Shown in pieces: positions 1 through 64,000 of a stretch of 64,000 bases of DNA. Source of the stretch: Burkholderia sp. NRF60-BP8 (GTDB taxonomy: Bacteria > Pseudomonadota > Gammaproteobacteria > Burkholderiales > Burkholderiaceae); contig NZ_CP013373.1 of the NCBI RefSeq assembly GCF_001522585.2, positions 2,914,001 through 2,978,000 on the forward strand, given 5' to 3'. The stretch's first letter is position 1. Every line of letters starts with the position of its first letter. The notes under the pieces are model-generated. The model was given only the letters and a program-made list of their open reading frames with translations, was not told the origin of the DNA and did no database searches. A program made the translations under genes and the position numbers.

Positions 1-873
1 GAAGCGGCAGAACTGCAGCACGTCGCCGAGCCCCTGCTCGCCCCACACCAGCAGCGTCTTGCCGGCGAGCGGCTCGCCCTGCCAGCGCGGGCCCGGCAAC
101 GCCGGCCGGCGGCCGCGCAACTCGCCCGCGCCGTCCCAGCGCGCCTCGTGGCCGCGCCAGCCCGCCGCGTGGTTGCCGCGCACCAGCTGGATGATCGCGA
201 GGTTGAAGCGGAACGACGCATCGTCGGGCGCCAGCTCGCACGCCCGCGCCGCATGGCGCTCGGCATCGTCCCAGCGCTGCGCCTCCTTCATCGCCATCGC
301 GACGTTGTTCATCGCGAGCGCGTTGTCGGGCGCGAGCTCGGCGAGCCGCGCGGCGCACGCGAGCGCACCGTCCAGATCGTGCGTCGCGATCCGCGCGACG
401 ACGAGGTTGGTCCACGCCTGCACGTCGTGCGGATCGTGCTTCACGGCCGCGTCGAGCAGCGCGATCTCGTCCGCGCGGTCGCCGCCCGACAGCCGCAGCG
501 CGATCGCGAGGTTGTTCCGCAGCGACGGCAGGCCGGCATCGAGCGCGAGCGCCGCGCGGTACGGCGCGACGGCGTCCGCGTGACGGCCGGCCACCTGCAG
601 CGCGTAGCCGTGGTTGAAGTACGCGTGCGCGCCCGGCTGCGCACGCGCCGCGCATTCGGCAAGCGCAACCGCATCGTCCATGCGCTGCCGCGCGGCGAGC
701 GCGGCCGTGAGCTGCGCGATCGCCGCCGCATCGACCGCGTGCAGATGGGCGGCGGCGGCGAGCCACAGATCGTGCGCGGGGCGCTCGCCGCGCGCCTGCG
801 CGTCGGCGGCGCGCTCGAGCAGCGCGAGGAACGGCGGAAGCAGCGGAATCAGGATGTCGGTCGGTTCGTCCAT
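1..873 (-). CDS. TPR-repeat protein with glycosyltransferase-like C-terminus (partial, runs off left edge)
   Basis: The first 291 codons are visible; the rest lies outside the window. The ATG at 871-873 opens a protein with helical, alanine-rich tetratricopeptide repeats over about residues 60-250 (phrases such as AYFNHGYALQVAGRHADAV and ALAMNNVAMAMKEAQRWDDA have TPR spacing). The last visible residues, PRWQGEPLAG and then WGEQGLGDVLQFCRF, match the linker and start of the glycosyltransferase-like domain found in bacterial TPR/O-GlcNAc-transferase-like proteins, where GEQGLGD is a recurring motif. Such proteins are usually tied to surface polysaccharide or glycan work, but substrate cannot be read here. 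It is divergent from glyQ. Family call is good; function is inference. Confidence 0.75.
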   Translation of the reverse strand, partial: MDEPTDILIPLLPPFLALLERAADAQARGERPAHDLWLAAAAHLHAVDAAAIAQLTAALAARQRMDDAVALAECAARAQPGAHAYFNHGYALQVAGRHADAVAPYRAALALDAGLPSLRNNLAIALRLSGGDRADEIALLDAAVKHDPHDVQAWTNLVVARIATHDLDGALACAARLAELAPDNALAMNNVAMAMKEAQRWDDAERHAARACELAPDDASFRFNLAIIQLVRGNHAAGWRGHEARWDGAGELRGRRPALPGPRWQGEPLAGKTLLVWGEQGLGDVLQFCRF

Positions 874-1193
874 GCAGTGAGCGTCGGCAAGCGGTGACGC
901 GGCACGCATGGCGCGCGCCGCAATACGCGCATCTTACCCCCCGCGCGACGCGCGGCGGCACGCCCGTCGCGAGGGGCCACACGCGGCCGCGCGGCGCATA
1001 CGGGCCGTCGACGCGCAGGCCGCCGGAAACGGCCCGGCAGTGCCCGCATCCGCCTTCCGGCCGCATCCGGTCGCCGATCCGGTAAAATTACGCGTTTCAG
1101 CACACTAACAAGCCGCGCCGCCGCGCGAGCCGACCCTCCGGGCCCGCCCGGAGCGCCGTCCGCAACGGAGCGCCAGCGCCACGAAGGCTCTTC
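874..1193. other. Divergent intergenic region upstream of glyQ
   Basis: This 320-bp gap separates the TPR gene (minus) from glyQ (plus). The only promoter-like element noticed is a TAAAAT at 1083-1088 on the plus strand, about 105 nt before the glyQ ATG; no good -35 was found at the usual distance, so it is a weak -10 candidate. The short reading frames inside have no recognisable protein content. No RNA gene or T-box-like structure was recognised in front of the synthetase genes. Confidence 0.4.
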
Positions 1194-2198
1194 ATGCTTA
1201 CGTTTCAGCAAATCATCCTGACGCTGCAGTCCTACTGGGACAAGCAGGGTTGCGCCCTGCTCCAGCCCATCGACATGGAAGTCGGCGCGGGCACGTCGCA
1301 CGTCCACACGTTCCTGCGCGCGGTCGGCCCCGAGCCGTGGCGCGCCGCGTACGTGCAGCCGTCGCGCCGCCCGAAGGACGGCCGCTACGGCGAAAACCCG
1401 AACCGCCTGCAGCACTACTACCAGTACCAGGTCGTGCTCAAGCCGGCGCCCGAAAACATCCTCGACCTGTACCTCGGCTCGCTCGAAGCGCTCGGCTTCG
1501 ACCTGAAGCAGAACGACGTGCGCTTCGTCGAGGACGACTGGGAGAACCCGACGCTCGGCGCGTGGGGGCTCGGCTGGGAAGTGTGGCTGAACGGGATGGA
1601 AGTCACGCAGTTCACGTATTTCCAGGAAGTCGGCGGCCTCGAATGCAAGCCGGTGCTGGGCGAGATCACGTACGGCCTCGAGCGCCTCGCGATGTACCTG
1701 CAGAAGGTCGAGAACGTGTACGACCTCGTGTGGACCGAGTGGGAGGAGCAAGGCCCGAACGGCCCCGAGCTGCGCCGCCTGTCGTACGGCGACGTGTACC
1801 ACCAGAACGAGGTCGAGCAGTCGACCTACAACTTCGAGCACGCGAACGTCGACCTGCTGTTCACGTTCTTCAACAGCTACGAAGCCGAAGCGAAGAAGAT
1901 GATCGACGCGCAGCTCGCGCTGCCCGCGTACGAGCTCGTGCTGAAGGCCGGCCACACGTTCAACCTGCTCGACGCGCGCGGCGCGATCTCGGTCACCGAG
2001 CGGGCGGCGTACATCGGCCGCATCCGCGCGCTGTCGCGTCTCGTCGCGCAGGCTTACTACGACTCGCGCGAGAAGCTCGGCTTCCCGATGCTCGGCAACC
2101 CGCCGGGCGTGCCGGGCCTCACCACCGACGCCCAGGACGCCGCGCAGCCGGCATGGGCGCCGCCGCTCAAGGTCGAACGCAAGATCGATCAGGACTGA
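1194..2198 (+). CDS. glyQ: Glycine--tRNA ligase alpha subunit
   Basis: GlyQ is the catalytic alpha subunit of the heterotetrameric (alpha2beta2) bacterial glycyl-tRNA synthetase, which charges tRNA-Gly in the cytoplasm. The 334-residue product starts [19 protein letters not shown] and carries the family hallmarks [42 protein letters not shown] and [15 protein letters not shown], the last being the class II active-site region. It is a little longer than the E. coli protein because of a tail rich in Ala and Pro. GAAGG lies about 6 nt before the ATG. glyS follows after 22 nt, so the two subunits are co-transcribed. Identification is essentially certain. Confidence 0.97.
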
Positions 2199-2220
2199 CG
2201 AGACGAGATTCATTCCAACC

Positions 2221-4320
2221 ATGACGCATAATCATCCCGCCCCCCTGCTCGTCGAACTGCTGACCGAAGAGCTGCCGCCGAAGGCCCTCGCGCGCCTCGG
2301 CGACGCATTCGCCGAAGGTCTCGCGCAACGCCTCGCGGCGCGCGACCTCGTCGAAGGCGAACTCGTGTTCGAACGCTACGCCACGCCGCGCCGCCTCGCG
2401 GTCGTCGTGCAGAACGTGCGCGCCGTCGCGCCCGACCGGCAGGTCCGCGAAAAGGTCCTGCCCGTGTCGGTCGCGCTCGACGCCGAAGGCAAGCCGACGG
2501 CCCCGCTCGCGAAGAAGCTCGCGGCGCTCGGCCACCCGAACCTGTCGATCGCCGATCTCGAGCGCGCGCAGGACGGCAAGGCCGAAGCGTTCTTCATCAA
2601 CTATTCGGCGGCCGGCGCCACGCTCGCCGACGGCCTGCAGGCCGCGCTCGACGAAGCGCTCGCGAAGCTGCCGATCCCGAAATTCATGACGTACCAGCGC
2701 CCGGACGGCTCGGACGTGAAGTTCGTGCGCCCGGTGCATCGCCTGACGGTGCTGCACGACGACCGCGTCGTGCCCGTCACCGCGTTCGGCGTCGACGCCG
2801 GCGACACCACGCTCGGCCACCGCTTCCTGTCCGACGGCCTCGTCGCGATCCAGCATGCGCGCGCGTACGCCGACACGCTGCGCGACAAGGGCCGCGTGAT
2901 CGCGCATTTCGCCGATCGCCGCGAAACGATCCGCACGCAGCTGAACGAACACGCGAACGGCGACACGGTCGTGATGCCCGAATCGCTGCTCGACGAAGTG
3001 ACGTCGCTGGTCGAATGGCCGGTGGTCTACCCGTGCCGTTTCGAGGACGAATTCCTGCAGGTGCCGCAGGAATGCCTGATCCTCACGATGCAGACGAACC
3101 AGAAGTATTTCGCGCTGACCGACGTTAGCGGCAAGCTGCGCTCGCGCTTCCTGATCGTGTCGAACATCGAGACGAAGACGCCGGGCGAGATCATCGAAGG
3201 CAACGAGCGCGTCGTGCGCCCGCGCCTCGCCGATGCGAAGTTCTTCTTCGAGCAGGACAAGAAGAAGCCGCTCGCCGAGCGCGTGCCGCAGCTCGCGAAC
3301 GTCGTCTATCACAACAAGCTCGGTTCGGCGCTCGCACGCGTCGAGCGCCTCGAGGCGCTGGCCGGCGAGATCGCCCCGGCGATCGGCGCCGACACCGCGC
3401 ACGCGAAGCGCGCCGCCCGTCTCGCGAAGGCCGACCTGCTGACCGACATGGTCGGCGAGTTCCCCGAACTGCAGGGCACGATGGGCACGTACTACGCGCG
3501 CCACGACGGCGAAGCCGACGACGTCGCGCTCGCCTGCGCCGAGCACTACCAGCCGCGCTTCTCCGGCGATGCGCTGCCGACCACGCCCGTGTCGACCGCC
3601 GTCGCGCTCGCCGACAAGCTCGAGACGATCGTCGGCATCTGGGGCATCGGCCTCGCGCCGACCGGCGAGAAGGATCCGTTCGCGCTGCGCCGCCACGCGC
3701 TCGGCGTGCTGCGCCTGCTGCTCGAAAAGCAGCTGCCGCTCGATCTCGTGGCGCTGCTGCGCACGGCCCATGCACGCTTTGACGACGTGCCGGGCGTCGC
3801 CGAATCGACCGACGCGATCTTCGCGTTCTTCATGGATCGCCTGCGCGGCCTGCTGCGCGAGCGCGGCTATTCGGCCGGCGAAATCGACGCGGTGCTGAGC
3901 CTGAACCCGACGCGCATCGACGATCTCGTCGCGCGCCTCGACGCGGTGCGCGAATTCACGCGCCTCGCGGAAGCCGAAGCGCTCGCGGCCGCGAACAAGC
4001 GGATCTCGAACATCCTGAAGAAATCGGAAGGCGTCGCGAACGGCGCGGTGCAGTCGACGCTGCTCGTCGAGGCCGCCGAGAAGGCGCTGCACGAACAGCT
4101 CGCGGCCGTCACGCCGCGCGTGCAGTCGCAGCTCGAGGCACGTGCGTACACGGGCGCGCTGTCGGCGCTCGCCGCGCTGCGCGCGCCGGTCGACACGTTC
4201 TTCAACGACGTGATGGTCAACGCGGAAGATCCGGCACTGCGCGCGAACCGTCTCGCGCTGCTGTCCGCGCTGCACCAGCAGATGAACTGCGTCGCCGACA
4301 TCTCGAAGCTCGCCGCATAA
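2221..4320 (+). CDS. glyS: Glycine--tRNA ligase beta subunit
   Basis: GlyS is the large beta subunit that binds tRNA and completes the alpha2beta2 glycyl-tRNA synthetase. At 699 residues it has the usual length. The opening [18 protein letters not shown] is the family signature; further landmarks are [48 protein letters not shown] (the HD-like core) and a C-terminal DALR-type anticodon-binding helical region ending in DISKLAA. It follows glyQ by 22 nt and precedes gmhB by 10 nt, so glyQ, glyS, gmhB and plsC probably form one transcript. Confidence 0.97.
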
Positions 4321-4330
4321 GGGCCGCACG

Positions 4331-4894
4331 ATGCCGATCAGCCCCAACCGAAAGCTCGTCGTCCTCGACCGGGACGGCGTGATCAACGTCGATTCGGACG
4401 CGTTCATCAAGACGCCCGACGAATGGATCGCGCTGCCCGGCAGCTTCGAGGCGATTGCGCGGCTCAACCACGCGGGCTACCGCGTGGTCGTCGCGACCAA
4501 CCAGTCCGGCATCGGTCGAGGGCTGTTCGACATGGCCGCGCTCAACGAGATGCACCTGAAAATGCATCGCGCGGCGGCCGCGGTCGGCGCGCGCATCGAC
4601 GCGGTGTTTTTCTGCCCGCACACGGCCGAGGATCGCTGCGACTGCCGCAAGCCGAAACCCGGCATGATGCAGATGATCGCCGAGCGCTTCGAGATCGATC
4701 CCGCCAACACGCCGGTCGTCGGCGATTCGCTGCGCGACCTGCAGGCCGGCGTCGCGGTCGGCTTCCAGCCGCACCTCGTGCTGACCGGCAAGGGCAAGAA
4801 GACGCTCGCCGCCGGCAATCTGCCGGACGGCACGAAAGTCCACGACGACCTGCGCGCCTTCGCGCTCGATTTTCTTTCACTCGAACACGAGTGA
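4331..4894 (+). CDS. gmhB: D-glycero-beta-D-manno-heptose-1,7-bisphosphate 7-phosphatase
   Basis: A 187-residue HAD-superfamily phosphatase. The nucleophile motif VVLDRDGVIN sits at about residues 9-18, the second motif is ATNQSGIGRG, and the zinc-binding loop FCPHTAEDRCDCRKPKPGM supplies the Cys/His ligands that distinguish GmhB and histidinol-phosphatase-type HAD enzymes. VVGDSLRDLQAG is the final motif. GmhB removes the C7 phosphate in ADP-heptose synthesis for the LPS inner core. Its placement between glyS and plsC, apart from other heptose genes, is the arrangement expected in Burkholderiales, and pairing with plsC gives the operon an envelope theme. The main alternative would be a histidinol-phosphatase-type paralogue, which is less likely. 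Confidence 0.92.
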   Translation: MPISPNRKLVVLDRDGVINVDSDAFIKTPDEWIALPGSFEAIARLNHAGYRVVVATNQSGIGRGLFDMAALNEMHLKMHRAAAAVGARIDAVFFCPHTAEDRCDCRKPKPGMMQMIAERFEIDPANTPVVGDSLRDLQAGVAVGFQPHLVLTGKGKKTLAAGNLPDGTKVHDDLRAFALDFLSLEHE

Positions 4895-4937
4895 TGCGGC
4901 TGCCGCGCGCATCCTCCCCAACGCCAGACTCACGCCG

Positions 4938-5702
4938 ATGCGCTTCGTCCGCTCCCTGCTGCTGCTGATCTACTTCATCCTGTACACGGTGCCGTACGCC
5001 ACCGCGTGCTTCATCGCGTTTCCGTTCATGCGCCCCGACGCGCGCTACTGGATGGCGGCCGGCTGGTGCAAGTCGACGCTGTGGGTCGTGCGCTGGCTGA
5101 ACGGCATCCGCTACCGGATCGAAGGGATGGAGAACCTGCCCGACGGCCCGGCCGTGCTGCTGTCGAAGCACCAGTCCGCGTGGGAGACGCTCGCGTTTCC
5201 GGCGCTGATGCCCAAGCCGCTCTGCTACGTGTTCAAGCGCGAGCTGCTGTACGTGCCGTTCTTCGGCTGGGCGCTCGGGCTGCTGCACATGGTCAACATC
5301 AACCGCAAGGAAGGCAAGAACGCGTTCGCGTCGGTGATCCGCCAGGGCAAGAAGCGCCTGTCGGAAGGCGCATGGATGATCATGTTCCCCGAAGGCACGC
5401 GCACACCGGTCGGCAAGCAAGGCAAGTACAAGACGGGCGGCGCGCGTTTCGCGATCGAAACCGGCACGCCGGTCGTGCCGATCGCGCACAATGCAGGTCA
5501 TGTGTGGCCGCGCAATTCGTTTACGAAATTCCCGGGCGTCGTCACCGTGTCGATCGGCAAGCCGATTCCGGTCGAAGGCAAGACGCCCGACGTATTGAAC
5601 TCGCAGGTCGAAGCATGGATCGAAGCGGAAATGCGCCGCATCGATCCCGATGCGTATCGTCCGGCGGGCAACGCCGGCACCCGCGATGCCGCACGCGCCT
5701 GA
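4938..5702 (+). CDS. plsC: 1-acyl-sn-glycerol-3-phosphate acyltransferase family protein
   Basis: A 254-residue membrane-associated PlsC-type acyltransferase. An N-terminal hydrophobic stretch (about residues 5-30, LLLLIYFILYTVPYATACF) anchors it to the inner membrane. The catalytic block reads KHQSAWETL, so the usual HX4D is here HX4E (His78, Glu83), a variant seen in lysophospholipid acyltransferases of beta-proteobacteria. The acceptor-site motif FPEGTRTP is at about residues 150-157 and GARFAIETGTPVVPIAHN is the fourth block. It probably makes phosphatidic acid by acylating lysophosphatidate, though lyso-ornithine-lipid acylation is possible. It follows gmhB by 43 nt and is likely in the glyQ operon. 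Confidence 0.85.
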   Translation: MRFVRSLLLLIYFILYTVPYATACFIAFPFMRPDARYWMAAGWCKSTLWVVRWLNGIRYRIEGMENLPDGPAVLLSKHQSAWETLAFPALMPKPLCYVFKRELLYVPFFGWALGLLHMVNINRKEGKNAFASVIRQGKKRLSEGAWMIMFPEGTRTPVGKQGKYKTGGARFAIETGTPVVPIAHNAGHVWPRNSFTKFPGVVTVSIGKPIPVEGKTPDVLNSQVEAWIEAEMRRIDPDAYRPAGNAGTRDAARA

Positions 5703-5747
5703 AGCCCCGGATTGCAGCCGTTGCGTACGACAAAAAGAAGCGAACTG

Positions 5748-6635
5748 ATGAAACAGCGTCCGCGGCCACGGCCTGCCGTCGTGGCCCTCGATCATCGCCA
5801 GATGGATCTGCCGCTCTTCGACGGGCCGGCCGCGGCGCCGTCGGCGCCTGCCGCGCCGCCGGCGCCGCCCGAAGCCGCGCCCGCCGCGCCGCTCGATCCG
5901 GGCCCGGTGCGCGATCGCTCACGCGTGCGCACGTTCGCGCTCGACAGTCGCGTGCTCGAATACCGGCTGAAGCGCTCGGCGCGCCGCACGATCGGCTTCA
6001 CGATCGACGGTAGCGGGCTGTCGATCACCGCGCCGCGCTGGGTCACGCTCGCCGACATCGAAGCGGCGATCGCCGAGAAACAACGCTGGATCTTCGCGAA
6101 GCTCGCGGAGTGGAAGACACGCACCGAGCAGCGCGCGCTGCCGCAGATCGACTGGCGCGACGGCGCGCAACTGCCGTATCTCGGCAAGACGGTGACGATC
6201 GCGCTCGGCGCGGGCGCCGTCGGCTTCGATGCCGATGCGCTGCGGCTGTCGCTGCCGCTGCCCGTGCAGGCCGACATGCAGCAGATCAAGGATCGCGTGC
6301 AGGGCTGGCTGCAAGGCGAAGCGAAACGCATCTTCGGCGAGCGCCTCGCGGTCTACGCGGAAAGGCTCGGCGTCACGTATTCGATGTACGCGCTGTCGTC
6401 GGCCGCGACGCGCTGGGGCAGTTGCTCGAGCGACGGCAAGATCCGCCTGAACTGGCGGCTGATCCATTTTCCGATGTCGATCATCGACTACGTCGTCGCG
6501 CACGAACTGTCGCACCTGCGCGAGATGAACCACAGCCCGGCCTTCTGGCAGACCGTCGAATCGATCTTCCCCGAGTTCCGCGAAGCCCGGCACACGCTCA
6601 AGCATCACCCGCCCGAGCTGCTGCCGTCGCTTTGA
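5748..6635 (+). CDS. YgjP/DUF45-type metallopeptidase (M48-like)
   Basis: A 295-residue protein with a Pro/Ala-rich N-terminal third (about residues 25-60) and a C-terminal YgjP-like zinc-metallopeptidase domain. The active-site helix VAHELSHLREMNHSPAFW places HELSH at residues 252-256, with the third ligand region NHSP just after. RWGSCSSDGKIRLNWRLIHF is the other conserved family block. ATG at 5748 is preferred because AAGAAG stands about 7 nt upstream; a TTG at 5712 would add 12 residues without support. The gene follows plsC by 45 nt and is closed by the inverted repeat at 6655-6700. The physiological substrate of this family is not established. Confidence 0.85.
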   Translation: MKQRPRPRPAVVALDHRQMDLPLFDGPAAAPSAPAAPPAPPEAAPAAPLDPGPVRDRSRVRTFALDSRVLEYRLKRSARRTIGFTIDGSGLSITAPRWVTLADIEAAIAEKQRWIFAKLAEWKTRTEQRALPQIDWRDGAQLPYLGKTVTIALGAGAVGFDADALRLSLPLPVQADMQQIKDRVQGWLQGEAKRIFGERLAVYAERLGVTYSMYALSSAATRWGSCSSDGKIRLNWRLIHFPMSIIDYVVAHELSHLREMNHSPAFWQTVESIFPEFREARHTLKHHPPELLPSL

Positions 6636-6654
6636 CGCGCACGGCTTCGCCGCC

Positions 6655-6700
6655 AACGAAACAGGGCGGTGCGGGTTACCCCGCACCGCCCTGTTTCGTT
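6655..6700. terminator. 21-bp perfect inverted repeat between convergent genes
   Basis: The arms 6655-6675 and 6680-6700 are exact reverse complements over 21 bases with a TTAC loop. The structure sits between the convergent ends of the YgjP-type gene (stop at 6635) and gloA (stop at 6748). A long run of T is absent, only GTTTCGTT/AACGAAAC at the stem base, but a stem this long and GC-rich should stop or insulate transcription from both sides. Confidence 0.7.
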
Positions 6701-6747
6701 CGCTGCTGCGGCAGGCATCGCATGCCGCGGCCCCGTTCATCGCGCGC

Positions 6748-7131
6748 TTACTTCTTCTGGATGAACTCGATCTTGTAGCCGTCCGGATCCTCGACGAACG
6801 CGATCACGGTCGTGCCGTGCTTCATCGGGCCCGCCTCGCGCGTGACCTTGCCGCCTTGCGCCTTGATCTTCTCGCAGGCCGCGTACGCATCGTCGACCGC
6901 TACCGCCAGATGGCCGAAGCCGTTGCCGAGATCGTAGGACGGCGTCTCCCAGTTGTGGGTCAGCTCGATCACGGTGCCCGTGCTCTCGTCTTCGTAGCCG
7001 ACGAACGCGAGCGTGAACTTGCCTTCCGGATAATCCTCGCGACGCAGCAGCTTCATGCCGAGCAATTCGGTGTAGAACTTGATCGAGCGGTCGAGATCGC
7101 CGACTCGCAGCATCGTATGCAGCAAACGCAT
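6748..7131 (-). CDS. gloA: Lactoylglutathione lyase (glyoxalase I)
   Basis: GloA converts the hemithioacetal of methylglyoxal and glutathione to S-lactoylglutathione in the cytoplasm. The 127-residue product has the exact length and layout of the bacterial Ni-type enzyme: two vicinal-oxygen-chelate repeats with the four metal ligands in [20 protein letters not shown] (His5), [22 protein letters not shown] and [16 protein letters not shown] is 8 nt before the ATG. It is a single gene, convergent with the YgjP-type gene, and separated from the DMT permease by a repeat-containing gap. Confidence 0.95.
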
Positions 7132-7574
7132 GTGTTGTACTCCTGTGGGGACTTTCCAGAGCCGGAAATTCTACCGGAGTCGGGTGAATTTCGCCGGGGA
7201 CACCTAGTCGGGGACGCCTAGTTCGGGGGCGCCCAGCCGGGGGCGCCTAGCCGGGGGCGTCCGGTCGGGGACACCTAGCCGCGAGCGCCTGGCCCGATGC
7301 ACCTGGCCGGGGCGCGGCCGACGCGGTGCATCGGTTGCCCGCTCGCGCGCACGAGCGTCGCGGCGAAAAACGGTACGATCCGGCTCGCCGGCCACCGCGC
7401 CGATCGGGTAACATCCTTCCACTTCGCACCAAAATCGGGCATGCATCCTGCCCCGACCGCGACCACCTACTCTTCCGTACGCCCCACTGCCGTGCGAAAC
7501 CGCCGATTCGAGCGCGCCGGGCGCGCCGCCCACCCGAGCGCGCCGCTACCGTACCGCCTCCGCGAGGTGCGCCG
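7132..7574. other. Gene-free stretch between gloA and the DMT permease
   Basis: About 440 bp without a supported gene. The first part is the gloA leader region (AGGAG at about 7140-7144 on the minus strand). The 14-bp tandem array occupies 7195-7314. From 7315 to 7574 short open frames occur on both strands but none has recognisable content, and the permease start is better placed at 7575. Confidence 0.5.
7195..7314. repeat. 14-bp tandem repeat array (about 8.5 degenerate copies)
   Basis: Reading from 7195 the sequence falls into units of 14 bp of the type CGGGGGCGCCTAGC: 7195-7208, 7209-7223 (one extra T), 7224-7237, 7238-7251, 7252-7265, 7266-7279, 7280-7293, 7294-7307 and a partial copy from 7308. 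The G-run and the C-C-T-A-G half are conserved and the last units decay. A 14-bp period does not preserve a reading frame and CTAG brings in stops, so it is not coding. The array lies directly upstream of gloA on one side and the DMT permease on the other. Confidence 0.8.
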
Positions 7575-8510
7575 ATGACCGCGCTCGCCGCCGCCCCCGT
7601 GCGCCGCGCACTCGATACGCGCGCCGTCGGCCTGATGCTGCTGCTGTGCGCGATCTGGGGTTTCCAGCAAGTCGCGATCAAGAGCACGAACGCCGCGATC
7701 GCGCCGATGTTCCAGGCCGGGCTGCGCTCGGTGATCGCCGCGCTGCTGCTATGGGGCTGGGCGCGCACGCGCGGCACACCGCTGTTTCGGGCGGACGGCA
7801 CGTTCGGCGCGGGGCTCGCGGCCGGCGCGCTGTTCGCCGGCGAATTCGTCTGCGTGTTCTTCGGGTTGACGCTGACGAGCGCGTCGCACATGGCGATCTT
7901 CCTGTACACGGCGCCGTGCTTCACCGCGCTCGGCCTGCACCTGTTCGCCCCGGGCGAGCGGCTGCAGCGGACGCAATGGGCCGGCGTCGGCCTCGCATTC
8001 GCCGGCATTGCGCTCGCGTTCGCCGACGGCTTCCTGAAGCCGCGCGCGCCCGGCGCGTCCGTGCTGGCCGGGCTCGCCGGCGACGCGCTCGGGATCCTCG
8101 GCGGCGCGATGTGGGCCGCGACGACGGTCGTCGTGCGTTCGACGACGCTCGCGCGGGCGAGCGCAAGCAAAACGCTGTTCTACCAGCTCGCGGTATCGGC
8201 GGTCGTCCTGGTCGCGCTCGCCGCGCTGCTCGGGCAGATGTCGTTCGCGCAGGTCACGCCGCTCGCGATCGCGAGCCTCGCGTACCAGTCGGTGATCGTC
8301 GCGTTCGTCAGCTACCTGTCGTGGTTCTGGCTGCTGACGCGCTACAGCGCGTCCCGGCTGTCGGTCTTCACGTTCCTGTCGCCGCTGTTCGGCGTCGCGT
8401 TCGGCGTGCTGCTGCTCGGCGAAACGGTCGGCTGGCGCTTCCTGTCCGCGGCCGCGCTCGTGCTGACCGGCATCGCGCTCGTCAACGCGCCGCCGCGCCG
8501 GCGGTCGTGA
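7575..8510 (+). CDS. EamA/DMT-superfamily transporter
   Basis: A 311-residue inner-membrane permease of the drug/metabolite transporter superfamily. Ten hydrophobic segments can be followed in two EamA halves: the first begins with VGLMLLLCAIWGFQQVAIKS (about residues 16-35) and the second after FLKPRAPGASVLAGLAGDALG. The second half ends with GVLLLGETVGWRFLSAAALVLTGI, the usual EamA ending with a Gly-Glu motif. The substrate is unknown; members export amino acids or metabolites. ATG 7575 is chosen since translation upstream of it is Arg-rich and non-hydrophobic. It is convergent with ksgA, whose terminator lies in the gap. Confidence 0.85.
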   Translation: MTALAAAPVRRALDTRAVGLMLLLCAIWGFQQVAIKSTNAAIAPMFQAGLRSVIAALLLWGWARTRGTPLFRADGTFGAGLAAGALFAGEFVCVFFGLTLTSASHMAIFLYTAPCFTALGLHLFAPGERLQRTQWAGVGLAFAGIALAFADGFLKPRAPGASVLAGLAGDALGILGGAMWAATTVVVRSTTLARASASKTLFYQLAVSAVVLVALAALLGQMSFAQVTPLAIASLAYQSVIVAFVSYLSWFWLLTRYSASRLSVFTFLSPLFGVAFGVLLLGETVGWRFLSAAALVLTGIALVNAPPRRRS

Positions 8511-8536
8511 CGACCGGCGCAGGACGCGCGGGCAAC

Positions 8537-8559
8537 AAAAAAGCTGCCGGTCGGGCAGC
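8537..8559 (-). terminator. Rho-independent terminator of the ksgA operon
   Basis: On the minus strand a GCTGCC/GGCAGC stem (8554-8559 with 8543-8548, five-base loop) is followed by a run of six T (8537-8542 as A on the plus strand). It lies 36 nt past the ksgA stop at 8596. Confidence 0.8.
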
Positions 8560-8595
8560 CTCTTCGATACGGCCGGCGGGCTTGCGCCACGCGCG

Positions 8596-9423
8596 TCATC
8601 CGGCCTGGCGCCGCGCCGCGAGCGCCTGCGCGACGCCGACGTATTCGGCCACGCTCACGTCCTCCGCACGGCGCGCGAGATCGAAGCCGAGCGCATCGAA
8701 ATCGATCGTCTCGCGATAGTCGCCGAGCGTATTGCGCAGCATCTTGCGGCGCTGCGAGAACGCGGCCGTGACGATTTCGCCGAGCAGCACCGGATCGACG
8801 TCCGGCAGTTCGTGCGGCTCGTACGGGATCATCCGGACGATCGCCGAATCGACCTTCGGCGGCGGCTGGAACGATTCCGGCGGCACGTCGAGCATCTTTT
8901 CCATCACGTAGCGGTACTGCAGCATCACCGACAGCCGCGAGAACGCCTTCGTGCCCGGCTCCGCGACCATCCGCTCGACGACTTCGTTCTGCAGCATGAA
9001 ATGCTGGTCGATGACCGCATCGGCGAACGTCATCAGGTGAAACAGCAGCGGGCTGGAAATGTTGTACGGCAGGTTGCCGACGATCCGCAGCGACGGCTTG
9101 TCGCCGGGCGCCGCGAGCGAACGGAAGTCGAACGCGAGCGCGTCGCCCGCGTGCAGCTCCAGCAGCGCGCCGAAGCGTTGCTGCAGGCGCCCGATCAGGT
9201 CGCGATCGAGCTCCACCGCATGCAGCGGCGACTCGGGCGTCGCGAGGCGCTCGATCAGCGGCTCGGTCAGCGCGCCGAGCCCGGGGCCGATCTCGACCAT
9301 CCGCTGGCCGCGCGCGGGGCCGATCGTCGCGACGATCGAGTCGATCACGCCGTGATCGACGAGGAAGTTCTGCCCGAAGCGCTTGCGCGCGAAATGGCCT
9401 TGGTGCTGTCTGCTGTTCGACAT
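8596..9423 (-). CDS. rsmA: 16S rRNA (adenine1518/1519-N6)-dimethyltransferase
   Basis: RsmA (KsgA) dimethylates two adjacent adenines in the 3'-terminal helix of 16S rRNA during late 30S assembly. The 275-residue product shows [16 protein letters not shown] near residues 17-32, the SAM-binding motif [15 protein letters not shown], the acidic ELDRDLI of motif II, and the adenine-methylase motif [15 protein letters not shown]-terminal [12 protein letters not shown] is typical of the rRNA-binding tail domain. It is the last gene of the lptD-surA-pdxA-ksgA set, 46 nt after pdxA. apaG, which follows it in E. coli, is not present here. Confidence 0.96.
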
Positions 9424-9469
9424 CGACTGAGTAAAACGAAAAATACGACGAATGGGGTAAGCCGCAGCG

Positions 9470-10459
9470 TCAGGCTGCGCGACGATGGCACGCCATCGTG
9501 ACGGCCGTATCGAGCGCGGCGATCATGCTGCCCGGATCCGCGCGGCCCGTGCCGGCCAGATCGAGCGCGGTGCCGTGATCGACCGACGTGCGGATGATCG
9601 GCAGCCCGAGCGTCACGTTGATGCCCTCGCCGAACGTCGCGTACTTCAGCACGGGCAGGCCCTGATCATGGAACATCGCGAGCACGCAGTCGGCATCGGC
9701 CAGATGGCGCGGCTGGAACAGCGTGTCGGCCGGATACGGGCCGCGCGCGTCGATGCGTTGCGCGTTCGCGCGGGCCAGCGCCGGCGAGATCACGTCGATC
9801 TCCTCGCGACCGAGATAACCGTTCTCGCCCGCATGCGGGTTCAGGCCCGTCACGAGGATGCGCGGCGCGGCGAGACCGAAGTCGCGCCGCAGGTCGCGAT
9901 CGACGATCGCGAGCGTCTCGACGAGCCCGTCGATCGTCAGCGCGGCCGATACGTCCTTCAGCGGCAGGTGCGTGGTCGCGAGCGCGACGCGCAACGGCCG
10001 GTCGCCGGTGCCCGCCAGCATCATCACGACGCGCGGCGTATGCGTGCGTTCGGCCAGGTATTCGGTATGGCCGGTGAACGGCACGCCCGCGTCGTTGATC
10101 GTGCTCTTCTGCAGCGGCGCGGTGACGATCGCGTCGTACCGGCCCGCCAGCGCGCCGTCGATCGCCGCGTCGAGCAGCCCGAGCACGTAGCGGCCGTTCG
10201 CCGCGTCCAGCTTGCCCGCCTGCGCCGGCACCGCCAGCGCATGATGCGCGACCGACACCTGCGTGCCGCCGGCCCACGCGGCCGGGTCGGCGCCGACCGC
10301 CGCCGCCCGCGCGTCGAGCAGCGCTGCATCGCCGAGCACGGTGAAATGCGCGTCGGGCCAGCGCTGCGCGGCGTCACGCAGCGCCTGCACGGTCAGTTCC
10401 GGCCCGACCCCCGCGGGTTCGCCGGTCGTGATCGCGATCTGCAGCGCGGGCGTGGTCAT
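9470..10459 (-). CDS. pdxA: 4-hydroxythreonine-4-phosphate dehydrogenase
   Basis: PdxA oxidises 4-phosphohydroxy-L-threonine with NAD(P)+ in pyridoxal-5'-phosphate synthesis. The 329-residue product starts [22 protein letters not shown], the family N-terminus, and carries the metal-binding histidines in [26 protein letters not shown] and [11 protein letters not shown]. The C-terminal [19 protein letters not shown] is a strong signature. ATG 10459 is set by this N-terminus; the open frame continues far upstream without meaning. It starts 11 nt after the surA stop, consistent with co-transcription. Confidence 0.96.
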
Positions 10460-10470
10460 TCGATGCTCGC

Positions 10471-11829
10471 TCAGTTCGCCGGGCCGACGCCGCCGATCTT
10501 GTACTGCACGTACGACGAATCGCGCAGCTCGCGCAGCCAGTCGGCATATGCCTGTTCCGCCTTGCGCTGGCCGATCGCCTGACGCGCGATGTCCATCTGC
10601 TGCTGCACCGACCCTTCCGCCTCGCGGCGGTTCAGCACCTGGATCAGGTGGTAGCCGTACTCGGTACGAATCGGCTGGCTGATCTGGCCGTCCTGCAGGT
10701 TGTTCATCGCGCGCTCGAATTCCGGCACGGTCTCGCCCGGGCTGATCCAGCCGAGGTCGCCGCCCTGCGATGCGGAACCGTCCTGCGAGTAGGTGCGCGC
10801 GAACTTCGCGAAATCGCCGCCGGCCTCGACCTGGTTGCGGATGTCGATCAGTTGCTGACGCGCCTGGCCTTCCGACTTGCCTTCGCCGACACGCAGCAGG
10901 ATGTGGCGCACGTGCGTCTGCACGATCTTCGGCGCGGCGGCGCTCGCGCCCTGGCTCTGGCGGCGATCGACCAGGCGCACGATTTCGAAGCCGTCCGGCA
11001 CGCGGATCAGCGTCGGGTTGACCTGGCCCGGGCGCAGCTTCGACGCGGCGTCGACGACGTCGGCCGGCAGCGCGCTCGGCGCCTTGAAGCCGAGATCGCC
11101 GCCCTTCTTCGCGTCGTTCGCTTCGGAGTTGTTCTTCGCGAGCCGCTCGAAATCGGCGCCCGACTTCGCCTGCTGCAGCAGCGCCTCGGCCTTCTTCTGC
11201 GCGGCTTCGATGTCGGCCTGCGGCGCGTTGGTGGGCGCCTTGATGAAGATGTGCTGGAAGCGCAGGTCCTGCTGCTGCGACGCGTTCGGCCCGCGCTGGC
11301 TCGCGATGTAGTTCGCGACTTCGGCGTCCGACACCGTGATCTTGCCGTCGACCTCGCGCTCGCGCAGCTTCGACAGCATCAGTTCGGTGCGTGCGTCGTT
11401 CGTGAAGATGCTCCAGGGCACGCCCTGCGCCTCGAGACGCGCGCGGTACTGGTCGAGCGTCATCCCGTTCGCCTGCGCGAGCCGCTGCAGCGTGGCCTGC
11501 ACGGTCGCGTCGTCGATGCGGATCCCGTCGTCCTTGGCCTTCTGCACCTGGATACGTTCGAGCACCATCTGGTTCAGCACTTGCGCGCGCAACTGGTCGG
11601 CCGGCGGCACCGGCGCGTTCTGCTGCTGCAGCCGGCGAGCGATCAGGCCCACGCGCTGGTCGAGTTCGCGGCCCGTGATCACGTCGTTGTTGACGACCGC
11701 GACGACTTCGTCGGCGAGCTGCGCACCTTGCGAACCGAGTGCCTGCGCCGCGACCGGCGCGGCGGCGAGCAGCGCGGCGGACGCGGCGAGGCTGGACACG
11801 ACTGCCGCGAAGCGAAGGGTTTTCTTCAT
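10471..11829 (-). CDS. surA: Periplasmic chaperone/peptidyl-prolyl isomerase SurA
   Basis: SurA escorts unfolded outer-membrane proteins, including LptD, through the periplasm. After a Sec signal peptide ([10 protein letters not shown] and hydrophobic core, cleavage near AAAPVAAQA) comes a chaperone domain ([20 protein letters not shown]) and two parvulin domains, the first around [16 protein letters not shown] and the second around [17 protein letters not shown], the latter ending with the YHLIQV signature. Length of about 452 fits the family. An in-frame GTG at 11835 has GGAG at better spacing and could be the real start, adding two residues. It follows lptD directly, so chaperone and client are made together. 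Confidence 0.95.
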
Positions 11830-11880
11830 TGCCACTGAAACTCCATTGAAATCGTGCTGACCGGTGCAGACATGCCGGCG

Positions 11881-14241
11881 TTACTCGTAGTTGCTGAAGC
11901 GGGACATCGGCGGCGGCGGCGGCGGCAACGGCGTATAGCCCGGCACCCCGGCGCGGAATGCGGACACGAGGCCGTTGTCGATGGTCGACAAGCCCTTGAG
12001 CGTCAGCTGCATCATGAATCGCGTCGACGAGTTCTGCTGTCCCGACGAATTGATGCCGTTCGCGGCCCGCTGCACCCCGACCCCGAGCGCCCAGCAATCC
12101 GCGTCGTATTGTAAGCCGACCAGACCGTCGACCACGCGATCTCCGGCGAGGTCGTAGTTGAAACGGCCGATCGCATACAGGCGGCGCGTGAGCGGCCATT
12201 GCGCGGACACCAGGAACTGGTTGATCGGCTGGTTGTCGAGCGTGGTGTTCGCGCGCGTATAGCGGTAGCCGACGTTGATCACGCGGCGCTCGCCCGGGCT
12301 GTAGCCGAAACCGACGCTCGACTTCACGAGCTGGTTGTTGTTCTGGTTGTACTGGAACGCCGTTTCCGACATGAAGCCCGAGCCGAGCTTCAGCGCGGCG
12401 CCGACGATCAGGTCCGAGTGGCGCGCCAGCACGGCGCTCTGCCCGGGGTTCAGCGTGACGCGCTGATCGGCGAAGTAATACTGCTGCGCGATCACGAAGC
12501 GCGCGCGCTCGTCGCCGGTGCGCGGATCGATGAAGCGCGACGTGAGGCCGGCCGTGATCCGGTTCGCATCGGCGATCCGGTCGTTGCCGACGAACGTGTT
12601 CGGCTGGTAGATCTCCGCGAGGCCGAAGTCCGATTCCGCGGTGTCGAACAGCGGCGCGTTCGACTGATCGCGATACGGCGTGTACACGTAGTACAGGCGC
12701 GGCTCGAGGGTCTGGATGAAGTCCTGGCCGAACAGGCGCACCGAACGATCGAAGATCAGGCCCGAATCGAAGCTCACGGTCGGGATCGACTCGGTGAAGC
12801 GCTTCGGGTTGTTCGGCGTGGTGGACGACAGGTAGTTCAGGTCGTACGACGCGAAGTGATACTGGACCTTCGGCACGACGAAGTAGCCGGGGCCGTACAC
12901 GCCGTACGCGATGTACGGGTTGAAGACGATCCGGTCGCCTTGGGTCGCATCGGCGGTCGTGATGCGGAACCGCGAATAGTCGGCTTCCGCGCCGAAGTCG
13001 AAGCCGCCGACGTTGTACTTCGTGTACTTCACGTTCAACTGCGGCTCGCGGCTGTACGGCGCGATCGACGGCGGCAGCGTCTGCCAGTGCTGGTAGCGCG
13101 CGAGCACCGACCATGGGCCGTTGTTGTACGTGAGGCCGGCTTCCTGCTGGTACAGCGTCTGCGTGCCGTTGATGAACTGGTTCGACGACCCGAGGTCTTC
13201 GGGATACGTGTTGTCCGAGACCTTGTTGAAGTAGACGTAACCGCCGAAACCGCCGCCGAAGTTCTGCTGGTGCTGCCAGTAGATCGCGTAGCGGTTGCGG
13301 TGCGCGAGCCGGTCATCCGGCAGGTAATTGGCCGTAAACGTGCCCGAATACGACGGCGACAGGTAGCGGAACGTCGCTTCGGTCATCACGCCGCGCCGCG
13401 AGATGATGCGCGGCGTGAGCGTGAGATCGCGGTTCGGCGCGATGTTGAAATAGTACGGCAGCGTCAGCTCGAAGCCGTTGCTCGAGTTCATCGAGAACGT
13501 CGGCGGCAGCAGGCCGCTGCGCCGCTCGCCCGACAGCGGAAACGTCATCCACGGGCTCGCGAAGATCGGCACGCCCTGGAAGAACAGCACGCCGTTGCGC
13601 GCGGTGCCCTCGTCGGCGCCCGTATCGAAATCGAAGCGGCTGCCCTTGATGTACCACGCGGGGTTCGTCGAGCACTGGCACGCCGTATACGTGCCGTTGA
13701 CGAACACCGAGCGCTCGTTGTCGACCATGTCGACCCGCTCCGCGCTGCCCGACCCGCCCGTCACGTTGAAGTGATACTTCGGCGCGGTCATGAAGCCCTG
13801 GTTCGCCTCGATCTTCAGGTGCGCCTCGGGGCCCGCGAACGACGTACCGCCGTTGACCACCTTGACCTGGCCGTACGCATCGGCCATGTCGGTATCCTGA
13901 TCGTAGTGGATCGCGTCGGCCTTCACGACGGCGTCGCCGCGCCGCAGCTCGGCCGAACCCTTCGCGGCGAGGTCCTGCTCGGCGGTGCCGCTCGTGTGGT
14001 CGGCGATCACGAAAGCGGCCGGCTTCGCGCCGTCCTTCAGCGGATGATCCTCGAGCTGGGGCGCGAGACGCAGATCCCACGGCGAGTCGAGCGGCTGCGG
14101 CTGCGCAGCCGCACCCGTCAGCTGCGCGTACGACACGGCCGGCACGAGGCCGGGCACAGCCAGGAGCGCGAGCGCGAGCCGCCGTTTGCGCGGCGCCCCG
14201 TCACCGGGGAAAACATTCGGGAATAGCGGTTTGGGCGGCAT
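11881..14241 (-). CDS. lptD: LPS-assembly outer-membrane protein LptD
   Basis: LptD is the beta-barrel that, with lipoprotein LptE, inserts lipopolysaccharide into the outer leaflet. The 786-residue product has a signal peptide ([15 protein letters not shown] to VSYAQ), an N-terminal periplasmic OstA/LptA-like domain ([25 protein letters not shown] is the jellyroll repeat) and a long C-terminal barrel beginning near [14 protein letters not shown]. Cysteines that could form the inter-domain disulphides are visible in ACQCSTNP and in DADCWALGV near the C-terminus. A perfect TTGACA lies at 14265-14270 on the minus strand but any -10 would abut the ATG, so the promoter is unresolved. First gene of the lptD-surA-pdxA-ksgA set. 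Confidence 0.96.
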
Positions 14242-14462
14242 CTATCGTTTGGCGAATCGCCCCTTGTCAACCGCGCCTGCGCGGCACCGTCGCGCGGCGG
14301 GCCGCGCCGTCGAGCCGCGACTGCGGCTCTTCGCAAACCGGGGAGGCGATCGCACGGGCGGCGCGACAGGCGGCGAGCCTGCACGGCGGAAGCTGACGCG
14401 GGGCGCGTCAAAAAAGTCGTGGGGTATTATATGGCAAGACGTTCCCCCCTCCGCCGAGTTTC

Positions 14463-15512
14463 ATGACGCCCCCATCCGCCGCATCCCAGCCCGACGCCCG
14501 CCTCGAAGCGCTCACCGCGTGGCTGCGCCCGCTCGCCGAGCGCTACGCGCTCGATCTGTCGACCCTCGCGCCCGCGTCGTCGGACGCCAGTTTCCGCCGC
14601 TATTTCCGCGTCGCATCGGCCGCCAGCGCGGGCGGCACGCTGATCGCGGTCGATGCGCCGCCGCCCGAGAAGTGCCGTGAGTTCGTCCAGGTCGCGCAGT
14701 TGCTCGCCGCGGCCGGCGACCACGTGCCGGACGTGCTGGCCCACGATTTCGACGCGGGCTTCATGCTCGTGACCGACCTCGGCCGCACGTCGTACATCTC
14801 GGTGCTCGATCCGGCCGATCCGGCCGCCGCGCGAACGCTGATGCGCGCCGCGCTCGATGCGCTGATCCGCTTCCAGCTCACGTCGAAGCCGGACGTGCTG
14901 CCGCCGTTCGACGAAGCGTTCCTGCGCCGCGAAATGGAGCTGCTGCCCGAATGGTTCGTCGGCCGCCACCTCGGCAAGCCCGTCACCGACGCGATGCGCG
15001 GCACGCTCGACCGCACGTTCGCGCTGCTGGTCGCGAGCGCGCATGCGCAGCCGCAAGGCTTCATGCTGCGCGACTTCATGCCGCGCAACCTGATGGTGTG
15101 CGAGCCGAACCCGGGCGTGCTCGACTTCCAGGACGCCGTGTACGGGCCGCTGACGTACGACGTCGTGTCGCTGCTGCGCGACGCATTCATCAGCTGGGAC
15201 GAAGAGTTCGAGCTCGACTGCTTCGCGTACTACTGGGAAAAGGCGAAAAAGGCCGGCCTGCCGGTCGATCCCGACTTCGGCGAGTTCTACCGCCAGCTCG
15301 AATGGATGGGGCTGCAGCGCCATATCAAGATCCTCGGCCTGTTCGCGCGCATCAACTACCGCGACGGCAAGCCGCACTATCTGAACGACCTGCCGCGCTT
15401 TCTCGCGTATGCGCGCAAGGTCGCGCTGCGCTATCGCCCGCTCGTGCCGTTCGCGAAGCTGCTCGACGAGCTCGAGGGCAACGCGCCGGCCGACGTCGGC
15501 TATACGTTCTGA
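14463..15512 (+). CDS. amgK: N-acetylmuramate/N-acetylglucosamine anomeric kinase (AmgK-like)
   Basis: A 349-residue aminoglycoside-phosphotransferase-fold kinase. The kinase loop reads FMLRDFMPRNLM with the catalytic Asp and the Mg-binding Asn, followed by GVLDFQDAVYGPLTYDVVSLLRD, the form typical of AmgK. In Pseudomonas, AmgK phosphorylates the anomeric carbon of N-acetylmuramate and N-acetylglucosamine, and MurU then makes UDP-MurNAc, bypassing the fosfomycin-sensitive MurA step. Here the MurU-like gene follows after 22 nt and lptD is divergent, as in Pseudomonas. A short AT-rich stretch TATTAT at 14425-14430 may be the -10. Assignment rests on the family motif and the neighbour, not on a search. 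Confidence 0.85.
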   Translation: MTPPSAASQPDARLEALTAWLRPLAERYALDLSTLAPASSDASFRRYFRVASAASAGGTLIAVDAPPPEKCREFVQVAQLLAAAGDHVPDVLAHDFDAGFMLVTDLGRTSYISVLDPADPAAARTLMRAALDALIRFQLTSKPDVLPPFDEAFLRREMELLPEWFVGRHLGKPVTDAMRGTLDRTFALLVASAHAQPQGFMLRDFMPRNLMVCEPNPGVLDFQDAVYGPLTYDVVSLLRDAFISWDEEFELDCFAYYWEKAKKAGLPVDPDFGEFYRQLEWMGLQRHIKILGLFARINYRDGKPHYLNDLPRFLAYARKVALRYRPLVPFAKLLDELEGNAPADVGYTF

Positions 15513-15534
15513 CCGTCCTCACGCCTCGTCGAAC

Positions 15535-16263
15535 ATGAGCCCTACCCTGACCACGGCGATGATCTTCGCCGCCGGACGCGGCGAGCGGATGCGCCCGCTG
15601 ACCGACACCTGCCCGAAGCCGCTGCTCGAAGCCGGCGGCAAGCCGCTGATCGTCTGGCAGATCGAGGCGCTTGCGCGTGCGGGCATCGAGACGATCGTGA
15701 TCAACCACGCGTGGCTCGGCGAGCAGATCGAGGCCGCGCTCGGCGACGGTTCGCGCTGGGGCGTGCGGCTCGCGTATTCGGCCGAGGGCGACGCGCTGGA
15801 AACCGCCGGCGGCATCGCGCAGGCGCTGCCGCTGCTCGAGCGCGACGGACAGCCGGCCGTGTTCGCGGCCGTCAGCGGCGACGTGTATTGCGCGTTCGAC
15901 TACCGGACGCTCGCGCCGCGCGCCGCCCGGATGGCCGCGCTCGACACGCCGGCGATGCACCTCGTGATGGTGCCGAACCCGCCGTTCCATCCGGCCGGCG
16001 ACTTCGCGCTCGGCGACGACGGCCGTCTCGCGCTCGACGGCGCCGCGCGCTTCACGTTCGGCAACATCGGCCTGTACGACACGCGGATGTTCCGCGACCT
16101 CGCGCCCGGCACGCGGCGCGCGCTGACGCCGTACTATCGCGCGGCGATCGAAGCCGGCCGCGCGAGCGGCGAGCTGTACGAAGGGATCTGGGAGAACGTC
16201 GGCACGCCCGCGCAGCTCGGCGAGCTGGATCGGAAACTCAAAGATTCGTTGAACTCGAACTAA
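15535..16263 (+). CDS. murU: N-acetylmuramate-1-phosphate uridylyltransferase (MurU-like)
   Basis: A 242-residue sugar nucleotidyltransferase. The signature FAAGRGERMRPLTDTCPKPL lies at residues 11-30, followed by GGKPLIVWQIEALARAGI, and the metal-binding Asp in AAVSGDVYCAFD. Paired with AmgK it would convert MurNAc-1-phosphate to UDP-MurNAc for cell-wall recycling. ATG 15535 is preferred over the longer open frame, which overlaps amgK. The last residues, RKLKDSLNSN, are Asn/Lys-rich and AT-rich like the insert that begins just downstream, so the native C-terminus may have been altered by that insertion. Confidence 0.85.
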   Translation: MSPTLTTAMIFAAGRGERMRPLTDTCPKPLLEAGGKPLIVWQIEALARAGIETIVINHAWLGEQIEAALGDGSRWGVRLAYSAEGDALETAGGIAQALPLLERDGQPAVFAAVSGDVYCAFDYRTLAPRAARMAALDTPAMHLVMVPNPPFHPAGDFALGDDGRLALDGAARFTFGNIGLYDTRMFRDLAPGTRRALTPYYRAAIEAGRASGELYEGIWENVGTPAQLGELDRKLKDSLNSN

Positions 16264-16323
16264 ATCGCCCCTTCTTGCACACTAATTTGAGACAACCTCG
16301 TAACGCTAGAATGGCAGTAAGCT

Positions 16324-16354
16324 TATAATCACCTCCTCCATCGAGGAAGCCTTC
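16324..16354 (+). promoter_or_regulatory. Likely -10 element and ribosome site of the ATPase/DUF4276 operon
   Basis: A perfect TATAAT stands at 16324-16329, followed by GAGGAAG at 16343-16349, 5 nt before the ATPase ATG at 16355. A convincing -35 was not found at 16-18 bp spacing (TAACGC region). The distance between -10 and ATG leaves a leader of about 20 nt. The elements suggest the pair has its own promoter rather than depending on murU. Confidence 0.5.
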
Positions 16355-17515
16355 ATGATCGTCACTCATCTCAAATTAAAAAATTGGCGCAATTTTCGCG
16401 AAGTTGACGTTCCACTACGTGACCGCACCTACCTACTCGGAGCAAACGCTTCCGGAAAATCGAATCTACTCGATGCATTTCGGTTTCTGAGAGATGTGAG
16501 CAAGCCGCAAGGCGGCGGACTACAAAAGGCCATTCATGATCGCGAGGGAATTCAGAAACTCCGCTGCCTGCATGCACGCAGGGACCCGGAAGTTAGTATC
16601 GAAGTCCATGTCGCCGAAAATGTGGACGACGACAAACCACTCTGGCGATATATATTGGGATTTAAACCCGAAGGAAAAGGCGCCCAACGCACACTGATTT
16701 CGATAGAGCAGGTATGGCAAGGCGAAAAATGTTTACTGAATCGACCAGATGAGAACGACAAAAAGGACGCAGTCCGTTTAACGCAGACAGCACTCGAGCA
16801 AATCCAGGGTAATGCAAAGTTCCGCGAACTCGCCGCATTCTTCGCAGAAACGACCTATCTGCATCTCGTTCCTCAACTACTCAAGTACGGTGACAAAATT
16901 GGCGGACAACGTCTCGAAGAAGATCCTTTTGGACAAGGCTTCCTTGAGCGCATCGCGAAAACACCCGAAAAAACGCGCGATTCACGCTTAAAAAAAATTG
17001 GTGCTGCTTTAGAGTTGGCTGTTCCTCAGTTCAAAGAATTGCGCTTCGCTCCTGACAAAATAAACGGCCGACCACATTTGGAAGCAAAATATTCGCACTA
17101 TCGACCAAATGCCGGATGGCAGCGTGAAGAGCAGTTTTCAGATGGCACCCTGCGACTACTAGCGCTTCTATGGGTGCTCCTTGAGGGAGATTCTTTACTG
17201 CTGCTAGAGGAACCAGAGCTATCTCTAAATGACGCCATTGTCCGCGAAATCCCTCGGCTACTGCATCGCATTCAACGAGATAGAAAGCGGCGTCCCCGGC
17301 AAGTGCTGATTAGCACGCACAGCGAGGCGCTGCTGAGCAATCCTGCCATCGATGGCCGCGGAGTTCTGCTACTTGAGCCTGCGCAAGAGGGAACTCGTGT
17401 TCGACCTATCAATGCACAGGAAGAATTCGCGCTTAAAAATGGGCTGTCGGTCGCAGAAGTAGTGCTTCCTAAAACGCACCCCAAAACCGCCGAACAATTG
17501 GGACTGTGGCAATGA
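16355..17515 (+). CDS. SMC/RecF-like AAA ATPase of a two-gene candidate defence module
   Basis: A 386-residue ATP-binding-cassette-type ATPase of the AAA_21/OLD-like kind. MIVTHLKLKNWRNFREVDV is the typical first strand pair; Walker A is GANASGKS at residues 29-36; a signature-like FSDGTLRLLALL begins at Phe261; Walker B is LLLLEEPELSL with Glu285 and Glu286; the switch histidine is in ISTHSEALL (His322). The central region lacks a long coiled coil. Its stop overlaps the next ATG (ATGA), so the two proteins are translationally coupled. G+C is near 50 percent by eye against about two thirds in flanking genes, indicating recent transfer. ATPases of this type work with a TOPRIM or nuclease partner in AbiL-, PARIS- and OLD-like anti-phage systems; function here is inferred from that pattern. 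Confidence 0.8.
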   Translation: MIVTHLKLKNWRNFREVDVPLRDRTYLLGANASGKSNLLDAFRFLRDVSKPQGGGLQKAIHDREGIQKLRCLHARRDPEVSIEVHVAENVDDDKPLWRYILGFKPEGKGAQRTLISIEQVWQGEKCLLNRPDENDKKDAVRLTQTALEQIQGNAKFRELAAFFAETTYLHLVPQLLKYGDKIGGQRLEEDPFGQGFLERIAKTPEKTRDSRLKKIGAALELAVPQFKELRFAPDKINGRPHLEAKYSHYRPNAGWQREEQFSDGTLRLLALLWVLLEGDSLLLLEEPELSLNDAIVREIPRLLHRIQRDRKRRPRQVLISTHSEALLSNPAIDGRGVLLLEPAQEGTRVRPINAQEEFALKNGLSVAEVVLPKTHPKTAEQLGLWQ

Positions 17516-18096
17516 CGTGGCTAGTTATAGCAACGGAAGATGAGGTAAGTGAGCAGATCGGAAAACGTTTGGCACAGGAGGCCGGCCTTGAGGTCGGTCT
17601 TTGTATAGGCAAGCAGGGCAATGGATATTTAAGGAAGCGCATTCCAAACCTATGCCAAATGTCCGAGCAGCAACCCGTTTTATTAATCACGGATCTTGAT
17701 CAGATCGCCCATCCGAAAATTTTGATCAAGGAATGGCTCGGCACGAAAAAACCATCCAAGAATTTGGTGTTCAGAGTAGCGGTTCGTGAAATTGAGTCCT
17801 GGATACTTGCTGACCACGTAGCCATGCGAACGTTGCTGGGGCCTAAGGTTTCGAAACTTCCGCAAACCCCTGACGAATTAGCAGACCCTAAGCAGACGTT
17901 GCTAGCATTGGCTCAAAAAGCGCACCGCGACGTACGGGACGACTTGGTTGTTTCCCAAGGCAGTGTCTCCTCGCAAGGCTTCGGGTACAACGCTCGACTA
18001 AGCCAATTGATCAGCACTGCATGGTGCCCGGAAAGAGCGTCCGCGCGTTCGCCAAGCTTGTCACGCGCTCGCGCTAGACTGCAAACGCTGGTCTAG
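17512..18096 (+). CDS. DUF4276/RloB-like (TOPRIM-fold) partner protein
   Basis: A 194-residue protein whose ATG at 17512 overlaps the ATPase stop by 4 nt. The pattern is that of DUF4276/RloB-like proteins: an N-terminal strand with an acidic turn (VIATEDEVSEQ, Glu9-Glu11), a second acidic strand LLITDLDQ (Asp61, Asp63) and the diagnostic VREIESWILAD (Glu93, Glu95, Trp97, Asp101), then GYNARLSQLI and a C-terminal SPSLSRARARLQ. Acidic Glu...DxD spacing is what a TOPRIM-like metal site needs, so a nuclease is plausible but not shown. Codon use is AT-richer than the host except for the final 25 codons. Stop lies 16 nt from the convergent ABC gene. Confidence 0.65.
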   Translation: MTWLVIATEDEVSEQIGKRLAQEAGLEVGLCIGKQGNGYLRKRIPNLCQMSEQQPVLLITDLDQIAHPKILIKEWLGTKKPSKNLVFRVAVREIESWILADHVAMRTLLGPKVSKLPQTPDELADPKQTLLALAQKAHRDVRDDLVVSQGSVSSQGFGYNARLSQLISTAWCPERASARSPSLSRARARLQTLV

Positions 18097-18112
18097 ACCG
18101 ACACGCTGCTGC

Positions 18113-19981
18113 TCAATAGCCCGCTGGATACTCGGCTTGCTCGCGGTTCCGCTGCTGCAACGCCCACATCTGCGCATACAGCCCGTCGGCGCGCACGAGT
18201 TCGTCGTGCGTGCCGCGCTCGACGATCCGCCCGTGGTCCATCACGAGAATCTGCTGCGCGTGCACGACCGTCGACAGCCGGTGCGCGATCACGAGCGTCG
18301 TGCGATGCCGCGCGATCTGGTCGAGTTCGTGCTGGATCGCGCGTTCCGAGCGCGAATCGAGCGCCGACGTCGCTTCGTCGAACAGCAGCACCGGTGGATC
18401 CTTCAGCAGCGTCCGCGCGATCGCGACGCGCTGCTTTTCGCCGCCCGACAGCTTCAGCCCGCGCTCGCCGACCGGCGTGTCATAGCCCTTCGGCAACCCC
18501 TCGATGAAATCGTGGATGTGCGCGGCGCGCGCGGCCGCGACCACTTCGTCGCGCGTCGCCGTCGGCCGGCCGTACGCGATGTTGTAGTAGATCGAGTCGT
18601 TGAACAGCACGGTGTCCTGCGGCACGATCCCGATCGATGCGCGCAGCGATTCCTGCGTGACGTCGCGGATGTCCTGGCCGTCGATCCGGATCGCGCCGCC
18701 CGCCTGCCGGTCGAGATCGTAGAAGCGGAACAGCAGCCGCGACAACGTCGACTTCCCCGAACCGCTGTGGCCGACCACCGCAGTCGTCGTGCCGGCCTCG
18801 ATCGTAAACGTCACGTCGTGCAGGATCTGCCGCGACGGCTCGTACGCGAAGTTCACGTGCTCGAAGCGCACCTGCGCGCCGGCCACCGCGAGCGGCGGCG
18901 CATCGGGCCGGTCGGCCACTTCCTTCGGCGCCGACAGCAGCCCGAACATCCGGTCCATGTCGGTCAGGCTCTGCTTCAGCTCGCGATAGACGACGCCGAG
19001 GAAGTTCAGCGGAATGTACAGCTGCAGCATGAACGTGTTGATCAGCACGAGATCGCCGAGCGTCAGCTTGCCCGCGAGCACGCCCTGGGTTGCGCGCCAC
19101 AGGATGAACACGAGCCCCGTGCCGATGATCGCCTGCTGGCCGAAGTTCAGCACCGACAGCGAGTTCTGCGAACGGATCGCGGCCTTCCGGTAGCGCTTCA
19201 GGTTCTCGTCGTAGCGTTGCGCCTCCCACTCCTCGTTGCCGAAGTACTTCACCGTCTCGTAGTTGATCAGCGAGTCGATCGCCCGCGAGTTCGCGCGCGA
19301 ATCGAGTTCGTTCATCGTGCGGCGGAAATGCGTGCGCCAGTTGGTGACCTTCACGGTGAACACGATGTACGTGACGAGCGCCGCGAACGTCACGTACGCG
19401 TAGTAGGCCTCGTACTTGACCACGAAGAAGCCGAGCACGAGCCCGACCTCGACGAGCGTCGGCAGGATGCTGTACAGCGAATACGAAATCAGTTGCTGGA
19501 TGCCGCGCGTGCCGCGCTCGATGTCGCGCGACATGCCGCCCGTCTGGCGCTCGAGGTGAAACCGCAGCGACAGCCCGTGCAGATGCCGGAACACCTGCAG
19601 CGCGAGCTGGCGCACCGCGCTCTCGGTGACTTTCGAGAACAGGATTTCGCGCAGCTCGGTAAAGAGCGACGTCGACAGCCGCACGAGCGCATACGCGACG
19701 ACCAGCAGCCCGACGCCGCCCGCGAGCACGATCCCGGCCGACTGCTCGGCACGGCCGAGCGCGGTGAGCTGCTGCACGGCGGACAGATGATCGACGATGC
19801 GCTTCATCACGACCGGCACGCCGAGGTTCGCGACCTTCGCACCGATCAGGCAGCCGAGCGCGAGTGCGACGCGCCATTTGTAGGTGGTCAGGTACGGCAG
19901 CAGCGACCGGATGGTCTGCCAGTCGTTGCGAGGCCCGGTCGAAGCCGGCGCGGGCTCGCCGGAAGCGGGAAATCGGCGCAT
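18113..19981 (-). CDS. Atm1/HMT1-type ABC exporter (fused permease and ATPase)
   Basis: A 622-residue half-transporter. The membrane domain covers about residues 45-330 and contains SRAIDSLINYETVKYFGNEE-type sequence, the Atm1/ABCB7 family hallmark. The nucleotide-binding domain has Walker A GHSGSGKSTLSRLL, signature LSGGEKQRVAIART, Walker B VLLFDEATSALD and the switch His in VIAHRLSTV. Proteins of this class export glutathione-linked or sulphur-containing compounds and help with metal homeostasis. ATG 19981 (MRRFPASGEP) is chosen because the longer frame upstream is only Arg-rich. Gene stands alone, convergent with the inserted module and divergent from the thioesterase. Confidence 0.9.
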   Translation of the reverse strand: MRRFPASGEPAPASTGPRNDWQTIRSLLPYLTTYKWRVALALGCLIGAKVANLGVPVVMKRIVDHLSAVQQLTALGRAEQSAGIVLAGGVGLLVVAYALVRLSTSLFTELREILFSKVTESAVRQLALQVFRHLHGLSLRFHLERQTGGMSRDIERGTRGIQQLISYSLYSILPTLVEVGLVLGFFVVKYEAYYAYVTFAALVTYIVFTVKVTNWRTHFRRTMNELDSRANSRAIDSLINYETVKYFGNEEWEAQRYDENLKRYRKAAIRSQNSLSVLNFGQQAIIGTGLVFILWRATQGVLAGKLTLGDLVLINTFMLQLYIPLNFLGVVYRELKQSLTDMDRMFGLLSAPKEVADRPDAPPLAVAGAQVRFEHVNFAYEPSRQILHDVTFTIEAGTTTAVVGHSGSGKSTLSRLLFRFYDLDRQAGGAIRIDGQDIRDVTQESLRASIGIVPQDTVLFNDSIYYNIAYGRPTATRDEVVAAARAAHIHDFIEGLPKGYDTPVGERGLKLSGGEKQRVAIARTLLKDPPVLLFDEATSALDSRSERAIQHELDQIARHRTTLVIAHRLSTVVHAQQILVMDHGRIVERGTHDELVRADGLYAQMWALQQRNREQAEYPAGY

Positions 19982-20141
19982 GGGGGAAGGGTTGTGCGGC
20001 GGTACGGGCCGCGCGGATCGGCGGCCAGCTCGCGCGCTTTCTCGTACAATTTGCGAACGTTGTATTGTCGCAGAAGCCGCTTCGCGCCGCTGCCGGCGCC
20101 CTCGCCGGCCACGCTGCGCGCGGCGGCCCATTTATTACAGG

Positions 20142-20159
20142 ATGAAAGCCCCGCCATGA
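20142..20159 (+). other. Five-codon mini-ORF overlapping the thioesterase start
   Basis: ATG AAA GCC CCG CCA TGA encodes MKAPP and its TGA overlaps the ATG at 20156. An AGGA lies just before it. It could couple initiation of the thioesterase gene or simply be chance. Confidence 0.3.
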
Positions 20160-20551
20160 CCGATTCGACCCTCGAACTCCCGCAGAAGCAGCCCGCGCTG
20201 CGCGTCGTCCCGCAACCGCACGACGCGAACGTTCACGGCGACGTGTTCGGCGGCTGGATCATGTCGCAGGTCGACATCGCCGGTTCGATCCCCGCGAGCC
20301 AGCGCGCGAACGGCCGCGTCGCGACGGTCGCGGTCAATTCGTTCGTGTTCAAGCAGCCGGTATTCGTCGGCGATCTGCTGAGCTTCTACGCGACCATCAC
20401 GCGCACCGGCAACACGTCGATCACGGTCGACGTCGAGGTGTATGCGCAGCGCATGCGCCTGATGGGCGAAATCGTGAAGGTCACCGAAGCGACGCTCACG
20501 TACGTCGCGACCGGCCCCGACCGCAAGCCGCGGCAACTGCCGCCGCTGTAA
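20156..20551 (+). CDS. YciA-like acyl-CoA thioesterase (hotdog fold)
   Basis: A 131-residue hotdog-fold protein. The N-terminal catalytic block DANVHGDVFGGWIMSQVDIA matches the YciA/acyl-CoA hydrolase signature, with the catalytic Asp at about residue 40 and the HGDVFGGW helix start. RVATVAVNSFVFKQPVFVGDLLSFYA is the central strand region and TRTGNTSITVDVEVYAQ follows. It hydrolyses acyl-CoA esters to free acid and CoA; YciA proteins accept a wide range of chain lengths. It is divergent from the ABC exporter and convergent with the nitrate-reductase-associated gene. Confidence 0.88.
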   Translation: MTDSTLELPQKQPALRVVPQPHDANVHGDVFGGWIMSQVDIAGSIPASQRANGRVATVAVNSFVFKQPVFVGDLLSFYATITRTGNTSITVDVEVYAQRMRLMGEIVKVTEATLTYVATGPDRKPRQLPPL

Positions 20552-20607
20552 CCGCGTACCGGCGCGGCGCCGACCGGTCCGTCCGCGCGGCGCTCCCCAG
20601 GGGCCCG

Positions 20608-21090
20608 TCAGTGCGTGGCCGTCAGCCCGAACTCCCGCATCGCCGGCACGAAGTCGTGATTGAGCGTCGGCTTGCGCGACAGCTTCGTCAGCACGTAGCG
20701 CTGGAACGGCGCGAGCCGCTGCCACTGCTCGAGCGTGGGCGCCGGCAGCCCGGCCAGCGCGCTCTGCTGCACGAGCGCGTCCGGCACGGTGTCGGTCGCG
20801 CGCCAGCTCGGCTGCTGGTCCGGCTGGAACCACGACGGTTCGAGGTCGGCGTGCGTGCGCAGCATTTCGAACAGCGCGTGATCGAAGTTGGGCTCGATCG
20901 CGGTGTCGTCGTCGGCCGGAAAGCGCGCGAGCAGCTTGCGGTCCTCGAGCGGCAGCAGCTGCCACTGTTCGAGCGAAATCCACAGCCCGAAGCGGTCGAG
21001 ATTGAAACGCACGATCATCGGGATGTACGTGAAGTTTTCCGACGAATCGTGTTCGAAGTTGAAGAGCAACGGAGCGTCGCTGAGTCCCAT
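20608..21090 (-). CDS. Nitrate-reductase-associated protein (NarM-like)
   Basis: A 160-residue cytoplasmic protein matching the nitrate-reductase-associated family (TIGR02664/NarM-like): LLFNFEHDSSENFTYIPMIV near residues 8-27, then RFNLDRFGLWISLEQWQLLP and later TLEQWQRLAPFQRYVLTKLS. NarM is needed for active assimilatory nitrate reductase in cyanobacteria; what the homologue does in Burkholderia is not known. It is divergent from fdhD, the sulphurtransferase for molybdenum-cofactor enzymes, which fits a maturation role. The family assignment is from memory of the motif and should be confirmed by profile search. Confidence 0.7.
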   Translation of the reverse strand: MGLSDAPLLFNFEHDSSENFTYIPMIVRFNLDRFGLWISLEQWQLLPLEDRKLLARFPADDDTAIEPNFDHALFEMLRTHADLEPSWFQPDQQPSWRATDTVPDALVQQSALAGLPAPTLEQWQRLAPFQRYVLTKLSRKPTLNHDFVPAMREFGLTATH

Positions 21091-21210
21091 GGTCGTTACC
21101 TGACGTGGCGGATGCCGGCGCGGCCGGCTTGCCTGGGGTATTTTAGAACCTCTGCGCGCGGGCGGCGGCACGATCGTCGCCGGCCGTGCTTCGAATCAAC
21201 GGGAGTGCTC

Positions 21211-22059
21211 GTGAATCCGACCCAATCAGACACACCGCGCGACGAACTTCGCGACGAACCGCGCGGCGCGATCGAGCTGCTCGTGAGCCGCACGCGCGGC
21301 GGCGCGGTCGAGGCCGCGCACGACTTCGTCGGCCAGGAATGGCCGGTCGCCCTCGTCTTCAACGGCATCTCGCACGCGGTGATGATGTGTACGCCGTGCG
21401 ATCTCGAAGCGTTCGCGGTCGGCTTCGCGATCTCGGAAGGGATCGTCGCGCGCGGCAGCGACATCAAGGACATCGACGTGATCCTGCACGCCGACGCGCC
21501 GCTGCCGCATGCGGAAGTCCACCTGGAAGTCGTCCAGCAGGCGTTCGCCGCGCTGAAGGACCGGCGCCGCGCGCTCGCGGGGCGCACCGGCTGCGGCGTC
21601 TGCGGAATCGAAAGCATCGACCTGCTCGACCTTGCGCCCGAACGCGTGCCCGATACCGGCTTTCTCGCGCGCCTCGCGCCCGACGCGCTGGCGCGTACAG
21701 CGCATGCGCTGCCGGCACACCAGGCGCTCACGAAACTGACCGGCGGCCTGCATGCGGCCGCATGGTGCGACGCAACAGGCGCGATCCGGACGGCATTCGA
21801 GGACGTCGGCCGCCACAATGCGCTCGACAAGCTGATCGGCTCGCTCGTGCTGTCGCGCGCCGATCCCACCGACGGCTTCGTGTTCCTGTCGAGCCGCGCG
21901 AGCTACGAGCTCGTACGCAAGGCCGCGCGGGTCGGCATCCCGCTGGTCGCGACCATCTCCGCGCCGTCGTCGCTCGCGATCGAGATCGCGAAGGCGGCCG
22001 GCTTGCGGCTCGTCAGCTTCTGCCGCGAAACGGGTTACGTCGACTACGGCACGGCCTGA
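21211..22059 (+). CDS. fdhD: Formate dehydrogenase accessory sulphurtransferase FdhD
   Basis: FdhD passes sulphur from a cysteine desulphurase to the bis-MGD cofactor, activating formate dehydrogenase. The 282-residue product carries the essential CxxC motif in GRTGCGVCGIESIDLL, the earlier VFNGISHAVMMCTPCDLEAFAVGF block and the cofactor-binding EDVGRHNALDKLIG region. GTG at 21211 is taken as start since GGGAG is 5 nt upstream; a GTG at 21205 is the alternative. No formate dehydrogenase structural gene lies in the window; the neighbour is the divergent nitrate-reductase-associated gene. Confidence 0.94.
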   Translation: MNPTQSDTPRDELRDEPRGAIELLVSRTRGGAVEAAHDFVGQEWPVALVFNGISHAVMMCTPCDLEAFAVGFAISEGIVARGSDIKDIDVILHADAPLPHAEVHLEVVQQAFAALKDRRRALAGRTGCGVCGIESIDLLDLAPERVPDTGFLARLAPDALARTAHALPAHQALTKLTGGLHAAAWCDATGAIRTAFEDVGRHNALDKLIGSLVLSRADPTDGFVFLSSRASYELVRKAARVGIPLVATISAPSSLAIEIAKAAGLRLVSFCRETGYVDYGTA

Positions 22060-22111
22060 TCGCGGTCGCGGCCGCGCAACGCGCGATGCACCGCCGCGCG
22101 GCCTGCTCCGT

Positions 22112-22879
22112 TCAGTCGAACTGACGGAAATCCGGCTTGCGCTTCTCGAAGAACGCCGTCATCGCCTCGCGTGCCTCCGGCGCGCGCAGCATCTCGGCGA
22201 AGTGGCGCGCTTCCTCGGCCATCCGCGCGGGCGTCGCCACGCCGCCCGTCTCCTTCAACAGCGCCTTCGTCACACGCAGCGAAGCCGCCGGCAACGCCGC
22301 CAGCTTCGCCGCCTGCTTCGCCGCGAATGCGTCGAGTTCGGCCGCCGGCAGCACGCGATTGACGATGCCGATCCGGTGCGCTTCCAGCGCGTCGAACGCC
22401 TCGCCGAGCAACAGCTTCTCGGCGGCGACCTGATGGCCGGCCAGGCGCGGCAGCAACGCGCTCGACGCCGCTTCCGGGCACAGCCCGAGCTGCACGAACG
22501 GCAGCGAGAACGTTGCGGTGTCGGCCGCGTAGACCAGATCGCAGTGCAGCAGCATCGTCACGCCGACCCCGACCGCGATGCCCGGCACCGCCGCCACGAT
22601 CGGCTTGCTCGCGCCGCTGATCCGCGCCAGAAACTGGAAGACCGATGCGGTGTCGTCCTTCGGCGGCGACTTCAGGAAGTCCTCGAGATCGTTCCCCGAG
22701 CTGAAATTGCCGTCGCTGCCGCGCAGCAGGATCGCGCGGACCGCCTTGTCTTCCTGCGCGTCGGCGAGCGCATCGGCCATCGTCTGGTACATCGCCGCCG
22801 TCAGCGCATTCTTCTTCGCCGGGCGCGCGATCGTGATCGTCATCACGCCGTCGGCGCGTTCCACTTGAATGTCGGCCAC
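22112..22879 (-). CDS. Enoyl-CoA hydratase/isomerase family protein
   Basis: A 255-residue crotonase-fold protein. The oxyanion-hole blocks are FSSGNDLEDFLKSPP and AVPGIAVGVGVTMLLHCDLVYA, followed by PFVQLGLCPEAASSALLPRL, in which a Glu lies at the first catalytic position. C-terminal FEKRKPDF is a common ending of crotonase proteins. It hydrates trans-2-enoyl-CoA in fatty-acid or related acyl-CoA breakdown. It lies downstream of the thiolase gene on the same strand, but a strong terminator stands between them, so it may have its own promoter. Confidence 0.85.
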   Translation of the reverse strand: MADIQVERADGVMTITIARPAKKNALTAAMYQTMADALADAQEDKAVRAILLRGSDGNFSSGNDLEDFLKSPPKDDTASVFQFLARISGASKPIVAAVPGIAVGVGVTMLLHCDLVYAADTATFSLPFVQLGLCPEAASSALLPRLAGHQVAAEKLLLGEAFDALEAHRIGIVNRVLPAAELDAFAAKQAAKLAALPAASLRVTKALLKETGGVATPARMAEEARHFAEMLRAPEAREAMTAFFEKRKPDFRQFD

Positions 22880-22912
22880 AACCGTCTCCTTGAACTGTCC
22901 TCTACCGGAATG

Positions 22913-22946
22913 AAAAACGGTGCGCGAGCTCGTGGCCCGCGCACCG
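22913..22946 (-). terminator. Terminator downstream of the thiolase gene
   Basis: On the minus strand CGGTGCGCG pairs with CGCGCACCG (22938-22946 and 22918-22926) and is followed by five T (22913-22917). It lies 25 nt past the thiolase stop and ahead of the enoyl-CoA hydratase gene. Confidence 0.8.
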
Positions 22947-22970
22947 TCGTCGTTTTTCGTCGCGTCCCGC

Positions 22971-24170
22971 TTACAGGCGTTCGATGATGCCCGCCGCGCC
23001 CATGCCGGTGCCGACGCACATCGTGACCATCCCGTATTTCAGGTTGCGGCGGCGCAGGCCGTGCACGACGGTCGCCGCGCGGATCGCGCCGGTCGCGCCG
23101 AGCGGGTGGCCCAGCGCGATCGCGCCGCCGACCGGGTTGACCTTCGACGGATCGAGGCCGAGATCGCGGATCACCGCCAGCGACTGCGCGGCGAACGCCT
23201 CGTTCAGCTCGATCCAGTCGAGATCGTCCTGCTTCAGGCCGGCGGCCTTCAGCGCGGCCGGAATCGCTTCCTTCGGGCCGATGCCCATGATTTCCGGCGG
23301 CACGCCGCGCACCGCGAAGCTCACGAAGCGCGCGAGAGGCGTCAGGTTGAATTCCTTGAGCACCTTCTCCGACACGACGAGCAGCGCGCCCGCGCCGTCC
23401 GACGTCTGCGAGCTGTTGCCGGCCGTGACCGAACCCTTGTTCGCGAACACTGTGCGCAGCTTCGCGAGGCCTTCGAGCGACGTATCCGCGCGCGGGCCTT
23501 CGTCGAGCTTGATCTCGCGCGTCTTCACGTCGACTTCGCCCGTCGCGAGATTCGGGAAGCGCTCGGTGATCGTGTACGCGGCGATTTCGTCGCCGAACTC
23601 GCCGGCCTGCTGCGCGGCGAGCGCCTTGCGGTGCGACTCGACCGAGAACGCGTCCTGGTCCTCGCGGCTCACCTTCCACTGTTCCGCCACGCGCTCGGCC
23701 GTCAGGCCCATCCCGTATGCGATGCCGAAGTCTTCGCTACGATCGAAGATGTGCGGCGACATCGACGGCTTGTTGCCCATCATCGGCACCATGCTCATCG
23801 ATTCGCAGCCGCCCGCGAAGATCGCGTCCGATTCGCCGACGCGGATGCGGTCGGCCGCCATCGCGAGCGCGGTGACGCCCGACGCGCAGAAGCGGTTGAC
23901 CGTCACGCCGCCGACCGTCTGCGGCAGACCTGCGAGCAGCGCGCCCATCCGCGCGACGTTCAGCCCTTGTTCGGCTTCCGGAATCGCGCAGCCGATGATC
24001 GCGTCCTCGATCACCTTCGTGTCGAGACCGGGCACCTGCGCGACCGCCGACTTGATCGCGTGGACCAGCAGCTCGTCCGGCCGCGTGTTCTTGAAGACAC
24101 CGCGCGGGGCCTTGCCGATCGGCGTGCGGCTGGCGGCGACGATGTATGCGTCTTGCAATTGTTTGCTCAT
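22971..24170 (-). CDS. Acetyl-CoA C-acyltransferase (FadA-type thiolase)
   Basis: A 399-residue thiolase that releases acetyl-CoA from 3-ketoacyl-CoA, the last step of beta-oxidation. The nucleophilic Cys is in NRFCASGVTALAMA (about residue 91), the active-site His in GGAIALGHPLGATGAIR and the second Cys in MVTMCVGTGMGAAGI close to the C-terminus. It starts 31 nt after the FadB-like gene and is followed by a terminator. FadA of E. coli is similar; here the gene is part of a TetR-headed operon, so FadA-like is an inference on role. Confidence 0.92.
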   Translation of the reverse strand: MSKQLQDAYIVAASRTPIGKAPRGVFKNTRPDELLVHAIKSAVAQVPGLDTKVIEDAIIGCAIPEAEQGLNVARMGALLAGLPQTVGGVTVNRFCASGVTALAMAADRIRVGESDAIFAGGCESMSMVPMMGNKPSMSPHIFDRSEDFGIAYGMGLTAERVAEQWKVSREDQDAFSVESHRKALAAQQAGEFGDEIAAYTITERFPNLATGEVDVKTREIKLDEGPRADTSLEGLAKLRTVFANKGSVTAGNSSQTSDGAGALLVVSEKVLKEFNLTPLARFVSFAVRGVPPEIMGIGPKEAIPAALKAAGLKQDDLDWIELNEAFAAQSLAVIRDLGLDPSKVNPVGGAIALGHPLGATGAIRAATVVHGLRRRNLKYGMVTMCVGTGMGAAGIIERL

Positions 24171-24201
24171 TTCAGACTCCTTGTCCGCTCTGTCCGCTCG
24201 C

Positions 24202-26649
24202 TCAGTTACGCACCGGCTTGCCGGTCTGCAACATGCCCATGATCCGTTCCTGCGTCTTCTGCGTGCCGAGCAGCTCGACGAACGCGCGGCGCTCGAGCGC
24301 GAGCAGCCACTCTTCGTCGACGAGGCTGCCGGCTTCGACGTCGCCGCCGCACACGGCTTCGGCGATGCGGCTCGCGATCAGGAAGTCGTGGTCGCTGATG
24401 AAGCGGCCGTCGCGCATGTTGACGAGCTGCGCCTTGATCGTCGCGATCGCCGAGCGGCCCGCGACCGGCACGTCCTTCGCGCGCAGCGGCGCGCGGTAGC
24501 CGGTGTCGGCCAGCGCACGCGCTTCCTTCTTCGCGGTGTCGAGCAGTTCGAACACGTTGAAGACGATCGTGTCGGACGGCTTCACGTAGCCCATCGCACG
24601 TGCGTCGTGCGCGGACGACGACACCTTCGCCATCGCCGCGTTCTCGAACGACTTCGTGACGAACTTCAGGATGTCGGTGGTCGCATTCGCGGCCGTCGCC
24701 GCTTCCGCCGCGCGCAGCGCCGCTTCCTTCAGGCCGCCGCCCGCCGGCACGAGGCCGACGCCCACTTCGACGAGACCGATGTAGCTCTCGACGTGCACGA
24801 CGCGCTTCGCGCTGTGCAGCATCAGCTCGCACCCGCCGCCGAGCGCGATGCCCGACACGGCCGCCACCACCGGCACGTTCGCGTACTTCACGCGCAGCAT
24901 GCCTTCCTGGAACTTCTTCACGAACGGCTCGATGCCCTTCGCGCCGCCCATCATGAACGCAGGCATCGCCTCCTCGAGGTTCGCGCCGGCCGAGAACGGG
25001 CCGCCCGGCGTGCCGAGCTTCAGCGACGTCGGCTGCCAGATCACCACGCCCTTGTAGTCCTTCTCCGCGAGTTCGATCGCCTGCACGAGGCCGTCGATCA
25101 CGCTCGGCCCGATCGTGTTCATCTTCGACTTGAACGACACGATCACGACGTCGTCCTCACCCGCACGGTCGTCGACCCATGCACGCACCGCGTCGGTTTC
25201 GAACAGCGTCTTGCCGTACGTCTTCGGGTCGGCTCCCGCTGACGGGCCGGTTTCGCCGAGCAGCGGCGCACGGAACACCTGCTTGTCGTAGACCGCGAGG
25301 TCCGAACGCGGCACGAAGCGCTTCGACGCCGGCGCCCACGAGCCTTCGGCCGTGTGCACGCCGCCCTTCTCGGCGACCGGGCCTTCGAGCACCCACGACG
25401 GCAGCGGCACGTTCGCGAGCGCCTTGCCGGCCGCGATGTCTTCCTGCACCCATTCGGCGACCTGCTTCCAGCCGGCGGCCTGCCAGCCTTCGAACGGGCC
25501 TTCGTTCCAGCCGAAGCCCCAGCGGATCGCGAGGTCGACGTCGCGCGCGTTGTCGGCGATCGACTCGAGATGCACGCCGATGTAGTGGAACACGTCGCGG
25601 AAGATCGACCACAGGAATTGCGCATGCGGATGATTCGTCTCGCGCAGCAGCTTCAGGCGCTCCGCCGGCGGACGCTTCAGGATGCGGCCGACCGTTTCGT
25701 CCGCCTTCGCGCCCGAATCGACGTAGGTGCCCGTCTTCGCGTCGAGCACCTTGATCGCCTTGCCTTCCTTCTTGTAGAAGCCGCCGCCCGTCTTCTGGCC
25801 GAGCGCGCCCTGCTTCACCAGCTCGGCGAGCACGGCGGGCGTCTGGTAGACCGGGAAGAACGGATCGTCGGCGAGGTTGTCCTGCATCGTCTTGATCACG
25901 TGCGCCATCGTGTCGAGGCCGACCACGTCCGCGGTGCGGAACGTCGCCGACTTCGCGCGGCCGAGGCGGCTGCCCGTCAGATCGTCGACTTCGTCGAAGC
26001 GCAGGCCGAATTTCGCGGCTTCGGTGATCACCGCGAGGATCGAGAAGATGCCGACGCGGTTCGCGATGAAGTTCGGCGTGTCCTTCGCGCGCACGACGCC
26101 CTTGCCGACGACGCTCGTCAGGAAGGTTTCGAGCTGGTCGAGGATCTCCGGACGCGTGTGCGCGGTCGGAATCAGCTCGACGAGGTGCATGTAGCGCGGC
26201 GGATTGAAGAAGTGCACGCCGCAGAAGCGCGACTTCAGCTCGTCCGAGAAACCTTCGGACAACTTCGTGATCGACAGGCCCGACGTGTTGGTCGCGAAGA
26301 TCGCGTTCGGAGCGATGTGCGGCGCGACCTTCTTGTACAGGTCGTGCTTCCAGTCCATCCGCTCGGCGATCGCCTCGATCACGACGTCGCATTCGGCCAG
26401 CTTCGCGATGTCGTCTTCGTAGTTGGCCGCTTCGAGGTACTTCGCATCGTCCTTCACGCCGAACGGCGCGGGCGACAGCTTCTTCAGGTTCTCGATCGCC
26501 TTCAGCGCGATCGCGTTTTTCGGGCCTTCCTTGGCCGGCAGGTCGAACAGCAGCACCGGCACGCGCGCGTTGACGAGGTGCGCGGCGATCTGCGCGCCCA
26601 TCACGCCGGCGCCCAGCACGGCGACCTTGCGAATCAGGAAATTGCTCAC
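24202..26649 (-). CDS. 3-hydroxyacyl-CoA dehydrogenase/enoyl-CoA hydratase fusion
   Basis: An 815-residue bifunctional beta-oxidation enzyme with domain order opposite to E. coli FadB. The N-terminal NAD-binding domain opens with RKVAVLGAGVMGAQIAAHLV and carries the catalytic His/Glu region FCGVHFFNPPRYMHLVELI; the hydroxyacyl-CoA dehydrogenase C-terminal repeats follow (GLGQ-type GALGQKTGGGFYKK). The enoyl-CoA hydratase domain is C-terminal (about residues 480-700) with SAGANLEEAMPAF and AVSGIALGGGCELMLHS. This layout resembles B. subtilis FadN. Start is GTG 26649; the open frame runs on upstream through the dehydrogenase gene but has no coding meaning there. Confidence 0.92.
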   Translation of the reverse strand: MSNFLIRKVAVLGAGVMGAQIAAHLVNARVPVLLFDLPAKEGPKNAIALKAIENLKKLSPAPFGVKDDAKYLEAANYEDDIAKLAECDVVIEAIAERMDWKHDLYKKVAPHIAPNAIFATNTSGLSITKLSEGFSDELKSRFCGVHFFNPPRYMHLVELIPTAHTRPEILDQLETFLTSVVGKGVVRAKDTPNFIANRVGIFSILAVITEAAKFGLRFDEVDDLTGSRLGRAKSATFRTADVVGLDTMAHVIKTMQDNLADDPFFPVYQTPAVLAELVKQGALGQKTGGGFYKKEGKAIKVLDAKTGTYVDSGAKADETVGRILKRPPAERLKLLRETNHPHAQFLWSIFRDVFHYIGVHLESIADNARDVDLAIRWGFGWNEGPFEGWQAAGWKQVAEWVQEDIAAGKALANVPLPSWVLEGPVAEKGGVHTAEGSWAPASKRFVPRSDLAVYDKQVFRAPLLGETGPSAGADPKTYGKTLFETDAVRAWVDDRAGEDDVVIVSFKSKMNTIGPSVIDGLVQAIELAEKDYKGVVIWQPTSLKLGTPGGPFSAGANLEEAMPAFMMGGAKGIEPFVKKFQEGMLRVKYANVPVVAAVSGIALGGGCELMLHSAKRVVHVESYIGLVEVGVGLVPAGGGLKEAALRAAEAATAANATTDILKFVTKSFENAAMAKVSSSAHDARAMGYVKPSDTIVFNVFELLDTAKKEARALADTGYRAPLRAKDVPVAGRSAIATIKAQLVNMRDGRFISDHDFLIASRIAEAVCGGDVEAGSLVDEEWLLALERRAFVELLGTQKTQERIMGMLQTGKPVRN

Positions 26650-26762
26650 GGGATGTCTCCGGATAGTGTCGTGCAGCGCAGAATGTGAGAGCTGCACGGC
26701 GAAGTGAGTACCAGGAACCGTTGCGTTCGGGCGGCGCGCGGCGCGCCCCGCCCGGACTCGCG

Positions 26763-28550
26763 TCAGAACAGCGATTCGTCGACTTCCATCAGCGTCTTCG
26801 AACCCGCGCGCGCGGCGCGGATCGTCGCGGCCGTCTCGGGCAGCAGGCGCGCGAAGTAGAAGCGGGCCGTCGCGAGCTTCGACTTGTAGAACGGGTCGCC
26901 CGACGCTTCCTTGTCGAGCGCGAGACGCGCCATGCGCGCCCAGAAGTACGAGAACACCAGGTGGCCGACGGTACGCAGGTACGGCACGGCCGCAGCACCG
27001 ACTTCGTCGGGGTTCTGCATCGCCTTCATGCCGATTTCCATCGTCAGCTTCTGCACCTTGTCGCCGATGTCGGCGAGCGGGTTGATGAACTCGGCCATCT
27101 CCGGCTTCACGCCTTCGGCTTCCGCGAATTCCGTCACGAGCTTGCCGAACTTCTTCAGCTTCGCGCCCATGTCGCCGAGCACCTTGCGGCCCAGCAGGTC
27201 GAGCGACTGGATCGAGTTCGTGCCTTCGTAGATCATGTTGATCCGCGCGTCGCGCACGTACTGCTCCATGCCCCACTCGGAGATGAAGCCGTGGCCGCCG
27301 TAGATCTGCATCGCGTGGTTGGTCGACTCGAACGCGTTGTCGGTCAGGAACGCCTTGATGATCGGCGTGAGCAGCGCGACGAGGTCGGCCGCTTCCTTGC
27401 GCACGGCTTCGTCGGCGTGCGACAGCTCCTTGTCGATCTGCAGCGCCGACCAGTACGTGAACGCGCGCGCGCCTTCCGCGTAGGCCTTCTGCGTGAGCAG
27501 CATGCGGCGCACGTCCGGATGCACGATGATCGGGTCGGCTGGTTTGTCCGGCGCCTTCGGGCCCGTCAGCGAGCGCATCTGCAGGCGTTCCTTTGCATAC
27601 GCCAGCGAGTTCTGGTACGCGACTTCCGTGAGGCCGAGGCCCTGCATGCCGACGCCGAGGCGCGCGGCATTCATCATCACGAACATCGCGTTCAAGCCCT
27701 TGTTCGGCTCGCCGACCATCCAGCCCTTCGCGCCGTCGAGGTTCATCACGCACGTCGAGTTGCCGTGGATGCCCATCTTGTGCTCGATCGAGCCGCACTT
27801 GATGCCGTTGCGTTCGCCCGGTTCGCCCGAAGCGTCCGGAATGAACTTCGGCACGATGAACAGCGAGATTCCCTTCGTGCCTTGCGGCGCGTCCGGCAGG
27901 CGCGCGAGCACGAGGTGGACGATGTTCTTCGACATGTCGTGCTCGCCGCTCGAGATGAAGATCTTCGTGCCGCTGATCGAGTACGAGCCGTCGCCGTTCG
28001 GTTCGGCCTTGGTGCGCAGGATGCCGAGGTCGGTGCCGCAGTGCGGCTCGGTCAGGCACATCGTGCCCGTCCATTCGCCCGACACGAGCTTCGGCAGGTA
28101 TTGCTGCTGGAGTTCCGGCGCGCCGTGCGCGTGCAGGCATTCGTACGCGCCGTGCGACAGGCCCGGATACATCGTCCATGCCTGGTTCGCCGAGTTCAGC
28201 ATTTCGTAGAGCGCGTTGTTCACGAACGCGGGCAGGCCCTGGCCGCCGTAGTCCGGATCGCAGCCGAGCGCCGGCCAGCCGGCCTCGACGTACTGCCGAT
28301 ACGCTTCCTTGAAGCCGGTCGGGGTCTTCACGACGCCGTCGCCTTCATACGTGCAGCCTTCGCGGTCGCCGACCTGGTTCAGCGGGAACAGCACCTCGGA
28401 GCAGAACTTGCCCGCTTCCTCGAGGACCTGGTTGATCGTGTCGGCGTCGAGGTCCGCATGCCTGGGCATTTGCTTGACTTCGGCTTCGACGTTCAGAAGC
28501 TCGTGCAACACGAATTGCATGTCGCGCAGCGGCGCGGCGTACTGTCCCAT
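26763..28550 (-). CDS. Acyl-CoA dehydrogenase
   Basis: A 595-residue FAD-dependent acyl-CoA dehydrogenase of the long class with an additional C-terminal domain. Recognisable parts are the N-terminal helices, the FAD/substrate blocks MCLTEPHCGTDLGILRTKA and SGTKIFISSGEHDMS, and the catalytic Glu in the region INMIYEGTNSIQSLDLLGRK, with YGGHGFISEWGMEQYVRDAR before it. It introduces the trans-2 double bond, feeding electrons to ETF. ATG 28550 has GGAGAG 6 nt upstream. It lies 58 nt after the tetR stop and before the FadB-like gene. Confidence 0.93.
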   Translation of the reverse strand: MGQYAAPLRDMQFVLHELLNVEAEVKQMPRHADLDADTINQVLEEAGKFCSEVLFPLNQVGDREGCTYEGDGVVKTPTGFKEAYRQYVEAGWPALGCDPDYGGQGLPAFVNNALYEMLNSANQAWTMYPGLSHGAYECLHAHGAPELQQQYLPKLVSGEWTGTMCLTEPHCGTDLGILRTKAEPNGDGSYSISGTKIFISSGEHDMSKNIVHLVLARLPDAPQGTKGISLFIVPKFIPDASGEPGERNGIKCGSIEHKMGIHGNSTCVMNLDGAKGWMVGEPNKGLNAMFVMMNAARLGVGMQGLGLTEVAYQNSLAYAKERLQMRSLTGPKAPDKPADPIIVHPDVRRMLLTQKAYAEGARAFTYWSALQIDKELSHADEAVRKEAADLVALLTPIIKAFLTDNAFESTNHAMQIYGGHGFISEWGMEQYVRDARINMIYEGTNSIQSLDLLGRKVLGDMGAKLKKFGKLVTEFAEAEGVKPEMAEFINPLADIGDKVQKLTMEIGMKAMQNPDEVGAAAVPYLRTVGHLVFSYFWARMARLALDKEASGDPFYKSKLATARFYFARLLPETAATIRAARAGSKTLMEVDESLF

Positions 28551-28608
28551 GACTCTCTCCAAAGGTGGGCAAAACGGCTCGAGCTCCTGGCGGGCGGATC
28601 ACGCGCCG

Positions 28609-29208
28609 CTAACGGCTCTCGCTCTGATACGAAACGATCGTCTTTTCCAGCGCGGCCCACGTGAGGCGCACCGCGTCCGGCGAATGCAGGAAGCGTGCGT
28701 CGTGATGCAGGCCGAGCGTGAAGCTGTACAACTCGAAGAGCATCAGTTCCGGATCCGTGTCCGTGCGCAGATGCCCTTCTTCCATCGCCTGCGAAATGGC
28801 GCGCAGCAACGCGGCACGCCAGGCGGTCACGCTCGCGATCAACTGCTCGCGCACGGGGCTGTCCGGCCGGTCGTCGTACTCCACTGCGCCGCTGATGTAG
28901 ATGCACCCGGTCGTCACCTCCTGGATGCGCTTCTCGATCCAGCGCGCCAGCATCGCCCGAAGACGCGGCAGACCGCGCGACTCGCGCAGGCTCGGAAAGA
29001 ACACCTCGTTTTCGAAACGATGGTGATACTCGCGGACGACCTCGACCTGCAGGTCTTCGCGCGAACCGAAGTGCGCGAACACGCCGCTCTTGCTCATCTG
29101 CATGCGCTCGGCCAGCAGGCCGATCGTCAGCCCCTCCAGCCCGTCACGGCTGGCGAGATCCAAAGCAGCTTCGAGTATCGCGGCACGCGTCTGTTCGCCT
29201 TTTCGCAT
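28609..29208 (-). CDS. TetR-family regulator of the acyl-CoA operon
   Basis: A 199-residue TetR protein. The helix-turn-helix is near the N-terminus: KGEQTRAAILEAALDLASRD, then GLTIGLLAERMQMSKSGVFAHFGSREDLQ, and the C-terminal domain (from about residue 80) is the ligand-binding part, likely sensing acyl-CoA. It is the first gene on the minus strand of the run tetR, acyl-CoA dehydrogenase, FadB-like, thiolase, so autoregulation plus control of the operon is the simple reading. Candidate operators lie just upstream at 29223-29252. Ligand is inferred from neighbours only. Confidence 0.88.
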   Translation of the reverse strand: MRKGEQTRAAILEAALDLASRDGLEGLTIGLLAERMQMSKSGVFAHFGSREDLQVEVVREYHHRFENEVFFPSLRESRGLPRLRAMLARWIEKRIQEVTTGCIYISGAVEYDDRPDSPVREQLIASVTAWRAALLRAISQAMEEGHLRTDTDPELMLFELYSFTLGLHHDARFLHSPDAVRLTWAALEKTIVSYQSESR

Positions 29209-29222
29209 AGCTTTTTCTGTAA

Positions 29223-29252
29223 CCGTTCGGGGGTTCGAATAAAATCGAACGG
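29223..29252. promoter_or_regulatory. Candidate TetR operator upstream of tetR
   Basis: Two overlapping inverted repeats: CCGTTCG at 29223-29229 with CGAACGG at 29246-29252, and GTTCGA at 29233-29238 with TCGAAC at 29245-29250. They start 15 nt before the tetR ATG on the minus strand, a usual position for autoregulation. Binding is inferred from symmetry and location. Confidence 0.55.
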
Positions 29253-29270
29253 CCGTACTATTATTGAGTG

Positions 29271-29387
29271 CGGCCGCTCGCGAAACAAGGAAATTATTAG
29301 AAACCGGTGTCTAACCGAGCCGCTATTTTGCGCGATTCCGGCGGGACCGGAGCGGCTTTTCCGCACGAACGTGCGGACAGATTTTTT
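29271..29387 (+). ncRNA. Candidate small RNA ending at an orphan plus-strand terminator
   Basis: No plus-strand gene precedes this point, yet the plus strand shows a TATTAT at 29259-29264 next to the TetR operator and ends in terminator-like hairpins. A transcript starting about 29271 and ending about 29387 would be near 117 nt. Nothing here encodes a recognisable peptide. This is inference from the terminator and a -10-like box; no RNA family was recognised. Confidence 0.3.
29318..29387 (+). terminator. Two plus-strand terminator-like hairpins without an upstream gene
   Basis: The first hairpin pairs GCCGCT (29319-29324) with AGCGGC (29351-29356), with an inner TCCGG/CCGGA stem, and is followed by TTTT. 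The second pairs CCGCAC (29361-29366) with GTGCGG (29371-29376) and is followed after five bases by six T (29382-29387). On the minus strand neither is followed by T, so they are oriented to stop plus-strand RNA. Confidence 0.6.
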
Positions 29388-29408
29388 GAAGCGAATGCTT
29401 AGTCTGCG

Positions 29409-30683
29409 TCAGTCGTAACCGCCGACCGTCAGCGCCTTCATCACGACACGATACGCGGTGTACGCGAGCCAGTTCAGCAGCCGCTCGACGCGCGGGCGCG
29501 CGGCGTAGCGCGCGGCGTCGATCTCGCGGCCTTCGGCGAACGCAGCGGCGATCGCGTCGCGCAACTGGTTCGTCACTGCATCGTAGCGCACCAGCACGAC
29601 GTTCGCTTCATTGTTCAGCATCAGACTCAGCGCGTCCAGATTCGACGAGCCGACCGTCGCCCAGTTGTCGTCGATCACGGCGACCTTGCCGTGCAGGATC
29701 GTCTTGTCGTATTCGGCGACGCGCACGCCCGCGCGCAGCAGCGTGTGATAGAGGAACGGCACGGCCGTATCGAGCGCCGCGAACTCCTTGCGGCCGATCA
29801 GCACCTGCACGTCGACGCCGCGTCGCGCCGCGCCCGTCAGCGCGCGGCGCAGCTTGCGGCCCGGCATGAAATACGGATTCGCGAGCAGGATCCGCTGGCG
29901 GGCCTGGCCGATCGCCGCGAGATAGGCCTTCTCGATCGCGCGGCGATTCACGACGTTGTCGCGCGCGACGAACGCGACGCTCGGCTCGGTCACGACCCGC
30001 AGCGCGCCGGCCTTGATCCACCGGTGGCTGCGCATCCAGCGCCGGAACATGTCCGGGAACGCTTCGCCGCCGTGCAGCCCGGCCGCGTACTGCGCATACG
30101 GCTTGTGGCCGAACTGGATCCGGTGCCACTGCAGCTCGAATGCGGCGCGCACGTCGGACACCGCGGGCCCGGCCATCTCGACCGCGAAATCCCAGCGCGG
30201 GAACGGCAGCGTCGCGCTGCCCTGCGTGTAGTCGTCGACGATGTTGATGCCGCCGCAGAACGCGACCGCATGATCGATCACCGCGAGCTTGCGGTGCGTG
30301 CGCGAGAAGCCGAAGCGGCCGAACAGGTAGCGGTTGTAGATGCAGTGCTCGACGCCGGACTCGGCCCACGTGTCGAACAGCGGCAGGCGCGCGGTGCCGA
30401 TGCCGTCGGTGATCACGCGCACGCGCACGCCGCGCTGCGCCGCGCGAATCAGCGCGTCCGACACCGGGCGACCGGCCTCGTCGTCGCAGAAGATGTAGGT
30501 TTCGAGCATCACCTGCTCGCGGGCGGCGTCGATCCGTTCGATGAGCGCCCGGAAGAATGCGCCGCCAGTTTCGCACAGCCGCACCGTATTGCCGGCCGTA
30601 AACGCGAGCCGCGACGCGGAGCCGCGCTCCTGCAGAAACATCTGCCGCAATTGCGCGAAGCGCTTGCGGGTCTCCGCATTCAT
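29409..30683 (-). CDS. Cardiolipin-synthase-like phospholipase D family protein
   Basis: A 424-residue protein with two HKD (HxKx4D) active-site motifs: THRKLAVIDHAVAFCGGIN near residues 138-156 and LHGKVAVIDDNWATVGSSN in the C-terminal half. This layout, without N-terminal transmembrane helices, fits ClsB/YbhO-type cardiolipin synthases, which join phosphatidyl groups at the membrane. ATG 30683 overlaps the nudB stop by 4 nt (ATGA), so it is co-translated with nudB. The upstream extension of the frame is Arg-rich and rejected. Substrate is inferred from family. Confidence 0.85.
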   Translation of the reverse strand: MNAETRKRFAQLRQMFLQERGSASRLAFTAGNTVRLCETGGAFFRALIERIDAAREQVMLETYIFCDDEAGRPVSDALIRAAQRGVRVRVITDGIGTARLPLFDTWAESGVEHCIYNRYLFGRFGFSRTHRKLAVIDHAVAFCGGINIVDDYTQGSATLPFPRWDFAVEMAGPAVSDVRAAFELQWHRIQFGHKPYAQYAAGLHGGEAFPDMFRRWMRSHRWIKAGALRVVTEPSVAFVARDNVVNRRAIEKAYLAAIGQARQRILLANPYFMPGRKLRRALTGAARRGVDVQVLIGRKEFAALDTAVPFLYHTLLRAGVRVAEYDKTILHGKVAVIDDNWATVGSSNLDALSLMLNNEANVVLVRYDAVTNQLRDAIAAAFAEGREIDAARYAARPRVERLLNWLAYTAYRVVMKALTVGGYD

Positions 30684-31174
30684 GCGGACGAGCCGTGCGG
30701 CGCGCGCGCGAGCGCCACGCGCGCGGGCAATTGCAGGATCGCTTCGGCGTTCGACGGCGAGAAGCAACGCGCGGCCGCTTCGCGGAACGGCAGCCACGCA
30801 TGATCGACATGCTCGCGCGGCGACAGCGTCACGTCGACGCGATGCGGCACGCACAGGCCGAACCAGTGCTCGACGTTGCGCGTGACGCCCGGCGCATAGC
30901 GGTGCAGGTATTGCGGATAGATCGTGTATTCGATCCGGTGATGCCAGTCGACGAGCGCGGTGGCCGGCACGTCCGGCGTGCCGATCGCGATGCCGGTCTC
31001 CTCCGCCACTTCGCGCGCGGCGGTGAGCGCGAGCGGCTCGTCGAGCGCGTCCTTCGAGCCGGTGACCGATTGCCAGAAATCGGGCTGGTCGGCACGCTTG
31101 ATCACGAGCACATCGAGGTCGGGCGTGTAGATCACGACGAGAACGGATTCGGGGATTTTCGGCGGCTTCGTCAT
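30680..31174 (-). CDS. nudB: Dihydroneopterin triphosphate pyrophosphohydrolase (Nudix)
   Basis: A 164-residue Nudix hydrolase. The Nudix box runs from GSKDALDEPLALTAAREV to AEETGI, with one residue more than the classic Gx5E spacing between the first Gly and Glu. N-terminal SVLVVIYTPDLDVLVIKRAD and the PDFWQSVTG stretch are the NudB pattern. NudB removes pyrophosphate from dihydroneopterin triphosphate in folate synthesis. ATG 31174 (MTKPPK) is chosen; the extension to 31453 crosses the terminator. It follows aspS but behind a terminator and overlaps the PLD gene by 4 nt. Confidence 0.88.
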   Translation of the reverse strand: MTKPPKIPESVLVVIYTPDLDVLVIKRADQPDFWQSVTGSKDALDEPLALTAAREVAEETGIAIGTPDVPATALVDWHHRIEYTIYPQYLHRYAPGVTRNVEHWFGLCVPHRVDVTLSPREHVDHAWLPFREAAARCFSPSNAEAILQLPARVALARAPHGSSA

Positions 31175-31253
31175 CTTTGTTTCATGCGGCACGGGGCCGT
31201 GCATGGGCCCGTGCTCCGAACGTGCGGCAAGTGCTGCGACTGTACCGCAAAAA

Positions 31254-31285
31254 ATGAAAAAGGCGCATCGCTGCGCCTTTTTCAT
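31254..31285. terminator. Bidirectional terminator after aspS
   Basis: A perfect 14-bp stem (31254-31267 with 31272-31285, loop TCGC) has A-runs on one side and T-runs on the other, so it works in both directions. It lies 46 nt past the aspS stop and separates aspS from nudB. Confidence 0.85.
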
Positions 31286-31331
31286 GGGTGTCGTGTGGGC
31301 GTCACCGCACACACGACCTGCGAGGAGCGCG

Positions 31332-33134
31332 TTACGCCTTCGGCTGCTCCGGCTGACGCAGACGGATGTGCAGTTCGCGCAGTTGACGCTCGTCGACCGG
31401 GCTCGGCGCCTGCGTGAGCAGATCCTGCGCACGCTGCGTCTTCGGGAACGCAATCACGTCGCGGATCGAATCGGCGCCGGCCATCATCGTGACGATGCGG
31501 TCGAGACCGAATGCGATACCGCCGTGCGGCGGCGCGCCGTACTGCAGCGCGTCCAGCAGGAAACCGAACTTCGCCTGCGCTTCCTCGGCGCCGATCTTCA
31601 GCGCGCGGAACACCTTGCTCTGCACTTCCTCGCGATGGATACGCACCGAGCCGCCGCCGATTTCCCAGCCGTTCAGCACCATGTCGTACGCCTTCGCGAG
31701 GCAGCGGCCCGGGTCGGTCTCAAGGTACTCGAGGTGCTCGTCCTTCGGGCTCGTGAACGGATGGTGCGCGGCGACGTAGCGCGCGTCTTCGTCGTCGTAC
31801 TCGAACATCGGGAAGTCCACGACCCACAGCGGCTTCCAGCCGGCCTGGACGAGACCGTTCGCCTTGCCGAATTCCGAATGACCGATCTTCAGGCGCAGTG
31901 CGCCGAGGCTGTCGTTGACGACCTTCGCGCGGTCGGCCGCGAAGAAGATGATGTCGCCGTCTTCGGCGCCGGTGCGCTCGAGGATCGCCGCGATCGACGC
32001 GTCGTGCAGGTTCTTGACGATCGGGCTCTGCAGGCCGTCGCGGCCCTTCGCCTTCTCGTTGACCTTGATCCATGCGAGGCCCTTCGCGCCGTAGATGCGC
32101 ACGAATTCCGTGTAGCCGTCGATGTCGCCGCGCGACAGCTCGCCGCCCTTCGGCACGCGCAGCGCCGCGACCCGGCCGTCCTTCGCGTTGGCCGGCGTGC
32201 TGAACACCTTGAAGTCGACGTCCTTCATCGCGTCGGTCAGCTCGGTGAATTCGAGCTGCACGCGCAGGTCCGGCTTGTCCGAACCGAAACGCGCCATCGC
32301 TTCCGAGTACGGCATCACCGGGAATTTCGCGTCGAGTTCGACGTCGATCGTCGTCTTGAAGATGTGACGGATCATGTCTTCGAACAGATCGCGGATTTCC
32401 TGCTCGCCGAGGAACGACGTCTCGCAGTCGATCTGCGTGAATTCCGGCTGACGGTCGGCGCGGAGGTCCTCGTCGCGGAAGCACTTGGTGATCTGGTAGT
32501 AACGGTCGAAGTTCGCGACCATCAGCAACTGCTTGAACAGCTGCGGCGACTGCGGCAGCGCGAAGAACTGGCCCGCGTTCACGCGCGACGGCACGAGATA
32601 GTCGCGCGCGCCTTCCGGCGTGCTCTTCGTCAGCATCGGCGTTTCGATGTCGATGAAGCCCTGCTCGTCGAGGTACTTGCGCGCCTCGATCGCGACGCGG
32701 TAGCGCAGGCGCAGGTTGTGCTGCATCTGCGGGCGGCGCAGGTCGAGCACGCGATGCGTGAGACGCGTCGTTTCGGACAGGTTGTCGTCGTCGAGCTGGA
32801 ACGGCGGCGTGACCGACGCGTTCAGCACGTTCAGTTCGTGGCACAGCACTTCGATCTTCCCGCTCTTCAGGCCGGCGTTGACCGTGCCCTCCGGACGATT
32901 GCGCACGAGACCCTTGATCTGCACGCAGAACTCGTTGCGCACGCCTTCGGCGGTCGCGAACATCTCGGCGCGATCCGGATCGCACACCACCTGCACGAGG
33001 CCTTCACGATCGCGCAGGTCGATGAAGATCACACCGCCGTGATCGCGGCGGCGCTGCACCCAGCCGCACAGCGACACGGTTTGGCCCAGCAGGTGTTCGG
33101 TCACGAGACCGCAGTATTCAGTACGCATCGACAT
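31332..33134 (-). CDS. aspS: Aspartate--tRNA(Asp/Asn) ligase
   Basis: A 600-residue class IIb aminoacyl-tRNA synthetase. N-terminal OB-fold anticodon domain ([37 protein letters not shown]), motif 2 [18 protein letters not shown], and motif 3 [15 protein letters not shown] are all visible, with the bacterial insertion domain between. In Burkholderia the enzyme probably also charges tRNA-Asn for GatCAB, but specificity cannot be read here. An ATG two codons inside (33128) is an alternative start. It lies after DUF502 and fmdB on the same strand and ends with a terminator. Confidence 0.96.
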
Positions 33135-33201
33135 GATGTTTGCTTTCGTTCGGTTTGATCAACGGGCGCCGCAACGCGCGGCCCGGGCGATGATTCTTTA
33201 C

Positions 33202-33852
33202 TTACAGCGGCGGCTCGACGGGACGGCGGGCGGGCGCCGGAACCGGCGCCGAAGGCGCCACGACGCCCATCGAGACGATGTACTTGAGCGCGGCATCGAC
33301 CGACATGTCGAGTTCGATGACTTCGCTCTTCGGCAGCATCAGGAAGAAGCCCGACGTCGGGTTCGGCGTCGTGGGCACGTACACGCTCACGTACTCTTCC
33401 GTCAGATGGTTGACCACGTCGCCGCCGGGCGTGCCGGTCAGAAACGCGATCGTATACGAGCCGCGGCGCGGGTATTCGATCAGCAGCGCCTTGCGGAACG
33501 CATTGCCGCTGCTCGACAGCAGCGTGTCCGATACCTGCTTGACGCTCGTGTAGATCGGCCCGACGACCGGGATGTGACGCACGACCGCGTTCCACCACGT
33601 GACGAGCTTCTGGCCGATGAAGTTCTGCGTGGCCAGCCCGACCACGAAGATGAACGCGAGCGTCAGCACCGCGCCGATTCCCGGCAGATGGAAGCCGAGC
33701 ATCCGCTCGGGCTGCCACGATTCGGGCAGCAGGAGCAGCGTCTGGTCCATCGTGCCGATGATGAGGCCGAGCACCCACAGCGTGATCGCGAGCGGGACGA
33801 GAACCAGCAGGCCGGTCAGGAACACCGTTTTCAGGGTCGTCTTTTTCATCAT
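33202..33852 (-). CDS. DUF502 family membrane protein
   Basis: A 216-residue inner-membrane protein of the DUF502 family. Two hydrophobic segments are clear: residues 8-33 (TVFLTGLLVLVPLAITLWVLG) and about 58-75 (GIGAVLTLAFIFVVGLATQN). The conserved family core is RHIPVVGPIYTSVKQVSDTL, followed by a soluble part with TIAFLTGTPGG and VYVPTTPNPTSGFF. The C-terminus is Pro/Ala-rich. Function is not established. It sits between fmdB and aspS, an order often seen in Burkholderia. Confidence 0.88.
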   Translation of the reverse strand: MMKKTTLKTVFLTGLLVLVPLAITLWVLGLIIGTMDQTLLLLPESWQPERMLGFHLPGIGAVLTLAFIFVVGLATQNFIGQKLVTWWNAVVRHIPVVGPIYTSVKQVSDTLLSSSGNAFRKALLIEYPRRGSYTIAFLTGTPGGDVVNHLTEEYVSVYVPTTPNPTSGFFLMLPKSEVIELDMSVDAALKYIVSMGVVAPSAPVPAPARRPVEPPL

Positions 33853-33913
33853 CTGCCGTCAATGAACCGCGCCGGAAGCGCGGGTTGGTCGCGGCCCGGC
33901 CGGGCCGCGACGG

Positions 33914-34267
33914 TCAACTGCCGGCGGCGGGCGTCGCGGCCGGAGCCGGCGCGGCGCTCGTCGTCGTGGTGCTGCCCGAGCCGCTCGCCGCAGCCGGCGC
34001 GGCCGCGGCGGGTGCGGCTTGCGCCGCGGGTGCTGCCGGCGCCGCGTCGCCCGACGCCGTCGCCGGTGCGCTGGCGCCGCCCGAGCCGCCGCGGAAATCG
34101 GTGACATACCACCCCGAACCCTTCAGCTGGAAACCGGCGGCGGTCACCTGTTTGCGGAAAGCATCCTTCCCGCATTCAGGGCATTGCGACAGCGGCGCGT
34201 CGCTCATCTTCTGGAGCACGTCCTTCGCGAAACCGCACGCTTCGCATCGATAGGCGTAGATCGGCAT
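33914..34267 (-). CDS. FmdB-type zinc-ribbon protein
   Basis: A 117-residue small protein. The first half is the FmdB zinc ribbon: MPIYAYRCEACGFAKDV gives CxxC and LSQCPECGKDAF the second CxxC pair; GFQLKGSGWYVTDFRGG is the family ending. The remaining 55 residues are a low-complexity tail of Ala, Pro, Ser, Thr and Gly. FmdB proteins were named after a formamidase regulator but their role is unclear. It is first in the fmdB-DUF502-aspS unit and has a perfect TATAAT upstream. Confidence 0.88.
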   Translation of the reverse strand: MPIYAYRCEACGFAKDVLQKMSDAPLSQCPECGKDAFRKQVTAAGFQLKGSGWYVTDFRGGSGGASAPATASGDAAPAAPAAQAAPAAAAPAAASGSGSTTTTSAAPAPAATPAAGS

Positions 34268-34311
34268 GATATTTTTCCCGCAGAAACTGGAAACGGCTTG
34301 CAAAACCTTGA

Positions 34312-34317
34312 ATTATA
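34312..34317 (-). promoter_or_regulatory. Perfect -10 hexamer upstream of fmdB
   Basis: TATAAT on the minus strand about 45 nt before the fmdB ATG. No -35 at optimal spacing (a TTGCCG occurs at 20 bp). Likely promoter for fmdB, DUF502 and aspS. Confidence 0.45.
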
Positions 34318-34362
34318 GCCGAAACCCCGGCGCGCTCCGGCAATGGTCGCGGCGCCCGTGCA

Positions 34363-34989
34363 TCAGCGGCGACGCCACGTGAGCCAGCGCTCATGCCCGT
34401 CGAACACGGCCAGCGAATCGGTCACCGGCAAATCCTCGACCAGCTCGAAGTGCGGCGCGAGCAACGCGTCGAGTTCCGCCCGCTCGATCCCGAACGGCGG
34501 CCCCTTCGGTTTCGCCACCAGGAAGAAATAGCCGGCCAGCAATCCGTCCGCGGGCAGCAGCTCGGCCATCCGCGCCGCATAGCCGGCGCGCTGGCTCGGC
34601 GGCAATGCGCACAGGAACGCCCGCTCGTACACCCACTGCACGTCGAACGGCGGACGGTACTGAAAGAAATCGGCCTGCTCGACGACGCCCGCATGCGCGC
34701 CGAGCTGCGCCTTCGCAGCAGCGACCGCCTGCGCGGCGAAATCGATCGCACGCACCGGCCAGCCGGCCTGCGCGAGCCATCCGGCCTCCTGCGCGCTGCC
34801 GCAGCCGGGAATCAGCACCGCGCACGGCTCGAGCCGATGCGCGAACACGCGAAACCCGTCCGGCACGCCGCCGAACTCCCACGGCGTCACGCCGCGTTCG
34901 AAGCGCTCGTCCCAGAACGACGCGCTGCCCGGGTCGCGCGTCGCGAAATCGGCGGCCGACGGTGCGGCCGGTCGCTTCGGATCGGACAT
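34363..34989 (-). CDS. Thiopurine-methyltransferase-like SAM-dependent methyltransferase
   Basis: A 208-residue class I methyltransferase of the TPMT family. SFWDERFERGVTPWEFGGVP is the family N-terminal block; SAM motif I is VLIPGCGSAQEAGWLAQAG, motif II VRAIDFAAQAV; DVQWVYERAFLCALPP is typical of TPMT proteins. Substrates in bacteria include tellurite, selenite and thiols; the real one is not known. ATG 34989 follows the ubiB stop by 17 nt, so it is likely co-transcribed with ubiJ and ubiB. Confidence 0.85.
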   Translation of the reverse strand: MSDPKRPAAPSAADFATRDPGSASFWDERFERGVTPWEFGGVPDGFRVFAHRLEPCAVLIPGCGSAQEAGWLAQAGWPVRAIDFAAQAVAAAKAQLGAHAGVVEQADFFQYRPPFDVQWVYERAFLCALPPSQRAGYAARMAELLPADGLLAGYFFLVAKPKGPPFGIERAELDALLAPHFELVEDLPVTDSLAVFDGHERWLTWRRR

Positions 34990-35006
34990 CGCCGTGCTCC
35001 TTTCGA

Positions 35007-36584
35007 TCAAGCGCCGTACGCGAGCGCGAGCAGCACGCGCGCGACGAGCGCGCCGACGCCGACGGCCAGGCCGAAGACCAGCAACGCCTGCAGCAGCCGG
35101 TTCGTCCGCTTCTGCTCGACGAGAATCTGACGCATCAACTCCTCGCTCGCGGCGCGCGGCGCGTCGTGGCGGGCGGCCATCGCATGGTGGATCAGGCGCG
35201 GCAGTTGCGGCAGCGTCTTGCTCCACTGCGGCGCCTCGACCTTGAACCGCTCGTACCAGCCGCGCAGGCCGATCTGCTCGGTCATCCAGCGCTCGAGATA
35301 CGGCTTCGCGGTCTTCCACAGGTCGAGCTCGGGGTCGAGCGAGCGGCCGAGCCCTTCGACGTTCAGCATCGTCTTCTGCAGCAGGACGAGCTGCGGCTGG
35401 ATCTCGACGTTGAAGCGGCGCGACGTCGAGAACAGCCGCATCAGCACCTGGCCGAGCGAGATGTCCTTCAGCGCGCGGTCGAAATACGGCTCGCACACCG
35501 CGCGGATCGCACTTTCGAGCTCCTCGACGCGCGTCTCGGGCGGCACCCACCCCGATTCGAGGTGGAGCGTCGCGACGCGATGGTAGTCGCGCTTGAAGAA
35601 CGCGAGGAAGTTCTGCGCGAGGTAATTCTTGTCGAAATCGGACAGCGCGCCGACGATCCCGAAATCGAGCGCGATATAGCGGCCGAACGTATTCGGATCG
35701 AGGCTCACCTGGATGTTGCCGGGGTGCATGTCCGCGTGGAAAAAGCCGTCGCGGAACACCTGTGTGAAGAAGATCTCGACGCCTTCGCGCGCGAGCTTCT
35801 TGATGTCGACGCCGGCCGAGCGCAGCGTCTCGACCTGGCTGATCGGCACGCCCGTCATGCGCTCCATCACGAGCACCTGCGACGTCGAGAAATCCCAGAA
35901 CATCTCGGGCACGAGCAGCAGGTCGAGGCCCGCGAAGTTGCGGCGCAGCTGGCTGCCGTTGGCGGCCTCGCGCATCAGGTCGAGCTCGTCGTGCAGGTAT
36001 TTGTCGAATTCGGCGACGACCTCGCGCGGCTTCAGGCGCCGGCCGTCGGCCCACATGCGCTCGGTCCACGTCGCGATGTCGCGCATCAGCGCGAGGTCGG
36101 AATCGATCACCGGCAACATGTTCGGGCGCAGCACCTTGACGGCGACGGCCTTGCCCGCATGCGCGCCCTGCTTCAGCTTCGCGAAATGCACCTGCGCGAT
36201 CGATGCGCTCGCGATCGGCTCGCGCTCGAATTCGTCGAACAGCTCGTCGACCGGCGCACCGAGCGACTTCTCGATGATCGCGATCGCGACCGCCGAATCG
36301 AACGGCGGCACCTGGTCCTGCAGCTTCGCGAGCTCGTTCGCGAAATCGACCGACAGCAGGTCGCGGCGCGTGGACAGCACCTGGCCGAACTTCACGAAGA
36401 TCGGGCCGAGGCTTTCGAGCGCGTGGCGCAACCGCACGGCGGGCGGATCGGAGTAGCGGCGGCCGATCGTCGTGATCCGCAACAGCAGCTTCACGCGCCG
36501 GTCGTCGATCCGGGACAGCATCACTTCGTCGAGACCAAAGCGGATGACGGTGTAGACGATCTTGATGAAACGGAAAATGCGCAT
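35007..36584 (-). CDS. ubiB: Ubiquinone biosynthesis protein UbiB
   Basis: A 525-residue atypical kinase of the ABC1/ADCK family required for ubiquinone synthesis. Motifs are [15 protein letters not shown] (KxGQ), GQ-loop lysine block [25 protein letters not shown] and the DFG-equivalent [12 protein letters not shown]. The C-terminus carries a transmembrane helix (about residues 495-520, [20 protein letters not shown]), placing it at the inner membrane. ATG 36584 is 12 nt past ubiJ. It belongs to the ubiE, Tim44, ubiJ, ubiB region. Confidence 0.94.
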
Positions 36585-36596
36585 GCCCTGCGGCCC

Positions 36597-37223
36597 TCAG
36601 TGCGCGCCGCGCGGGCCGGAACCCGTGCGCGCGCCGATTTTTTGTTCGAGTCGCTCGACCCGCTTTTCGACCCGCGCGAGCGCATCGCGCGCGCGCGCCA
36701 GTTCGGCGTCGAAACCGCCGAGCGACGTGCGCCGGACGACTTGCGGGTTCTCGTCGAGCCAGTATTCGGCGACGGAATCGAGCACGTTGCGGCCGGTGCG
36801 GCGTGCGCGCGCGCCGGCGTCGCGCACGACCGTCGCGATCCGGTGCGCCGCCGCGTCGCCGACCAGCTTCGCGAGATCTTCTTCCGGTTCCCAGCGCAGG
36901 TGCTCGGCCAGCTTCGCGATCTGCGTCGCGAATTCCGCGTCGCCTTCGATCTTCACGTGCTTCATCACGGCCGCCTGGCCGCCCTGCAGGAACGCGGCGA
37001 CCGTGTCGCCGGCAAGCGCGATCGACACGTCGACCCGTTGCGCATCGTGCGCGTCGACGGCCGACAGATAGCCGTCGGGCTGCACCAGCAGCGTAAGCGT
37101 GACGGGAGACACGTCGATCCGGGCAGTCTTGCCCGCATAGGGAATCAGGCGATCGCGCGCCCATGATTCGCGCGCGAGCAGGTGATTGACGGCAGCAGCA
37201 AAAGGCTTGGCGGCAAAGGTCAT
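36597..37223 (-). CDS. ubiJ: UbiJ-like SCP2-domain ubiquinone accessory protein
   Basis: A 208-residue protein with a sterol-carrier-protein-2 type N-terminal domain (FAAAVNHLLARESWARDRLI, TLTLLVQPDGYLSAV, ALAGDTVAAFLQGGQAAV) and a C-terminal coiled coil (RARDALARVEKRVERLEQKI). UbiJ scaffolds the soluble ubiquinone-synthesis complex with UbiK and binds lipid. It is directly before ubiB (12 nt). The terminator of the Tim44-like gene lies only a few bases upstream of this ATG, so the promoter must lie in a short space or read-through occurs. Confidence 0.88.
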   Translation of the reverse strand: MTFAAKPFAAAVNHLLARESWARDRLIPYAGKTARIDVSPVTLTLLVQPDGYLSAVDAHDAQRVDVSIALAGDTVAAFLQGGQAAVMKHVKIEGDAEFATQIAKLAEHLRWEPEEDLAKLVGDAAAHRIATVVRDAGARARRTGRNVLDSVAEYWLDENPQVVRRTSLGGFDAELARARDALARVEKRVERLEQKIGARTGSGPRGAH

Positions 37224-37239
37224 CGGGCTGGGAAAGAAA

Positions 37240-37272
37240 AAACCCGCGCAGGCCGGGCGCCCACGCGGGTTT
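37240..37272 (-). terminator. Terminator of the Tim44-like gene
   Basis: On the minus strand AAACCCGCG (37264-37272) pairs with CGCGGGTTT (37240-37248) followed by TTTCTTT. It lies 115 nt past the Tim44-like stop and just 17 nt before the ubiJ ATG. Confidence 0.75.
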
Positions 37273-37386
37273 CTATTGTAACGTCGGATCGGCGGCGGAC
37301 CGTGCCTGACCGTACACCCGGGCGGCAAGCGGTCGCAGTGCGGCGGCCGTCGCCCGGGTACCGGCGGCGCGGGCCGCCGGCCACGC

Positions 37387-38418
37387 TCAGTGCGTGTTGA
37401 TCTGCTGGATACCCGCGAGCAGCCAGCCCTGACCGCCCGACTTCGACAGGTTCCACACCTCGTCGAACGGCGCGGCCGACGTATTCGCCGATTCGCGGAT
37501 CAGGCCGTGGAAGCGCACGCTCGCCGACTGCTCGATGCCGCGATCCTCGATCGCGACCAATTCCGCGTCGAGCTGCACGACATCGGTCTGGTTCGCGTCG
37601 TTGCCGCGCGAATCGAGGTCGATCTTGATCTCGGCGAACATTTCGGGCGTCGTGAACTCGCGGATGTCGGCCAGGTTGCCCTGGTCCCATGCCGCCTGCA
37701 GGCGCACGAAATAGACTTTCGCGCTGCGCAGGAACGCTTCGGTGTCGAAGCCGGCCGGCACCTGCAGCGGTGCCGCTGCCGCCGCGGCCGCGCCTGCGGC
37801 GGCCGCACCGCCGCCGAACACGCCCTGCGCTTCGTTCGCGTAGCTGCTGCCGCTACCTGCGTAGTTGCTGCCGGTGTTGCCCTGCTGGAACGACGGGCTT
37901 TGCGAGTAGCCGCCGGACGACGACGCGGCACCGCCGACCGAATACGCCGGCTCCTGCGGGCGACGGCGGTTCATGAACTTGCGGATCAGCCAGATGCCGA
38001 CCATCGCGAGCAACGCGATCACGATGACGTTCGCCATCATGCTCGCGAATGCGCCGCCGAGGCCGAAGTGCGACAGCAGCGCCGCGATGCCGAGGCCGGC
38101 CGCGAGACCGGCGATCGGCCCGAGCCAGCGCGAGCGGTTGGGCTGCGCGGCCGGCGCGGGCGCAGCCGGGTTCGCGCGCTGCGCCTGCGACGGCGCGGCC
38201 TGCTGCATCGGCTGCTGCGCGGGCGGCGTGGCCTGGCGCTGCGTGACGGTGGAATTCTGGCGGCCGATGCTGCGCCCGCCGCCCATGCGCCGGGCTTCGG
38301 CGTCGAGCGATGCGAACGTGCCGGCCGTGAGCAGGCCGACCATCAGCAGCGTGCCGACCCGTCGAGCCCACGGCTTCGACGGCTTGCTACGGTTGAACAA
38401 CGAACGCGATTCGGACAT
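37387..38418 (-). CDS. Tim44-like domain inner-membrane protein
   Basis: A 343-residue protein. After a short basic N-terminus there is a hydrophobic segment (VGTLLMVGLLTAGTFASLDA), a Pro/Gln/Ala-rich linker (TQRQATPPAQQPMQQAAP), a transmembrane pair about residues 100-155 (GLAAGLGIAALLSHFG and MANVIVIALLAMVGIWL) and a C-terminal Tim44-like domain with FDTEAFLRSAKVYFVRLQAA and RDFTTPEMFAEI-type sequence. Role unknown in bacteria; it lies between ubiE and ubiJ and is followed by a terminator. Confidence 0.86.
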   Translation of the reverse strand: MSESRSLFNRSKPSKPWARRVGTLLMVGLLTAGTFASLDAEARRMGGGRSIGRQNSTVTQRQATPPAQQPMQQAAPSQAQRANPAAPAPAAQPNRSRWLGPIAGLAAGLGIAALLSHFGLGGAFASMMANVIVIALLAMVGIWLIRKFMNRRRPQEPAYSVGGAASSSGGYSQSPSFQQGNTGSNYAGSGSSYANEAQGVFGGGAAAAGAAAAAAAPLQVPAGFDTEAFLRSAKVYFVRLQAAWDQGNLADIREFTTPEMFAEIKIDLDSRGNDANQTDVVQLDAELVAIEDRGIEQSASVRFHGLIRESANTSAAPFDEVWNLSKSGGQGWLLAGIQQINTH

Positions 38419-38459
38419 CAGCTTCTCCAGATGTAAGGCGAATGTATGGAAAGAACCCC

Positions 38460-39191
38460 TTAGTACTTGGTTCCGAGGTGTAAAGCTACCACGCCACCTG
38501 ACAAATTGTAATATTTGACGGCGTCGAGGCCCGCTTGTTCCATCATCGTCTTCAGCGTGTCCTGATCGGGGTGCATCCGGATAGATTCAGCAAGATACCG
38601 ATAACTTTCAGCATCTTTCGCGAACTTGTCGCCAAGCCACGGTAATACTTTGAAAGAATACAGATCGTACGCTTTTTTCAGCGGATCCCAGACTTTCGAG
38701 AATTCCAGCACCATCACGCGGCCGCCGGGCTTCGTCACGCGGCGCATCTCGGCCAGCGCGGCATCCTTGTGCGTCATGTTGCGCAGCCCGAACGCGACGG
38801 TGACCACGTCGAAGTAGTTGTCCGGAAAGGGAATTTTCTCGGCGTCGCACAGCAGCGACGGCGTCACGATACCCTTGTCGAGCAGCCGGTCGCGGCCCAC
38901 CCGCAGCATCGATTCGTTGATGTCGGTATGCCAGACCTCGCCCGTCGGCCCGGCCGCCTTCGCGAACGACTTGGTCAGGTCGCCGGTGCCGGCCGCGATG
39001 TCGAGCACCTTGAAGCCGGGGCGCACGTTCGCCTGCGCGATCGTGAACGCCTTCCACGCGCGGTGCATGCCCGCCGACATCAGGTCGTTCATCAGATCGT
39101 AGTTGCTCGCGACCGAATGAAACACGCCCGCCACTTTCTTCGCTTTTTCGTTTTCCTCGACGCTTTCGAAGCCGAAGTGGGTTTTGCTCAT
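38460..39191 (-). CDS. ubiE: Demethylmenaquinone/2-polyprenyl-6-methoxy-1,4-benzoquinol methyltransferase
   Basis: A 243-residue SAM methyltransferase of quinone synthesis. The N-terminal [20 protein letters not shown] is the family signature; SAM motif I is [37 protein letters not shown] and [16 protein letters not shown] are the UbiE blocks. It adds the C-methyl group in ubiquinone synthesis. Upstream lie DUF971 and HIT-family genes on the same strand, downstream the Tim44-like gene at 41 nt. Confidence 0.96.
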
Positions 39192-39243
39192 CGCGTTGAT
39201 CCTCAGTAAATGCCAAGACGGCGCCGAGCGGGCGCCGTCGATT

Positions 39244-39657
39244 TCAGTGGCAGTGGCCGTGCGGCGCGCCGGCCGCCTGCATCGGCGCGTCGCGCTCGAC
39301 GCCCGCCGCCTTCAGTTTGTCGAAATAGTCGCGCCACAGCGCGTCCTGCCGCGTCGCCAGTTCGTACAGCAGGTCCCACGAGTAGATGCCGGTCGAATGG
39401 CCGTCGGAGAACGTCGGCTGCAGCGCGTAGTTGCCCACGCCCTCGAGCGCGGTGATCGTTACCTCGCGCTTGCCGGTCTGCAGCGTCTCCTGGCCGGGCC
39501 CGTGGCCGCGCACCTCGGCCGACGGCGAATAGACGCGCATCAGCTCGAACGGAATCCGGTAACTCTCGCCGTTCGGGTACTGCAATTCGAGCACGCGCGA
39601 TACCGCGTGCACGACGACGCCGGACGGAATCGGCGTCGTGGAAGTCAAACCGCTCAT
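39244..39657 (-). CDS. DUF971 family protein
   Basis: A 137-residue protein of the DUF971 family (GBBH-like N-terminal). Characteristic sequence: [30 protein letters not shown] and [18 protein letters not shown]. The C-terminus is His/Cys-rich (APHGHCH). Function is not established; related domains may act in iron-sulphur or hydroxylase proteins. Its ATG overlaps the HIT gene stop by 4 nt, and it is followed by ubiE after 52 nt. Confidence 0.88.
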
Positions 39658-40097
39658 GGCTGCCTCGAATCGGTCATGCGTTGAATTTCCTCGCGCACCG
39701 CATTGTGCAGCAGCGAGGCCTGCGCCGCGCGCGAGCGCAGCAGCGCCTCGGACACGCTGCGCTGGCGCGGCGCCCACACGGGCTGCGGGAAATGGGCATC
39801 GTTGGAAAAGCGCGGAATCACGTGCCAGTGCACGTGCGGCACCATGTTGCCGAGGCTCGCGAGATTCACCTTGTTCGGCTGCATCACGCGGCGCACGGCC
39901 CGCTCGACCGCGTAGACCACGCGCATCAGGTGTGCCCGCTCGGGCTCGCCGAGATCGGAGAACTCGGCCACGTGCGCGCCCCAGATCACCCGGCAGAAAC
40001 CCGGGTAGTCGTGCTCGCCCGTCGCGAGCACGACGCGCAGCGCCTCGTCCTGCCAGAGCACCTCGCCGCCGTCTTCACGGCAAAACACGCATTCCAT
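39654..40097 (-). CDS. HIT-family hydrolase
   Basis: A 147-residue histidine-triad protein. The triad is in MVPHVHWHVIPRF (HxHxHxx). N-terminal MECVFCREDGGEVLW has CxxC, like zinc-containing HIT proteins. It probably hydrolyses a nucleoside phosphate conjugate; substrate not known. ATG 40097 is preferred since GGGAG stands 5 nt upstream; an ATG at 40109 would be longer. It overlaps DUF971 by 4 nt (ATGA). Confidence 0.88.
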   Translation of the reverse strand: MECVFCREDGGEVLWQDEALRVVLATGEHDYPGFCRVIWGAHVAEFSDLGEPERAHLMRVVYAVERAVRRVMQPNKVNLASLGNMVPHVHWHVIPRFSNDAHFPQPVWAPRQRSVSEALLRSRAAQASLLHNAVREEIQRMTDSRQP

Positions 40098-40182
40098 CGT
40101 CGCTCCCATGTGGACCGGCGCCGGCATGGCTGCGCCGGCGCCCGCTCATTTCCGGCCCGGTCGGGCGGTCGTCATGCCCGCA

Positions 40183-43100
40183 TTAGACCAGCACGCGCTC
40201 GATCCCGCCATGGTTCGCCCGTGCGACATAGTCGGCCATCCAGTTCTCGCCGAGCACCTGGCGGGCGATTTCGACCACGATGTAGTCGGCTTCGAGGTTC
40301 GCGTCCTCGTTGTAGCGCGACAGGCCCTGCAGGCACGACGGGCAGCTCGTCAGGATCTTCACGTCCGGCCCGTTCGCGCCCGCGGCCGCCGGCGCGTCGC
40401 CGGCCACCACCGGGATCGCGCGCAGCTTCGCGGCGCCCTTGCGGATCTCTTCTTCCTTGCGGAAGCGAACCTGCGTGGACACGTCCGGCCGCGTGACCGC
40501 GAGCGTGCCCGATTCGCCGCAGCAGCGGTCGTTCTTCTCGATCCTGTAGCCGTCCTTCTCCGAGCCCATCAGCTCGTTGACCAGCTTGACCGGATCCATA
40601 GTCTTGATCGGCGTGTGGCACGGGTCGTGATACATGTAGCGCGTGCCCGTCACGCCGTCGAGCTTCATCCCCTTCTCCAGCAGGAACTCGTGGATGTCGA
40701 TGATCCGGCAGCCCGGGAAGATTTTGTCGAATTCATACCCGGCGAGTTGGTCGTAGCACGTGCCGCACGACACGACCACCGTCTTGATGTCCAGGTAGTT
40801 CAGCGTGTTCGCGACCCGGTGGAACAGCACGCGGTTGTCCGTGACGATCTTCTCGGCCTTGTCGTACTGGCCCGAGCCGCGCTGCGGATAACCGCAGCAC
40901 AGGTAGCCCGGCGGCAGCACCGTCTGCACGCCGGCTTCCCACAGCATCGCCTGCGTAGCCAGCCCGACCTGCGAGAACAGCCGCTCCGAGCCGCAGCCCG
41001 GGAAGTAGAACACCGCTTCCGAATCGACGGTCGTCGACTTCGGGTTGCGGATGATCGGCACGATCTTGTTGTCCTCGATGTCCAGCAGCGCGCGCGCCGT
41101 CTTCTTCGGCAGGTTGCCCGGCATCTTCTTGTTCACGAAGTGGATCACCTGCTCGACCGCGGGCGGCTTGCCGGTCGTCGCCGGCGGGTGCTGCGTCTGC
41201 TTCGTCACGACCTTCTTCAGCATGTCGTTCGCGAAGCGCTGCACCTTGTAGCCGACGCCCATCATCACGCCGCGCGCGAGGTTGATCGTCTGCGGATTGG
41301 TCGCGTTCAGGAAGAACATGCCCGCCGCATTGCCGGCGTTGAACTTCTTCTTGCCCATCTTGCGCAACAGGTTGCGCATGTTCATCGTCACGTCGCCGAA
41401 GTCGATCTTCACCGGGCACGGCGTCGCGCACTTGTGGCACACCGTGCAGTGGTCGGCCACGTCGTTGAACTCGTCCCAGTGCTTGATCGACACGCCGCGG
41501 CGCGTCTGCTCCTCGTACAGGAACGCCTCGACCAGCAGCGACGTCGCGAGGATCTTGTTGCGCGGGCTGTACAGCAGGTTCGCGCGCGGCACGTGGGTCG
41601 CGCACACCGGCTTGCACTTGCCGCAGCGCAGGCAGTCCTTCACCGAATCGGCGATCGCACCGATGTCGGACTGCTGCATGATCAGCGACTCGTAGCCCAT
41701 CAGCCCGAAGCTGGGCGTGTACGCGTTGCGCAGATCGGCGCCGTCGAGCAGCTTGCCCTTGTTGAAGCGGCCGTTCGGGTCGACGCGCTGCTTGTACGCA
41801 CGGAATTCGGCGATCTCGTCGTCGGTCAGGAACTCGAGCTTCGTGATGCCGATGCCGTGCTCGCCGGAAATCACGCCGTCGAGCGAGCGCGCGAGCGTCA
41901 TGATGCGTGCGACGGCCGCATGCGCGTCCTGCAGCATCTCGTAGTTGTCGGAGTTGACCGGGATGTTCGTGTGGACGTTGCCGTCGCCCGCGTGCATGTG
42001 CAGCGCGACGAACACGCGGCCGCGCAGCACGCGCTTGTGGATCGCCTGCGCTTCGTCGAGGATCGGCTTGAACGCGCCGCCGTTGAAGATCGCACGGAGT
42101 TCCGCGCGGATCTCCTGCTTCCACGAGATGCGGACCGTGCGGTCCTGCGTGACGTGGAACACGGTCGCACCCGGCTGTTCGTCCGCGCGATCCGCGAATT
42201 TCTCCGCGAGCGCCTCGTAGCCGAGCTGCACCAGGTAGTGCTGCGCCTCGCGCAGCGGCTGGTCGAGCCGGTCGCGCACGAACTCCCAGCGCGCGCGCAC
42301 GCGCTTGAGCAGCTCGAGCGCCTGCTGCACGCGGTCTTCCAGCAGCTCCGCGCTCGGGATCTCGTTCGCGTCGTCGGTCTTGCCGAGCGGCAGGTTGCCG
42401 CCGCGGAAGAACGCCTCGAGCGCGTCGACGAGCTGCAGCTTGTTCTTCAGCGACAGCTCGATGTTGATCCGCTCGATGCCGTCGGTGTACTCGCCCATCC
42501 GGTTCAGCGGGATGACGACGTCCTCGTTGATCTTGAACGCGTTCGTATGCTTCGCGATCGCGGCCGTGCGGCTGCGATCGAGCCAGAAGCGCTTGCGCGC
42601 CTCCGCGCTGACCGCGACGAAGCCTTCGCCGCTCTTGCCGTTCGCCATCCGGATCACTTCGGACGTCGCCTGCGCGACCGCATCGGCATCGTCGCCGACG
42701 ATGTCGCCGATCAGCACCATCTTCGGGAACGCGTTGCGCTTGCTCTTGGTCGCATAGCCGACCGCGCGCAGGTAGCGCTCGTCGAGGTGCTCGAGGCCCG
42801 CGAGGATCGCGCCGCCCTGCTTCGACGTCTCGAACAGGTAGTCCTTGATCTCGACGATGCTCGGAATCGCCTCGCGCGCCTGGCCGAAGAATTCGAGGCA
42901 GACGGTGCGCGTGTGCGCGGGCATCTTGTGCAGCACCCAGCGCGCGGACGTAATGAGCCCGTCGCAGCCTTCCTTCTGCACGCCCGGCAGGCCGGCGAGG
43001 AACTTGTCGGTCACGTCCTTGCCGAGCCCTTCCTTGCGAAAGCGCCGGCCTTCGATCTCGAGCATCTCGGTCTTCAGCAGCTTCTCGCCCGGCGCGTACG

Positions 43101-44202
43101 CGCCGTCGAACCACTTCAGCTCGAAGCGCGCGACCGCGATGTCGTGGATCTTGCCCTGGTTGTGCTCGTGGCGCGTGACTTCGAGCCAGTTGCCGTCCGG
43201 GTCGACCATCCGCCACCACGCCAGGTTGTCGAGCGCGGTGCCCCACAGCACGGCCTTCTTGCCGCCCGCGTTCATCGCGACGTTGCCGCCGATGCACGAT
43301 GCGTCGAGCGAGGTCGGATCGACCGCGAACACGTAGCCGGCCGCTTCGGCCGCTTCCGTCACGCGGCGCGTGACGACGCCCGCGCCGGAGAAGATCGTCG
43401 GCACCTTGTGCGCGACGCCCGGCAGTTCGGTCAGCTCGACCGCGCCGAGCTGTTCGAGCTTTTCGGTGTTGATCACCGCGGAGAACGGCGTGAGCGGCAC
43501 CGCGCCGCCCGTGTAGCCGGTGCCGCCGCCGCGCGGGATCACCGTCAGGCCGAGCTCGAAGCACGCCTTGACCAGCGCGGCGATCTCGGCTTCGGTATCG
43601 GGGGTCAGCACGACGAACGGGTATTCGACGCGCCAGTCGGTCGCGTCGGTCACGTGCGACACGCGCGACAGCCCGTCGAAGCGGATGTTGTCCTTCTGCG
43701 TGCAGCGGCCGAGCGCCTTGGTCGCGCGGCGGCGCAGCTCGGCCATCTTGTCGAATTCGTCCGCGAACTCGTCGACCGCGCGCTGCGCGGCCGTCTCGAG
43801 CATCTCGACGCGCGATGCGCGTTCGCGGCCGGCGTCGTCGCGGTGCTCGGTGAGATCCGCGCTGCGGCGCTTGCCGATCTCGGTCAGGCGGTGGTTCAGC
43901 GCCTCGATCAGCAGCGCGCGGCGCTTCGGGTTGTCGAGCAGGTCGTCCTGCAGGTACGGGTTGCGACGCACGACCCAGATGTCGCCGAGCACTTCATACA
44001 GCATCCGTGCCGAGCGGCCCGTGCGGCGCTCGGCGCGCAGCTCGTCGAGCACCGCCCACGCCTCCTCGCCGAGCAGGCGGATCACGATCTCGCGATCCGA
44101 GAAGGACGTGTAGTTGTAGGGAATCTCGCGCAAGCGGGGCGCGGGGTCGGCGGCGACGGCGGCGGCCGCGCCATGCGGATCGAAAACTTGTGGTGCGTTC
44201 AT
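40183..44202 (-). CDS. Large FAD-linked oxidoreductase with two Fe-S motifs and CCG domains (DUF3683)
   Basis: A 1339-residue fusion. Order: N-terminal DUF3683-like part (about 1-150), FAD-binding-4 domain ([34 protein letters not shown]), FAD-oxidase C-terminal domain ([30 protein letters not shown]), two 4Fe-4S motifs ([14 protein letters not shown] and [15 protein letters not shown]), then two CCG domains ([24 protein letters not shown]). It resembles a GlcD plus GlcF fusion, so an alpha-hydroxyacid (D-lactate/D-2-hydroxyacid) dehydrogenase is likely. The electron acceptor is probably quinone. Transcribed away from ilvA. Confidence 0.88.
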
Positions 44203-44786
44203 GTTCGGACGACTCGGAGGGCCGATACCCCGTGCACGGGCGTCGGCAAGCGCGTGGGCGCAATCTTGGGGAAATCTGTTCTGTTACCAGGCGCGCGGCT
44301 GTCCTTCATGGGGCCGGAGCGGGCGACTCGCCCCTCCTGGCCGGCGACAGGGCCTGGCGGCACTCGGAACCATCAGCACGATCGCGCGCGGCGCGCATGC
44401 CGTTCGGCCGCGGGGCTGGCTGCGCGCGGCGTCGGCTTCAACGGTGCGATCCGAGGGTGCCTCTGCATCTTCCGAATCCTTGATTCAAAACGGAATTCTA
44501 ACCCATGATCGGGCCGCCCGTGACACGCCGGACAGGTCGTGGGGCTATCGCCGCGCGCCGCGCCGGGCGGGGTTCGGCGCGGTTTCGTGCGACCATTCGC
44601 CGTCCGTCCGGTCGGTAACCATGCGGTTAAGCCGATAAAAAATCTCGCCCGGCGACGCCCCCCCCTGCCGGCACGCGCGCACGGTCGCCCGCAATCGCCC
44701 GCCCGGCATGCCGCTTGCGTGCGGGCGGACCCTTGGCGCTATCATTGACCCTTTACCGTCTGCATCCGCACTGCACGCGAGCGCCC
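44203..44786. other. Divergent intergenic region between the FAD/Fe-S gene and ilvA
   Basis: About 584 bp between two divergent genes. No open frame here has recognisable protein content (the longest are Arg/Gly-rich). A possible ilvA promoter is TTGCGT at 44715-44720 with TATCAT at 44740-44745, but the spacing of 19 bp is long. No attenuator-like leader peptide for ilvA was recognised. Confidence 0.4.
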
Positions 44787-46310
44787 ATGGCATCCCACGA
44801 TTACCTGAAGAAAATCCTCACCGCGCGCGTCTACGACGTCGCGATCGAGACGGAACTCGAACCGGCCCGCAACCTGTCGGCCCGGCTGCGCAACGCCGTT
44901 TACCTGAAGCGCGAGGACAACCAGCCGGTGTTCTCGTTCAAGCTGCGCGGCGCGTACAACAAGATGGCGCACATTCCGGCGGACGCGCTCGCGCGCGGCG
45001 TGATTACCGCGTCGGCCGGCAACCACGCGCAGGGCGTCGCGTTCTCGGCGGCGCGGATGGGCGTCAAGGCCGTGATCGTCGTGCCCGTCACGACGCCGCA
45101 GGTGAAGGTCGACGCGGTGCGCGCGCACGGCGGGCCGAGCGTCGAGGTGATCCAGGCGGGCGAATCGTACAGCGATGCGTACGCGCACGCGGTCAAGGTC
45201 CAGCAGGAGCGCGACCTCACGTTCGTCCACCCGTTCGACGATCCGTACGTGATCGCCGGCCAGGGCACGATCGCGATGGAGATCCTGCGCCAGCACCAGG
45301 GCCCGATCCACGCGATCTTCGTGCCGATCGGCGGCGGCGGGCTCGCCTCCGGCGTCGCCGCGTACGTGAAGGCGGTGCGCCCGGAGATCAAGGTGATCGG
45401 CGTGCAGGCCGAGGATTCGTGCGCGATGGCGCAGTCGATCGACGCGGGCGAGCGCATCGAGCTGAGCGAAGTGGGCCTGTTCGCGGACGGCACCGCGGTG
45501 AAGCTCGTCGGCGAGGAAACCTTCCGGCTGTGCCGCGAGCTCCTCGACGGCGTCGTGACGGTCAACACCGACGCGCTGTGCGCGGCGATCAAGGACGTGT
45601 TCCAGGACACGCGCAGCGTGCTCGAGCCGTCCGGCGCGCTCGCGGTCGCGGGCGCGAAGCTGTACGCGGAACGCGAAGGCATCGAGAACCGGACGCTCGT
45701 CGCGGTCACGTCCGGCGCGAACATGAACTTCGACCGGATGCGCTTCGTCGCCGAACGCGCGGAAGTGGGCGAGGCACGCGAAGCCGTGTTCGCGGTCACG
45801 ATCCCCGAGGAACGCGGCAGCTTCAAGCGCTTCTGCTCGTTGGTCGGCGATCGCAACGTCACCGAGTTCAACTACCGGATCGCCGATGCGCAATCCGCGC
45901 ACATCTTCGTCGGCGTGCAGATCCGCCGTCGCGACGAATCGGCGGAGATCGCCGCGAACTTCGAATCGCACGGCTTCAAGAGCGTCGACCTGACGCACGA
46001 CGAGCTGTCGAAGGAACACATCCGCTACATGGTCGGCGGCCGCTCGCCGCTCGCGCTCGACGAGCGCCTGTTCCGCTTCGAATTCCCGGAACGGCCGGGC
46101 GCGCTGATGAAGTTCCTGTCGTCGATGGCGCCGGACTGGAACATCAGCCTGTTCCACTACCGCAACCAGGGCGCGGACTACAGCTCGATCCTCGTCGGGC
46201 TGCAGGTACCGCAGGCCGATCGCGCCGAGTTCGAACGCTTCCTCGCGGCGCTCGGCTATCCGTATGTCGAAGAGAGCGCCAACCCGGCGTACCGCCTCTT
46301 CCTGTCGTAA
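44787..46310 (+). CDS. ilvA: Threonine ammonia-lyase, biosynthetic
   Basis: IlvA deaminates threonine to 2-oxobutanoate for isoleucine. The 507-residue product carries the PLP Lys in PVFSFKLRGAYNKM (about residue 56), the TASAGNHAQGVAFSAARM block and the glycine loop PIGGGGLASGVAAYV. The C-terminal third has two ACT-like regulatory domains (VFAVTIPEERGSFKRFCSLV and LFRFEFPERPGALMKFLSSM), as needed for feedback by isoleucine and distinguishing it from catabolic TdcB. ATG 44787 (MASHDYLKKIL) fits the family start. queF follows after 12 nt. Confidence 0.96.
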   Translation: MASHDYLKKILTARVYDVAIETELEPARNLSARLRNAVYLKREDNQPVFSFKLRGAYNKMAHIPADALARGVITASAGNHAQGVAFSAARMGVKAVIVVPVTTPQVKVDAVRAHGGPSVEVIQAGESYSDAYAHAVKVQQERDLTFVHPFDDPYVIAGQGTIAMEILRQHQGPIHAIFVPIGGGGLASGVAAYVKAVRPEIKVIGVQAEDSCAMAQSIDAGERIELSEVGLFADGTAVKLVGEETFRLCRELLDGVVTVNTDALCAAIKDVFQDTRSVLEPSGALAVAGAKLYAEREGIENRTLVAVTSGANMNFDRMRFVAERAEVGEAREAVFAVTIPEERGSFKRFCSLVGDRNVTEFNYRIADAQSAHIFVGVQIRRRDESAEIAANFESHGFKSVDLTHDELSKEHIRYMVGGRSPLALDERLFRFEFPERPGALMKFLSSMAPDWNISLFHYRNQGADYSSILVGLQVPQADRAEFERFLAALGYPYVEESANPAYRLFLS

Positions 46311-46322
46311 AGGCGTCACACG

Positions 46323-47147
46323 ATGAATCCCGAACATTCCCCGCTCGGCAAGGCCACCGTCTACGCGACGCAGTACGACGCGTCGCTGCTGTTCCCGATC
46401 CCGCGCGCCGGCGCGCGCGAGCAGCTCGGCATCACGTCGGCGCTGCCGTTCTTCGGCACCGACATCTGGAACGCGTACGAACTGTCGTGGCTCAACGCGC
46501 GCGGCAAGCCGCAGGTCGCGATCGCGACGTTCTACGTGCCGGCCGAATCGCCGAACATCGTCGAATCGAAGTCGTTCAAGCTGTATCTCGGTTCGTTCGC
46601 GCAGTCGAAGTTCGACTCGGTCGACGCGGTGCGCGACGTGCTGAAGCGCGACGTGTCGGCCGCGTGCGGCGCGAGCGTCTCGGTGCAACTGGTGTCGGCG
46701 CACGATTTCCGCAAGCTGGAAATGGACGAGCTCGACGGGCTGTCGCTCGACCGGCTCGATCTCGACGCCGACGTGTACGAACCCGATCCGTCGCTGCTGT
46801 CGGCCGCCGAGGACGAAGCGCCGGTCGAGGAGACGCTCGTGTCCGACCTGCTGCGCTCGAACTGCCCGGTCACGGGCCAGCCCGACTGGGGCAGCGTGCA
46901 GATCCATTACGTCGGGCCGCAGATCGACCACGCGGGGCTGCTGCGCTACATCATCTCGTTCCGCAATCACACGGGCTTTCACGAGCAGTGCGTCGAGCGG
47001 ATCTTCCTCGACATCCTGCATGCGTGCAAACCGGTGAAGCTCGCGGTGTATGCGCGCTATACGCGCCGCGGCGGGCTCGACATCAATCCGTTTCGCACCA
47101 ATTACAACCAGCCGATGCCGGATAACGCGCGGACCGCGCGGCAGTGA
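46323..47147 (+). CDS. queF: NADPH-dependent 7-cyano-7-deazaguanine reductase
   Basis: QueF reduces preQ0 to preQ1 in queuosine synthesis. At 274 residues it is the long bimodular (YqfB-type, E. coli-like) form. The catalytic Cys is in [19 protein letters not shown]; the nucleotide-binding [30 protein letters not shown] and [16 protein letters not shown] blocks are visible. It follows ilvA by 12 nt so is probably co-transcribed; convergent with the VOC gene. Confidence 0.95.
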
Positions 47148-47198
47148 AGCCCGCCGGGACCGTTCGCCCGCCCCTTCCGGGCGGCGGACGGCCCGGGT

Positions 47199-47618
47199 TC
47201 ATCGTTGCGCCGGGCGCTGCGGGAGGATTTCCACCAAGCGCAGCAGGTAGCCGTCGGGGTCTTGCACCAGCATCTCGATCTGGCCGTGCTCGATGTCGTC
47301 CTGCCGATACCAGGATGTTCGCGGTCCGACGAACAGCGCCACGCCCGCGGCGGCGATCCGGTCATGGATCGGGCCGATCGAATCGACCTCGATCTGCAGG
47401 TTGATCCCTCGCCCGAACGGCGGCTCCATCGGGCCTGTCAGCCAGCTTTCCGGGCGCTGCTGCTCGAGCATCAGCTGAGCCCCTCCGAGCTCGAGGTACG
47501 CGAATCCATCTTCCGGACGCTCGAAGCGGATCCCGAACCCCAGCACGTCACGATAGAAGCGCACGCTTGCGGCAAGGTCCGAGCAGATCAGCTCCGGCAC
47601 CAGCGCAGCCCATTCCAT
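47199..47618 (-). CDS. VOC-family (glyoxalase/bleomycin-resistance-like) protein
   Basis: A 139-residue vicinal-oxygen-chelate protein. Two beta-alpha-beta-beta-beta halves: AALVPELICSDLAASVRFYRDVLGF and INLQIEVDSIGPIHDRIAAA; C-terminal QIEMLVQDPDGYLLRLVEIL is typical of bleomycin-resistance-type proteins. Metal binding residues are partial (the first motif has Glu rather than His), so enzymatic activity is not assured. Convergent with queF, downstream of ridA on the same strand. Confidence 0.82.
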   Translation of the reverse strand: MEWAALVPELICSDLAASVRFYRDVLGFGIRFERPEDGFAYLELGGAQLMLEQQRPESWLTGPMEPPFGRGINLQIEVDSIGPIHDRIAAAGVALFVGPRTSWYRQDDIEHGQIEMLVQDPDGYLLRLVEILPQRPAQR

Positions 47619-47731
47619 ACATGTCCTTTCGGTCGTCCATGCCGCACGTTACACGAACGAGCTGCATGCGTTGCAACGGTTGCAGCCGCGCGACGGCCCG
47701 GAGTCCGTCGGACCGCGCCCGGAAATGACGA

Positions 47732-47764
47732 AACGGGCTCGTTGCCACTCGCACCGAGCCCGTT
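47732..47764 (-). terminator. Likely terminator of the ridA unit
   Basis: A 10-bp perfect stem (47732-47741 with 47755-47764, 13-base loop) lies 25 nt past the ridA stop. On the minus strand only three T follow the stem, so termination may be moderate. Confidence 0.5.
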
Positions 47765-47788
47765 GCGTATCGATTCGCCGCGGCGGGA

Positions 47789-48175
47789 TTACTTCGCCGG
47801 CGCCTTGTAAGCGATGCAATCGACCTCGACCTTGCAGTCGATGACCATGCTCGACTGCACGCACGCGCGTGCCGGCGGGTTCTCGCCGAAATACGAAATG
47901 AACACCTTGTTGAACGACGCGAAATCGCGCGCGTCGTCGAGCCAAACGCCGCAGCGCACGACGTGCTCGAGGCCGTAGCCGGCTTCCTTCAGGATCGCGA
48001 TCACGTTCTCGATCGCCTGCTTCGACTGCGTGACGATTCCGCCTTCGACGACCTCGCCGTTCACCATCGGCGTCTGGCCCGACACGTACAGCCAGCCGTC
48101 TGCCTCGACCGCCCGCGCGAACGGCATCACCTGGCCGCCGGTCCCCTTCGCTTCGCCTACGCCATATCGCTTCAT
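47789..48175 (-). CDS. RidA-family enamine/imine deaminase
   Basis: A 128-residue RidA/YjgF/UK114-family protein. DGWLYVSGQTPMVNGEVVEGG, QAIENVIAILKEAGYGLEHVV and the C-terminal PARACVQSSMVIDCKVEVDCIA (with the conserved Arg) fit the active-site pattern. RidA hydrolyses reactive enamines such as 2-aminoacrylate, which PLP-dependent serine dehydratases release. Its place behind D-aminoacylase and near a D-serine-deaminase-like enzyme suggests clean-up of such intermediates. Note that TPARTCVQ-type core here is PARACVQ. Confidence 0.88.
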   Translation of the reverse strand: MKRYGVGEAKGTGGQVMPFARAVEADGWLYVSGQTPMVNGEVVEGGIVTQSKQAIENVIAILKEAGYGLEHVVRCGVWLDDARDFASFNKVFISYFGENPPARACVQSSMVIDCKVEVDCIAYKAPAK

Positions 48176-48300
48176 CGTTTCACTCCTCGTGTGTCGACCC
48201 GAGTCGGCGCTGCGGCGCTGACTCCGGTCCCATGCAACGCTCGGTTGCGGATACGCGCGCCGGCTGCTGCGGCGCGCATGGAAGATCGGGATGCGCGCGT

Positions 48301-49782
48301 TCAGAACGCCGCATCGGCACTGGCCGGCACGCGCTCGCCGCGCGCGACGAAACCGCCGGCGCGCTCGCCGGTCGGCTGGCCGTTTTCATAAGTCAGCACG
48401 CCGTTCACCCACACGGCGTCGATCCCGTGCGCGGGCTGCTGCGGCTTGTCGAACGTCGCGGCGTCGATCACGCGCGCCGGATCGAACAGCACGAGATCGG
48501 CGTGGTAGCCGACGTGCACCTCGCCGCGGCGCGCGAGCCCGAAGCGGCGCGCGGACAGCGACGTCATCTTGCGGATCGCCTCCTCGAGCGGCAGCAGGTT
48601 CGTGTCGCGCACGTAGTGGCCGAGCACGCGCGGGAACGCGCCCCACAACCGCGGATGCGGCAGCGGATCGTTCGGCAGCCCGTCGGAGCCGACCATCGTC
48701 GCCGGATGCGACAGGATGCGGCGCACGTCGTCCTCGGACATGTTGTGGTACACGGCGCCCGCCGGGCGAATGCGCTGCGCGGCCTCCTGCTCGGTCACGC
48801 CCCAGTCGGCGGCGATCGCCTTCAGCAGCTTGCCCGCGACTTCCGGGTGCGGCTCCGACCACGTGATCGTGATGTCGATGTCGCCCGTCACCTGTTTCAG
48901 GTCGAGCGTCGACGAACTGCGGCTGTACGGATAGCAGTCGCAGCCGACCGGCTGATAACGGCGCGCGCCTTCGAGCGACGCGAGCACCTCGGTGCTGCGC
49001 CCCCAGTTCGACGGGCCCGCGCATTTCAGGTGCGAGATCACGACCGGCACCTGCGCGTGGCGGCCGACGCGATAGGCCTCGTCCATCGCATCGAGGATCG
49101 CGTCGAATTCGGTGCGCATGTGCGTCGTGTACAGCGCGCCGGCTTTGGCGAGCGGCTCGGCGAGCGCCATCACTTCCTCGGTCGGCGCGGCGAACGCGGA
49201 GCCGTATGCGAGACCCGACGACAGGCCGAGCGCGCCGTTCGCGAGCGCCTCCTCGAGCTGCGCGCGCATGCCGGCGATCTCGCCATCGGTCGCCGCACGG
49301 TCGAGGCGGTCCATCTGGTTGTTGCGCAGCGCCGTATGGCCGACGAGCGCCGCGACGTTTACGGCCGGGCGCGCATCGTTCACGGCCGCGACGTAAGCGG
49401 CGAAGCTCGGGTACCGGAACGCGCCGCGCTCGCCGAGCAGGTTCATCGGGTCGGGCGGATCGCCCGCGAGCGTCACCGGCGACGCGCTGATTCCGCAGTT
49501 GCCGACGATCACGGTCGTCACGCCCTGCGAGATCTTCGGGATCATTTCCGGCGCACGGATCACGTGCGTGTCGTCGTGCGTGTGCACATCGACGAAACCC
49601 GGCGCCAGCGCACGGCCGTTCGCGTCGACGACGGTCTCGGCGAGCCAGTTCGACAGGTTGCCGATCGCCGCGATCAGGCCGTTGCGGATCGCGACGTCGC
49701 GCGTGACGGGCGGCGCGCCGGTGCCGTCGTACAGTTGCGCGCCGACGATCAGCGTATCGGCCGCTTCGGGATGCGAATGCAT
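48301..49782 (-). CDS. N-acyl-D-amino-acid deacylase (D-aminoacylase)
   Basis: A 493-residue amidohydrolase. Metal-binding block is APGFVDVHTHDDTHVIRAPE, with GNCGISASPV the family Cys region; later HMRTEFDAILDAMDEA, VVISHLKCAG and MVGSDGLPNDP supply further ligand residues. D-aminoacylase frees D-amino acids from N-acyl forms. AGGAG stands 7 nt before the ATG. It starts 2 nt after the rpiR stop, so both are co-translated. The next gene is ridA. Confidence 0.93.
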   Translation of the reverse strand: MHSHPEAADTLIVGAQLYDGTGAPPVTRDVAIRNGLIAAIGNLSNWLAETVVDANGRALAPGFVDVHTHDDTHVIRAPEMIPKISQGVTTVIVGNCGISASPVTLAGDPPDPMNLLGERGAFRYPSFAAYVAAVNDARPAVNVAALVGHTALRNNQMDRLDRAATDGEIAGMRAQLEEALANGALGLSSGLAYGSAFAAPTEEVMALAEPLAKAGALYTTHMRTEFDAILDAMDEAYRVGRHAQVPVVISHLKCAGPSNWGRSTEVLASLEGARRYQPVGCDCYPYSRSSSTLDLKQVTGDIDITITWSEPHPEVAGKLLKAIAADWGVTEQEAAQRIRPAGAVYHNMSEDDVRRILSHPATMVGSDGLPNDPLPHPRLWGAFPRVLGHYVRDTNLLPLEEAIRKMTSLSARRFGLARRGEVHVGYHADLVLFDPARVIDAATFDKPQQPAHGIDAVWVNGVLTYENGQPTGERAGGFVARGERVPASADAAF

Positions 49783-49784
49783 GG

Positions 49785-50723
49785 TCAGTCTCCTACCGGT
49801 TGACGGTCTCCGCCGCCGCGGTGCGCATCGAGCGCGTGCTTGATGCGGCGCAGCGATTCCCGACCCGCATCGCCGAGCCGCAATGCGACGCCGGTGACGA
49901 GCACGTCGATCGCCATCATCATCGCGTAGCGCGATGTCGAAGGCTTGTAAATGAAATCGGTTTCGAAGGCGACGACGGGAATCAGATGATCGGCGAGCTT
50001 CGCGAGCGGCGACGCCGGCGCGGTGATCGCGATCAGCTTCGCGCCGTAGCGCTTCGCGAGCCGGCAGCTCTCGAGCAGCTCGGGCACGCGCCCGCTCACC
50101 GACAACGCGACGACGACGGTGTCGCTCGCCAGCGTCGCGGCCACCATCCGCTGCAGCAGGCTGTCCTGGTAGCTCGCGACCGGCCGGCCGAACCGCACGA
50201 GCCGGAAGCGCAGCTCGTCGGCAAGGGCGGTCGAGCCGCCGCCCTGCCCGTACACGTAGGTCATTTTCGCGCCGGCGAGCAAGTCGGCCGCCGCGTCGAA
50301 CGACGTGTTGCGCAGCAGCTGGTGGTTGTGCGCGAGCGCCACGCGAATCTCGTCGTAGACCATCGACGCGGGGCTCGTGTCGTCGGCCGGCGCGTCGTCG
50401 GACGGCACCAGAAAGCGCTGGCCGACGGCCGCCGCCTGCGCGACGAGCACCTTCAACTCGCGCACGTCGCGGCAGCCGACGGCCTTCGCGAAACGCGTGA
50501 CCGTCGCGACGCTGACCTCCGCGTCGCGCGCGAGCGCGCCGATGCTCGCATGCGCGGCGCGCGCCAGATCGGCGAGGATGAACGCGGCGACCTTGCGCTC
50601 GGCTTCGCGCAGCTCGGGCGCGCATTCGGCGATCCGCGCGACGATGTCGAGGACCGGCGGGGCGGCCTGAGCCGAATGGGGCTCGGCGGCAGGCGAAGCG
50701 GACGGGGAGGCGGGCGTATTCAT
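49785..50723 (-). CDS. RpiR/MurR-type transcription regulator
   Basis: A 312-residue regulator with an N-terminal helix-turn-helix (HTH_6; ELREAERKVAAFILADLARA, DAEVSVATVTRFAKAVGC at residues 68-85) and a C-terminal SIS sugar/ligand domain (YVYGQGGGSTALADELRFRL, DTVVVALSVSGRVPELLES). It is divergent from the D-serine-deaminase-like gene and leads the D-aminoacylase, ridA unit. The palindrome at 50747-50765 is its probable operator. The ligand is inferred to be an amino-acid or keto-acid product of the cluster; a sugar phosphate is possible. Confidence 0.9.
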   Translation of the reverse strand: MNTPASPSASPAAEPHSAQAAPPVLDIVARIAECAPELREAERKVAAFILADLARAAHASIGALARDAEVSVATVTRFAKAVGCRDVRELKVLVAQAAAVGQRFLVPSDDAPADDTSPASMVYDEIRVALAHNHQLLRNTSFDAAADLLAGAKMTYVYGQGGGSTALADELRFRLVRFGRPVASYQDSLLQRMVAATLASDTVVVALSVSGRVPELLESCRLAKRYGAKLIAITAPASPLAKLADHLIPVVAFETDFIYKPSTSRYAMMMAIDVLVTGVALRLGDAGRESLRRIKHALDAHRGGGDRQPVGD

Positions 50724-50746
50724 CGGCGGAAAAGGGTGCGGAGCCG

Positions 50747-50765
50747 GATGTTATTAAATAACATC
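50747..50765. promoter_or_regulatory. 19-bp perfect palindrome, candidate RpiR operator
   Basis: GATGTTATT-A-AATAACATC, read on either strand, lies 24 bp from the rpiR start and 78 bp before the deaminase start. Its core TGTTATTAAATAACA differs from the HexR (RpiR-family) consensus TGTAATTAAATTACA at only two symmetric positions. Control of both divergent units is inferred. Confidence 0.75.
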
Positions 50766-50842
50766 ACCGCGCCGATGCTACTTTCTGTACCATCTGCATG
50801 TCAACTTCAGTGCAATGCATAGTGATGATGGAGCGGGATGAC

Positions 50843-52123
50843 ATGAAAGTTACAAACTATCAGGAAGCGACGATCGATCCGTTCGGCAAGGGCCTGGGCA
50901 ATCTGCCGAGCGCGAGCGTGCCGCTCGGCGACGCGGGCCGGCTCGAATGGAACCTGCTCGCGGAAGACGTCAGCCTGCCGGCCGCCGTGCTTTACGCGGA
51001 TCGCGTCGAGCACAACCTGAACTGGATGCAGGCGTTCGCGCAGAAATACGGCGTCAAGTTCGCGCCGCACGGCAAGACGACGATGGCGCCGCAACTGTTC
51101 CGCCGCCAGCTCGACGCCGGCGCGTGGGGCATCACGCTCGCGACCGCGCACCAGACGCAGGCCGCGTATCACGGCGGCGTGCGGCGCGTGCTGCTCGCGA
51201 ATCAGCTGGTCGGCCGCCAGAACATGACGATCGTCGCGGGGCTGCTGTCCGATCCCGAGTTCGAATTCTTCTGTCTCGTCGATTCCGCGGACAGCGTCGA
51301 TCAGCTCGGCCGCTTCTTCGGCGACGCGAAGAAATCGCTGAACGTGCTGATCGAGCTCGGCGTGCCGGGCGGCCGCGCGGGCGTGCGCGACGCCGCGCAA
51401 CGCGAGGCGGTGCTGGCCGCGATCGCGCGCTATCCGGACACGCTGAAGCTGGCCGGCATCGAGCTCTATGAAGGCGTGCTGAAAGAGGAAGGCGAGATTC
51501 GCGCGTTCCTGCAGCAGGCGGTCGCGCTCACGCGCGAGCTGGCCGAAGCCGGCCGCTTCGCGCGCACGCCGGCGATCCTGTCCGGCGCCGGTTCGGCGTG
51601 GTACGACGTGGTCGCGGAAGAATTCAAGAAGGCGTCCGACGCGGGCTTCGCGGAAGTCGTGCTGCGTCCGGGCTGCTACCTGACGCACGATGTCGGCATC
51701 TACAAGAAGGCGCAGACCGACGTGTTCGCGCGCAACCCGATCGCCCGCTCGATGGGCGAAGGGCTGCTGCCGGCGCTGCAGCTGTGGGCGTACGTGCAGT
51801 CGGTGCCGGAGCAGGATCGCGCGATCGTCGCGCTCGGCAAGCGCGATGCGGCGTTCGACGCGGGCCTGCCCGAGCCGGCGCGCCACTTCCGTCCGGGCCG
51901 CGACACCGCGCCGCGCGACGTCGCCGCCGCCGAAGGCTGGGCCGTCACCGGGATGATGGACCAGCACGCGTACCTGCAGATCCCGCCGGGCGCGGACGTG
52001 AAGGTCGGCGACATGGTCGCGTTCGACATCTCGCATCCGTGCCTGACGTTCGACAAGTGGCGCCAGGTGCTCGTGCTCGATCCGCAATTCCGCGTGACGG
52101 AAGTCGTCGAAACCTTCTTCTGA
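50843..52123 (+). CDS. D-serine-deaminase-like PLP enzyme
   Basis: A 426-residue fold-type III PLP enzyme of the DSD1/D-threonine-aldolase-like family (annotated in Burkholderia as amino acid deaminase). The alanine-racemase-like barrel with PLP Lys in KYGVKFAPHGKTTMAP and LELLYADRVEHN-type N-terminus are visible; C-terminal D-Ser_dehydrat-like domain contains HAYLQIP and a metal-binding-like FDISHPCLTFDKW. It probably deaminates D-serine or a related D-amino acid to a keto acid. ATG 50843 (MKVTNYQEA) has GGAG upstream at 9 nt; an earlier ATG at 50828 is possible. Divergent from rpiR. Confidence 0.85.
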   Translation: MKVTNYQEATIDPFGKGLGNLPSASVPLGDAGRLEWNLLAEDVSLPAAVLYADRVEHNLNWMQAFAQKYGVKFAPHGKTTMAPQLFRRQLDAGAWGITLATAHQTQAAYHGGVRRVLLANQLVGRQNMTIVAGLLSDPEFEFFCLVDSADSVDQLGRFFGDAKKSLNVLIELGVPGGRAGVRDAAQREAVLAAIARYPDTLKLAGIELYEGVLKEEGEIRAFLQQAVALTRELAEAGRFARTPAILSGAGSAWYDVVAEEFKKASDAGFAEVVLRPGCYLTHDVGIYKKAQTDVFARNPIARSMGEGLLPALQLWAYVQSVPEQDRAIVALGKRDAAFDAGLPEPARHFRPGRDTAPRDVAAAEGWAVTGMMDQHAYLQIPPGADVKVGDMVAFDISHPCLTFDKWRQVLVLDPQFRVTEVVETFF

Positions 52124-52279
52124 CGCACGCCGCGCGCGGCGCCGCCCCGCCGCTCGCGCGGGCGGCCGTCACGCGCGCTTCAATCTGCCGGAGTACACTG
52201 CGCTTTCGTCCTCGGGCCCCGTCGTCGTCGCCGTGCACGGCGCGACCGGGCCTTCAACGCTGCTTCACTGGAGAAAGCC

Positions 52280-52861
52280 ATGGCCGCGAAGAAGATCCTG
52301 TTCCTGACCGGCGATTTCGCCGAAGACTACGAAACGATGGTGCCGTTCCAGGCGCTGCAGGCCGTCGGCCACCACGTCGACGCAGTCTGTCCGGGCAAGC
52401 GCGCGGGCGACAAGATCAAGACCGCGATCCACGATTTCGAAGGCGACCAGACCTACACCGAGAAACCCGGCCACCAGTTCACGCTGAATGCGGCGTTCGA
52501 CGACGTCGACGCGGCGCGCTACGACGCGCTCGCGATCGCGGGCGGCCGTGCGCCGGAGTACCTGCGACTCGATCCGAAGGTGATTTCGCTCGTGCGCGAG
52601 TTCGCCGAAGCCGGCAAGCCGATCGCGGCGATCTGCCACGCGGCGCAACTGCTCGCGGCCGCCGACGTGATCCGCGGCAAGCGCATTTCGGCGTACCCGG
52701 CCTGCGCGCCGGAAGTGAAGCTCGCGGGCGGCGAATACGCGGACATCCCGGTCGACGCGGCCGTGACCGACGCGCCGTTCGTCACCGCGCCCGCGTGGCC
52801 CGCGCATCCGGCGTGGCTTGCGCAGTTCCTCGCGCTGCTCGGCACGCGCATCGAGCTGTAA
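52280..52861 (+). CDS. DJ-1/PfpI-family protein
   Basis: A 193-residue class I glutamine-amidotransferase-like protein. [20 protein letters not shown] is the N-terminal strand with the conserved acidic residue, and [19 protein letters not shown] holds the nucleophilic Cys in a C-H pair (about residue 119). This group includes PfpI-type proteases and glyoxalase III-like enzymes; which activity applies is not known. GGAG lies about 6 nt before the ATG. Convergent with marR. Confidence 0.86.
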
Positions 52862-52929
52862 ACCCGCATTCGATCGGAAGGAAATGAAGCGGCGGCCGGC
52901 GGCGCCGACGTACCGCCCGGCGCCGCACG

Positions 52930-53376
52930 TCAACGCGCGTCCGGCGTCGACCCGACGTCCGCGATCCGCGATTCCAGCATCGCGAGCGCACCCGACAGCG
53001 CATTCAGCACGTCGTCCGGCAGTTGCGCCATCGTCTGTTCGAGAAACGCCTTGCGGCGCGGCAGGCATGCATCGAACGCCGCGCGGCCTGCGTCCGTCAG
53101 CGTGACGTTGGTCACGCGGTTGTCGCGCGCGTCCGATTCGCGTTCGATCCAGCCGAGCGCGTCGAGCGACTTCAACTGGCGCGTGAGCGCGCCCGGATCG
53201 ATGCGCAGCACTTCGACGAGCTTCTTCTGCGACGAATGCCCGTCCATCGTGTGCAGCGCGACCATGATGCGCCAGCGCGGCATCGGCTGCCCGACGTGCG
53301 CTTCGAACGCGGTCATGAACGCGCGATACGTGCGTCCGAATTGCTGCAATATCGCGACGCGGTCCTGTTCTTCCAT
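52930..53376 (-). CDS. MarR-family regulator
   Basis: A 148-residue MarR protein. The winged helix-turn-helix runs through MDGHSSQKKLVEVLRIDPGALTRQ, with SDARDNRVTNVTLTDAGRAAF as wing; the N-terminus forms the dimer helices. It follows the DHA2 efflux gene on the same strand (58 nt), so it probably controls that pump, as EmrR-type repressors do. ATG 53376 (MEEQDRV) is chosen, the upstream frame being the tail of the pump gene region. Confidence 0.86.
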   Translation of the reverse strand: MEEQDRVAILQQFGRTYRAFMTAFEAHVGQPMPRWRIMVALHTMDGHSSQKKLVEVLRIDPGALTRQLKSLDALGWIERESDARDNRVTNVTLTDAGRAAFDACLPRRKAFLEQTMAQLPDDVLNALSGALAMLESRIADVGSTPDAR

Positions 53377-53434
53377 GCGCTGATTTCGTTCCGGTGAATC
53401 GTTGAGTCGTCGAATCGCCCGATCGCCCGATCGG

Positions 53435-55030
53435 TCAATCGGCCGCGACGTGCGGTTCGATCTTGCGCCGCAGCGCGATCGGCGGCACGCGGCGGCACTG
53501 CCATACCGACACCACGGCGACGAGCGCCGCCATCGCGACGCCCAGGTGAATCGCGCCGACCAGCGATTCGCGGGCCGCTTCCAGCAGCAGCGCGCCATTA
53601 TGCCCGGCACGCGTCAACTCCGCGACGAGACCGCCCTGCGCCGCGCGATCGATCAGGATCTGCGGATCGGCGAGCCGCGCGTGCCACTGCATCGCGTGGT
53701 CGGCCGACAGCGCGCTGCGCACGCCGCTCGAATACATCTGGTTGACGAGCGTGCCCGTGAGCGCGGTGCCGAGCATCCCGCCGACCATCCGCAGCGACTG
53801 CAGCAGCGCCGTCGCGATGCCGAGGTGCTCGCGACCGGCCGTCTGCTGCGCGAACACGGTGAGGTTCGGCAGCACGAAGCCGAGCCCGATGCCGCCCGCG
53901 ACCATCAGCGCCATCAGCATCCAGGCCGGCGTCGTGTGGGTCGCCACGACGATGCCCGCGCACGCGGTCGCGAACAGCACGAAGCCGACGTGCAGCATCG
54001 CGTTCGGATGGCGGATGCGCGTGACGACGCGGCCGTTCATGATGCTGCCGATCGTGATGAACACGACGAGCGGCGTGATCACGAGCCCGGCCTCCTTCGG
54101 CGACATCCCGAAGCCGCCCTGGAACAGCAGCGGCGCGTAGAACAGCAGCGAGAACATCGAGAAACCGGCGAGGATCGCCAGCACGAACAGCGCCGACAGC
54201 GCGCGATTGCCGAACATGTCGAACGGCAGGATCGGCTGCGCGCAGCGTTTCTCCCAGTGCCACAGGCCGACGCCGGCCGCGACCGCGACGACGAGCAGCA
54301 GCGACGCCCAGCTCGCGACGCCGTACTTCGGCAGCCATTCGACGAACAGTTGCAGCGCGCCGAGCGACAGCGCGATCAGCAGCGCGCCCGGCCAGTCGAG
54401 CCGCATCTTGCGATCGTGCTCGACGTGGCGCAGGTGCGGCAGGTAGCGCCACACGAAGATCAGCGACAGGATGCCGATCGGCAGGTTCACGTAGAACACG
54501 GAGCGCCAGCCGAACGACTGGGTCAGAAACCCGCCGAGCGACGGCCCGACCGCGTTCGCGATGCCGAACGCGGAACTCATCAGCACCTGCCAGCGCAGCC
54601 GCACGACGGAATCGGGGAACAGGTCGGGAATGCACGCGAACGCGGTGCCGACCAGCATCCCGCCGCCGATCCCCTGCAGCCCGCGCGCCAGCACGAGGTA
54701 CAGCATGTCGTTGGCCATCCCGCACAGCACCGACGCGCCGGTGAACACGACGATCGACGCGATCACGAACGGCTTGCGGCCGTAATAGTCGCCGAGCCGG
54801 CCGAAGATCGGCACCGTGATCACGGAACTGAGCAGGTACGAGGTCGCGACCCACGCGTACAGGTCGAAGCCGCGCAGTTCGGCGACGATGGTCGGCAGCG
54901 CGGTGCCGACGACCGTCTGGTCCAGCGCGACCAGCATGGTGACGAACGAGATCCCGATCATCGCCAGCAGCGATTCGCGGAACGGCAGGACTTGCCCGCT
55001 CGAATGGTGGGCGGCAGTATGGACGGCCAT
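53435..55030 (-). CDS. DHA2-family drug/metabolite efflux transporter (EmrB-like)
   Basis: A 531-residue major-facilitator protein with about 14 transmembrane helices, as in DHA2 (EmrB-type) pumps. Motif A GRLGDYYGRKPFVIAS and motif C-like GLQGIGGGMLVGTAFACIPDLF are clear; the first helix starts after FRESLLAMIGISFVTMLVAL with DQTVVGTALPTIVAEL. It exports toxic compounds using proton-motive force; substrate not known. No periplasmic adaptor (EmrA) gene is adjacent. It is followed by its probable regulator marR; divergent from EcsC. A palindromic AGAAT-N6-ATTCT sits at 55062-55077, a possible MarR site. Confidence 0.88.
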   Translation of the reverse strand: MAVHTAAHHSSGQVLPFRESLLAMIGISFVTMLVALDQTVVGTALPTIVAELRGFDLYAWVATSYLLSSVITVPIFGRLGDYYGRKPFVIASIVVFTGASVLCGMANDMLYLVLARGLQGIGGGMLVGTAFACIPDLFPDSVVRLRWQVLMSSAFGIANAVGPSLGGFLTQSFGWRSVFYVNLPIGILSLIFVWRYLPHLRHVEHDRKMRLDWPGALLIALSLGALQLFVEWLPKYGVASWASLLLVVAVAAGVGLWHWEKRCAQPILPFDMFGNRALSALFVLAILAGFSMFSLLFYAPLLFQGGFGMSPKEAGLVITPLVVFITIGSIMNGRVVTRIRHPNAMLHVGFVLFATACAGIVVATHTTPAWMLMALMVAGGIGLGFVLPNLTVFAQQTAGREHLGIATALLQSLRMVGGMLGTALTGTLVNQMYSSGVRSALSADHAMQWHARLADPQILIDRAAQGGLVAELTRAGHNGALLLEAARESLVGAIHLGVAMAALVAVVSVWQCRRVPPIALRRKIEPHVAAD

Positions 55031-55061
55031 TTTTTTGTCGATGCAACGTTTGCCTGGTCAA

Positions 55062-55077
55062 AGAATCTCAAAATTCT
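55062..55077. promoter_or_regulatory. Possible MarR operator upstream of the DHA2 pump gene
   Basis: AGAAT (55062-55066) and ATTCT (55073-55077) form an inverted repeat 32 nt before the pump ATG on the minus strand. Short arms, so weak. Confidence 0.35.
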
Positions 55078-55139
55078 AGCATGCCGGAGTAATCTAGGCC
55101 GGCGATGGTTCAGGGCCTCGTTCACGCAAAAGGAGAAAG

Positions 55140-55982
55140 ATGGAACCGATTTCAATCACCCCCGCCGCGACGCTGTCGCCGGAGGATCGGGACGCGCTGC
55201 GGCGCGCGAAGCAGGTACTGGAAAGCCCGTCGCTGACGATGAAGCTGACGGGTGTGCTCGGCGCGCCGGTCGAGAAAATGATCGCGCGGCTGCCGGATTT
55301 CGCGACCGGCAAGATCAACGATGCGACGCAGCTTGCGCTGCGCAAGTGCCTGAACATCGCGCTGCGCACGCTCGGCAAGCCGCCGTCGCCGGACGCCGAG
55401 CCCGAGAAGCCCAGCAACCTGCTGCACAAGCTCGCGGTCGCGACGACCGGCGCGGCGGGCGGCGCGTTCGGCTTTCTCGCGCTGCCGGTCGAGCTGCCGG
55501 TGACGACCACGCTGATCTTCCGCTCGGTGTGCGACATCGCGCGCAGCGAGGGCGAGAACCTGACGTCGGTCGATACGCAGTTGCAATGCCTGGCCGTGCT
55601 CGGCATGGGCGGCAATCCGGACAAGCAGGAGGAGGACGCCGATCTCGGCTATTTCGTGCTGCGCGGCGCGCTCGCGCAGGCGATCTCGAAGGCGTCGTCG
55701 GACATCACCGCGAAAGGCATCGCCGCGCACAGTTCGGCGGCCGTGTTCAAGCTCGTGCAGACGGTGGCGTCGCGCTTCTCGGTGCAGGTGACCGAGCAGA
55801 TGGCCGCGAAGTCGATCCCGGCGATCGGCGCCGTGCTCGGCGCGACCGTCAACACGCTGTTCATCGACCACTTCCAGCAGATGGCGCACGGCCACTTCAC
55901 CGTGCGCCGGCTCGAACGCAAGTACGGCTCGGTGGCCATCAAGGCCGCCTATCAGGCGATCGACGCCTCGCCGACGCGCTGA
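55140..55982 (+). CDS. EcsC family protein
   Basis: A 280-residue EcsC-family protein. A central hydrophobic stretch (ATTGAAGGAFGFLALPVELPV, about residues 100-120) is followed by TTLIFRSVCDIARSEGENL, the family core, and VGA-rich GAVLGATVNTLFIDHFQQMA with the C-terminal helix. Function is unclear (B. subtilis EcsC is linked to an ABC transporter). AGGAGAAAG precedes the ATG. Its last 31 bases overlap the convergent hydrolase gene. Confidence 0.85.
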   Translation: MEPISITPAATLSPEDRDALRRAKQVLESPSLTMKLTGVLGAPVEKMIARLPDFATGKINDATQLALRKCLNIALRTLGKPPSPDAEPEKPSNLLHKLAVATTGAAGGAFGFLALPVELPVTTTLIFRSVCDIARSEGENLTSVDTQLQCLAVLGMGGNPDKQEEDADLGYFVLRGALAQAISKASSDITAKGIAAHSSAAVFKLVQTVASRFSVQVTEQMAAKSIPAIGAVLGATVNTLFIDHFQQMAHGHFTVRRLERKYGSVAIKAAYQAIDASPTR

Positions 55983-56914
55983 ACCGCGCGCTCGACCGCG
56001 ACGCGGCGCAGAAATGCGGCCGCGCGATCGAGCGCGTCGCGCGCTTCCGGCACCATCGGCGCGTACAGCTGCCACACGTGCGGCATGTCGGGCCACACCT
56101 CGATCTCCACCGCCACGCCGGCCGCCTTCGCCTTCTCGGCGACGCGGCGCGAATCGTCGAGCAGCACCTCGGTGCTGCCGACCTGGATGTACAGCGGCGG
56201 CAGGCCCGCCAAATCCGCATAGAGCGGCGATGCGTACGGATGGGTCGCCGGCTCGTCGCCGAGATACAGCTTCGCGGCCTTCGGCAGCGCCGCGGCCGCG
56301 AACATCGGATCGCGGCCGTCGTTGCCGCGCATCGTGTCGCCGGATCCGGCCAGGTCGGTCCACGGCGAGAACAGGATCGCGCCGGCCGGCAGCGGCTCGC
56401 CGCGATCGCGCAACGCGACGAGCGTCGCGAGCGCGAGGCCGCCGCCCGCCGAATCGCCGCCGAACACGATCGACTCGGGCGGCGTACCGAGCGCCAGCAG
56501 TTGCCGGTACGCGGCGAGCGCATCGTCGAGCGCGGCCGGGAAGCGGTTCTCGGGCGCGAGCCGGTAGTCGAGCGAGAACGAACGCACGCCCGCGCGCTTC
56601 GTCAGGCCGAACACCAGCGGCCGGTGAGTTTTCGTCGAACAGAAGTAGTAACCGCCGCCGTGGAAATACAGCAGCGTGCGGCCGGGCCCGCGCGCCGCGC
56701 CCGCGTCGGTGCGTTCGAGCCATTCGCCGCGCAGCGGCGCGTCGCCGGGACCGTAGCACGGGCGCAGCCGGTAGCCCGACGGCGCGCGGCGCGGCACGAT
56801 CATCCGCAGGTCGGTAAAGCGCCGGGCACGCGCGGGGTCGAGCACCTCGCGCGTGGTTTCCGGACGAAACTGCCAGCGCAGCAGCCAGCACGCGAACTTG
56901 CTTTGCCAACTCAT
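55952..56914 (-). CDS. HSL-type alpha/beta hydrolase (carboxylesterase)
   Basis: A 320-residue esterase of the hormone-sensitive-lipase family. Oxyanion motif HGGG is in TLLYFHGGGYYFCSTKTH, nucleophile in IVFGGDSAGGGLALA, catalytic His in WPDMPHVWQLYAP, and Asp in LYIQVGSTEVLLDDS. It likely cleaves short-chain esters. ATG 56914 (MSWQSKF) preferred to a GTG three codons upstream. The C-terminus overlaps EcsC by 31 bp in the convergent direction. Confidence 0.88.
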   Translation of the reverse strand: MSWQSKFACWLLRWQFRPETTREVLDPARARRFTDLRMIVPRRAPSGYRLRPCYGPGDAPLRGEWLERTDAGAARGPGRTLLYFHGGGYYFCSTKTHRPLVFGLTKRAGVRSFSLDYRLAPENRFPAALDDALAAYRQLLALGTPPESIVFGGDSAGGGLALATLVALRDRGEPLPAGAILFSPWTDLAGSGDTMRGNDGRDPMFAAAALPKAAKLYLGDEPATHPYASPLYADLAGLPPLYIQVGSTEVLLDDSRRVAEKAKAAGVAVEIEVWPDMPHVWQLYAPMVPEARDALDRAAAFLRRVAVERAVQRVGEASIA

Positions 56915-57003
56915 CGGGCGCACTCCGTCATCGCAATGTGACGATGGTACGTGCGAACGTTCCCGCCTCGCTCGACAAGTGCCTCTATATCAAACGTCGG
57001 CGC

Positions 57004-57438
57004 TCAGTTCGCCGGCATCACCTGGCCGCGGATCTCGCCGGACGGGTGTTCCTTCGTGTGAATATTGAAGTACCACTTGCCGCCCATCAGGTCGGTGACC
57101 TGCGCGTCGGTGAGTTCCTTCGACCCCTTGATCGGGCTCGTCAGCTCGTCCTTCGGAACCGGCACCTGCACGCCGGCGTTCTGGCCGACCGGCGCGGGCC
57201 CGTGGAAATGCGCGGCGGTGGCCGGCCCCGTGAGGTGTTCGTAAGTGACCGTCCACTGCAGCATGTGCGTGGCCGTGTCGTAGGTGGCGGCGACGGTGCC
57301 CGAACCCTTGGTCGCCGTCGGCGGAACTTCGCTCGACGGCTGCAGACTGGCGGACAGGCGCACCGTTTCGGCGGCGGCGCTGCCGGCGGCCAGCACGCCC
57401 GCGCACAACGCGACCTGGAGCAAACGCAGCTTGAGCAT
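57004..57438 (-). CDS. Secreted CHRD-domain protein
   Basis: A 144-residue protein with a Sec signal peptide (LRLLQVALCAGVLAAGSAAAE, cleavage after AAA) and one CHRD (chordin) domain: LSASLQPSSEVPPTATKGSG, MLQWTVTYEHLTGPATAAHF with the HFHGPAPVGQNAG loop and WYFNIHTKEHPSGEIRGQV at the end. CHRD proteins are periplasmic or exported; function unknown. AGGAG is 5 nt before the ATG. It stands alone on the minus strand. Confidence 0.88.
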   Translation of the reverse strand: MLKLRLLQVALCAGVLAAGSAAAETVRLSASLQPSSEVPPTATKGSGTVAATYDTATHMLQWTVTYEHLTGPATAAHFHGPAPVGQNAGVQVPVPKDELTSPIKGSKELTDAQVTDLMGGKWYFNIHTKEHPSGEIRGQVMPAN

Positions 57439-57499
57439 GGATTCTCCTCGTACGACGTGGTACGCCGCCCGGGCGGCGGCGCGTCACTGGATGGTAGTC

Positions 57500-57665
57500 G
57501 ATTGCGGTCGATCCGGGCAGCCTGCCGAAACCTGGAAGACACCTTTGCAGCATGCCCGCTCAATCCGTGCGCGGCCTTTCGCTACACTTCGTTTCACAGT
57601 TGCTTGTTTCCTTCGTCCGAAGGAGTCTGCGAGTATTCACGCGGCCGCCCGGCCGCGTTTTTTTT
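57500..57665 (+). ncRNA. Candidate small RNA ending at 57665
   Basis: No plus-strand gene lies between EcsC (stop 55982) and this terminator. A small hairpin TCCTTC/GAAGGA (57609-57624) followed by the terminator gives a layout of many bacterial small RNAs. The 5' end is not defined; 57500 is a placeholder. No family recognised. Confidence 0.25.
57640..57665 (+). terminator. Strong plus-strand terminator without upstream gene
   Basis: CGCGGCC (57640-57646) pairs with GGCCGCG (57651-57657), loop GCCC, followed by eight T (57658-57665). It is one of the best rho-independent terminators in the window. Confidence 0.8.
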
Positions 57666-57925
57666 GCGCGCGTCCGGCGGCAAGCGGCATGCCGCGCACG
57701 AATGCGTCGCCTCCATAACTCTCCCTTCCCGCAATACCAAGCAGAACGAATCGTTTTTCGTCCCACGCGCGTCGCGATCGGCGCGCGTGCGGACGGTTGC
57801 CGAAATCGGACCGCGTACCGTGCAGGTTGTCACGATACGTGGAATACGTTATTGCGCGAACCCGGGTCGACACGTGTTTTCCCGCGCAGGAAAATGCCGC
57901 ATGTCGTCGTGACTGGAAGTGAACC

Positions 57926-58945
57926 GTGCCGGCCCGTCTCCCGATGTCCTGCCCGCCCCGCCCCGTCCGTGTCCGCCCGCTGCTGGCGGGTCTCTGCTCC
58001 GTCGCCGCCTTCTACGGCGCGCCCGTCGATGCACAGGAATTCTCGCTGTTCGCCGGCCAACTGTGGGGCGGCGGCCAACGCACGTATTCGTGGGCGTTCG
58101 ATTACCAGGAAGGCTTGAGTCCGCACACCGCGCTCGGCTTCACGTGGTACAACGAAGGGCACATTCCGAATCACCACCGCGATGGCCAGGCGGTGCAGTT
58201 CTGGGGCCGCATGCCGCTCGAGAACCGCCGCCTCGTGCTGTCGGCCGGCGCGGGCCCGTATCGCTACTTCGACACGGTGCCGGCCGCCGAAGGCCGCGGT
58301 TACTCGAATACTCATGGCTGGGGCGTGCTGATGAGCGTGCGGGCCGCGTACTACACGTCGCACCGCTGGATCGCGCAGCTTCAGGTCAATCGCGCACAGG
58401 TGTTCAGCGGGCCCGACACGACGTCGGTGATGTTCGGCGTCGGCTATCAACTCGATGCGCCCGACACGCCGGGCCCGCGCGACACCGCGCTGCCGCGCAC
58501 GCGCAAGGTCACGAACAACGAAGTCACCGCGATGCTCGGCGAAACGATTCTCAACAGCCGCTCGTCGCCGTCGACGCTCGGCGGCAGCGTCGAATACCGG
58601 CGCGGGCTCACGCGTTCGATCGACTGGACCGCGACGTGGATGTACGAAGGCGCGAAGCAGGCGGTCCGCCGCAACGGGATCGCGTCCGAGCTGTGGCTCA
58701 CGCGCGCGTTCCTGAACGACAAGGTCACGCTGTCGGCCGGCGCTGGCGCGTATTTCACCGTCAACCAGCGCAACCGCGAAGGCCAGCCGGGCCCGGGCGA
58801 CGGCCGGCTCTCCGGCATCGTCTCGATCTCGGCGAGTTACCGGATCTCACAGCGCTGGCTCACCCGCATCACGTGGAACCGCGTGGTCACGCGCTACGAT
58901 CGCGACACCGACGTGATCCAGGCCGGCCTCGGCTACCGGTTCTAG
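57926..58945 (+). CDS. Putative outer-membrane beta-barrel protein
   Basis: A 339-residue protein without a family I recognise. A signal peptide (VRPLLAGLCSVAAFYGAPVDAQE) precedes alternating strands ending in aromatic residues: FSLFAGQLWGGGQRTYSWAF, TALGFTWYNEG, VQFWGRMPLENRRLVLSAGA, and it terminates with VIQAGLGYRF, the C-terminal Phe expected of an outer-membrane barrel handled by BamA. GTG 57926 is taken because GGAAG lies 6-7 nt before it; ATG 57944 has no SD. Convergent with the class II aldolase gene. Confidence 0.7.
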   Translation: MPARLPMSCPPRPVRVRPLLAGLCSVAAFYGAPVDAQEFSLFAGQLWGGGQRTYSWAFDYQEGLSPHTALGFTWYNEGHIPNHHRDGQAVQFWGRMPLENRRLVLSAGAGPYRYFDTVPAAEGRGYSNTHGWGVLMSVRAAYYTSHRWIAQLQVNRAQVFSGPDTTSVMFGVGYQLDAPDTPGPRDTALPRTRKVTNNEVTAMLGETILNSRSSPSTLGGSVEYRRGLTRSIDWTATWMYEGAKQAVRRNGIASELWLTRAFLNDKVTLSAGAGAYFTVNQRNREGQPGPGDGRLSGIVSISASYRISQRWLTRITWNRVVTRYDRDTDVIQAGLGYRF

Positions 58946-58978
58946 CCGGGCGCACGCGTCGGGCGCGCGCCGCCCGCA

Positions 58979-59752
58979 TCACGCGCGATAGCCCGGATCG
59001 ATCCGGTCGACGATACGCTGCAGCGCGTCGAACGCGTCCTGTCCCGCGCCATGCTTCGGATCGAAATTCAGCGAATCGCGCACGCACCCTTCGAGCACGG
59101 ACGGCGCAATCGGCAGCGCATCGCCGATCGCATGCGTCGCGATCTGCACCTCGCACGCGCGATTGAGCAGCCACATCAGCGAGAACGTCTGCGCGAGCGT
59201 TGCGCCGATCGTCACGGGCCCGTGGTTGCGCAGCAGCAGCACGGGCCGCCCGCCCGCGCTCTCGACGATGCGCCGGCCCTCCTCGAGATGCACGGTGATG
59301 CCTTCGAAGTCGTGATACGCGATCTTCCCGTACAGCTGCGCCGAATAGAAATTCGAGAACGACAGGCCGTCGCGCGAACAGCACACGGCCATCGTCGGCG
59401 TCGTATGCACGTGCATCACGCAGTGCGCATCGGGCAGCGCCGCATGGATCGCGCTGTGGAACGTGAAGCCGGCCGGATTGATCGGCCAGTCGGCATGGCC
59501 GATCACGTTGCCGTCGATGTCGATCTTCACGAGGTTCGACGCGCACACCTCGCGGTAATGCAGCCCGAACGGGTTGATCAGGAAATGGCCGTCCTCGCCC
59601 GGCACGCGCAGCGAGATATGGTTGTAGATCAGCTCGGTCCAGCCGAGGATGTCGAAGATGCGGTAGGCGGCCGCGAGCTGCACACGCGCCTGCCATTCGG
59701 CTTCGGAGCAGCGCGCGGGACGCGTGAACGGCTGGTTCGGTACACGTTGCAT
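58979..59752 (-). CDS. Class II aldolase/adducin family protein
   Basis: A 257-residue protein of the class II aldolase/adducin fold. NHISLRVPGEDGHFLINPFG, zinc-ligand MHVHTTPTMAVCCSRDG (HxH), then VLLLRNHGPVTIGATLAQTF with the third His. Proteins of this type include fuculose-phosphate aldolases and decarboxylase-like enzymes with unknown substrates. ATG 59752 (MQRVPNQ) has GGAG 6 nt upstream; the longer frame is not supported. Confidence 0.86.
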   Translation of the reverse strand: MQRVPNQPFTRPARCSEAEWQARVQLAAAYRIFDILGWTELIYNHISLRVPGEDGHFLINPFGLHYREVCASNLVKIDIDGNVIGHADWPINPAGFTFHSAIHAALPDAHCVMHVHTTPTMAVCCSRDGLSFSNFYSAQLYGKIAYHDFEGITVHLEEGRRIVESAGGRPVLLLRNHGPVTIGATLAQTFSLMWLLNRACEVQIATHAIGDALPIAPSVLEGCVRDSLNFDPKHGAGQDAFDALQRIVDRIDPGYRA

Positions 59753-59997
59753 GGGGAACTCCGGTTGCGGGGGCGCGCGGCCCCGGGCGAGTGGCGGTGC
59801 GCATCGTCCATCGTCCGCCGGCGCCGCGCGCAGTGCGTGTCGCGCACTGCGGCGGTACGTCGTCCGGCGCCGTTCCGGCCCGCATTGTTCGACGGGGTCC
59901 GCGGCGCTGTTCACGACCGACATATCGTTGCGCACACAACCATATCATCTTTCCCCGCGCACCGGTATCGCGGGTTTTGCCGGAGCCGTTCCCGCCC

Positions 59998-61620
59998 TTA
60001 CAACTGGTCGTCGACCGGCAGCAGCGTGAAGATGCCCGTCATCACGTTGCGCAGCAGCCCGGCATGCGGGTCGACGTGATAGGTGGTGAGCTGACCGCCT
60101 TCGGTGCCCGTCCATTCGAGCGCCGGCGGGCTGCCGTCGGTCCGCGTCGCGAGCGTGACGCGATAGCTTTCGTCCGGCTGCGTCACGCGCGCGAAGATCG
60201 CCGCGGCCTGCTGCGCGAGCACCGGGCTGTGGATCACGAGCGCGAGTTCGGTGTTCAGGTGCGCGGAACGCGGGTCGAGGTTCAGCGAGCCGATCACGAG
60301 AATCTGCCGGTCGATCACGTACGCCTTCGCATGCAGGCTCGCGCGCGAGCGCGAGCCGAACAGCCGCGCGGGCTGCTGGTCCGGCTGCGACTTGAATTCG
60401 TACAGCTCGACGCCGCGCTGCAGCAACGGCACGCGATACGGCGCATAGCCGGCCTGCACCGCGACCGCGTCGGTCGCCGCGAGCGAATTCGTCACGATCG
60501 CGACGCGCACGCCGCGCGCGGCCGTGTCGCCGAGGATTTTCACGCCGGCGTCGTGCGGCACGAAGTACGGCGAAAACGCGAGGAATTCCTTCTGCGCGCC
60601 GCGCGTCAGCTCGGCCAGCCGCTGCATCGGCGGGCTCACGTACGTGCCGGTCGGCTGCGCGACCTTGGTCGGCGCATCGACCTTGAATTCGGCCGGCGCC
60701 CATACGAGCTCGAGCTCGTCGCGCGCGATCTGCCGTGCAAGCGGCGTCGCGTTCAGCGGCTTCGCGTTGTACGGATCGGCATTCTTGCGCCAGTGGTCGC
60801 GCAGCTCGTCGCGCATCGCGTCGAGATCCTTCGGATCGAACGTCTGATGATTGAGCGCACGCAACGGATAGCTGCTCGCGCTCGCCCAGTAGTCGTCGAA
60901 GCTCTTCGAGATGTCGTGCGTCACGGGGCCGGCCGCCAGCACGTCGAGATCGCGGAACTGCAGCGTCGGGCTCGCACTGAAGTATTCGTCGCCGAGATTG
61001 CGGCCGCCGACGATCGCGAGCTGGTTGTCGGCGATCATCGCCTTGTTGTGCATCCGTCGCGTGAAGCTGTCGATCCGCGTGAAGAAGTTGGCCGTGCGCT
61101 CCATCACGCCGCGCTGCGATGCGCCGAACGGGTTGAACACGCGGATCTCGATGTTCGGGTGCGTGTTCAACGCGGCCATCACGCGGTCGATATCCTTGAA
61201 GTTCAGGTCGTCGACCAGCATCCGCACGCGCACGCCGCGATCGGCCGCGTACAGCGCCGCGGCGAGCAGCAGCTTGCCGGTCGTGTCCTCGGTCGCGATG
61301 TAGTACTGCATGTCGAGCGTCTTCGTCGCCGCACGCGCGAGCGCGATGCGCATCTGCAACGCGGTGGCGCCGTCGGCCAACAGCCGGAAGCCCGACTGCC
61401 CCGGATGCGCAGCGGCCGGCGCGGCCAGCGCATCGCGCAGCGGCGTCGCGGTATCGGCCGGCAACGCGTGGGACGCGGGACGATCGAGCGAAGTGGCGGG
61501 CGGATGCGTCGCGCACGCAGCGAGCGGCAGCAGCGCGCAGACGATCAGCGCGCGGGCCTGGCGGCATGCGGCGCGCCACGATAGCGCGGCCGGTGCGCGC
61601 CGGATCAAGGACGTGAGCAC
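59998..61620 (-). CDS. Phospholipase D family lipoprotein
   Basis: A 540-residue protein. An N-terminal lipoprotein signal ends in the lipobox LLPLAAC, so it is probably lipid-anchored. Two HKD motifs, MHNKAMIADNQLAIVGGRN and LHAKAYVIDRQILVIGSLN, mark a PLD-type phosphodiesterase, resembling cardiolipin-synthase C (ClsC/YmdC)-like proteins. GTG at 61620 is proposed as start because AGGAAG stands 5 nt upstream; ATG 61653 would add 11 residues before the signal peptide. It is the second PLD gene in the window. Confidence 0.8.
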   Translation of the reverse strand: MLTSLIRRAPAALSWRAACRQARALIVCALLPLAACATHPPATSLDRPASHALPADTATPLRDALAAPAAAHPGQSGFRLLADGATALQMRIALARAATKTLDMQYYIATEDTTGKLLLAAALYAADRGVRVRMLVDDLNFKDIDRVMAALNTHPNIEIRVFNPFGASQRGVMERTANFFTRIDSFTRRMHNKAMIADNQLAIVGGRNLGDEYFSASPTLQFRDLDVLAAGPVTHDISKSFDDYWASASSYPLRALNHQTFDPKDLDAMRDELRDHWRKNADPYNAKPLNATPLARQIARDELELVWAPAEFKVDAPTKVAQPTGTYVSPPMQRLAELTRGAQKEFLAFSPYFVPHDAGVKILGDTAARGVRVAIVTNSLAATDAVAVQAGYAPYRVPLLQRGVELYEFKSQPDQQPARLFGSRSRASLHAKAYVIDRQILVIGSLNLDPRSAHLNTELALVIHSPVLAQQAAAIFARVTQPDESYRVTLATRTDGSPPALEWTGTEGGQLTTYHVDPHAGLLRNVMTGIFTLLPVDDQL

Positions 61621-61730
61621 GGAAGCTTCCTCGACAGTCGGATCAATGGGCACGTCATCGCCGCGGCGCGCGGCTGACAGGCGGTTCCGGTCGATTCTAG
61701 TGGGCGCCCGACGAAGCGGTCAATTGGGCC

Positions 61731-61799
61731 GGGCCGCGCAGGCCGGGCCGCGCAAGCCGGGCCGCGCAAGCCGGGCCGCGTAGGCCGGGCCGTGCACCC
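61731..61799. repeat. 14-bp tandem repeat array (about five copies)
   Basis: Units of the type GGGCCGCGCAAGCC: 61731-61744, 61745-61758, 61759-61772, 61773-61786 and a partial copy 61787-61799. The period is the same as at 7195-7314. Confidence 0.8.
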
Positions 61800-61889
61800 T
61801 ACAGTTTCGCGTCGGTCGCGGCCTCGACGGCCGCGTCGTCGTTCGCATCCGCGGGAATGATGCCGCAAGCGGCAACGTGCATGCCGAAA

Positions 61890-61928
61890 AACAAAAAACC
61901 CACGCCCGAACGAGCGTGGGTTTTTCAT
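61890..61928. terminator. Bidirectional terminator after the M48 protease gene
   Basis: A perfect stem (61894-61905 with 61914-61925, loop of eight) has A-runs on one side and T-runs on the other. It lies 75 nt past the protease stop. Confidence 0.85.
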
Positions 61929-61999
61929 TTCGCCTGCCGATCGCCTGCGTCGACGACCGGCGATCCGTTGCGCAATCGGCCGCGGGATCGGTTGCGGAA

Positions 62000-62761
62000 T
62001 CAACTGCCTTTTGCGATGCGATCCTGGATGTGCTGCGCACGGCTCGCCGACGACGGATGCGAGCTCATCATCGAGCTCTGGCCGCCATCCATCTGCGCGA
62101 GCTTCTGGAAGCCGGTGACGAGGCCCTTCTGGCTCATGCCCTTCTGCTTCATCAGGTCGAACGAGTAGTCGTCGGCCGCGCTTTCCTGCGACTGCGAGAA
62201 CTGCGCGTTGATGAACTTCTCGGTGATGTCGCCGAGCTGCGAGCTCGACAGCGCCGCCACGCCCGGCGATGCGGCGCCGGCCGCGCTGCGCGCCGCGCTC
62301 ACGGCGTACGCCGTCTGCATCGCCTTCTTCGAGTGACCGAGTGCGACGTGGCCCATTTCGTGGCCGATCACGCCGCGCAGCTCGTCGTCGTTCATCATGT
62401 CCATCAGGCCGCTGTACACGCGCACGCAGCCGTTGCCCATCGCCCAGGCGTTGACGTCCTTGGTCAGGTAGACCTTGTAGTTGATCTTCTGGCCGTTCAG
62501 CGTCATGTCGCCGAAGCCCTTCATCACCTTCGTCAGGCGCTTCGCGTATGCGCTGTTCGGCGGCGCGATCTTCGATTCGGCGTCGCTCGACTTGCACGAT
62601 TCGTTCGACAGCGCGGCGATGTCGCTGTCCGACAGCGTCGCCGCCTTGTACAGGTTGGTCCCCGCCGACGCCAGGCTGTTCGCGTCGAGGCTCTGTACCC
62701 CGCCGCAGGCGCTCAACAGAAACGCCACGCCACACGCCGCCACCGCTTTCTTGAGTTGCAT
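62000..62761 (-). CDS. M48-family metalloprotease lipoprotein
   Basis: A 253-residue protein with a lipoprotein signal (LKKAVAACGVAFLLSAC, Cys at residue 19) and an M48 zinc-protease domain: HEMGH in LRGVIGHEMGHVALGHSKKA with SQSQESAADDYSFDLMKQKG supplying the Glu ligand. It resembles LoiP/YcaL-type outer-membrane-quality-control proteases. ATG 62761 (MQLKKAV) gives the usual signal length. Terminator lies downstream. Confidence 0.9.
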   Translation of the reverse strand: MQLKKAVAACGVAFLLSACGGVQSLDANSLASAGTNLYKAATLSDSDIAALSNESCKSSDAESKIAPPNSAYAKRLTKVMKGFGDMTLNGQKINYKVYLTKDVNAWAMGNGCVRVYSGLMDMMNDDELRGVIGHEMGHVALGHSKKAMQTAYAVSAARSAAGAASPGVAALSSSQLGDITEKFINAQFSQSQESAADDYSFDLMKQKGMSQKGLVTGFQKLAQMDGGQSSMMSSHPSSASRAQHIQDRIAKGS

Positions 62762-62974
62762 CCCGGAATCCCTCGATAGTTGTATTTGGGAGCGGCGATT
62801 TTGCATAATCCGGCAGAAAATTACCAGATGTTTACATCATATGACACGTTCATTACGCAGCGGATCGAAACGACACGGCGATCCGACACCGTATTGACGA
62901 CAAAAAGCGCGGCAATCGCCGCACGCCGGGGCGGCGAGCGGGACCGAAAACGGGCGGGCCTTCGCTCAGGCCGT

Positions 62975-63748
62975 CTAGTCGCGGCGCCGCGTCAGACGGC
63001 GCGCGACCAGCATCGGTAGCCGCATCGCGAAGCCGGTGAAAAGACGCAAGTGCATCCACGCGAGCAGCGCGTTGTCGCGGCCGTAGTGAAAGTGCGACAC
63101 GCCGCCTTCGTGGCGGCCGAAATAGCGCACCGGCGCGTCGATGCGGATCGGGCGCACGCCGGCCCAGCACAGCCGCACGGCCGCTTCGGGATCGAAGTCG
63201 AAGCCGCGCATCCACGGCTGGCGCCGCATGATCGCCGCCAGCGGCGCGACCGGATAGACCCGAAAGCCGTACAGCGAATCGCCGATCCCGGCCCACAGCG
63301 TCTCGAGGTCGGCCCACGCGTTCGACAGCCGGCGCCCCTGCACGCGCAACTGCGGCGCGCTCGCATCGAACTTCGGCACGCCGAGCACCATCGCGTCGGG
63401 CGCGGCCTGCGATGCCGCCATGAAAGCGGGGATCAGGTCGGCCGGATGCTGGCCGTCGGAATCCATCGTCAGCACGTGCGTGAAGCCGCTCGCGGCGGCC
63501 GCGTCGAGCCCCGCGAGCACCGCGGCGCCCTTGCCGCGATTCTCCGGCAGCACGATCACGCGCAAGCCGGGATCGCGCTCGGCCATCGCCTGCAGCCGTT
63601 CGGCGCTGCCGTCGGTGCTGCCGTCGACGACGACCCACACCGGATTCCACTGCTCGCGTGCCTGGCGCACGGTCGTGTCGACCTTGGCGCCCGGGTTGTA
63701 GCTGGGAATCAGGACGAGATGAGTGGACGACGCGTGCAGCTTGGACAT
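62975..63748 (-). CDS. Family 2 glycosyltransferase
   Basis: A 257-residue GT-A fold protein. THLVLIPSYNPGAKVDTTVR, VVDGSTDGSAERL, NRGKGAAVLAGLDAAAASGF and MDSDGQHPADLI (the DxD metal site) define the family; GFDFDPEAAVRLCWAGVRPI follows. It likely transfers a sugar to lipid or glycan; acceptor unknown. ATG 63748 (MSKLHASSTH) lacks a clear SD; an ATG at 63877, which overlaps the RidA-like stop (ATGA), would add 43 residues of low-complexity sequence and is the alternative. Confidence 0.85.
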   Translation of the reverse strand: MSKLHASSTHLVLIPSYNPGAKVDTTVRQAREQWNPVWVVVDGSTDGSAERLQAMAERDPGLRVIVLPENRGKGAAVLAGLDAAAASGFTHVLTMDSDGQHPADLIPAFMAASQAAPDAMVLGVPKFDASAPQLRVQGRRLSNAWADLETLWAGIGDSLYGFRVYPVAPLAAIMRRQPWMRGFDFDPEAAVRLCWAGVRPIRIDAPVRYFGRHEGGVSHFHYGRDNALLAWMHLRLFTGFAMRLPMLVARRLTRRRD

Positions 63749-63873
63749 GGGAACAGCCGAGGGCGAAGACGGGGATCCTGACAAAAGTGTATGACGTGCC
63801 GACGACCGCCGACACGCGTCGTCGACACCGGCCGCATGCCGGACCGGCTGCCGGATCGTGAGGCTCTCGCGCT

Positions 63874-64000
63874 TCATGACAGCCACTCCGCGGCATGGCC
63901 GGCGCTGGCCTCGATCTCGACCAGCAGGTCGTCGCGACATACGTCCGCGTGAACGAACAGCGGCCGCACGTGAGGACCGGCCGCCTCGCGCAGCACTTGG
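63874..64000 (-). CDS. RidA-like protein, C-terminal fragment at right edge
   Basis: The last 41 codons and stop of a gene entering from the right. The visible end reads VLREAAGPHVRPLFVHADVC and then DDLLVEIEASAGHAAEWLS. Strand order and the LVEIEA ending fit the RidA/YjgF family C-terminus. Whether the protein is a deaminase cannot be judged. Stop overlaps an ATG in frame with the glycosyltransferase. Confidence 0.6.
   Translation of the reverse strand, partial: QVLREAAGPHVRPLFVHADVCRDDLLVEIEASAGHAAEWLS

What the first reader, a model, noticed from the sequence alone, without database searches (positions are those of the whole stretch)
16264..18112. Compact AT-rich two-gene island: SMC/RecF-like ATPase plus DUF4276/TOPRIM-like protein, candidate anti-phage module
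Two overlapping genes (ATGA) with about 50 percent G+C lie between murU and an ABC exporter gene in a chromosome of about 67 percent. The first has Walker A GANASGKS, a signature-like FSDG and Walker B LLLLEEPE; the second has acidic Glu, DxD and VREIESWILAD, the DUF4276/RloB-like pattern. ATPase plus TOPRIM or RloB-type partner is the theme of AbiL, PARIS and OLD-like systems. This pair matches none of them by eye and carries no nearby integrase, tRNA or repeats, so it may be a minimal form that enters by recombination. Function as defence is inference.
Basis: partly seen in the sequence, partly recalled or inferred. Interest (0 to 1): 0.75.

Follow-up and report, generated by a model that had tools for sequence, protein, structure and literature searches.

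The report
Two-gene HEC-01 ATPase–nuclease defence candidate
A small foreign two-gene cassette in a Burkholderia chromosome encodes an ATP-binding switch protein and a probable nuclease, and it belongs to a predicted but little-studied family of anti-virus systems that phages themselves also carry.

The parts
16230..18150 (.). inserted/replaced stretch relative to congeners, including the new last codons of murU and of the ABC exporter gene
   Evidence: in 62 congener loci homology stops at 16229 (51), 16230 (9), 16217 (1) or 16232 (1) and resumes at 18151 (52), 18150 (5), 18153 (3), 18140 (1) or 18131 (1)
16355..17515 (+). gene A: HEC-01A ABC/OLD-type ATPase, 386 aa; Walker A GANASGKS, FSDG, Walker B LLLLEEPE
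   Evidence: PADLOC HEC-01A 2.8e-153; PF13304 4e-35; these motif residues are invariant or at least 90% conserved in a 25-row alignment, except S33
17512..18096 (+). gene B: HEC-01B / DUF4276, 194 aa, predicted Toprim-type nuclease with helical C-terminal part
   Evidence: PADLOC HEC-01B 1.5e-53; PF14103 27.1 bits; model and structural neighbours; conserved E9, G36, D61xD63, E95, K127
17512..17515 (+). ATGA stop/start overlap of A and B (translational coupling inferred)
   Evidence: sequence
16264..16354 (+). AT-rich leader of the pair, with purine-rich GAGGAAG before the ATG; no consensus promoter found in it
   Evidence: sequence; the only promoter-like site in 16200-18200 is at 16629, inside A, no more than chance
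15538..16263 (+). murU-like nucleotidyltransferase; last residues LDRKLKDSLNSN instead of LDARLRAAAG-type
   Evidence: PF00483; tails compared
18113..20131 (-). ABC exporter gene, convergent with the pair; tail LQQRNREQAEYPAGY instead of LQQQRAAAGGEEAEAA-type
   Evidence: PF00664, PF00005; tails compared

Best explanation
The island is a minimal HEC-01 system: a split OLD-type pair. A is an ABC-class ATPase (shown by profile) that probably oligomerises and sequesters or gates B. B is a Toprim-fold, metal-dependent nuclease (fold and motifs supported by prediction and conservation, activity inferred). During phage infection A probably changes state, for example on sensing a phage product, DNA ends or nucleotide depletion. 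It would then release or open B, which cleaves host or phage nucleic acid and aborts the infection. ATP control, the trigger, the substrate (DNA or tRNA) and the abortive outcome are inferred from PARIS, Gabija and OLD. The pair probably reached this chromosome by horizontal transfer (inferred from composition and distribution). It lies in a convergent gene junction where the 3' ends of both flanking genes differ from those of congeners and both frames remain closed (shown by comparison).
For: PADLOC HEC-01A and HEC-01B over nearly full length. In 13 of 13 other distinct loci with a B match, A lies directly upstream on the same strand (in one of them, L074, only the last 79 residues of B match). 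B's top structural neighbours are OLD C-terminal regions, AriB and GajA: 8 of the best 9 rows, 143-163 residues aligned, next row 84. E9, G36, D63, E95 and K127 are in 78 of 78 rows and D61 in 77 of 78, matching the Toprim Glu, Gly and DxD described in passages of PMC6755086. In 17 of 17 E. coli carriers the pair sits between P2-like cI and int. In 3 of the 4 viral contigs found it sits near phage genes. The cI-int gap is a described defence hotspot in a P2-related phage of Vibrionaceae (PMC9122126, passages). Empty site in 62 of 64 congeners.
Confidence: 0.72

Rival explanations
1. Toxin-antitoxin or addiction module: B is a toxic nuclease, A its neutraliser, kept mainly for its own persistence; phage defence is incidental.
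For: AAA-Toprim/OLD pairs behave as toxin and antitoxin in toxicity neutralisation tests (PMC10440598, passages); a ParD/ParE-like pair occupies the same junction in another genome.
Against: The pair is carried by prophages next to the repressor. TA-like behaviour and defence are not exclusive.
Confidence: 0.15
2. Host DNA repair or anti-plasmid/anti-conjugation function of a RecF/Rad50-like ATPase with a nuclease partner.
For: A aligns with Rad50 and RecF-type sequences.
Against: Patchy: 3 of 65 genomes of the genus, 9 of 398 of the family; foreign G+C; phage cargo.
Confidence: 0.1
3. Inactive relic or metabolic pair of no immune role.
For: No expression data; the pair stands alone between murU and the exporter gene.
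Against: Both frames intact; candidate catalytic residues near-invariant in 78 rows; conserved two-gene order.
Confidence: 0.03

Closest known systems
HEC-01 (PADLOC-DB 2.0; 'Hma-embedded candidate')
   Same: both proteins match HEC-01A/B models over nearly full length, adjacent and in order
   Different: here a cassette between murU and an ABC exporter; HECs are described as Hma-embedded candidates (PMC12988326, passages)
PARIS (AriA + AriB)
   Different: B is DUF4276, not DUF4435; no AriB model matched
OLD / Gabija GajA
   Different: two genes instead of one; the adjacent genes are murU and an ABC exporter, not a GajB helicase
AbiL (AbiLi + AbiLii/RloB)
   Same: ATPase + Toprim-related partner; AbiLi 1.3e-17 for A; an RloB-like viral model is B's best BFVD row, E 3.1e-3, probability 1.00
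   Different: no AbiLii or RloB profile match for B

Membership tests
HEC-01 (PADLOC) | HEC-01A protein | tested here: met
   PDLC04180 2.8e-153, 508.6 bits, residues 1-384
HEC-01 (PADLOC) | HEC-01B protein adjacent to A (that these two make the system is read from the model names; PADLOC's own rule was not read) | tested here: met
   PDLC04194 1.5e-53, residues 4-193; 4-base overlap with A
HEC-01 (PADLOC) | embedding in an Hma gene cluster (origin of the name, not known to be required) | not tested
   neighbours are murU and an ABC exporter; no profile search for Hma genes was made
HEC-01 (PADLOC) | anti-phage activity | not testable with these tools
   needs plaque assays
Toprim nuclease | Glu after strand 1, Gly after strand 2, DxD after strand 3 | tested here: met
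   strands 3-8, 27-33, 56-61; E9 78/78, G36 78/78, D61 77/78, D63 78/78; definition from passages of PMC6755086
Toprim nuclease | fold similar to solved Toprim nucleases | tested here: met
Toprim nuclease | metal-dependent cleavage of nucleic acid | not testable with these tools
   needs biochemistry
PARIS | AriB / DUF4435 partner | tested here: not met
   Pfam scan at E up to 1 lists PF14103 only; no AriB among 13 PADLOC matches
AbiL | AbiLii / RloB (PF13707) partner | tested here: not met
   not among the Pfam or PADLOC matches of B
OLD class 1-3 | ATPase and Toprim in one polypeptide | tested here: not met
   two genes, 386 and 194 aa
Gabija | GajB helicase next to GajA | tested here: not met
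   gene after the pair is an ABC exporter, gene before is murU

The most novel reading that the evidence does not exclude
HEC-01 is a separate split-OLD class in which the ATPase is the constant, host-state-sensing half and the DUF4276 nuclease is the fast-changing half, opposite to what a phage-recognising sensor would show. It travels as a bare ~1.9 kb cassette, by homologous exchange, into a convergent murU|ABC junction that acts as a small landing site across Burkholderiaceae.
Probability: 0.3. Interest if true: 0.6.

Novelty: new member of a known kind. Interest (0 to 1): 0.42.

Why it matters
HEC-01 is a named candidate, but I found no mechanism for it in the held literature. The term 'HEC-01' is in 15 papers, of which, judging by titles, one concerns phage defence; there it is a list entry. 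'DUF4276' is in none. A Toprim assignment with named residues makes it testable. The E. coli P2-borne pair gives a laboratory version. The empty-site comparison suggests how a bare two-gene cassette can be gained with no mobility gene seen beside it.

Tried and rejected
Considered as PARIS, AbiL, Gabija or OLD proper and set aside because the partner profiles or gene architecture do not match.

Fold of B by sequence: no PDB chain by phmmer at E up to 10; the profile search gave five rows that look like chance, best E 0.25. Foldseek against PDB gave no E below 1e-3, and the 50 rows shown are Rossmann-like and other unrelated proteins. Only the second-look aligner put OLD-type domains on top. 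The ATPase model is too poor to use, so I ran no fold search on it and claim nothing about an A-B interface.

Single shared insertion in the window's lineage and G328: not supported and not excluded. The A tree pairs them with support 44/77 (43% of 200 bootstrap trees); the B tree in 0%. Pair DNA is 72% identical where it aligns, flanking core DNA 72-82%. The clade test in that script failed for both trees (wrong method name) and was not repeated.

Attachment repeats at the ends: none seen. Plasmid and phage records: B matches 0 of 72,556 and 0 of 50,697. A gave no phage match and one short partial plasmid match. The E. coli version of B gave no phage match. These collections may leave out records very near the window's genome.

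Neighbours of the pair in L069 and L070: one ORF each profiled, no Pfam match.

Literature: searches. The source preprint for HEC systems (Payne et al. 2024) was seen only as a citation, not read, so I cannot say whether HEC-01 itself was tested there. One paper (PMC9519451) was searched for terms and held nothing on this pair.

Not done: no search of same-species strains without the island; no integrase profile scan of the window; species not determined (genus taken from names of the closest proteins).

Full report
1. What is there. The window's two ORFs are as described. A is 386 aa (16355-17515) and B is 194 aa from its ATG (17512-18096), overlapping in ATGA. The pair has 50.8% G+C; 1172 windows of equal size elsewhere in the 64 kb all have at least 63.0%. 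GC3 is 0.46 and 0.55, against 0.92 (murU) and 0.89 (ABC exporter). No tRNA lies in the window and no repeat pair bounds the insert.

2. What the proteins are. Pfam gives A as PF13304 (4e-35) and B as PF14103/DUF4276 at 27.1 bits, just under the 30.2 cut-off; of the 78 aligned B rows 65 match that family and no other family is matched. NCBIfam has no model above its cut-off for either. PADLOC gives the name: A matches HEC-01A (PDLC04180, 2.8e-153) and B matches HEC-01B (PDLC04194, 1.5e-53; two more models at 7e-48 and 3e-33). Four other B relatives (one from E. coli) and the E. coli A, tested the same way, also have HEC-01 models as best matches. A resembles AriA (9.5e-31), MADS Mad3, AbiLi, GajA and Old more weakly. 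By sequence its best solved relatives are GajA and Rad50.

4. Spread and order. B is found in 3 of 65 genomes of the genus at E 1e-3 or better and in 9 of 398 of the family at 1e-10 or better, both counts including the window's genome. A is found in 4 of 144 genomes of a second genus (g20) at 1e-60. In 13 of 13 other distinct loci with a B match, A lies directly upstream on the same strand, and A is the more conserved in each (55-86% against 32-62% identity to the window). One of the 13, L074, is incomplete: A is cut by the contig end and only the last 79 residues of B match. In 14 A/B pairs that I matched by eye through equal contig length between the two protein lists (not all possible pairs), mean divergence from the window is 21% for A and 44% for B, ratio 2.1. 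So the ATPase is the more constant half. If A were the part that reads a variable phage protein, one would expect the reverse; I take this as weak support for sensing a conserved cue.

5. Phage cargo. 17 of 5426 E. coli genomes hold a relative (A 53%, B 31% identical in the copy compared); two of the 17 are entries for one strain, H32. All 17 hold the whole block cI-A-B-int of a P2-like prophage at 99.7-100% identity, so they are nearly one sequence, not 17 independent cases; 92 further genomes matched part of the block, and the eight of these listed matched in the integrase. Annotation was read for three. In one of the 17 (NZ_CP041678.1) the B position is annotated as two hypothetical proteins, so B may be broken there. 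Two scans of IMG/VR found four contigs with A or B. In three the pair lies near phage genes: tail, endolysin and DNA methyltransferase in L138; CII and repressor in L139; terminase in L140. The fourth, L137, ends with gene A, shows ORFs like those of the host locus L069, and its one neighbour tested matched no PHROG. Passages of PMC9122126 describe defence hotspots in P2-like phages and, in a P2-related Vibrionaceae phage, one between cI and integrase. This context is the best evidence for an immune role. Against it, no plasmid or phage record matches B, and the eight neighbours profiled in six other bacterial loci are metabolic, transport or regulatory genes.

6. The site. In 62 of 64 other species of the genus the murU homology and the ABC homology are 79-415 bp apart (median 179), with no room for the pair; in the other two (L061, L062) no ABC homology follows murU in the 3.7 kb taken, and the ORF there looks by eye like a potassium transporter. 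Homology breaks at window 16229-16230 in 60 of 62 and resumes at 18150-18153 in 60 of 62. Both breakpoints are inside coding sequence: murU now ends LDRKLKDSLNSN and the exporter LQQRNREQAEYPAGY. Tails were printed for 12 of the 64: the murU tails are of the LDARLRAAAG kind with variations, and 8 of the 10 exporter tails found are of the LQQQRAAAGGEEAEAA kind. So the insert brought new 3' ends for both convergent genes.

7. The same junction elsewhere. In its genus murU and ABC could be measured on one contig in 140 of 144 genomes (two on different contigs, one without an ABC match, one without a murU match); 128 gaps are under 500 bp, median of all 140 is 134. The four largest gaps (1.9-2.3 kb) are G328's pair and three insertion sequences. 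Of the eight gaps of 574-883 bp one holds a ParD/ParE-like pair; in the other seven I recognised no gene by eye. The junction is therefore a tolerant landing place, lightly used. Trees do not decide whether the window's pair and G328's share an origin at the site.

8. Mechanism. By analogy with PARIS (AriA holds AriB, trigger releases AriB, AriB cuts tRNA; passages of PMC12409363) and with Gabija/OLD (nucleotide-gated Toprim; passages of PMC12796447), I propose that A gates B. Shown: gene order, ATPase class, foreign composition, altered flanks. Supported by prediction: B fold and motifs. Inferred: oligomer, gating, nuclease activity, substrate, trigger, abortive outcome, horizontal route.

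9. Place among known systems. It is HEC-01 by profile. It is built like the split OLD class (PARIS), but is not PARIS, AbiL or Gabija by the features tested. In the papers held, 'HEC-01' is in 15, of which by title one concerns phage defence, and there it is a list entry; 'DUF4276' is in none. HECs are described as Hma-embedded candidates, several of them, including HEC-06, active (PMC12988326, passages).

Noticed in passing
L122, L123, L124 (murU-ABC gaps of G480, G429, G408): three different insertion-sequence transposases sit in the same convergent murU-ABC junction in other genomes
   Followed up: partly
L128:1288-1793: a ParD-like/ParE-like toxin-antitoxin pair occupies the same junction in G434
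   Followed up: partly
L074:1-1278: a Rhodoferax MAG contig has A followed at once by only the last 79 matching residues of B: a truncated B or an assembly fault
   Followed up: no
L090 (NZ_JBRERL010000005.1): a 56.8 kb circular record called a plasmid holds a P2-like prophage plus a run of E. coli chromosomal genes (rcdA to yliI); an excised or mis-assembled chromosomal piece seems likely
   Followed up: no
L091:1452-2069: the P2-like prophage of E. coli EC261 also carries a TIR-domain gene between portal and replication genes, so it may hold two defence-like cargoes
   Followed up: no
L016:2140-2330: the murU-ABC gap of G057 contains a long run of short GCTGTTCG/GCTGGTCG tandem units
   Followed up: no
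L137: a contig filed as viral ends with gene A and its ORFs look like the host locus L069, so it may be a host stretch at a prophage call boundary
   Followed up: partly
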